This document shows positions 1 to 22,914 of a stretch of DNA of 22,914 bases, one piece after another. A program made the translations under genes and the position numbers. The notes below the pieces were generated by a model. The model ran no database searches, had not been told where the DNA came from, and saw nothing but the letters and a program-made list of their open reading frames with translations. The number at the start of each line of letters is the position of its first letter. The stretch's first letter is position 1. Source of the DNA: a virus; IMG/VR virus record IMGVR_UViG_3300037485_000560, positions 1-22,914 of that record; one strand, written 5' to 3'.

Positions 1-172
1 TATCTTTATAAAATCCAATGTCTTTATATAGTTGAGTATTGACATTATTTAAACTATCAATTTTATTTTGATAATTAATTATTTGATAATCTTTTTTTGA
101 AACTATTGAATAAACACATATAAAAATAATTATTCCTAATATAAAAATAATTAAAATACTATATGCTTTCAT
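1..172 (-). CDS. Partial membrane-anchored coiled-coil protein, inner-membrane spanin-like (3' end outside window)
   Basis: An open frame starts at ATG 172-170 and runs off the left edge after 57 codons without a stop. The visible part has one N-terminal hydrophobic segment (about residues 5-24, ILIIFILGIIIFICVYSIV) followed by a polar, Asn/Gln/Lys-rich stretch likely to be helical. A single N-terminal anchor followed by a periplasmic coiled coil is the layout of phage Rz-type spanins and of many small lysis-cassette proteins. The start overlaps the end of the holin-like gene by 14 bases, and the lysis enzyme gene is close by, which supports a lysis role. The function is inferred from topology and position only. 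Confidence 0.55.
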   Translation of the reverse strand, partial: MKAYSILIIFILGIIIFICVYSIVSKKDYQIINYQNKIDSLNNVNTQLYKDIGFYKD

Positions 173-401
173 TGCTTTTATTTTTCAAACTGAATTTGTC
201 TATTGTCGTTAATCCTAAACAACCAAATGCTAAAGCCGTTACACATTCAACTAAGGTGTCCGATGGCTTTATGTGTTCGGGTGTGAATTGATTAGCAAAA
301 AGAGTAGAGCATAACATAACAGTACATATAATTCCACATACTCGTTTACTCGAAATCGACCCTGTTTCATCTTGTAAGATTTGTTTTATAAAATTTTTCA
401 T
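159..401 (-). CDS. Holin-like small membrane protein
   Basis: The product has 80 residues. A basic/polar start (about 1-19, with DETGSISSKR) is followed by a hydrophobic segment at about 20-37 (VCGIICTVMLCSTLFA). A short polar loop follows, then a second hydrophobic segment at about 51-67 (VECVTALAFGCLGLTTI) and a charged tail. Two membrane segments in a very short protein beside a peptidoglycan-active gene is the pattern of class II-type holins. Small proteins with this ETG..SSKR start and a FGCLGLT-type second segment are familiar from Bacteroidota phage lysis regions. Its ATG overlaps the stop of the upstream gene by four bases, so translation is probably coupled. It could instead be another small lysis-region membrane protein. 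Confidence 0.6.
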   Translation of the reverse strand: MKNFIKQILQDETGSISSKRVCGIICTVMLCSTLFANQFTPEHIKPSDTLVECVTALAFGCLGLTTIDKFSLKNKSNESI

Positions 402-643
402 TCTTTTTTTCCTCTACTTTTTGTAATCTTACTTTGTAATTTTTCGATTAACATTTCAATCCGTTGCTCCAATAATTCTATTCTCTTTTTTAAATCATTG
501 ATTTGATTTTCATAAATAGATATTACTTTATTATTGCCAGATGCTTTTAATTCGTTTCTGCTTTTAAAAAATTCCCAAACGTCTTTGCCTTTTAGTACCC
601 CTATTAAGGCGACCACTATGCCAATAATAGTGTATTGCTCCAT
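398..643 (-). CDS. Small protein with N-terminal membrane segment and C-terminal coiled coil
   Basis: The product has 81 residues. Residues 5-18 (TIIGIVVALIGVLK) form one short hydrophobic segment. Residues about 40-75 show heptad-like spacing of I/L (ENQINDLKKRIELLEQRIEM), a strong coiled-coil signature, and the tail is very basic. It begins directly after the stop of the lysis-enzyme gene with no gap and overlaps the holin candidate by four bases at its end. Small membrane proteins with coiled coils occur as haemolysin XhlA-like or spanin-like parts of phage lysis cassettes, so a lysis accessory role is likely. No specific family could be assigned. Confidence 0.5.
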   Translation of the reverse strand: MEQYTIIGIVVALIGVLKGKDVWEFFKSRNELKASGNNKVISIYENQINDLKKRIELLEQRIEMLIEKLQSKITKSRGKKE

Positions 644-1192
644 TTAAAATTCTTTTAAAAGCGTGTAACTAAAAAGTGGTTTTTTTGACTCTTTGGCAAG
701 GGTTAAAACTTTGTGAAAATCGGCAGGGTTGTTTAATACTTGACATCCTGCACTCCATTTATCTATTATAGATGAAATTGATTTTTCGTTTGCTCTATGT
801 ATATTTATCCCAAACAAGCCTGTATCTAATGTTAAACTTTCATCTGACTTATCATTCAAATTTTTATCTCTGTAAACTGTTACAGGTTTTGCTTGACAAA
901 ATGCCTCATACTTGCCTTGATGCATTCCTATTTTCCAAGTATCAACATATTGATTTGGCTTTAACAACGCTGCTCCTTTTGGGTTTAATAAATTCTTTAA
1001 CCAATGAGTTCCTGCATTTGTTGTACAGGTAAACCATTCTATTTTATTATTATCTATAACTCCAAACAAGTCATCAAATTTATTAGGCAAATCAGCATTT
1101 GAACGTATACCTACAAAATTAATATGGTCAAACCAATTATATTTTTTTAATAAAAATTCTGTTTTAAGTTCCTCTATTGTGTATTTTTTCAT
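644..1192 (-). CDS. YkuD/L,D-transpeptidase-like peptidoglycan-active protein (lysis module)
   Basis: The product has 182 residues. The C-terminal half carries GINIHRA (His132) and WSAGCQV (Ser147, Cys150), matching the conserved His and S-x-G-C of YkuD-type L,D-transpeptidase folds, where the Cys is the nucleophile. Upstream, residues 68-107 (NLLNPKGAALLKPNQY, then KPVTVYRD) match the layout of a protein common in the lysis region of Bacteroidota phages. There is no signal peptide, so it would need a holin to reach the wall. Neighbours with membrane segments on both sides fit a lysis cassette. Whether it cleaves or transfers peptidoglycan cross-links cannot be told from sequence. It could be the endolysin itself, since no other muramidase or amidase is visible here. 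Confidence 0.65.
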   Translation of the reverse strand: MKKYTIEELKTEFLLKKYNWFDHINFVGIRSNADLPNKFDDLFGVIDNNKIEWFTCTTNAGTHWLKNLLNPKGAALLKPNQYVDTWKIGMHQGKYEAFCQAKPVTVYRDKNLNDKSDESLTLDTGLFGINIHRANEKSISSIIDKWSAGCQVLNNPADFHKVLTLAKESKKPLFSYTLLKEF

Positions 1193-1383
1193 AAGTCGGT
1201 TTCTAATTGTTCAACTCTACGTTCCAAATTATCGTGCTTAACGTTTTGCACCATAACCATAGTTTTTATCTCGTTTAAATCTTTACTCATTTTTATTAAA
1301 GCATTTACGCCCAATGCTCCTATAAAAGATAAAATGGCTATTAAGCCAGACACTAAAGTCAATAAAACATCAAATTGAGTCAT
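1189..1383 (-). CDS. Small single-pass membrane protein with coiled coil
   Basis: The product has 64 residues. Residues about 6-30 are hydrophobic (LLTLVSGLIAILSFIGALGV), followed by an amphipathic helix (about 31-62) with heptad leucines and methionines ending in LERRVEQLE. It overlaps the YkuD-like gene by four bases and shares one base with the upstream gene (TAATG). This resembles the 398-643 product in design, so the cassette contains three short anchor-plus-helix proteins. Plausible roles are holin partner, antiholin or spanin component. The assignment rests on topology and context only. Confidence 0.5.
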   Translation of the reverse strand: MTQFDVLLTLVSGLIAILSFIGALGVNALIKMSKDLNEIKTMVMVQNVKHDNLERRVEQLETDL

Positions 1384-1745
1384 TATATATTAATTAAGTT
1401 CCATTTATTATTATTCCACGAATACATTTTACCATCATTCGGGTAAGGTATTGGTGCTGTCCATTTAAAGTTTACTAACGTCCAATCCTCAAAAGGTTTT
1501 GGTGCTATAAAAACATTGTTTACACTATCATAACTAAATCCAATCCCTGCGTAAGTATTTCTAAAATTAGAATTATACGAGGTTTGCTTTATAGTATCAT
1601 AATCATAAATACTTTTAATATTTAAAGAGTTTATAAAATCAACTCCTAATTGTTCAACCTCAACTCCATTAGAGATTAGTATTTCATTATCAACAACTAT
1701 TACAGCTATCACAATGTTTTGTTTTATTAATGCAAAATTTGCCAT
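1383..1745 (-). CDS. Tail-fibre-associated small protein, unknown function
   Basis: The product has 120 residues. It begins MANFALIKQNIVIAVIVVDN and contains NFRNTYAGIGFSYDS (about 60-74) followed by FIAPKPFEDW. This N-terminus plus a (N/K)YAGIG-TYD block is a recurrent pattern in small phage proteins next to tail fibres, whose exact role is not settled. The C-terminus is rich in Trp, Tyr and Pro. It starts at the stop of the glycine-rich adhesin gene (one-base overlap), and its first codons lie inside a 37-base repeat. A role in fibre assembly or as a virion-associated decoration is an inference from position. Confidence 0.5.
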   Translation of the reverse strand: MANFALIKQNIVIAVIVVDNEILISNGVEVEQLGVDFINSLNIKSIYDYDTIKQTSYNSNFRNTYAGIGFSYDSVNNVFIAPKPFEDWTLVNFKWTAPIPYPNDGKMYSWNNNKWNLINI

Positions 1746-1780
1746 TATTGAAATTTATATTTTATTATTACTATTCCAGA
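1744..1780. repeat. Direct repeat copy A at the 3' end of adhesin gene 1
   Basis: This 37-base stretch covers the last codons and stop of the first glycine-rich gene. It matches 2922-2958, at the 3' end of the second glycine-rich gene, with 35 of 37 identical bases. Both copies encode the shared C-terminus ending IVII(K/R)YKFQ. Confidence 0.8.
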
Positions 1781-2584
1781 ACCTCCAGCAGGTGAGCTAA
1801 AATTATAACCAGCACCACCACCGCCTCCTCCTGTATTTGCTGTTCCTCCTGTTGGAGCAGTCGATGGAACACTTACCTCTCCTGTTCCTCCACCGCCTGT
1901 ACCACCCGTTCCAGCAACATTAACACCAGCCCCTCCTCCTCCACCGCCTCTTGTTACACTTGAACCTGTTATAGATGATGCAGTTCCATTACCACCCGAA
2001 CCGCCTGTATTTACCACCGCTGTTCCTCCTACTGCACTTGCTCCACCTCCACCACCACCACTTCCCTGAACATTACCATCACCTCCGTTATTACCTTGTC
2101 CTGCTGTTCCTAAACCTTGATTAGCAATATTTCCACCACCTCCTCCGCTTCCACCATTTTTTCCGTTTACAGAGTTATAAGTTGCACCGCCACCACCACC
2201 TAAAGATGTTATCGTTGAGAAAATAGAATTAGAACCATTTACCCCTCCTGTAGAAGCACCTCCTGCACCACCAGCACCTACGGTTACCGCATAAGATTGA
2301 ACAGCCACCGCTAATCCACTTGATGTTCTGTAACCACCTGCACCTCCACCAGCCAAACCAGCACCACCACCGCCAGCAACAACTAAATACTCAACTACAT
2401 TATTTGGTGCATCTCCTAAAGTAGAAACTACAAAATTATCACTTGAATTAAAAGTATGTATTTTATAATCTCCATCGGTAGTTATAGTTCCACCCGTTGC
2501 TGATGTAAATACTACTACAGGTGGTGCACTTGCAACCGCTGCTTTATCATTAATTGGACTTATTCCTATTGCTATTATTGGCAT
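1745..2584 (-). CDS. Glycine-rich receptor-binding/tail-tip adhesin candidate (paralogue 1)
   Basis: The product has 279 residues. A short N-terminus leads to a conserved block (about 30-75) containing GGTITTDGDYKIHTF and PNNVVEYLVVAGGGG. A long glycine-rich body follows, with many runs of four to seven Gly (about 72-265), ending GSGIVIIKYKFQ. Phage glycine-rich repeat proteins such as T4-like gp38 adhesins fold as polyglycine-II sandwiches with host-binding loops between the Gly runs, and the sequence here is compatible with that. The 290-residue gene at 2923-3795 is a clear paralogue. It lies at the distal end of the tail module, where receptor-binding proteins usually sit. The exact fold and receptor are not known. 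Confidence 0.65.
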   Translation of the reverse strand: MPIIAIGISPINDKAAVASAPPVVVFTSATGGTITTDGDYKIHTFNSSDNFVVSTLGDAPNNVVEYLVVAGGGGAGLAGGGAGGYRTSSGLAVAVQSYAVTVGAGGAGGASTGGVNGSNSIFSTITSLGGGGGATYNSVNGKNGGSGGGGGNIANQGLGTAGQGNNGGDGNVQGSGGGGGGASAVGGTAVVNTGGSGGNGTASSITGSSVTRGGGGGGAGVNVAGTGGTGGGGTGEVSVPSTAPTGGTANTGGGGGGAGYNFSSPAGGSGIVIIKYKFQ

Positions 2585-2612
2585 AAATTACTCTAATTCC
2601 TATTAATGGCAT

Positions 2613-2909
2613 TTAAAATTGATTTGCAAAAATTCGCCCACTACTTAATGTAATGCTACTTATATAACAATTATCTTTAAGTATAATTGCAGGGTCGCCT
2701 GCTTTTAATGTGCCATAAAAATAAGGTGTTAATAAAAAATTAACCGCATTTCCATTAGCATCAGAGCCACTACAAACTGTTAAAGTTGAGTCTGCCGTTG
2801 CTTGTATAGAGGTAACTATTAATCCTGTTCTTGCCGTTACATCTGCAATTATTATAGTTCCACCACTAACTGACATTTTTTGGTCTGGTGTTGTTGTTAT
2901 TTTATCCAT
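2613..2909 (-). CDS. Small beta-rich protein between the two adhesins, unknown
   Basis: The product has 98 residues and is rich in Thr, Ser, Val and Ile with alternating hydrophobic residues, typical of an all-beta virion protein. It has no signal peptide or membrane segment and carries two cysteines only (about 46 and 81). It sits between the two glycine-rich paralogues, separated by 28 and 13 bases. Position suggests a fibre or tail-tip component, or a chaperone-like partner for an adhesin. No family is recognised. Confidence 0.45.
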   Translation of the reverse strand: MDKITTTPDQKMSVSGGTIIIADVTARTGLIVTSIQATADSTLTVCSGSDANGNAVNFLLTPYFYGTLKAGDPAIILKDNCYISSITLSSGRIFANQF

Positions 2910-2921
2910 TGTTTTTTATTT

Positions 2922-2958
2922 ATTATTGAAATTTATATCTTATTATTACTATGCCAGA
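2922..2958. repeat. Direct repeat copy B at the 3' end of adhesin gene 2
   Basis: This is the second copy of the 37-base repeat at 1744-1780, differing at two positions. It covers the final codons and stop of the second glycine-rich gene. The two copies are in the same orientation about 1.18 kb apart, so recombination between them would remove one adhesin and the small gene between them. Confidence 0.8.
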
Positions 2959-3795
2959 TGCACCATTACCTCCTTTTGCCGTTCCTGCTCTTTCAGCACC
3001 ACCACCTCCACCACCTGTGTTTGTAGTGCCATTCATTGCATCTGCTGAACTACCATCGCCACCACCACCTATGCCACCTAATCCATAATTTAAAGGTGCT
3101 AAATAAATAGAGCCACCGCCACCGCCTCCATAATAAGCACCTGTTCCACCACTTATTAATGATAAACTACCTGCGCCTCCATTACCCCCAAATGTTCCTG
3201 TTCCATTACTACCAACTGCACCTGCTCCACCACCGCCACCGCTACCATAATATGGTCCAGTATTTGAGCCATTGCCTCCATTATTACCTTGCCCTGCCGT
3301 TCCATTTGCTCCTATTATTGATATACTACCATTATGAGGTGCGCCCGTTCCACCACCACCACTGCCACCACTTGCAGCGTTTTCTTGATGAGCACCCCCA
3401 CCTCCACCTCCAACAGACGTTATTGCATTAAAAGATGAGGTTGTACCAACTCCTGCGGGTTGGTTATATGTGCTAACTCCTGCACCACCACTACCAACAA
3501 CAACCGAATAAGTTTGTAATAAAATAGCTAAACCTGTGTTTGTTCTTAATCCTCCTGCTCCACCACCTGCTCCTGTTATGCCTCCATTACCACCGCCACC
3601 ACCTGCTACTACTAAGTATTCGACTACATTGTTTGGAGCAGTTCCCAAAGTGGTAACTACAAAATTATTGCTTGAATTAAAAGTGTGTACTTTGTAATCG
3701 CCATCGGTAGTAATAGTGCCACCTGTGGCAACTGTAAACGCTGCTCCACCACCACCACTACTTGCACTACTTTGAACAACTCCGTTTAAAATCAT
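2923..3795 (-). CDS. Glycine-rich receptor-binding/tail-tip adhesin candidate (paralogue 2)
   Basis: The product has 290 residues. The block at about residues 19-66 (GGTITTDGDYKVHTF, then PNNVVEYLVVAGGGG) is almost identical to the block in the paralogue at 1745-2584. A glycine-rich body with many Gly runs follows and ends GASGIVIIRYKFQ. The similarity also holds at the DNA level (about 3602-3727 against 2377-2502), while the central loops between Gly runs differ. That is the expected pattern for two adhesins sharing a scaffold and differing in specificity loops. The gene follows the anchor-type fibre gene at 3797-4240 with one base between them. Function is inferred from composition and position. 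Confidence 0.65.
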   Translation of the reverse strand: MILNGVVQSSASSGGGGAAFTVATGGTITTDGDYKVHTFNSSNNFVVTTLGTAPNNVVEYLVVAGGGGGNGGITGAGGGAGGLRTNTGLAILLQTYSVVVGSGGAGVSTYNQPAGVGTTSSFNAITSVGGGGGGAHQENAASGGSGGGGTGAPHNGSISIIGANGTAGQGNNGGNGSNTGPYYGSGGGGGAGAVGSNGTGTFGGNGGAGSLSLISGGTGAYYGGGGGGSIYLAPLNYGLGGIGGGGDGSSADAMNGTTNTGGGGGGAERAGTAKGGNGASGIVIIRYKFQ

Positions 3796-3796
3796 T

Positions 3797-4240
3797 TTAT
3801 GTCATTAAATTACCAAACAAAATGCACTCATTAGGTGCTATAAACATTAAAGTTGCACACGAATATTGAGCAGCAATTTTTAATTTTCCCCCATCAGACC
3901 TTATTGTCATACCTGCACCAGCTATAAATCTTGTAACTCCTGCTCCATATTGGCAAATAGTTACATTATTACCTTGATTAAAAATAGCATCATTAACTGT
4001 TACTGTATTTACTGATGGGTCGTTTATATAAATAAATTTATTAATGTCCCCTATTGCTAAAATTATAGATGTTGCTTGATTTTCAACAACTACATTTTTT
4101 GGTAGTGTATCTAAAGTAACAAAAGTAGTAATCCCACCCATTGTTATTTTTGTTGTTAATCCAGATTGTGTAATTGGCACAAAATCTGCTCCATTTAATG
4201 CTGATGCTACGGGTAATTGACTTATTTTTTTATCTGCCAT
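3797..4240 (-). CDS. Tail appendage/fibre protein with virion-anchoring N-terminus
   Basis: The product has 147 residues. The start, KKISQLPVASALNGADFVPI followed by a Thr-rich KIT block, follows the (K/T)ISxLP...DxxPI pattern common at the N-termini of phage fibres and appendages that dock on the baseplate. The rest is beta-rich and ends in a block (about 92-145: GNNVTICQYGAGVTRFIA, then an AQYS/ATLMFI/LFGNL stretch) like the C-terminal beta domains of many tail-fibre proteins. It shares one base with the LysM-like gene upstream and lies directly before the adhesin pair. It is probably a short fibre or the connector that carries the adhesins. Confidence 0.6.
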   Translation of the reverse strand: MADKKISQLPVASALNGADFVPITQSGLTTKITMGGITTFVTLDTLPKNVVVENQATSIILAIGDINKFIYINDPSVNTVTVNDAIFNQGNNVTICQYGAGVTRFIAGAGMTIRSDGGKLKIAAQYSCATLMFIAPNECILFGNLMT

Positions 4241-4548
4241 TATAATATAATTTTATATGAATTTTCCTGTACTAAAAAATCCATTTGGTCTGTTATTAAA
4301 TAATCTAAATTTACAGTATTATAGTAAATTTCTGGTCTTGTTGAAATGCTTTTACCAAAAAAAAACTTTTGTACTTCGTCATTATTTAAAGTATATTTTA
4401 TTTCTCCATTTGGTAACGTTTCTAAATTTACTAAATTAGGATTTTCCCCAATCATAGTAATAACTTTGTCTACACTACCATAGTATTGCAAAGCTAAGTC
4501 ATAAATTGTTTGTGTACTATATATTGTACCAACTTTATTAAATCCCAT
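4240..4548 (-). CDS. LysM-like baseplate protein
   Basis: The product has 102 residues. Residues about 9-35 (YSTQTIYDLALQYYGSVDKV) followed by ENPNLVNLE match a LysM-type unit: a Q(S/T)(I/L)xDxAxQxYGS helix, then a helix ending with N-x-N. In contractile phages of this kind such a protein follows the gp25-like wedge gene and belongs to the baseplate hub or inner wedge. The rest is beta-rich and ends SYKIIL. It overlaps the upstream wedge gene by 11 bases. The family is well supported; the exact position in the baseplate is inferred. Confidence 0.7.
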   Translation of the reverse strand: MGFNKVGTIYSTQTIYDLALQYYGSVDKVITMIGENPNLVNLETLPNGEIKYTLNNDEVQKFFFGKSISTRPEIYYNTVNLDYLITDQMDFLVQENSYKIIL

Positions 4549-4849
4549 CTCTATTTGCGTTTATATAAAAATTATATTCCTCTCCATTTTTAATTAAATT
4601 AACATCAATGTTTTTAAATCCATCAGTTGTTAATTGGTCAACTATTTTTGTTTTTAAATCTAAATTTATATTATTATTACCTAAATAATTTGCAATCCCA
4701 ACTCCAACAAAAGGGTAATTTTTCCAACTACCTAAATTTGTATTTACAATTAATTCAACGTTTTGCTCATTGGTATTTGCAACCAAAAAATCCCCTTGTG
4801 AGAAACTTAAATCTTGGTCGTCATCTAAATATATATCTGTATAATTCAT
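4538..4849 (-). CDS. Baseplate wedge protein, gp25/W-like
   Basis: The product has 103 residues. The pattern DIYLDDDQDLSFSQGDF, then residues about 26-55 (NEQNVELIVNTNLGSWKNYP, then VGVGIANYLG), then QLTTDGF matches the gp25-like wedge family (D-L-x-F..GDF, Q-x-V-x-x-I-L..G-x-x-x-xxPxxGxG). These proteins join sheath and wedge in contractile tails. Its ATG overlaps the TGA of a 17-codon mini-frame lying in the GC-rich spacer upstream (ATGA), and its end overlaps the LysM-like gene by 11 bases. Confidence 0.75.
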   Translation of the reverse strand: MNYTDIYLDDDQDLSFSQGDFLVANTNEQNVELIVNTNLGSWKNYPFVGVGIANYLGNNNINLDLKTKIVDQLTTDGFKNIDVNLIKNGEEYNFYINANRDGI

Positions 4850-4925
4850 AATTTATTTTTAATAAAGAGGGAGGACGCTATTACCTGCCCCACCCTCATT
4901 ACAAAGGCAGATAACCTACAACTGC
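4850..4925 (-). other. GC-rich structured spacer between spike and wedge genes
   Basis: A 76-base gap in a region where genes otherwise touch or overlap. Bases 4861-4925 are about 48% G+C (31 of 65 counted), far above the surroundings. On the minus strand it can form a hairpin AGGCAG/CTGCCT (4922-4927 with 4905-4910, 11-base loop) that overlaps the spike stop codon. A second, longer-range stem pairs GAGGG with CCCTC plus a few inner pairs. It also holds a short frame, ATG 4899 to TGA 4846 (MRVGQVIASSLFIKNKL), whose stop overlaps the next start. Another frame reads VICLCNEGGAGNSVLPLY before a TAA but has no start. What it does is unknown. Confidence 0.5.
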
Positions 4926-5453
4926 CTAAGTTCCATCGCCTTGTTTAATTAATATGTTTTCTATATTTGCTCTAACTGTTGGGGTTAAACTTGATGACAA
5001 CCACGCTGTTAAAGCAACTTTTAAAGCAGCACCTCCATCATTTGGCACTGGCACCCATCCACTTATTCCTGTAATTAAAGCATTTACTTTATTTTCTAAA
5101 TTATTTAATTTAGTAGTTAAATCAATAACTTTTACCAATCCACCTAATGTTTTTCCATTTATGTTTACCTCGTCTACCTCAGCAACCATACTTACTTGAG
5201 CACTTGCATTGTCTAAAAATGAAACTACTACTAAACTATTTATTTTAGGTATTAATAAAAATCCAACTCCTGCTCCTGTTATGTTTGTTGTTAATTTTAC
5301 ATTTTGTATTTCACTATCTCCATTTATAGGCTCACAATAACAAGTATTTGTAGGTAAATCCACACTAATAACTTTGCAAACCAAAGAGTCGTTGCCTTTT
5401 GATTTTGCCGTCACAAATTCTGTTAATGCTGCTGCTACTTCGTTTTTACTCAT
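4926..5453 (-). CDS. Baseplate spike protein (gpV/gp45-like OB-fold)
   Basis: The product has 175 residues. The N-terminal half (about 22-95) has the beta-barrel pattern seen in phage spikes: LVCKVISVDLPTNTCYCEP, then INGDSE/VKLT, then GVGFLLIPKINSLVVVSFL. A helical/beta C-terminal part follows (about 100-175) with GISGWVPVPNDGGAAL. It is encoded directly after the gpD-like hub (one-base gap), the usual order in contractile tails, where the spike trimer caps the hub and pierces the cell envelope. The length is near that of short gpV-like spikes. It lacks an obvious metal-binding HxH tip. Confidence 0.65.
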   Translation of the reverse strand: MSKNEVAAALTEFVTAKSKGNDSLVCKVISVDLPTNTCYCEPINGDSEIQNVKLTTNITGAGVGFLLIPKINSLVVVSFLDNASAQVSMVAEVDEVNINGKTLGGLVKVIDLTTKLNNLENKVNALITGISGWVPVPNDGGAALKVALTAWLSSSLTPTVRANIENILIKQGDGT

Positions 5454-5454
5454 T

Positions 5455-6543
5455 TTAATCTATTTTTGCTCCTAATTCTAAACTCTGTCTATAACCTATT
5501 GAAACACCAAACGACCTTTTAACGGCTTTTATTAAATACTTTCCATCCAATCCTTTTCCATCTGTTCCCCTTATTGCTACACTTGTACTTGATAATTTTG
5601 CAATATCTCCGTGCCTTAAATAAGGTGCACCAAACGTTAATAAATTTCCTTTTAATCCTGTATACTTTAATGCTTCTGCTCTTTTTTTTGCAATCTCAAT
5701 TAAACTGTTTACATCTTTTATATTATAAAAATGATAAGTTCTTAACTCTCCTGCATCATCTCCAAATTCTCCCTCTAATTTAGTATTATCTTTTAGCATA
5801 GATACACATTTAACTTTTATTAAAATATCCTCTTCATTTTGAAATTCTAAACTATTATAATTTATTGCTGCCTCTTCTAATTTTATATTTCTTGTTTTTG
5901 TATCTACGGCATTATTTGCAAATCCAATATATAAAACTTTGCCTATAAAATAAGTATATAAACCATAGTCATCTTTTAATTTTTCAAATGCCTTTGCAGG
6001 GGTTATATTGTTAAATCTGACTTGCCCTAAATTTATATTTTTATCTACTAATTCATAACTTATTCCATCTAACAAATCTCTATAATTACCTTGATTAAAT
6101 ATATTTTCCATTAATGCTTTTAATGTAATATCCTCACTTATTGTATAAGTTGATTTTAATGTTTTTCCTTTTTTACTAATTTTATGTAGAGTACAAACAT
6201 TTTGAGGATATGTAAAAGTATATTGTTTAAAAATAAACATATAATCCTCACATTGTATTTCAACAGGCACGTTAATACCAACTTTAGTTATAAATCCCTC
6301 AAATAATAATATTCTATCTTTATTATAACCTGCCTCAATTTTTACTTTGTCTTTTCTTTTAAATAAAGGATATTGCCCTGTAAATACTGTGTCTGGAAAT
6401 TGGTCAAATTTTCGTGGCATTATTATAGTTGCCGTATTTGTTAATGTTTCGTAACTTTCCTCTGTGTGAAATTCTTGGCAATAATCAAACTCTATTGACT
6501 CCTTTGCATTTGTAAACGTTATATAACAGCGAGGTCTAAGCAT
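5455..6543 (-). CDS. Baseplate hub protein (gpD/gp27-like, late control D family)
   Basis: The product has about 362 residues from this start. The pattern fits gpD-type hubs: an N-terminal half with tube-like barrels (FEGFITKVGINVPVEIQCED), a central NNITPAKAFEKLKDDYGLYT, and a C-terminal barrel with LRHGDIAKLSS and DGKYLIKAVKRSFG. Hubs of this family form the trimeric ring joining tail tube and spike, and the spike gene follows at once. The frame is open to an ATG at 6573, but that start would overlap the upstream gene by 38 bases. ATG 6552 and ATG 6543 (MLRPRCYITF) are alternatives. I chose 6543 because it gives only an eight-base overlap (ATGCTTAG) and begins the recognisable domain. Confidence 0.7.
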   Translation of the reverse strand: MLRPRCYITFTNAKESIEFDYCQEFHTEESYETLTNTATIIMPRKFDQFPDTVFTGQYPLFKRKDKVKIEAGYNKDRILLFEGFITKVGINVPVEIQCEDYMFIFKQYTFTYPQNVCTLHKISKKGKTLKSTYTISEDITLKALMENIFNQGNYRDLLDGISYELVDKNINLGQVRFNNITPAKAFEKLKDDYGLYTYFIGKVLYIGFANNAVDTKTRNIKLEEAAINYNSLEFQNEEDILIKVKCVSMLKDNTKLEGEFGDDAGELRTYHFYNIKDVNSLIEIAKKRAEALKYTGLKGNLLTFGAPYLRHGDIAKLSSTSVAIRGTDGKGLDGKYLIKAVKRSFGVSIGYRQSLELGAKID

Positions 6544-7252
6544 TGGACTCATCAAAACTATATGGTAAATCACTAACGCACCTCAACTCAAAATCATAAA
6601 CATTTCTTGTCCCCTCTCTTTGTTTTATTGTCGGCTCTTCTATTACTAAATTTTTAATACCCATATAAAGTAAAAAACTACTTGTAACATCCAACGTAAC
6701 AGGCACACTTACTATTGTACTAAATTTTTTTAATAAATCAATAGGTAATATATTTGATAAAGGTGCTACATCTCCATTATTAATTAAACAGCCTCTAATG
6801 GTTACATTTGAGTCGCCCTCACTCATATATTCTTTTATAGTTCCATTTTTTCCTGCTATTGGTGTTTTTACTATGTTTCTAACATTTGACACATCTATTA
6901 AAGCAATATCAAACTCAATAGACTCACCCAATACTGAATTGCCCTCATTATCTGAATAAGTTTCAAAACTTAATTTAACTGTGTCCCAAATTGGTAAACC
7001 AAAAAATCCTGTTTTACTTTTACCTCCTAATTCAACAACCTCTCCATTTGCAATTTTTTCTTTACCAACTTGTGCAACGTTTATTCTAAAAAATTTAGCT
7101 TTTAAAAATCCTAAGCCTGCACCTTTTAAAATTCCCATAGCCTTACCCTCAATTATATCTGGTATTGGCACTAATAAATTTTTATTCTCAGAGGTTACTA
7201 ATCCTTTGCCCTGTGAATATGCTTGTTGAAATATATTTTTTTCTATTCCCAT
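6536..7252 (-). CDS. DUF6046-type tail protein (probable baseplate/tail-end component)
   Basis: The product has 238 residues. The central segment PIAGKNGTIKEYMSEGDSNV followed by TIRGCLIN is characteristic of DUF6046 proteins, found in contractile phages of Bacteroidota between the tape measure and the hub. Its position one base after the tape measure and just before the hub suggests the role played by LysM/gp53- or gpU-like proteins that initiate the tube on the baseplate. The N-terminus (about 1-60) is helical and hydrophobic-patterned; the remainder is beta-rich. The family identity is recalled from its pattern, and the role is inferred from order. Confidence 0.65.
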   Translation of the reverse strand: MGIEKNIFQQAYSQGKGLVTSENKNLLVPIPDIIEGKAMGILKGAGLGFLKAKFFRINVAQVGKEKIANGEVVELGGKSKTGFFGLPIWDTVKLSFETYSDNEGNSVLGESIEFDIALIDVSNVRNIVKTPIAGKNGTIKEYMSEGDSNVTIRGCLINNGDVAPLSNILPIDLLKKFSTIVSVPVTLDVTSSFLLYMGIKNLVIEEPTIKQREGTRNVYDFELRCVSDLPYSFDESNA

Positions 7253-7253
7253 T

Positions 7254-8744
7254 TTATCTGCGTGCCATTAAATTAGCATCGTTTAACACTTCTAATAAAT
7301 ACTTGCTGAAAATTTCTCTTGACTCATTTGCACCCTCTGTAACTGTTGCAGCATTAATACTTACATCCCCTAATCTATCTAAATTAATAGTAATGTTTTG
7401 TGGTCTTGCTCCATTATATTCTGTTGGACTGCCAATTTTTGCTGCTGCTTTTTCTTTTTTAAGGTCTTTTGTTTCTGTTAATATAGGTGGTGCAACGGCT
7501 TTTAATACTTTCATATTTCCATTAATTTTTTCTTGTGCATCTGATATTAAAGCCATATCTCGACCAAAATTTTCATTTAGATTTTTTCTTTCATTTGCTA
7601 AAACTTTAAGACCTGCTTTACTATATGCTGAGGGATTGTTTATTGTCCTTCTCTCCATATCTTGATTTTTTGCTATGTCCTCTCTGTGTGCCCTTTCAAA
7701 ATTTGCTTTTAATTTCATCAAGCCTTGCATTGATTTTATATTTTCCTCTGAACTTAACGCTGATGGCTTTACATACATTGATTGTAAAGATGCTGCTAAA
7801 TCTTCTTGTTTTTTTACATCTCCTTGTATACCAAAAGCACTTCCAATTTGACTAAATACTTTTTTAATTCCAGAAAAATCTTTTGCTCCATATTTTGCAT
7901 AAGCATTTTCCATTGTATTTAAAGTTTCAACTGTTGCATCAACTTTTGAAATTAAATCTTTTAAAAATCCTACTGTACCTGCAATTATTCCTGTTTGAGA
8001 TTGTCCAATATGTACTTTTAATTGCTCCCAACTATCTCCTAAGTTAGAAATTTGACCACCAGTAGTTTTTGACTGCTCATCCATCATTCCAAAGAATTGA
8101 CCGCCTGCTGATGTCATAGATTGAAATGCTTTCTCAACATCTTTAAATCCTACTTTGCCGTCTTCAACTAATTTCATTACCTCAGAATCAGCTACTTTAA
8201 ATTGCTTTGCTAATTTAGGTAATAAATTAATTCCCGCAGTTGTAAATTGATTAATATCCTTTGAAAATGCTCTGCCTTGTGTTTTTAAAGTTCCATATAA
8301 ATAAACTATATCTCCTAAAGGTTTTCCAACTCCACTACTGATGTCACCTAACATTTTCATATTAGTTACAATAGTTCCTGCTTGAAATCCATAAGCCATT
8401 AATTGCTTTGTACCTTGTTGCACATCTACTAATGAAAATGGTGTTTTTGATGCTAATGTTACTAATTGTCCCTCTAATGCTTTTGCTGCTTGCCTATCTC
8501 CAAACATTAAAACTCTTAATGAAGCCGAAAATGATTCATAATTTGACAAAGAGTCAATAACAGCCTTACCAAATCCAACAACCGCAGCAATAGAAAATGC
8601 ACCTGCAATCATACCACCCATACCACTCATCTTTGAGGATAGTTTACTCATACCTCCATCAAGTTTTGAAACTGATGCCGTTGCAGTATCTATTTTTTTA
8701 CTAAATAAATCTTTTAACGTTAATCTATATTCTAAATCACTCAT
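7254..8744 (-). CDS. Tail tape measure protein
   Basis: The product has 496 residues. The N-terminal domain has the typical tape-measure pattern: YRLTLKDLFSKKI, a GMGGMIAGAFSIAAVVGFGK hydrophobic stretch (about 41-60), then residues about 70-175 with ASLRVLMFGDRQAAKALEGQ, LASKTPFSLVDVQQGTKQLM and GRAFSKDINQFTTAGINLLP. The second half is helical. It follows the tail assembly chaperones and precedes the tail-end genes. By the usual rule of about 1.5 angstrom per residue it predicts a short tail of about 70-75 nm. The start ATG lies inside the end of the -1 frame extension of the chaperone (AATGAGTGA), so translation is probably coupled to frameshifting. Confidence 0.85.
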   Translation of the reverse strand: MSDLEYRLTLKDLFSKKIDTATASVSKLDGGMSKLSSKMSGMGGMIAGAFSIAAVVGFGKAVIDSLSNYESFSASLRVLMFGDRQAAKALEGQLVTLASKTPFSLVDVQQGTKQLMAYGFQAGTIVTNMKMLGDISSGVGKPLGDIVYLYGTLKTQGRAFSKDINQFTTAGINLLPKLAKQFKVADSEVMKLVEDGKVGFKDVEKAFQSMTSAGGQFFGMMDEQSKTTGGQISNLGDSWEQLKVHIGQSQTGIIAGTVGFLKDLISKVDATVETLNTMENAYAKYGAKDFSGIKKVFSQIGSAFGIQGDVKKQEDLAASLQSMYVKPSALSSEENIKSMQGLMKLKANFERAHREDIAKNQDMERRTINNPSAYSKAGLKVLANERKNLNENFGRDMALISDAQEKINGNMKVLKAVAPPILTETKDLKKEKAAAKIGSPTEYNGARPQNITINLDRLGDVSINAATVTEGANESREIFSKYLLEVLNDANLMARR

Positions 8745-9221
8745 TTGTTGTTAATGTTCCTGTGTATTTTAAAACAAAATCTATTTCCTCAACTCTCTTG
8801 CACCATTCATTATCATTTAATTTTTCTGGATTTTCTCTAAAATAAAAACGGATAAGTGCGTTATTTTTCGCAATCTCATCCGTCTTTAATAAATTCCTAA
8901 AATATACTAATTTTTTTTTATAGTAGCTTTTTGGACTTTTAAAATATCAACCAATGCGTCCTCTGCTGAAATAAATGCCTCATAATTATTTTCTAATATG
9001 CTGACCTCATCTCCACCAACTCGTAACGCATTATAACCTGCAATAACAGCCTTTTCTGGTAATTCTCCAAGTGCTAATTTGCTAATCATTTTTCGTGTTA
9101 TTTTATCGGGTCTTTTTAAATAAAAAACAGCCACTTTAGTTTCGTCATCCTCATCCAAAGGTATTTCTACTGTTATTATTTTTCCAAATTTTGCTTTTAG
9201 TTCTTCAATTAAATTTTCCAT
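8737..9221 (-). CDS. Tail assembly chaperone GT-type fusion by -1 frameshift
   Basis: This is the predicted long product. The zero frame is read from 9221 to the A AAA AAA heptamer at 8919-8913. After a one-base backward slip the -1 frame is open for 58 more codons to TGA 8739-8737, giving about 161 residues. The extension (starting KLVYFRNLLKTDEIAKNNAL) contains no in-frame ATG, so it is unlikely to be a separate gene. It fills the 162-base gap before the tape measure exactly and overlaps the tape-measure ATG. This reproduces the lambda G/GT arrangement, where the fusion recruits tape measure and tail-tube subunits during tail assembly. Frameshifting has not been shown here, but the architecture is standard for long-tailed phages. 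Confidence 0.8.
8844..8887 (-). promoter_or_regulatory. Long stem-loop downstream of the slippery site (frameshift stimulator or attenuator)
   Basis: On the minus strand, 8887-8875 pairs with 8856-8844 (13 pairs, core ACGGATGAG/CTTATCCGT with two G-U pairs). A two-base bulge follows, then a four-pair upper stem TGCG/CGCA closing an eight-base A-rich loop. The stem starts about 25 bases after the A AAA AAA heptamer and is followed by a T-rich tract (TTTTTATTTT, counting the last arm bases). It could stimulate frameshifting at a distance, hide the tape-measure start, or act as a partial intrinsic terminator setting the chaperone to tape-measure ratio. Confidence 0.6.
8907..9221 (-). CDS. Tail assembly chaperone (G-type, short form)
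   Basis: The product has 104 residues and is acidic/helical: an N-terminal beta region (ITVEIPLDEDDETKVAVFYL), then KRPDKITRKMISKL and a C-terminal helix ending KVQKATIKKN. It is located between tail tube and tape measure, the fixed place of the tail assembly chaperone. Its stop (TAG 8909-8907) lies one codon after a canonical A AAA AAA slippery heptamer. Most ribosomes should stop here and make this short form; a minority would continue into the -1 frame. Identity follows from size, place and the frameshift signal rather than strong sequence recognition. Confidence 0.75.
   Translation of the reverse strand: MENLIEELKAKFGKIITVEIPLDEDDETKVAVFYLKRPDKITRKMISKLALGELPEKAVIAGYNALRVGGDEVSILENNYEAFISAEDALVDILKVQKATIKKN
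8913..8919 (-). promoter_or_regulatory. Slippery heptamer A AAA AAA for -1 ribosomal frameshift
   Basis: Within nine consecutive A on the minus strand the zero-frame codons read ATA AAA AAA AAT TAG. The heptamer A AAA AAA is in exactly the register that allows both tRNAs to re-pair after slipping back one base. The zero-frame stop follows one codon later and the -1 frame is open into the tape-measure start. Confidence 0.85.
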
Positions 9222-9249
9222 TAGGTTTTATTTTTAGGTTATTAGTAAA

Positions 9250-9678
9250 TTAGATAAAATTAACGTGAGAGATAATTAAATCAATCTCACAAGCTATTGA
9301 GGTGTCCCCTTGTTTTACACTTCGAGTGTTTTTTGTAAATCTACAATTTTTAATCGTGTGTACTCGTGGGATTAATGCCGTGTCTACATAAGCAACAGTT
9401 ATGTCAAACTCTGGGATTGATTGTAAAACTCCTAAAGGTGCTACTAATTGTATGCTCTCTAATTCCTCCATTAAGATAGTAACTTTTGCCGTTGGTTTGA
9501 AATTTCCATATGCTCTTGATACAGGTCTGTTACCTGCACCATAAATATTTTCCATTTCTTGCATATCTTCGTAATCTATGCTTGTTACCCCTGCAAAAGG
9601 TACTCCTAATATATTGATAACAATGTCAGCCCATTCATAAGACTTGCCATTAATTAATGCTGGTAGTGAATATGCCAT
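9250..9678 (-). CDS. Tail tube protein
   Basis: The product has 142 residues. It has the pattern of contractile tail tube proteins in this phage group: INGKSYEWADIVINILGVPF, an ITSID-like strand with YEDMQEMENIYGAGNRPVSR (about 36-56), and YGNFKPTAKVTI. The C-terminal beta strands include CRFTKNTRSVKQGDTSIACE. It lies four bases after the sheath and before the chaperones, the standard order sheath, tube, chaperone, tape measure. The tube subunits stack on the hub inside the sheath. Confidence 0.75.
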   Translation of the reverse strand: MAYSLPALINGKSYEWADIVINILGVPFAGVTSIDYEDMQEMENIYGAGNRPVSRAYGNFKPTAKVTILMEELESIQLVAPLGVLQSIPEFDITVAYVDTALIPRVHTIKNCRFTKNTRSVKQGDTSIACEIDLIISHVNFI

Positions 9679-9682
9679 TTTT

Positions 9683-11215
9683 TTATGTTGTTATTGATAA
9701 TGTGAAACCTATATTGACTACAATAAAATCTGCAACTCCCATTGGTTGTATTTGTGCCGTTATTGTTAAAATTCCTGTGCTTAATACATTTTGAGCAGGA
9801 TTAATAATAATACCATAATTACTTATTTCTGTATTTCTAACCAATGTGTCTAAAGATTGCTCTCCTAAACTTTTAAAGAAATTAATTACATCTGTGCTCA
9901 AAGTTCCATCTGCATTAACTTTAATTGGACTGCCCACCGATGGTAAAATAGTTCCTCTTAAATTTTTAATTGCTTTATAAATAGTTCTATTTGAATAAAT
10001 AAAAGCGTAATCACTTGTTAAAGAAACACACGAATAAGGTCTATTGTGAAACGTTCCTGTTAAGTCAGTAACTTTTCTTAAAAAACAATATCCTAAAGTA
10101 TCTAAGTTAGTAATAGTTCCATCTGATAAACTTAAATAAGATTGTCCATTTGCAAAAGCTAAAGTATCTAATTCAGTTGATGCAACTTGAAACTTTCCAA
10201 ACCAAGCAACAGACTCGCTAACTTTTGAAAATGCAACTGCTCCTAAAAATTCACCTACATTAGTTATTGATTTTCCTGTTGCGTGCCATAAAGTATGCCC
10301 AACTCCTGCCCCATCTTGTGCTATTGTTACAGACACTTGTGGATTAGATAAAGTATGTAAATTATCAGTAATACTTGTTATTGCTGGTGTTGCACTTATT
10401 TCTGCTCCTAAAATACAAATTAATGGTTTGTGTAATACTTCTAAAGCACTACAAACTGTTTGTATACCATTAGTTGCTGAGGTGGCAAATGCTGTTGCCT
10501 TATTATAAATTCCTAATTGCTTAATTTCCCCTTGTGCAAAATTTTGCATTAAAGTAATTGAGGCAAAAGTTCCATAATCAGATGTGGCATAAATACCTAC
10601 ATATAATTTTCCTTTTGGTTGCAATCTAAAAAATTCAGAAATATGATAATGTAAAATATCAATATCACTCGCAACTCCTACAACTACATTTTGTACTAAT
10701 GTTAATGCAATAGTTCCAACTGTTGTTGAAACGTAAGGTGTGCCTGTATTTAAAAATATACCTTGACCACCTGCTGCCGTTATAGTAACTAAATCAACTC
10801 CACTTGCTACTGCTACAAATCCGTGAGTTAAAGTTCCCAAATTAATTTGGTCTGCAATCGCTGTGGCTGTTGTTAATTTACTAACGCTATCTGGTGTGGT
10901 AAATACATAACCATTAATTAAAGTTACAACTCCTTGTATTGTAGTAACTTTTAAAGTCATTGTATCTGCTAAAACAGATTTTGTTGCAACTGTTATAGTT
11001 GAGGTTGATTTTGTTTCTCCTAAATGCGTGTTTGTAATTCCCAAATCCACTGCATCAGCAACAGAGTAAACAGTTTTAATTCTATCTAAAGAGGTAAATC
11101 CTGTGGGTAACGTTGCATTTGAATAAAACAAAAAACCACTAACATAATCAGTTCCCTCTAAAGGTCTGCCTAAGCCACCTTTACCTTTGTTTATTGTTAT
11201 GTCGTTTAATGCCAT
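9683..11215 (-). CDS. Contractile tail sheath protein (DUF2586-like)
   Basis: The product has 510 residues. The N-terminus (MALNDITINKGKGGLGRPLE, then GTDYVSGFLFY) and a mid part with FAQGEIKQLGIYNK, KPLICILGAEIS and VSVTIAQDGAGVG belong to the sheath pattern of DUF2586-type proteins. The C-terminal part contains NRPYSCVSLTSDYAFIYSNR and YKAIKNLRGTILPSV, followed by a final beta domain typical of sheath subunits. It is the main evidence for a contractile (myovirus-type) tail. It lies between the capsid gene and the tube gene. A 54-base gap with a hairpin separates it from the capsid stop, and an A-run precedes its start. Confidence 0.8.
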   Translation of the reverse strand: MALNDITINKGKGGLGRPLEGTDYVSGFLFYSNATLPTGFTSLDRIKTVYSVADAVDLGITNTHLGETKSTSTITVATKSVLADTMTLKVTTIQGVVTLINGYVFTTPDSVSKLTTATAIADQINLGTLTHGFVAVASGVDLVTITAAGGQGIFLNTGTPYVSTTVGTIALTLVQNVVVGVASDIDILHYHISEFFRLQPKGKLYVGIYATSDYGTFASITLMQNFAQGEIKQLGIYNKATAFATSATNGIQTVCSALEVLHKPLICILGAEISATPAITSITDNLHTLSNPQVSVTIAQDGAGVGHTLWHATGKSITNVGEFLGAVAFSKVSESVAWFGKFQVASTELDTLAFANGQSYLSLSDGTITNLDTLGYCFLRKVTDLTGTFHNRPYSCVSLTSDYAFIYSNRTIYKAIKNLRGTILPSVGSPIKVNADGTLSTDVINFFKSLGEQSLDTLVRNTEISNYGIIINPAQNVLSTGILTITAQIQPMGVADFIVVNIGFTLSITT

Positions 11216-11243
11216 TTTAATTTTTTTTTATATAATTTAACTA

Positions 11244-11268
11244 AATAGGGGATTTTTAATCCCCCATT
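11244..11268 (-). terminator. Hairpin one base after the capsid stop codon
   Basis: On the minus strand AATGGGGGAT pairs with ATCCCCTATT (10 pairs, one G-U) around a five-base loop TAAAA. It begins one base after the capsid TAA. The following sequence is AT-rich but is not a clean T-run, so it may act as a 3' mRNA-stabilising stem or a leaky terminator that lifts capsid output over the tail genes. Confidence 0.6.
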
Positions 11269-11269
11269 A

Positions 11270-12211
11270 TTAAGATACCCAAGTTTGTACTAAGGCTGCA
11301 ACACCTTTCATATCGGTACGCATAATAGCTGCACCTAACATAACTTCCATATTGAAAATTGAGCCTAAAAATTCTGGGCGACCATTTCCGTTTGAGCCAC
11401 TATCATATAAAGGTGTAATAGTTCCCATAGCACGAGAAACTACTGTTGGATGCCAAGCAATACAAGCTAAGCGGTCATCTGCTGCTCCTGCTGTAATACG
11501 AGCCTTTGCACTTGTTCCTGTTTTTGTAAATACTGATACTGTTGGACGCATCATAATTTTAAATCCAAATAATTGTGCAACAATTCCACTCGCTAAAGTG
11601 TTTGTTCCATTTGCCATTTGAAATCCATTATAAGATGCTCTAACTACCTCAGAGATTGTGAATAATTCCCAAAACATATCTGAGTTCATTAATAAAACAC
11701 GACGTCCATCATTTGGTACGTTGTCTTTATCTAATTTTTTTGCTAATGCAGCAATATCTGCTAAAGCTACTGCCTTACGAGTTCCTGTTCCAGATGGTGG
11801 CAAAGATGTTCCTGCTGTACCTGTTGTTAAAACCATATTACCTGCTCCACTTGCTGTCCAAGCAATAGCAACCTCAGTTCCACAAGTGTCTACTAATGTA
11901 GAAATTTGTTGTCCGATTACTGAATTTTTCTTATCATAAGAACTTTGCAAAGAATCCAAATTAGTTACTAATGTTGGGTCTAATGCGTATTGATTCATTG
12001 CATAAGTTCTATCAGCATCAGTTCTTTGAGCAATAGTCAAAGGGAATGAAGATGGATTTACATTTACTGTTGGATTTGCTCCAGATTGTGGTAAGTGAAC
12101 AGTTCCGAAAGCGATATACTCGCTATGGTCGATTGAATAAGTTAAAAATTCTGCGTTTTGGTTTAAGGTTTCTTGTACCTCATTTATCCATATTTCTTTA
12201 ATTAATGCCAT
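11270..12211 (-). CDS. Major capsid protein
   Basis: The product has 313 residues. It begins MALIKEIWINEVQETLNQNA and shows capsid-like features: an N-arm, a P-loop region with RTDADRTYAMNQYALDPTLV, a central helix (KAVALADIAALAKKLDKDNV) followed by PNDGRRVLLMNSDMFWEL, and a C-terminal IAWHPTVVSRAMG. It follows the protease-scaffold gene and precedes the sheath, the expected place. The fold is probably HK97-like, but that is inferred from gene order and general pattern. G+C and codon use look somewhat higher here than in neighbours, as expected of a highly expressed gene. A hairpin follows its stop. Confidence 0.8.
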   Translation of the reverse strand: MALIKEIWINEVQETLNQNAEFLTYSIDHSEYIAFGTVHLPQSGANPTVNVNPSSFPLTIAQRTDADRTYAMNQYALDPTLVTNLDSLQSSYDKKNSVIGQQISTLVDTCGTEVAIAWTASGAGNMVLTTGTAGTSLPPSGTGTRKAVALADIAALAKKLDKDNVPNDGRRVLLMNSDMFWELFTISEVVRASYNGFQMANGTNTLASGIVAQLFGFKIMMRPTVSVFTKTGTSAKARITAGAADDRLACIAWHPTVVSRAMGTITPLYDSGSNGNGRPEFLGSIFNMEVMLGAAIMRTDMKGVAALVQTWVS

Positions 12212-12239
12212 TTTATTTTATTTTAAATTGTTTTTATTA

Positions 12240-12767
12240 TTAGTTTGATTTTATTTTTGTTATTGATTTGCAAATTTCCTCAAATGCCTCTGGATTGCTA
12301 TTTTTCATTTCTGCTAATCCTTTTGCATCTTTTTTAGACCAATCACTAAATGTCCATTTTGAACGGTCATCTCCTGCAAAGTTTTTAATGTCAAATGGTT
12401 TCTTTGACTCTTTACCATTTCCTAAACGTGAAATAAAATTAGATACAAATGTAAAACTTGCCTCATCTTTTGCTGCGTTTAAAATTGTGGTTTCTTTTTC
12501 GCTTTCATTAAGTTTACCCTCTTTGATAGCGTTTACAACTAAATTAGTAGCTTTGTTTTTTAACAACTCTAATTCAGCCTCTTCTTTTGCGATTTTTTCA
12601 GCCTTATAATTTTCAATTATTATTTTATTTTCCTCAATTTGAGTTTTTAAAATTTCTAATTCATTTTTTAATGCCTCATTTTCTTTGTCCTTATTCTCAA
12701 TAGCAACAACGATTTCGCTTTCGTCTGCCTCGTTTTTAAGTTTTAAGACGTTTGTTATTTTTTCCAT
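12240..12767 (-). CDS. Possible internal-start scaffold protein (nested in protease gene)
   Basis: An in-frame ATG at 12767-12765 (Met208 of the protease, KMEKIT) begins a 175-residue segment. It is highly charged and helical with a strong coiled coil (about 225-285 in full numbering). It matches the boundary between protease and scaffold domains. In lambda, Nu3 starts inside gene C in the same way. There is no strong ribosome-binding site, but few genes here have one. This nested product is a prediction only. Confidence 0.4.
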   Translation of the reverse strand: MEKITNVLKLKNEADESEIVVAIENKDKENEALKNELEILKTQIEENKIIIENYKAEKIAKEEAELELLKNKATNLVVNAIKEGKLNESEKETTILNAAKDEASFTFVSNFISRLGNGKESKKPFDIKNFAGDDRSKWTFSDWSKKDAKGLAEMKNSNPEAFEEICKSITKIKSN

Positions 12768-13388
12768 CTTTGGTTGTTTGTTTATATATTTATTATAAAT
12801 AATAGCCATATTTTGTAAGCTATCTGATTTTTTTATTTTAATTTTTTTACCACTACTAATAATCTCATCTACCATTCCATTGTCCATTGCTTCTTGTGCC
12901 GTCATCCACGTTTCTTTTGTCATCATTAACGAAACTTCCTCAATAGTTTTGTTTGTTCTATTGCTTAATATAGTAGTTAAAGTGTCCTTAACAAAAGATA
13001 GTAATTTTTTGTCATCAGTTCCAGATGGGTCGTGTAACATTAAAGTTCCATAATCCATCATATAACATTTTTTTCCAGATACGGCAACAACTCCTGCTAT
13101 TGAGGCAGCAATTCCATCAATATAAGTGTCCACAGGTATTTGACTATTTAATATAGATGAAATAATACTATAGCCATCCATTACAGAGCCACCAATAGAA
13201 TTAATCCTTACATTAATTTTTTTACAATTACTTTGTAAGTATTGCATTTCATTTGCAAATGCCGTTCCACTAATACCTACTGTATAATTTCCATCTGAAT
13301 TAATTGAGTCGCCAATTTGATTGTATAAACAAATAGTGGCATCGCCTCCCTCTGTTATGTTCTTAATAAATTTGAAATTATTTAGCAT
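12240..13388 (-). CDS. Capsid maturation protease (ClpP-like) fused to scaffold domain
   Basis: The product has 382 residues. Residues 1-180 are a ClpP/S14-type protease: INSIGGSVMDGYSI (oxyanion region), DGIAASIAG with nucleophile Ser96, LMLHDPSG with His119, and ETWMTAQEAMDNGMVDEI, where Glu159 aligns with the ClpP catalytic Asp. Residues from about 208 form a Lys/Glu-rich coiled coil (NKDKENEALKNELEILKTQI) and a C-terminal tail with FAGDDRSKWTFSDWSKKD, typical of head scaffolds. The protease would cleave scaffold and capsid during head maturation. It is the first gene of the capsid-tail block, opening after a 62-base intergenic region with a near-palindrome. The Glu in place of Asp is seen in phage relatives as I recall them. 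Confidence 0.8.
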   Translation of the reverse strand: MLNNFKFIKNITEGGDATICLYNQIGDSINSDGNYTVGISGTAFANEMQYLQSNCKKINVRINSIGGSVMDGYSIISSILNSQIPVDTYIDGIAASIAGVVAVSGKKCYMMDYGTLMLHDPSGTDDKKLLSFVKDTLTTILSNRTNKTIEEVSLMMTKETWMTAQEAMDNGMVDEIISSGKKIKIKKSDSLQNMAIIYNKYINKQPKMEKITNVLKLKNEADESEIVVAIENKDKENEALKNELEILKTQIEENKIIIENYKAEKIAKEEAELELLKNKATNLVVNAIKEGKLNESEKETTILNAAKDEASFTFVSNFISRLGNGKESKKPFDIKNFAGDDRSKWTFSDWSKKDAKGLAEMKNSNPEAFEEICKSITKIKSN

Positions 13389-13393
13389 CTAAT

Positions 13394-13417
13394 ACAAAAT
13401 TAATTAATTATATTTGT
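13394..13417. promoter_or_regulatory. Near-palindrome between divergent protease and RHH-like genes (operator/promoter candidate)
   Basis: A 24-base imperfect palindrome (10 of 12 positions match; outer arms ACAAA/TTTGT, core AATTAATTAATT) sits in the only divergent gap of the window. Each arm contains a match to the Bacteroidota -7 element TAnnTTTG, TATATTTG on the plus strand and TAATTTTG on the minus strand. No -33 element at the usual spacing was found for either. The AT-rich setting makes chance matches likely. Confidence 0.35.
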
Positions 13418-13453
13418 TTTGTTGTTTACTTGTACCAACTTTATTAATTTTTG

Positions 13454-13636
13454 ATGGATTATAAAATATATAAAAATTTAGACCATCAAATTGATAAAAA
13501 AAATAAATTCAAAATACGAGTTTCTACTTATATACAAGGCGAGTTAAAAAATAAATTTATGCAATCGTGTATAAATAAAAAAATATGTGAGGCTGATTTT
13601 TTGAGAGAAATTATTTCCACACATTTTAAAAAGTAG
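13454..13636 (+). CDS. Ribbon-helix-helix-like small DNA-binding protein
   Basis: The product has 60 residues from ATG 13454 (an in-frame TTG lies just before). Residues about 18-58 fit the ribbon-helix-helix plan: a beta strand FKIRVSTYI, a helix GELKNKFMQSCINKK, a turn, and a second helix ADFLREIISTHF. The protein is basic, as Arc/MetJ-type repressors often are. It is the only gene on the plus strand. It diverges from the protease gene and converges on the I-like gene with an 11-base overlap of the 3' ends. A near-palindrome lies 37-60 bases upstream of its start. A role as local repressor of late transcription or as an autoregulated inserted gene is inferred. Confidence 0.6.
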   Translation: MDYKIYKNLDHQIDKKNKFKIRVSTYIQGELKNKFMQSCINKKICEADFLREIISTHFKK

Positions 13637-14207
13637 ACACGTTGTCTTGATAACCTGCTATTGTATATTTTCTTGTAAAATTAAGCACTCTGTTTTGCCT
13701 CTCTACATTATTTGCTCCTAATGAATTAAACAATGCTAATGGTACTTTTGCTGCACACGTTATTGACGTTGCTCCCGTAGGCACAATTTGAAAATAAATA
13801 TAAGGTGGTGCGGTAACTTTAAAATGTTTATTAATTGCGTGTTCTAAAATAATTATTTGAGAATTATATTTTACCCTTTCATTTAATCCAATATAAGTAT
13901 CTAAAATTTTTCTCCAATTAGTTGCACTTAATGATGAGCCTGTTGGCAGCACACCAACGCTTGACGTTACTCTTAATTCATAAACTCCATTGTCTGTCCA
14001 CGTTATTCTTTGATATTTATAATAGGTAGTTGCATTGTTATAAGAATTATAAACAACTCCATCAAAATAATCTTTTAATAATAAATCGCAAATATATTTT
14101 AAAGGTGTTAATAATACTCTTAGCCACGCTATCTGTTTTGGCTTTCTTAATACTGATGGCAATAATTCCTCACTTGCCCTAAATGGATTAAATACAAATA
14201 AACTCAT
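13626..14207 (-). CDS. Baseplate gpI-like protein with CBM5/12-like insert
   Basis: The product has 193 residues. The N-terminus is helical (PSVLRKPKQIAWLRVLLTPL). Residues about 53-99 (NSYNNATTYYKYQRITWTDN, then GVYELRVTSS, then LPTG and NWRKIL) follow the chitin-binding CBM5/12 pattern: a TY-x-x-G/Y-x-x-V strand, an aromatic Y-E strand, then P..W. The C-terminal part has YNSQIIILEHAINKHF and a beta domain. The gene directly follows the J-like gene with a shared base, as gpI follows gpJ in P2/Mu-type baseplates, which is the main reason for the call. The insert could bind glycans or simply decorate the baseplate. Confidence 0.5.
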   Translation of the reverse strand: MSLFVFNPFRASEELLPSVLRKPKQIAWLRVLLTPLKYICDLLLKDYFDGVVYNSYNNATTYYKYQRITWTDNGVYELRVTSSVGVLPTGSSLSATNWRKILDTYIGLNERVKYNSQIIILEHAINKHFKVTAPPYIYFQIVPTGATSITCAAKVPLALFNSLGANNVERQNRVLNFTRKYTIAGYQDNVSTF

Positions 14208-15079
14208 TATACCGATGTAAAAGTAATTTTATCTAAAAATGTTTGCCCTACTGTTGTTTCTCCAATCATATAGCCAGAGTCTAAACTAACGGCAGGATAA
14301 ATAGTTGTTGATGCGTTTATTAAATAAGTCTTTGATGCAAATGCCACCGATGCAGGTCTTTGTGCAAGGTTTACAATACTTATGTCTGAAAATCCAACTA
14401 CTGATTGTATTTTATCAATTAATTCTTGTGTTTTAAATACAGGATTAATTCCCAAATTACTTATAAAATTATTTATAGCTAACAAACAATCATTTTTAAA
14501 ATTACCTGCATATTGTCCATAAAAATAAATAGTTGCCTCCATAAATAATAAATCGGGGTCTAATGAAACGCAATATATTGATTGTCCTGCTGCTGCTATG
14601 CCAATTCCTTTAATAGTTCCATTACCTGTATTACTATAATACCCTTGTATTGATGCTAATTCTAATACTGTTAATTTTACAGGTGGCTCATTTTTTGCTA
14701 AATATAAAGTGCACAATCCCACACCAGATAAAGAGGTTGCCCTTGTTATTATTCTTTTTGTTGCATCAACTGTAACATATTTAGGCACTAAATTGCTATC
14801 CAAATAAATTAATTGTGGTGTTGTTGCATCGTATTGAAATTCATAAGCCTTTGAAATTACCCAATAAAGAGAGGGTGCACTTCCTTGTGCTAATACATTT
14901 TCAATTTCTATTTTTTTAGCATCCATTAATTGCTCTAATATATTTTGACATTGTGCCACAATATATTTCCATAATTTATAAATACTTGTTTGAGATGGGC
15001 TGTTTAATGCACTTAATTCTGTTTGTGCAGCCTGCTCCTCATCCATTGTAGTTAATATCTCTTGCGTTGTTCTTGCCAT
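14207..15079 (-). CDS. Baseplate J-like wedge protein
   Basis: The product has 290 residues. It begins with a long helical part (MARTTQEILTTMDEEQAAQT, then YKLWKYIVAQCQNILEQLMD). A middle beta region has LYLAKNEPPVKLTVLELASI, and the C-terminal block DCLLAINNFISNLGINPVFK, then TQELIDKIQSVVGFSDISIV, is the (I/L)xxxLxxLxFN..hxxxxLxDxIxxVxGVxDxxI pattern of gpJ/gp47-type wedge proteins. It is shorter than many J proteins. Its location before the protease, away from the gp25-like wedge and hub, is unusual for contractile phages but is linked to the next gene in the I position. Confidence 0.6.
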   Translation of the reverse strand: MARTTQEILTTMDEEQAAQTELSALNSPSQTSIYKLWKYIVAQCQNILEQLMDAKKIEIENVLAQGSAPSLYWVISKAYEFQYDATTPQLIYLDSNLVPKYVTVDATKRIITRATSLSGVGLCTLYLAKNEPPVKLTVLELASIQGYYSNTGNGTIKGIGIAAAGQSIYCVSLDPDLLFMEATIYFYGQYAGNFKNDCLLAINNFISNLGINPVFKTQELIDKIQSVVGFSDISIVNLAQRPASVAFASKTYLINASTTIYPAVSLDSGYMIGETTVGQTFLDKITFTSV

Positions 15080-15083
15080 AATT

Positions 15084-15593
15084 TTATAATGTTAATTCTA
15101 TATCTGGTATTATTACTATATCATTTATTGTCGCTAATGTTGATGGACGTTTATCTGCTCCATAATCTTTTGCTTGACTTACTTCGTAATCTTGTTTGAA
15201 ATCTTGCACGTTGTTATGGTCAAAATCTTGCTCTTCATTTCTGCGTTTCATAACTCCAAAAAAACCATATTGTTTTAATTGCATTTTTGAGTAAACCTCT
15301 TGTGTCAAATTTAATAAATCTAAATCCTCTGTCAAATAACTTTCATAACAAATATGCAATCTTACAGTTAAATTTAATTCTTGATACGTTTTACTTGATG
15401 ACTCCATATAATTAGATGAAAGAAACTCAATAAAAACGGCAGGGTATAAAAAAGGTATTTCTACATTTTCCTTTTCTATTTGGTTTCTCCATAATGCAAC
15501 AGTTTTTACATACTCGTAAGTTCCATTACTTTTTAAATAATTTACTGTTAATAAATCTGCCTTAATACCATTGTATAAAGTAATTTTACTCAT
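15084..15593 (-). CDS. Probable tail terminator / neck protein
   Basis: The product has 169 residues. It contains IPFLYPAVFIEFLSSNYMES, then LNLTVRLHICYES, a helix and RRNEEQDFDHNNVQDFKQDY. An N-terminal helix, a 'YPaVFIEF' strand, and a long strand ending in H-I, then a D-rich segment, is the layout of small alpha/beta tail-completion proteins that cap the tube and sheath next to the neck. It follows the gpG-like gene by ten bases, consistent with neck assembly. The family name is uncertain. Confidence 0.5.
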   Translation of the reverse strand: MSKITLYNGIKADLLTVNYLKSNGTYEYVKTVALWRNQIEKENVEIPFLYPAVFIEFLSSNYMESSSKTYQELNLTVRLHICYESYLTEDLDLLNLTQEVYSKMQLKQYGFFGVMKRRNEEQDFDHNNVQDFKQDYEVSQAKDYGADKRPSTLATINDIVIIPDIELTL

Positions 15594-15603
15594 TATATTA
15601 ATT

Positions 15604-16056
15604 TTATCTTTTTAAATTTAATTCTTTTTTTAATCTATTGTCAATCCTTGTTTGTAATTTTTTATCTAATATTTTACTATCTCCCATAAATTTTCTTTTA
15701 GGCATTTTGAATGGGTATTTACCAAAAGCTAATCCCATTAATCCCTCATTATGTATTTTAGCATATATCTTTGTGCTCCAAACAACAACGTTCCATTCAT
15801 TTCTTGTTAATCTGCCTGCGTGATGCATAGAATTTTTTAACGCTCCCGTTTGAGTTAAAATTTTTCTATTCGCATAACGTTTTCTTGCTCTCTTTAATGG
15901 TTTCCATCTTTTAAAAGGCAAATCATTAAATCCCTCTTTATCAAATGATTGTTTAAAATGTTTTACTGACATTTCCCCAATCTCAGTCTTTAAGCCTTTT
16001 AAAGTTCTTTTTAATTTTTCTTTATCTAATTGTAATTTGTAGGCTTGTGACTTCAC
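15604..16056 (-). CDS. Virion morphogenesis protein (Mu gpG-like)
   Basis: The product has 150 residues and is very basic. It shows the phage virion morphogenesis family pattern: FKQSFDKEGFNDLPFKRWKP, KILTQTGALKNSMH, WSTKIYAKIHNEGLMG and a C-terminal PKRKFMGDSKILDKKL. In Mu this protein (gpG) acts in head-tail joining and is encoded next to gpF, as here. It overlaps the MuF C-terminal gene by four bases (ATGA). Role: tail-to-head connection or tail completion. Confidence 0.75.
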   Translation of the reverse strand: MKSQAYKLQLDKEKLKRTLKGLKTEIGEMSVKHFKQSFDKEGFNDLPFKRWKPLKRARKRYANRKILTQTGALKNSMHHAGRLTRNEWNVVVWSTKIYAKIHNEGLMGLAFGKYPFKMPKRKFMGDSKILDKKLQTRIDNRLKKELNLKR

Positions 16057-16409
16057 GGCTTAGGTAAGTTAAAATTTTTCTTTGCTAATTTAATATCTTT
16101 TTTATCCACTTTAAAATAAGGATGCTTTTTACTAAAAACTTTTTTTTCTTTTGCTGCATTAAATCTAAATATATCTGGGACTGATTTATGTAAATTTAAC
16201 CCTATTGTATTTGTTGAGGTTATACCACTTGACTCCAATTTTTCAACTCTGCACCTGCAATTCCAACCATTAGGAGGTAAATAAGAATCCCAAAATTTGT
16301 CTTCTACTTTTTTAACAACGTAATCTAATAAAGCGTGTTGTGGTCTTACTTTATTATCTTTTTTTGTTATATATCTTAAAAACTTTTCTTGTTTTATGCC
16401 TTTAGCCAT
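16053..16409 (-). CDS. Mu F-like minor head protein, C-terminal half (split gene)
   Basis: The product has about 118 residues from ATG 16409. It contains the conserved end of the Mu F-like domain: FLRYITKKDNKVRPQHALLD, FWDSYLPPNGWNCRCRV, and a basic tail. The matching N-terminal half lies in the overlapping upstream frame (16402-16866), which stops at 16402. The frame is open to an ATG at 16478, but the extra 23 residues overlap the other half's coding sequence and do not look like the family. The ATG 16409 overlaps the upstream stop by eight bases (ATGGCTAA). Either this is a natural two-gene split, a frameshift mutation, or a +1 recoding site. Confidence 0.65.
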   Translation of the reverse strand: MAKGIKQEKFLRYITKKDNKVRPQHALLDYVVKKVEDKFWDSYLPPNGWNCRCRVEKLESSGITSTNTIGLNLHKSVPDIFRFNAAKEKKVFSKKHPYFKVDKKDIKLAKKNFNLPKP

Positions 16410-16866
16410 TATCCCAATTTTCAAATTCAATCCAATCTTTTGCGCCTCTTGCTTGATGTTCTGCACTATCACATTCAACAGTTAAATAATCTACATTATA
16501 TTTATTATATATTTTAACTCCCTCTATTATAAATTCACTTTTATTTTTTATAGTTTCAATAGTTATTAAATCTCTAATCTCTCTAACTAATTGATATTGT
16601 TTTGCTGCTGCAAATGCATAAACATTATTAATAAATCCATTTAATACCTCATACTCTCGACTTCCATTTTCTAACTCATCTAAAGTATTTCCAAATCCTA
16701 TCTCAACAAACTCAATTAATTTTTGAGCAATTTTTAAATATTGATTTTGGTCTAAATTTTCAATAGTTATTTCCCCATCAAATACTCTATTCACAAACTT
16801 TACAGCATCTGTGTCAAAAAATATATTTATTTGTGCTAAATTAGTTAATTGGCAATGGTGTATCAT
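16402..16866 (-). CDS. Mu F-like minor head protein, N-terminal half (split gene)
   Basis: The product has 154 residues. The helical N-terminal region resembles the start of Mu F-like head morphogenesis proteins, with NVYAFAAAKQYQLVREIRDL, FIIEGVKIYNKYNVDYLTVE and AEHQARGAKDWIEFE. The last pattern normally leads straight into (F/Y)LxYxTxxDxxVRxxH, and exactly that continuation occurs in the +1 frame from 16409. The start overlaps the portal gene by 26 bases, a common portal-MuF coupling. On its own the protein lacks the conserved VRxxH and PPNGWNCRC blocks. Confidence 0.6.
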   Translation of the reverse strand: MIHHCQLTNLAQINIFFDTDAVKFVNRVFDGEITIENLDQNQYLKIAQKLIEFVEIGFGNTLDELENGSREYEVLNGFINNVYAFAAAKQYQLVREIRDLITIETIKNKSEFIIEGVKIYNKYNVDYLTVECDSAEHQARGAKDWIEFENWDNG

Positions 16867-18070
16867 AATACTCGCTTAATGAATTTGAAACGCTTTTTAT
16901 ATTGCTTTCATTATTTACCTCTATTACATCGCTACCATAATTATTTTTAATATACTCTGGTGTGAATGTAAATTTACCTGTGTTAATTAACGCTAAATCA
17001 AAAGCACTCTTTTCATTTAAACTAAATTCGTTTTCGTTTTCAATGTCTATGTATAATCCCTCAAATCCAAATCCTAAAGCATTTAGCATTGGTATTAATT
17101 GATTATTATTTATATTGTATAATAGTTGTCTATCACTATAACCAACGTTGTCTAATACCCTTTCGTGTACTTCTGCTTGTGAACGGCTCGACCCGTTATC
17201 AGTTGTCATTGTTTGCCCTAAAATAAGTTTAGATATTTCTGAATTACATCTGTCAATCATTTTATCAAATACATTAAAAGCATCTGAACTGCTCGACTCT
17301 ACTAATTCTATAAGGTCATCTGATTTGAACAATCCCCAACTTGATGTGCCCATATTCTCTAACATATTTTGCATATTATTTACGCTATCTAAATCATTAG
17401 AGTTTGTTTTGCCAATTCGCATTGGACTGCCAAATTTTTCAATATATTCTGCCCACGCACCAATAGCATTTTTTTTCCAAATAACTAAAGGTGTTACTTT
17501 TAATAATAAACCTAAATCTCTTTTTTCTCCAACTCCTATGCACCAATTTGCATAAGGCAATTCTAAATAATCCACCCCCTCATACGTTGAGGTTGCCTCT
17601 GTTACAACGTGAGTTTCTGGTCTTACATATTGGCGAGGTACTAATTCAACTTCCTTAAATTCGTCCATACCATTTCTGTTTATTATGTCATCAAATTGTA
17701 TTAATGAATGCCCATAATAAATTGAGTCTAAAGCATAACCAATAAAATCTAAAAACCATTTTGATTTTAATATCTTTGATTTTTCTTCATTCTCGCTTTC
17801 ATCTTTGTTATATACGTTAAACTCTGATGAAAGTATTAAATTTTTTCTTTGTTGTATACAAGCAGAAACGTGAGCGTCCAAAATGGTTTGCTGATATAAT
17901 TGTAATAACCAAAATCTATTTGGGGTATATATATTTTCGGCTGTGTCTACTGCTGAACGAAATTTATTTAAATCAGTCGTTACCCTATATAATGGAGTGG
18001 GTATTTTAATTGTGTTTAAAATCCTCTCATTAGGTAATGCCTTTTGTATTTTGTTTTTTAAATTTTTCAT
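16841..18070 (-). CDS. Portal protein (DUF935, Mu gp29-like)
   Basis: The product has 409 residues. Hallmarks of DUF935 portals are FWLLQLYQQTILDAHVSACI followed by QQRKNLILSSEF near the N-terminus, YLELPYANW, SPMRIGKTNSNDLDSVNNMQ in the middle, and SKLILGQTMTTDNGSSRSQA followed by EVHERVLDN. The portal forms the dodecameric ring at the head vertex through which DNA is packaged. It directly follows the Mu gp36-like gene and overlaps the MuF N-terminal half by 26 bases, the usual order of Mu-type head genes. Confidence 0.85.
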   Translation of the reverse strand: MKNLKNKIQKALPNERILNTIKIPTPLYRVTTDLNKFRSAVDTAENIYTPNRFWLLQLYQQTILDAHVSACIQQRKNLILSSEFNVYNKDESENEEKSKILKSKWFLDFIGYALDSIYYGHSLIQFDDIINRNGMDEFKEVELVPRQYVRPETHVVTEATSTYEGVDYLELPYANWCIGVGEKRDLGLLLKVTPLVIWKKNAIGAWAEYIEKFGSPMRIGKTNSNDLDSVNNMQNMLENMGTSSWGLFKSDDLIELVESSSSDAFNVFDKMIDRCNSEISKLILGQTMTTDNGSSRSQAEVHERVLDNVGYSDRQLLYNINNNQLIPMLNALGFGFEGLYIDIENENEFSLNEKSAFDLALINTGKFTFTPEYIKNNYGSDVIEVNNESNIKSVSNSLSEYYDTPLPIN

Positions 18071-18925
18071 TTACCAAAGTTGATTGTGATTTGGGGTATA
18101 ATAATTTGCTGCGTTGCCATATCTAATGGACATCCCCTGCTCTGGTGTAAATACTGGCAAATCTGCGTTTATGTTTCCTTTTGATACCGACTTCAGCCAA
18201 CCAATTGCACCACCAGAGTCAGTGGGGCTGTTTCCATTATATCTCTCTTTTCTTAAATCGGGTATGTTACGAGGATTTATTCTTGAATGCAAATGATATA
18301 AAGTTACATCAATTAAAAATAAAACTATTTGTTGATTTCTATTATCGCCTACTGTCCAATAAGTTGTATTTGTTGGCAATTGCCCTGTTATACTAAATAA
18401 AATTGGTGTCCCCCAAAATTCTGTATTCAAAGGATTTATATTTTTACATTGCTTTATGCAAGTATATTTATAATTATTTTCATACCACACTATGTCCCCA
18501 ACTTGATAAGTTGCATTATAATCAAACTCTGGGTTTGGTAATGTTACATAAAATAAAGATTTATCTGCACAAATTAAATTCCATTCTGCTAATAAAAATG
18601 CGTGAGGTACTGACCCTGCTATTGATGAGTAAATAAATCCATTATATAAAACTCTGTTGTTTGTTACATAAGTTGTTAAAGGATTAAATGCAGTTTCTGT
18701 ATATTCAACTAAGTTTTTACCATAAAAAATGCCACCACTTGTGTAAAGAGATGTGTTACTAAAAATTTCACCTACTTTATATCTTTGTGAAAGGTAGCCA
18801 ATCATTTCTGCTTGTGCTGCCTGTTCAACATCAATTTTAATTTGTTGGTTTGACTCTATAATTTGTAGCAAATTATCCGCTTGAATAATTCTATTATAAT
18901 CTAAATCTCGTAATAAACGTGCCAT
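18071..18925 (-). CDS. Mu gp36-like (DUF1320) head-tail adaptor with inserted CBM-like modules
   Basis: The product has 284 residues, about twice the usual length of about 140 for DUF1320. The ends match the family: MARLLRDLDYNRIIQADNLL followed by EMIGYLSQRY at the start, and QQIVLFLIDVTLYHLHSRIN, PRNIPDLRKERY, AIGWLKSVSKGNINADLP at about 198-257. Between them about 110 residues are inserted, with two CBM5/12-like units: about 80-118 (FNPLTTYVTNNRVLYNGFIY, then EWNLI) and about 134-171 (FDYNATYQVGDIVWYENNYK, then PLNTEFW), plus a short LPTNTTYW piece. The adaptor sits under the portal; the inserts could project from the virion. Terminase lies just upstream. Confidence 0.65.
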   Translation of the reverse strand: MARLLRDLDYNRIIQADNLLQIIESNQQIKIDVEQAAQAEMIGYLSQRYKVGEIFSNTSLYTSGGIFYGKNLVEYTETAFNPLTTYVTNNRVLYNGFIYSSIAGSVPHAFLLAEWNLICADKSLFYVTLPNPEFDYNATYQVGDIVWYENNYKYTCIKQCKNINPLNTEFWGTPILFSITGQLPTNTTYWTVGDNRNQQIVLFLIDVTLYHLHSRINPRNIPDLRKERYNGNSPTDSGGAIGWLKSVSKGNINADLPVFTPEQGMSIRYGNAANYYTPNHNQLW

Positions 18926-18977
18926 TTTACAAAAGTAATGTTAATTTTTTTATTTCCTTATTAATGTACCAAGTTTT

Positions 18978-20423
18978 TTATAATCTAACTTGTGTTATAT
19001 GTTTATCACTACCTAATCTGTTTATTAATTTAATATCTCCCTTTTGATATTTATAAAAACTATCTGCAAATGCCTCACAAATAAAATAATCCATTCCATC
19101 ACTAAAATGGTGGTACTTTTCGTAACTTATTCCATTTTCTGATTTTGCTTTCTCTTTGTGTTTAGTTCCATCACTATCCTCTTTACCATATAGTAAATCA
19201 TTTTTAAGATATACAGACCTCTCGTATAAATATATATTAATTCCGTCAAAACCTTGCTCAAAAATTGTATTAATAAAATCCCCCCTTGTTTTTACAGGTG
19301 GGTGTGCTCTTGCTATTCTAAATGTTGGATGGTATTTTTCCAACTCAATACCTATAATTGTAAAATGATTAAATCCTTTTTCCCTACTTACGTCCTCTTG
19401 TTTACCAGACGGGTCGCCATAAATAAACAATCCACCAATGTGATTATTATATCGCCTTATAAATTCCCAACAGGTATCTTTAACTTTATTTTTTGGGTCT
19501 GCCATAGCAATCTCATCTATCAAATAAACTCCTTTGCCCTCTATTTGCCAAACAGAGCAACTCATATAAGGGTTAACGTTAAAGTCAAACGATATATGTA
19601 ATGGTAACTCTGGACGATATTTGTAATTAAATACATTTTTACCTAAATCAAAATTCTTATAAAATCTACCGCCAAGTTGTTTGTTACCCCAATTCCCTAA
19701 ACAATAAATGGTATAGTAATATGGGTTTCTTGTTTTTAAATCTAATAAAAATCCTCTAAATGAATCTGGCAACCATTTGTTATGAGTATAATTAGAATGG
19801 TGAACAGTATAAGTTAAATCCACGCTTGTAAATGCATCTATTTGTAAAGAGGTTGTATTGGTAAAATCTAATTCTGTTCTATCTCCAAAAAACCTTTTAT
19901 AAAACCAATGGTCGTTAAAGTTACCCTCCACCTCTGGATTAATGGTAAAAGTTTCTTGTAAGTAAGTCGCTTTCTCTGTTCTTATTGATGTGGTTATTGT
20001 AATAAAATCTGCCTCCGATGGGATGTCCTCTTCATACCACGCACCTGTCGGGTCTTTGATAGATTTTAATTTCTGTGTGTCATCACATCCTCTCGCTAAA
20101 AAAGAATTTCCATTTATACAAATAATTTCGAGAGGTTGCACTTTAAACACAAACATATTTTCCAAACCTAAGTCAAAAATAATATCCCTTATTGTTTGGT
20201 AACTACTATCTTTAATGGTTGCATAAGTATTTCTAATTAAAATATGCCTAAAGTATGGCTCACTTAAACATCTATAAATTAATTTTTTAGCCTCGAAATT
20301 ACTCTTTGATGAGCCTCGACCTCCATACATAATAACATATCGGTCTTTACAATTAATTAAAGGCATAAACTTTTCGTTTACTAATTCCCCCCATTCACAC
20401 CAATTAATTGTAGTGTATGCCAT
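18978..20423 (-). CDS. terL: Terminase large subunit (ATPase and nuclease)
   Basis: The product has 481 residues. The Walker A motif is at 34-41 (GGRGSSKS) and a Walker B-type block at about 128-132 (AWYEE) with catalytic Glu. A nuclease half follows with HISFDFNVNPY (Asp280), an acidic LIDEIAM, and IYGDPSGK (Asp337), the acidic residues that bind metal in the RNase H-like fold. It pumps DNA into the prohead and cuts concatemers. It lies 20 bases after the small subunit. The Phe-Asp-Phe-Asn-Val-Asn-Pro block places it among large terminases of Bacteroidota and Mu-like phages. The order small, large, portal region supports the call. Confidence 0.9.
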   Translation of the reverse strand: MAYTTINWCEWGELVNEKFMPLINCKDRYVIMYGGRGSSKSNFEAKKLIYRCLSEPYFRHILIRNTYATIKDSSYQTIRDIIFDLGLENMFVFKVQPLEIICINGNSFLARGCDDTQKLKSIKDPTGAWYEEDIPSEADFITITTSIRTEKATYLQETFTINPEVEGNFNDHWFYKRFFGDRTELDFTNTTSLQIDAFTSVDLTYTVHHSNYTHNKWLPDSFRGFLLDLKTRNPYYYTIYCLGNWGNKQLGGRFYKNFDLGKNVFNYKYRPELPLHISFDFNVNPYMSCSVWQIEGKGVYLIDEIAMADPKNKVKDTCWEFIRRYNNHIGGLFIYGDPSGKQEDVSREKGFNHFTIIGIELEKYHPTFRIARAHPPVKTRGDFINTIFEQGFDGINIYLYERSVYLKNDLLYGKEDSDGTKHKEKAKSENGISYEKYHHFSDGMDYFICEAFADSFYKYQKGDIKLINRLGSDKHITQVRL

Positions 20424-20443
20424 AAATTGTAGGTTTATAAATT

Positions 20444-20815
20444 TTATTTCTTTTGTTGAGGTGTTATTACATTTATTACATTGCCTGTCATTTCGTTATC
20501 TGCCCTATCTATGTAACCACGTTTTTTGCCTTGACATTTTAAATAAAATATAATGGCTGTTATATTGCCTTTTTTTATTTCTTGAAATAATTTACTTTCT
20601 GCAAAATCTAAATTAACATTTTTTAACTCATCACAAGCTAAGGCAAACTCTTTATCTTTATTGTAGTATAGGTAATATGTCCCCCTTGAAAGTCCAACAA
20701 GTTTACAAGCGTCTTGAACATTGTTAAATGTTTTTTCCAACGCTAAAAGTAAATTGTTTTTATTATGTTCAATTTGTTTAGATTTTGTTTCTGCTTTTTT
20801 ATTTTCCTTATCCAT
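20444..20815 (-). CDS. Terminase small subunit (helix-turn-helix)
   Basis: The product has 123 residues. A basic N-terminal tail precedes a helix-turn-helix (about 22-52: LLLALEKTFNNVQDACKLVG, then LSRGTYYLYYNKD). Next comes a helix with LKNVNLDFAESKLFQEIKKG and FYLKCQGKKRGYIDR, the pattern of small terminase subunits. It recognises phage DNA and loads the large subunit. Its ATG overlaps the stop of the small basic gene (TAATG), and the large subunit follows at once. Confidence 0.8.
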   Translation of the reverse strand: MDKENKKAETKSKQIEHNKNNLLLALEKTFNNVQDACKLVGLSRGTYYLYYNKDKEFALACDELKNVNLDFAESKLFQEIKKGNITAIIFYLKCQGKKRGYIDRADNEMTGNVINVITPQQKK

Positions 20816-20934
20816 TACCCTTGCCCTCTATTTGGTTTAGTTTTGCGTTCTTTTTTAGATTTGCCTTTTTTGGCTTTACCTATTTTTCTTTTGCCATAAG
20901 TTTTTTTAACACTTACCTCTTTAGCTTTTGCCAT
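20815..20934 (-). CDS. 39-residue highly basic protein upstream of terminase
   Basis: A short frame from ATG 20934 to TAA 20817-20815 encodes 39 residues with many Lys and Arg (starting MAKAKEVSVKKTYGKRKIGK, ending KPNRGQG) and no acidic cluster. The stop overlaps the small-terminase start by one base, a typical coupled gene boundary in this operon. A basic tail ending in (N/Y)RGQG is something I have seen in small proteins of Bacteroidota phages, but no function is known to me. It could bind DNA or nucleic acid during packaging. The codon pattern looks coding. Confidence 0.6.
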   Translation of the reverse strand: MAKAKEVSVKKTYGKRKIGKAKKGKSKKERKTKPNRGQG

Positions 20935-20984
20935 TTACTCATTTAGTCTTTTAAAGATTAATTTTGTAAATATAATTATTATTC

Positions 20985-21278
20985 TTATATAAAACTTTTA
21001 AATCCTTTATTTTCTATTAGATAATTGTAAAGTTCTTTAATGTCTTTATACTCTTCGTTTAAATCTGGTGTGCCATAAATTCCATTCATTTCGTATAGAT
21101 AATAGGCTAAATGATAGTCGCCATTTTCGGTTAATACTTCAGTCCATAGCAAATCAGTAACTCTGTTAATTTCATCAAAAGTTTCTAATAAATCAATTTT
21201 AAATTTATAAAGTTCACCCATTCTATTATAGTGAGCTATTTGCAAATCGATAATTTGTTTAAATTTTTCGTAATTCAT
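20985..21278 (-). CDS. Hypothetical protein, 97 residues
   Basis: The product has 97 residues and is helical and acidic, with many Tyr (YLYEMNGIYGTPDLNEEYKD). No signal peptide, membrane segment or known motif is seen. It overlaps the end of the HExxH gene by 20 bases, so the two are probably co-translated. It is the last gene before the terminase block, with 50 AT-rich bases before the small basic gene. No family is recognised. Confidence 0.5.
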   Translation of the reverse strand: MNYEKFKQIIDLQIAHYNRMGELYKFKIDLLETFDEINRVTDLLWTEVLTENGDYHLAYYLYEMNGIYGTPDLNEEYKDIKELYNYLIENKGFKSFI

Positions 21279-21657
21279 ATTTATTTGTTTGTTTTTGTGT
21301 AATTATAAACTTTTTTATGGATTTATAGACTTTATAAGATTCGACCTCAGCCCAACTGATTAATTTCTCCTCGTCAGTATGCAAATCAAAACTAAGGTGC
21401 ATTAATTCGTGCATTATTAATCCAAACGTTTCAATTTTTGTATTGCATCGACTAAGATTAATAAATACAAAGTGCCTATCTGAATTTGGGATGTAATTAC
21501 ACCAACCTGCTATGTAAGCATTTTTTTTTGTGTTTTTAAAGTTTTGACAATCTTTTAAATTTAATCCGTGCATTTCTTTTACCTTATAATAAGTAAATAT
21601 ATCGCAAGGGTCGTAACTTAATAATAAATCGTATTTATCCCTTATAATTTTTTTCAT
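21259..21657 (-). CDS. Small HExxH zinc-metallopeptidase-like protein
   Basis: The product has 132 residues. The motif HELMH (His83, Glu84, His87) with surrounding IMHELMHLSFDLHTDEEK is a textbook zincin signature. A downstream acidic pair (SWAEVESYKV, Glu104 and Glu106) 17-19 residues later could give the third zinc ligand, as in gluzincins and ImmA/IrrE-like peptidases. A strand with VFINLSR precedes it. Phages use small zincins of this kind to cleave repressors or host proteins, but no substrate is known here. It sits among early-type genes, overlapping the 97-residue gene. It could instead be an SprT-like or unknown metallo-fold protein. Confidence 0.6.
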   Translation of the reverse strand: MKKIIRDKYDLLLSYDPCDIFTYYKVKEMHGLNLKDCQNFKNTKKNAYIAGWCNYIPNSDRHFVFINLSRCNTKIETFGLIMHELMHLSFDLHTDEEKLISWAEVESYKVYKSIKKFIITQKQTNKYELRKI

Positions 21658-21678
21658 TTGTAACTATTTAAAAGACAA

Positions 21679-21930
21679 TTACTTACTTTCTGTAATAATT
21701 TCAACAGTATAATTACCCTCGCACTCATCCTCTGTGCTGTCCTGTTCTAATCTGAATATAAAATTATCATTTTGAGAAAATACAGTATTTTTTTCTGTTA
21801 ATACTCCAAACCTAATTTCTGCATTTTCATCTAAATTACTTAATAATTTTATTAAGTCAGACACGGTAAATGTTTCTTTACCTGTTAATCTATTCAATTT
21901 TCCAAATTTTGCTTTTAAATTTAATTTCAT
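21679..21930 (-). CDS. Hypothetical acidic protein, 83 residues
   Basis: The product has 83 residues. A basic N-terminus is followed by ETFTVSDLIKLLSNLDENAE and IRFGV, a helix-then-strand pattern (LxxLLxxLdxdaeIxF) found in many small phage proteins of unknown role. The C-terminus is acidic (DSTEDECEG). The 23 bases before the start are pure A/T apart from one C, and upstream of that lie interleaved inverted repeats that may control it. No function is assigned. Confidence 0.5.
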   Translation of the reverse strand: MKLNLKAKFGKLNRLTGKETFTVSDLIKLLSNLDENAEIRFGVLTEKNTVFSQNDNFIFRLEQDSTEDECEGNYTVEIITESK

Positions 21931-21953
21931 TTTAATAATATTTTAAAGTTATT

Positions 21954-22012
21954 TGCACCTAATAAATTTTATTGTCAAGTAAAAGATTGGTGCATTTAAT
22001 CCCCACTTGACA
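21954..22012 (-). promoter_or_regulatory. Interleaved inverted repeats, possible H-type RNA pseudoknot leader
   Basis: On the minus strand arm A TGTCAAGT (22012-22005) pairs with ACTTGACA (21980-21973), and arm B TGCACC (21994-21989) pairs with GGTGCA (21959-21954). The order is A, B, A', B', the pseudoknot order. The final connecting loop is A/T-rich. The element fills the 88-base gap and ends 23 bases before the start of the 83-residue gene. Alternatively the arms are protein operator sites on DNA. Confidence 0.45.
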
Positions 22013-22018
22013 GTTATG

Positions 22019-22336
22019 TTATAACCAATTTATAATATCCTCTTCACATTTAAGATGGACACAATTTATGCCCTCTTTATCCCCTTTTAACATCATATAT
22101 TTTTGGCATAAATCAGTTATTCTTAAAACAATAGGTTTATTTCTGTTATGTAAAAATGTTTTAAATTTTTCATTATTAACGCAATAAGCATCTATTGAAA
22201 TTAACTCTCCTATACAAGGTTTTAAATTAAGCCAAATAAATAGAGTATTGTTATAATCACAATCTATAAAACCTCTTTTTTTTAAGTTTTTAAATAGTTT
22301 TGTTTTTTCCTCTAAATGTATTCTAATTTGTATCAT
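22019..22336 (-). CDS. Hypothetical protein, 105 residues
   Basis: The product has 105 residues. The N-terminal half is basic (KTKLFKNLKKRGFIDCDYNN) followed by a hydrophobic strand (TLFIWLNLKP), and four of its five cysteines lie outside any obvious CxxC pair. There is no membrane segment or recognisable motif. It is 11 bases after the helicase gene in the same operon, so it is probably an early or replication-linked gene. No family is recognised. Confidence 0.45.
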   Translation of the reverse strand: MIQIRIHLEEKTKLFKNLKKRGFIDCDYNNTLFIWLNLKPCIGELISIDAYCVNNEKFKTFLHNRNKPIVLRITDLCQKYMMLKGDKEGINCVHLKCEEDIINWL

Positions 22337-22347
22337 ATTTTTATATA

Positions 22348-22914
22348 TTAATATCTGCTATCATAAAAGTTTGTGCATCTGCCATCAAAATTAACTATCA
22401 AGTCATCTGTTGCTCCGTTTCTATGTTTACTAACAATGATTTGAGCCTTGCCAATAGTCGAGTTACCTAATCCATCGTCCATAATACCATAATACTCTGG
22501 TCTATAAATAAATATAACCATATCAGCGTCCTGCTCTATTGCTCCACTATCTCGTAAATCTGAAAGTTGAGGTTTTTTGTCTGCTCTTTTTTCTACTTCA
22601 CGGCTTAATTGACTCAAACAAATAATAGGAACATTTAACTCTTTTGCTAAATTTTTTAATGCAATAGTAATTTTTGAGATGTCATCATTTGTATTTCCTT
22701 TGCTATTTTTTGTGTGTATTAATTGCAAATAGTCAATAACAATAAATTTTATTTTTTTCTCCCTAACTAATTTTCTTGCTTTTGTTTTTATGTATGTAAT
22801 GTCAATACCCCCTCTGTCATCAATATATAATTCAGAGTTATAAAGATTATAAGTTAAATCATTAAATAATTTTCTGTCCTCATCGTCCATTTTTATTTTT
22901 AAAAATTTCTCTAA
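22348..22914 (-). CDS. dnaB: Replicative DNA helicase DnaB-like, C-terminal part (5' end outside window)
   Basis: The visible part has 188 residues. The frame stays open to the right edge (LEKFLKIK precedes Met at 22890 in frame), so this Met is internal and the N-terminal and Walker A part lie outside. Visible RecA-like motifs are IDDRGGIDI, the Walker B-type FIVIDYLQLI, LSQLSREVEKR, DLRDSGAIEQDADMVIFIYR, and the arginine-finger region SKHRNGAT. This is the C-terminal domain of a DnaB-family hexameric helicase that unwinds DNA at the phage fork. It marks the replication module next to the late genes. Confidence 0.85.
   Translation of the reverse strand, partial: LEKFLKIKMDDEDRKLFNDLTYNLYNSELYIDDRGGIDITYIKTKARKLVREKKIKFIVIDYLQLIHTKNSKGNTNDDISKITIALKNLAKELNVPIICLSQLSREVEKRADKKPQLSDLRDSGAIEQDADMVIFIYRPEYYGIMDDGLGNSTIGKAQIIVSKHRNGATDDLIVNFDGRCTNFYDSRY

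Follow-up and report, generated by a model that had tools for sequence, protein, structure and literature searches.

A MuF-like minor head protein apparently divided between two overlapping genes in a clade of phage contigs

Proteins of the MuF family, among them Mu gp30/F and SPP1 gp7, share the Pfam domain Phage_Mu_F (PF04233), and their function is poorly understood. SPP1 gp7 is described as a portal-binding protein present in few copies per capsid (PMC5576092, PMC6316719). Published rearrangements of the family, as described in three papers, are fusions with portal, protease or toxin/effector domains and not a cut (PMC7302621, PMC5512222, PMC5576092); in PMC5576092 and PMC5512222 the word 'split' occurs 0 times. 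No earlier report of a split MuF protein was found in the literature on MuF and minor head proteins, split genes, gene fission and frameshifts, most subscription papers being outside reach.

The window analysed here is the whole 22,914-bp virus record IMGVR_UViG_3300037485_000560. Genes with family matches on its minus strand follow a Mu-like head order of terminase large subunit, gp36-like adaptor, Mu-type portal, ORF1, ORF2, gpG-like neck and Clp-type protease. The portal gene (16841-18070; PF06074, E 3.9e-77) lies directly upstream of ORF1, and its 3' end overlaps the start of ORF1 by 26 nt. ORF1 (16402-16866), with an ATG start and a TAA stop, encodes 154 aa corresponding to the N-terminal, helical half of a MuF-like minor head protein. 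ORF2 (16053-16409), in the +1 frame relative to ORF1, encodes the C-terminal half, 118 aa from the ATG at 16409, with the conserved H..L, FW and PPNGWNCRC region, FLRYITKKDNKVRPQH and the signature NTIGLNLH. Its start overlaps the ORF1 stop by 8 nt (16402-16409), and its own stop overlaps by 4 nt the GTG start of the Phage_tail_S/gpG-like neck gene (15604-16056; PF05069, E 5e-10). An earlier note on this DNA had described a MuF-like protein running over two overlapping frames, with the stop at 16402 and, from an ATG overlapping it by 8 nt, a +1 continuation containing FLRYITKKDNKVRPQH and PPNGWNCRC; these coordinates are confirmed, and the same split recurs in 12 further contigs. The same note saw no homopolymer at the joint, which holds except for a three-G run just upstream that leaves the result unaffected.

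Several other features of the window may be recorded here. In the gp36-like adaptor (18071-18925, minus strand, 284 aa), Phage_Mu_Gp36 matches residues 198-257 (E 0.00026) and the carbohydrate-binding module CBM_5_12 matches residues 80-100 (E 0.0012), both below threshold; this head-tail adaptor may carry an inserted binding module. A protein encoded at 13626-14207 (minus strand), without a Pfam match, contains a stretch beginning YYKYQRITWTDNGVYEL that resembles a carbohydrate-binding module by eye. Two related glycine-rich proteins (1745-2584 and 2923-3795, minus strand), both matching Gly_rich_2 (E 2.2e-19 and 8.9e-20), are possibly a receptor-binding or tail-tip pair. In the alignment, read by eye, ORF1 of the window begins MIHHC, whereas most sister phages have a cysteine pair, MCxxC, at this point.

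The Pfam match to PF04233 in ORF2 scores 45.1 bits against a cut-off of 29.6 (E 2e-11) and covers positions 63-111 of 112 only, and ORF1 has no match to PF04233 of its own, such that the two halves of the domain do not occur in one protein. The homology of ORF1 to the family is established through PHROG 19194 and the relatives: in phrog_19194, ORF1 aligns at positions 35-145 and ORF2 at 152-253, as consecutive parts of one family, and ORF1 is homologous to the N-terminal part of the single-frame relatives. By tblastn, Flavobacterium phage FPSV-S1 and Winogradskyella phage Peternella_1 each carry the two halves next to one another within one gene, and in pippi8-1 the C-half was found by tblastn and both halves by profile search. 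The pair also adjoins the portal gene, the neighbour expected of the family. Judged from sequence, the MuF family is present here as a gene pair and not as one protein, cut inside its defining domain.

Structure prediction is consistent with this arrangement. The model of the single-frame homologue L020 (pLDDT 92.1, pTM 0.88) is helical to residue 155, with a helix at 114-155 followed by a loop at 156-161 and a strand at 162-167, and when L020 is aligned with the split pair the cut falls in that loop. The window pair was modelled as an artificial joined chain from an alignment that included 26 joined homologues, a model that says nothing on the binding of separate chains; it has a pLDDT of 91.2, with the lowest inner block (69) at the joint, a helix at 109-149 and a strand at 161-166, and ORF1 is helical in it. 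Its best BFVD matches are head-morphogenesis-domain proteins, the nearest being a 'Phage head morphogenesis domain containing protein' (TM 0.85). The cut is predicted to lie in a loop where the helical part gives way to the beta part, within the Pfam MuF domain. No relative was found among solved structures by profile search, Foldseek or VIA-align: the C-half profile gave a chance match only (E 0.99), and Foldseek against the PDB returned nothing at E 0.001 or better. The top rows from VIA-align, with Z no higher than 5.9, consisted of helical bundles and chains of ATP synthase, a resemblance that may reflect a common arrangement only.

Relatives were collected in five scans of viral contigs (IMG/VR), giving 102 distinct contigs, and were called split or single-frame by profile search of stop-to-stop frames, with three doubtful loci read individually. 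Twelve are split (L002-L013, from 12 other metagenomes), 86 are single-frame, including L031, L129 and L130, whose N-halves fall under threshold but which were scored single as the frame continues upstream, and 4 are broken elsewhere or truncated. Three cultured phages and L062, a contig from a genome, are single-frame as well; the split members are all metagenome contigs, none of them cultured. Metagenomes 3300045996 and 3300008450 each hold both forms, so the split does not track the data set. Independent splits were sought among the 86 single-frame contigs and in 395 genomes of the same phylum as the Bacteroidetes MAG to which L062 belongs, and none was found; the 24 matches in 22 of these genomes all lie in open frames of at least 198 aa. 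The four remaining contigs are interrupted away from the joint, L028 (2079-4128) and L127 (1467-3741) by frame breaks inside the N-half, and L014 and L096, truncated and from one metagenome, by breaks inside a half. These isolated breaks are probably errors or real inactivation, and L014 may belong to the split group. The closest relatives of the window are all split and the single-frame relatives are further away, and the comparison proposed in the earlier note, in which a single intact frame in close relatives would have spoken against the split, therefore leaves it standing. By these sequence comparisons the pair is real and conserved, a split form of a known protein and not an artefact.

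An 80-row tree (68 single-frame, 12 split) places all split rows in a single clade (100/99), requiring one change and nested among single-frame rows, which marks the event as a fission and the pair as not ancestral. This tree leaves out L013, whose joined halves are identical to those of L010, 14 single-frame loci whose matched segments are duplicates, the broken or truncated L014, L096, L028 and L127, L031, with its N-half under the profile threshold, and loci from L113 on. Trees of the separate halves, with 37 rows (25 hand-picked single-frame and 12 split), also recover one split clade in the N-half alone (96/92) and in the C-half alone (100/98). The downstream neck gene agrees: with L010, L065 and L069 removed from the 35 rows tried, 12 of the 32 rows are split and form one clade (100/99). 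The portal tree, built from the same 37 rows minus L068, L009 and L012, whose portals are partial, rejects a single split clade (p-AU 3.9e-6; 10 split of 34 rows). The portal of L003 groups with those of single-frame L070-L087, and the portals of single-frame L065 and L069 group with those of split L005-L011. This pattern suggested that the split pair might be a mobile cassette. Since the split rows stay together in the neck tree but not in the portal tree, however, the portal is more likely the exchanged gene. Phages with split MuF and phages with the unsplit protein seem to have traded portal genes, and the occurrence of related portals with either form would fit equal function of the two.

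The explanation that best accommodates these observations is that the two overlapping intact genes together encode a MuF-like minor head protein, very probably as two separate subunits that arose by fission and would re-form as a complex at the portal. Of the three readings offered in the earlier note, its true two-subunit version is the best supported, error, inactivation and recoding each being contradicted by the evidence.

The alternative that survives best is that head function resides in the C-half alone, the N-half now being a separate protein that serves another role and shares no complex with it. Rates of change bear on this. On a fixed topology for the same 37 rows, the N:C length ratio is 4.0 within the split clade, compared with 1.46 in the single-frame sisters and 1.62 elsewhere, and among branches over 0.05 the N-half exceeds the C-half in 12 of 12 within the clade versus 13 of 20 in the sisters and 17 of 22 elsewhere. 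On the stem branch alone the ratio is 0.72, the C-half having changed more. The motif NTIGLNLH, picked after viewing the alignment, is present in the C-halves of all 13 split members and in 0 of 68 unique single-frame homologues. An N-half that changes about four times as fast as its partner, and an invariant C-half motif absent from unsplit homologues, speak for a parting of roles, and the faster change may reflect a role of ORF1 that is relaxed or altered. Against such a parting, the N-half is still a neighbour of the C-half and co-inherited with it, retains the helical pattern predicted for the unsplit family, and is itself under purifying selection. For six pairs within L005-L013, with codons near the joint excluded, dN/dS is 0.085-0.211 in the N-half and 0.007-0.095 in the C-half; for five pairs with deeper members, making 11 in all, two could not be computed per half owing to saturation and the rest gave unreliable values of 0.19-0.51 (N) and 0.08-0.16 (C), those involving the window being unreliable through saturated synonymous sites. 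These ratios indicate that both halves are under purifying selection, and an N-half wholly divorced from its partner is improbable. The two halves probably came to evolve independently of each other, with the C-half acquiring something new at about the time of the fission.

A considerably weaker alternative is a programmed +1 (or -2) frameshift where the two ORFs meet, yielding a full-length fusion alone or beside a short form. Frameshifting is known in phage structural genes, and both frames are open together over 80 nt in the window and over 14-37 nt in 11 other members, such that a shift could join them. The ORFs themselves overlap in 12 of 13 members, by 8-37 nt. The frame relation, however, is not conserved: ten members, the window among them, have an offset of +1, and L002-L004 have an offset of +2; because the window is the sister of L002 in the 80-row tree, the relation has changed more than once. 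No -1 slippery heptamer (X_XXY_YYZ) occurs in the overlap of any of the 13 members, the ORF1 stop varies among TAA, TAG and TGA, and the codon before it varies as well (GGC, GCA, GAA, TCG, GAG, GTA), the +1 context having been judged by eye only. Neither a conserved frame relation nor a slippery site in the overlap, the two marks of a programmed frameshift, is thus seen. In L006 the halves do not overlap at all but lie 181 nt apart with a 62-codon ORF (2823-3011) between them. The variation in offset, the insert in L006 and the absence of a slippery heptamer together make recoding, which the earlier note had raised as a +1 site, very unlikely. The L006 insert ORF (plus strand) is bounded at both ends by a short direct repeat, noticed by eye, and has a weak match to the virion structural family PHROG 473 (E 0.00095), and no relative of it was found among the collected loci. 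An inactivating mutation, or a sequencing or assembly error, is scarcely credible: such breaks do occur in the family (L028, L127 and the pair L014/L096, all elsewhere in the protein), but the same joint is present in 12 other contigs from 12 metagenomes, two of these metagenomes also gave intact single-frame relatives, and inactivation is contradicted by the dN/dS of close members, which lies well below 1 in the N-half and the C-half alike.

Both halves persist intact as neighbours and are inherited together under purifying selection, and each of the 13 split members has an ATG at the joint. Separate translation of ORF1 and ORF2 is strongly indicated by the comparison of relatives. In the two-subunit model favoured here, a single fission of a MuF-like gene would have occurred in the common ancestor of a phage clade that is related to phages of Bacteroidota, at the loop between the long helix that ends ORF1 and the first beta strand of ORF2. 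The two proteins would be made separately from one message, translation of ORF2 probably being coupled to termination of ORF1 through the overlap, and the polypeptides would then bind each other non-covalently to give a MuF-like unit at the portal, within the head, a position from which unsplit relatives are believed to assist in starting infection. The complex and its place at the portal are proposed from accounts of SPP1 gp7 (PMC5576092, PMC6316719). A more speculative extension, for which the odds are long, is that the halves have separate jobs, a fast-changing helical portal-binding subunit staying in the head and a slowly changing, highly constrained C-subunit leaving with the DNA as a pilot or acting as an enzyme, held by a new docking motif around NTIGLNLH found in the split clade only. 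If this were true, the copy number and timing of the two subunits could be set independently.

Occurring naturally within the domain, the cut shows where one part of it ends and the next begins, and the split yields two pieces that could be expressed separately and tested for binding to portal and DNA. It is also a warning that gene callers and frameshift predictors should not automatically join or flag such pairs. Like frameshifted pairs such as those of tail assembly chaperones, the two overlapping frames here encode parts of one ancestral protein, but they do so without a conserved frame relation and without a -1 slippery heptamer. The Winoviridae homologues in FPSV-S1, pippi8-1 and Peternella_1 share the order of portal gene then MuF and are homologous over both halves, but have one gene in one frame and lack NTIGLNLH. 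With the MuF proteins typified by Mu gp30/F and SPP1 gp7 the pair has in common a C-half that matches PF04233, a location directly after a Mu-type portal gene and a single PHROG family extending over both halves; it differs from them in that the domain is cut near Pfam position 62 and carried by two genes.

Follow-up and report, generated by a model that had tools for sequence, protein, structure and literature searches.

What are modules resembling chitin-binding domains doing inside a phage head-tail adaptor? The question is raised by one gene of the window analyzed here, a virus record of 22,914 bases (IMGVR_UViG_3300037485_000560) that comprises a Mu-like head module and a contractile-tail module, with all annotated structural genes on the minus strand, and that most likely derives from a Mu-like, contractile-tailed phage of a Bacteroidota host. 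The initial annotation had described the product as a head-tail adaptor whose intact DUF1320 ends are interrupted by two units similar to carbohydrate-binding modules (CBM) of families 5/12. Its coordinates hold an intact open reading frame, to which we add the strand, and the gene lies within the Mu-like head module, beside the genes for the terminase and the portal:

18978 to 20423, minus strand: large terminase subunit, next upstream of the adaptor gene (Pfam Terminase_3, E 2.8e-36)
18071 to 18925, minus strand: adaptor gene, intact open reading frame of 284 aa
16841 to 18070, minus strand: Mu-type portal protein, next downstream of the adaptor gene (Pfam Portal_Mu, E 3.9e-77)

The 284-aa protein is a head-tail adaptor of the Mu gp36/DUF1320 type, as indicated by the adjoining portal gene, by Pfam and by the structural similarity of a one-unit relative to Mu gp36. 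Phage_Mu_Gp36 matches residues 198-257 (E 2.6e-4); the PF07030 score, 21.6 bits, is under the 24.7 cut-off that relatives exceed (L149, 43.3; L073, 38.1; L067, 29.0). CBM_5_12 matches two stretches of the protein (E 1.2e-3), under the curated cut-off. Both families are found together in 46 of the 48 homologues from viral contigs (E ≤ 1), with best values of 1.9e-9 for Phage_Mu_Gp36 and 1.2e-11 for CBM_5_12, which rules out a CBM match by chance. The one-unit relative L149, whose adaptor is 100% identical to that of Flavobacterium phage pippi8-1, gave an AlphaFold2 model (pLDDT 77) for which the top four Foldseek matches were JBD30 and Mu neck structures (TM-score over target 0.63-0.70, probability 1.00, E only about 0.02). 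The same order of helices is present in the model of the 284-aa protein, whose own Foldseek list has only CBM matches at the top. A phmmer search of L149 against the PDB returned designed repeat proteins only, which we judged spurious. The adaptor assignment of the initial annotation is thus borne out, and the ends that it described as intact do belong to the Mu gp36/DUF1320 family.

The major capsid protein is encoded at 11270-12211, and two other regions of the window deserve mention. The MuF-like region (16053-16866, minus strand) consists of two overlapping open reading frames, 16402-16866 and 16053-16478, the latter with a TTG start; only this second frame matches Phage_Mu_F, in the C-terminal part of the profile, and a split gene, a frameshift or an assembly error are possible. 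Near the tail end of the structural module, two glycine-rich paralogues (Gly_rich_2; 1745-2584 and 2923-3795, minus strand) are perhaps alternative tail-tip or fibre proteins.

The boundaries of the insert were set with three insert-free references, the adaptors of Hankyphage p00, Flavobacterium phage fF4 and a Porphyromonas phage. Since these run from the end of helix 2 ('..IF') straight to the start of helix 3 ('G-x-x-R-N'), the insert occupies about residues 57-192, i.e. 136 aa, which rules out the stretch of about 110 residues at 78-190 proposed initially. The CBM5/12-like character of its modules stands but their number does not: a profile built from units B and C, together with the comparison with pippi8-type adaptors, rules out two tandem units in favor of three, one of which (A) is split by the other two (B and C). 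The parts of the protein are as follows:

18758 to 18925, minus strand: adaptor N-terminal helical part, residues 1-56, aligning with insert-free DUF1320 adaptors (AlphaFold2 helices 7-11, 16-22, 27-45 and 51-54)
18692 to 18757, minus strand: unit A, first piece, residues 57-78, placed by the series of homologues and by the half matches of L067 to the unit profile (AlphaFold2 strands 58-60 and 72-75)
18566 to 18691, minus strand: unit B, residues 79-120, a complete CBM5/12-like module that lies within the hairpin of A (unit-profile domain E 3.4e-14, unit B itself being in the profile; also Pfam CBM_5_12; conserved core Y86, V92, Y99 and W115)
18536 to 18565, minus strand: unit A, middle strand, residues 121-130 (AlphaFold2 strand 123-127), aligning with 'LYYA' of L067 and 'FYTAL' of pippi8-type adaptors
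18398 to 18535, minus strand: unit C, residues 131-176, a whole CBM5/12-like module and second insertion into A, missing in L067 (unit-profile domain E 1.4e-14, unit C itself being in the profile; conserved core Y140, V146, Y148, Y154 and W171)
18350 to 18397, minus strand: unit A, last piece, residues 177-192 ('..LPTNTTYW..'), a partial unit-profile match (E 0.0074) that covers profile positions 27-41 and residues 184-198 of the open frame
18071 to 18349, minus strand: adaptor C-terminal helical part, residues 193-284 and stop, with Phage_Mu_Gp36 at 198-257 (AlphaFold2 helices 198-216, 223-230 and 239-249, then a C-terminal arm; pLDDT below 50 in the last 22 residues, 263-284)

The fold of the insert was analyzed with an AlphaFold2 model of the 284-aa protein run with 48 homologues (mean pLDDT 86, pTM 0.77, insert about 90-96), in which strands are confined to residues 58-192. 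Strands 58-60, 72-75, 123-127 and 190-192 would together form the split unit A, a pairing that we infer from the sequence and DSSP. In the PDB, Foldseek matched the chitin-binding domain of chitinase C (2d49; TM 0.75 over target) at 1.5 Å over 47 columns and Serratia ChiB at about 1.6 Å. Further matches were Vibrio chitin deacetylases and, from the Agrobacterium phages 7-7-1 and Milano, tail fibres or receptor complexes; matches that spanned several units had a high rmsd, presumably owing to differing relative positions of the domains. In BFVD it found the lotta8-2 protein and two viral proteins whose structures had been predicted independently and whose overall architecture is nearly identical (TM 0.82 over query): A0A6J5SUR1 and A0A6J5R4Q7, of which the second carries the name Gp36. 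Sequence searches of the PDB gave the paired CBMs of a Vibrio chitin deacetylase (E 1.6e-5) and, with the unit profile, the ChiA1 chitin-binding domain (E 4.8e-5), while phmmer of unit C alone returned a single crystallin match (E 0.58), judged spurious. The fold and the core Tyr and Trp (Y86/W115 in B, Y140/W171 in C) are shared with the CBM5/CBM12 domains of ChiA1 (1ed7), ChiC (2d49) and the Vibrio deacetylase pair. AlphaFold2 and Foldseek, run as a check for an integral fold or one unlike a CBM, thus gave a CBM5/12 fold, and the CBM-like modules reported initially withstood it. That the protein is an adaptor carrying nested CBM5/12-fold modules at one site is, in our judgement, very likely.

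How such an insert may have arisen can be followed in the relatives, which were collected from IMG/VR (74 loci; another 80 rows, many from the same contigs; and further scans), from phage records and from four bacterial-genome contigs. Those aligned share a single insertion site, between adaptor helices 2 and 3, at which they carry (i) no unit in the 141-aa adaptors of Hankyphage p00 (L079), Flavobacterium phage fF4 (L078) and the Porphyromonas phage (L080), (ii) one unit, 47-49 extra residues, in L073 and in pippi8-1 (L077), (iii) two units, 91 extra residues, in L067, and (iv) three units, about 136 extra residues, in the 284-aa protein and most other relatives. The Flavobacterium phages pippi8-1 and lotta8, both with one unit, have been isolated. 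Of 395 Bacteroidota genomes surveyed with PF07030, 29 had a match, nearly all in open frames of 131-185 aa and hence mostly insert-free, the profile being biased against inserted forms. Unit A corresponds to the outer module that is contiguous in L073 and pippi8-1; the unit profile matches that of L073 end to end (E 1.6e-5), and in L067 it finds a half (profile positions 1-16), a whole (2-42) and another half (20-41), the two halves being weak matches (E 0.13 and 0.012). Among pippi8-type adaptors, L149-L151 differ from L152-L153 by about 39 residues located in the hairpin of A and are otherwise alike. The simplest history, as read from these sequences, would be an insertion of A into the adaptor, of B into A, and then of C into A, the direction, gain instead of loss, being suggested by the nesting.

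Three further relatives depart from this series. A 347-aa adaptor relative (L072:5001-6041) apparently has one more unit, four in all, and was seen once only. Another (L070:647-1591) has unit B, with a longer, different sequence replacing unit C; other domains may therefore use the same site. The third (L139) is on a contig binned as Candidatus Peregrinibacteria and is probably a misbinned Bacteroidota phage.

Regarding the position of the insert on the virion, Mu gp36 is a dodecameric adaptor that has a helical domain and, in the portal clip, a C-terminal arm (PMC11915804). In neck 1 of phage Milano (gp14), the helical domain comprises residues 1-50, 141-159 and 189-199, the β-domain between them forms a peripheral ring, and five of its twelve copies are joined to the capsid; the same authors class Mu gp36 among adaptors without such a β-domain (PMC10491603). 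Comparing helix order with these residue ranges, the insert, like the β-domain of Milano, lies between helices 2 and 3, and by this analogy it likely lies at the periphery and projects outward from the neck. Its CBM5/12-fold units are not a six-stranded beta-sandwich with a head-joining loop as in neck 1 proteins of class 3, the Milano type. An adaptor is also a less odd place for an extra domain than first suggested, given the Ig-like domain of roseophage R4C and the beta-sandwiches of Milano, T4 and T7.

The insert was next examined for the features of a glycan binder. In CjCBM5, chitin is bound by three exposed aromatics (Y282, W283 and Y296), Y265 and W299 belonging to the core (PMC8449059). 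We located these positions in units B and C by their distance in residues from the core Tyr and Trp, without structural superposition; those corresponding to the exposed aromatics (103, 104 and 112 in B; 158, 159 and 168 in C) are non-aromatic in all 54 homologues, whereas the core Tyr and Trp are nearly invariant. Other aromatics are conserved at positions 110 (43 of 54 homologues) and 170 (48 of 54), and may have a structural role or contribute to a different surface. The dN/dS ratios were 0.13 for the adaptor core, 0.18 for A, 0.24 for B and 0.23 for C, from 200 non-independent pairs of 33 genes whose synonymous sites are already 31-44% different and thus fairly saturated. Selection is purifying, and relaxed in the inner-nested B and C; diversifying selection, a sign of receptor binding, was looked for in the dN/dS of these 33 genes and none was seen. 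Glycan binding as proposed in the initial annotation is therefore unsupported in that form, and we do not claim CBM membership in the functional sense, because the exposed aromatics, a defining feature, are missing from units B and C.

We propose that successive CBM5/12-fold insertions built a 136-residue arm between adaptor helices 2 and 3, A entering the adaptor loop, B the hairpin turn of A, and C a point further along A. If the protein is a dodecamer as in Mu, twelve arms, amounting to 36 modules, would encircle the neck on its outside, immediately under the portal vertex. Joining portal and tail, the ordinary work of an adaptor, would fall to the helical core. The arms, comparable to the beta-sandwich at the same site of Milano neck 1, would chiefly form a peripheral collar or brace that surrounds the portal clip and the capsid vertex, and would not act as chitin-type glycan binders. 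Our confidence in this explanation as a whole, nested modules and collar together, is evenly balanced. The collar or brace function of the arms, taken by itself, is proposed tentatively and remains somewhat doubtful; we favor it slightly because of the insertion site and the missing binding residues. The role of brace is drawn from the analogy of site with Milano, where the inserted domain has a different fold. Counting against it, the number of units varies and close relatives are one unit apart inside A, which a specific capsid contact would tolerate poorly, and conservation is lower in B and C than in the core.

A different function, which we consider unlikely but worth keeping in play given the promiscuity of the module and the precedent of the 936 phages, is that of an auxiliary adhesin, in which arms projecting from the neck bind polysaccharide weakly and multivalently and help adsorption, with capsule, exopolysaccharide, mucus or chitinous particles as targets, like the CBMs on the neck passage structure of 936 phages. 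CBM5/12 units in phage receptor-binding proteins and in other virion proteins here fit a role in display or adhesion: the fold of the arms is that of the receptor-binding structures 9rkv and 8fqc, the unit type recurs in other virion proteins of these phages, a CBM from the neck of a 936 phage bound host cells weakly in a fluorescence assay (PMC6669499), and the variable number of units and the weaker constraint on B and C would agree with it. Against such a role stand the 54 homologues with non-aromatic residues at the CjCBM5 ligand-binding positions of B and C, the dN/dS of 0.23-0.24 in these units with no diversifying selection seen, and the likely closeness of the arms to the capsid; for the adaptor domain of R4C, the authors judged adsorption unlikely (PMC10276861). 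Bolder and less probable still, a Bacteroidota Mu-like lineage might have turned its adaptor ring into a multivalent adhesion collar by repeatedly inserting the module into itself, with a non-classical carbohydrate-binding surface that lacks the aromatic platform.

It is more improbable that the arms are a tolerated proliferation of modules, i.e. units that spread among phage structural genes without a particular function and persist in an exposed loop since they are self-folding and harmless. Differences in unit number between close relatives, the existence of insert-free relatives and the same unit type in unrelated proteins speak for it, but the core residues of the fold and the length of the insert are conserved in dozens of relatives with three units, and the dN/dS of B and C indicates purifying selection. 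Finally, an insert that belongs to the adaptor fold itself and resembles a CBM only superficially is very improbable, for even if unit A is the most conserved unit and adjoins the helical core, the adaptor is complete in insert-free homologues and AlphaFold2 shows a separate all-beta block that matches a CBM fold at 1.5 Å.

The arrangement with nested modules, for which we favor a collar or brace function, resembles several known systems without coinciding with any. With Mu gp36 (9khx, 5ydn) and JBD30 gp41 (8rka), the protein shares the helical core, the adjoining Mu-type portal, the Pfam family and the fold of its one-unit relative, but in Mu gp36 helices 2 and 3 are not separated by an extra domain, and none is described for JBD30 gp41. 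Milano gp14, T7 gp11 and T4 gp13 have a β-domain inserted between the same two adaptor helices, which in Milano is one six-stranded sandwich bridging to the capsid, whereas here there are three nested CBM5/12-fold modules. The lactococcal 936 neck passage structure likewise places CBM-type modules at the neck of a tailed phage (a position assigned here by homology). There, however, the CBMs are BppA-like, one of them shown to bind host cells, and belong to a distinct collar protein that bears fibres, while here short modules without known binding residues are within the adaptor itself; in the 284-aa protein, a single chain with an adaptor core, Pfam and AlphaFold2 found no BppU-like ring domain or coiled-coil fibre. 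The R4C adaptor, dodecameric, also bears a peripheral beta-domain as decoration (here by homology), although that domain is an N-terminal Ig-like attachment and not an internal nested insertion. Unlike the CBM5/CBM12 domains proper, the modules lack the exposed aromatic platform and are attached to no enzyme. Searches of the literature on DUF1320 with carbohydrate binding, CBM5 on adaptors and CBM_5_12 in phage structural proteins did not find this arrangement.

CBM5/12-like units were also observed outside the adaptor. The gene at 13626-14207 (minus strand), which comes after 14207-15079, encodes a protein of unknown function whose homologues at the matching location in L060, L049, L033, L058, L064, L066 and L137 have one such unit each; the copy in the window seemingly retains only a degenerate unit, missed by the unit profile. 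In L148 (3899-4522), a DUF4054 virion protein (E 2.2e-12) has one unit near its N-terminus (E 2.1e-8); this second family of virion proteins apparently acquired the module type independently.

These results are relevant to the function of peripheral domains on phage necks. They also advise caution, as a CBM5/12 match in a phage structural protein does not amount to glycan binding unless the binding residues are checked. Adaptors are usually regarded as conserved structural parts of the virion; here, one is a platform that gains small nested domains one by one, and since intermediates with zero, one, two and three units are preserved in relatives, domain accretion in a virion ring is directly traceable.
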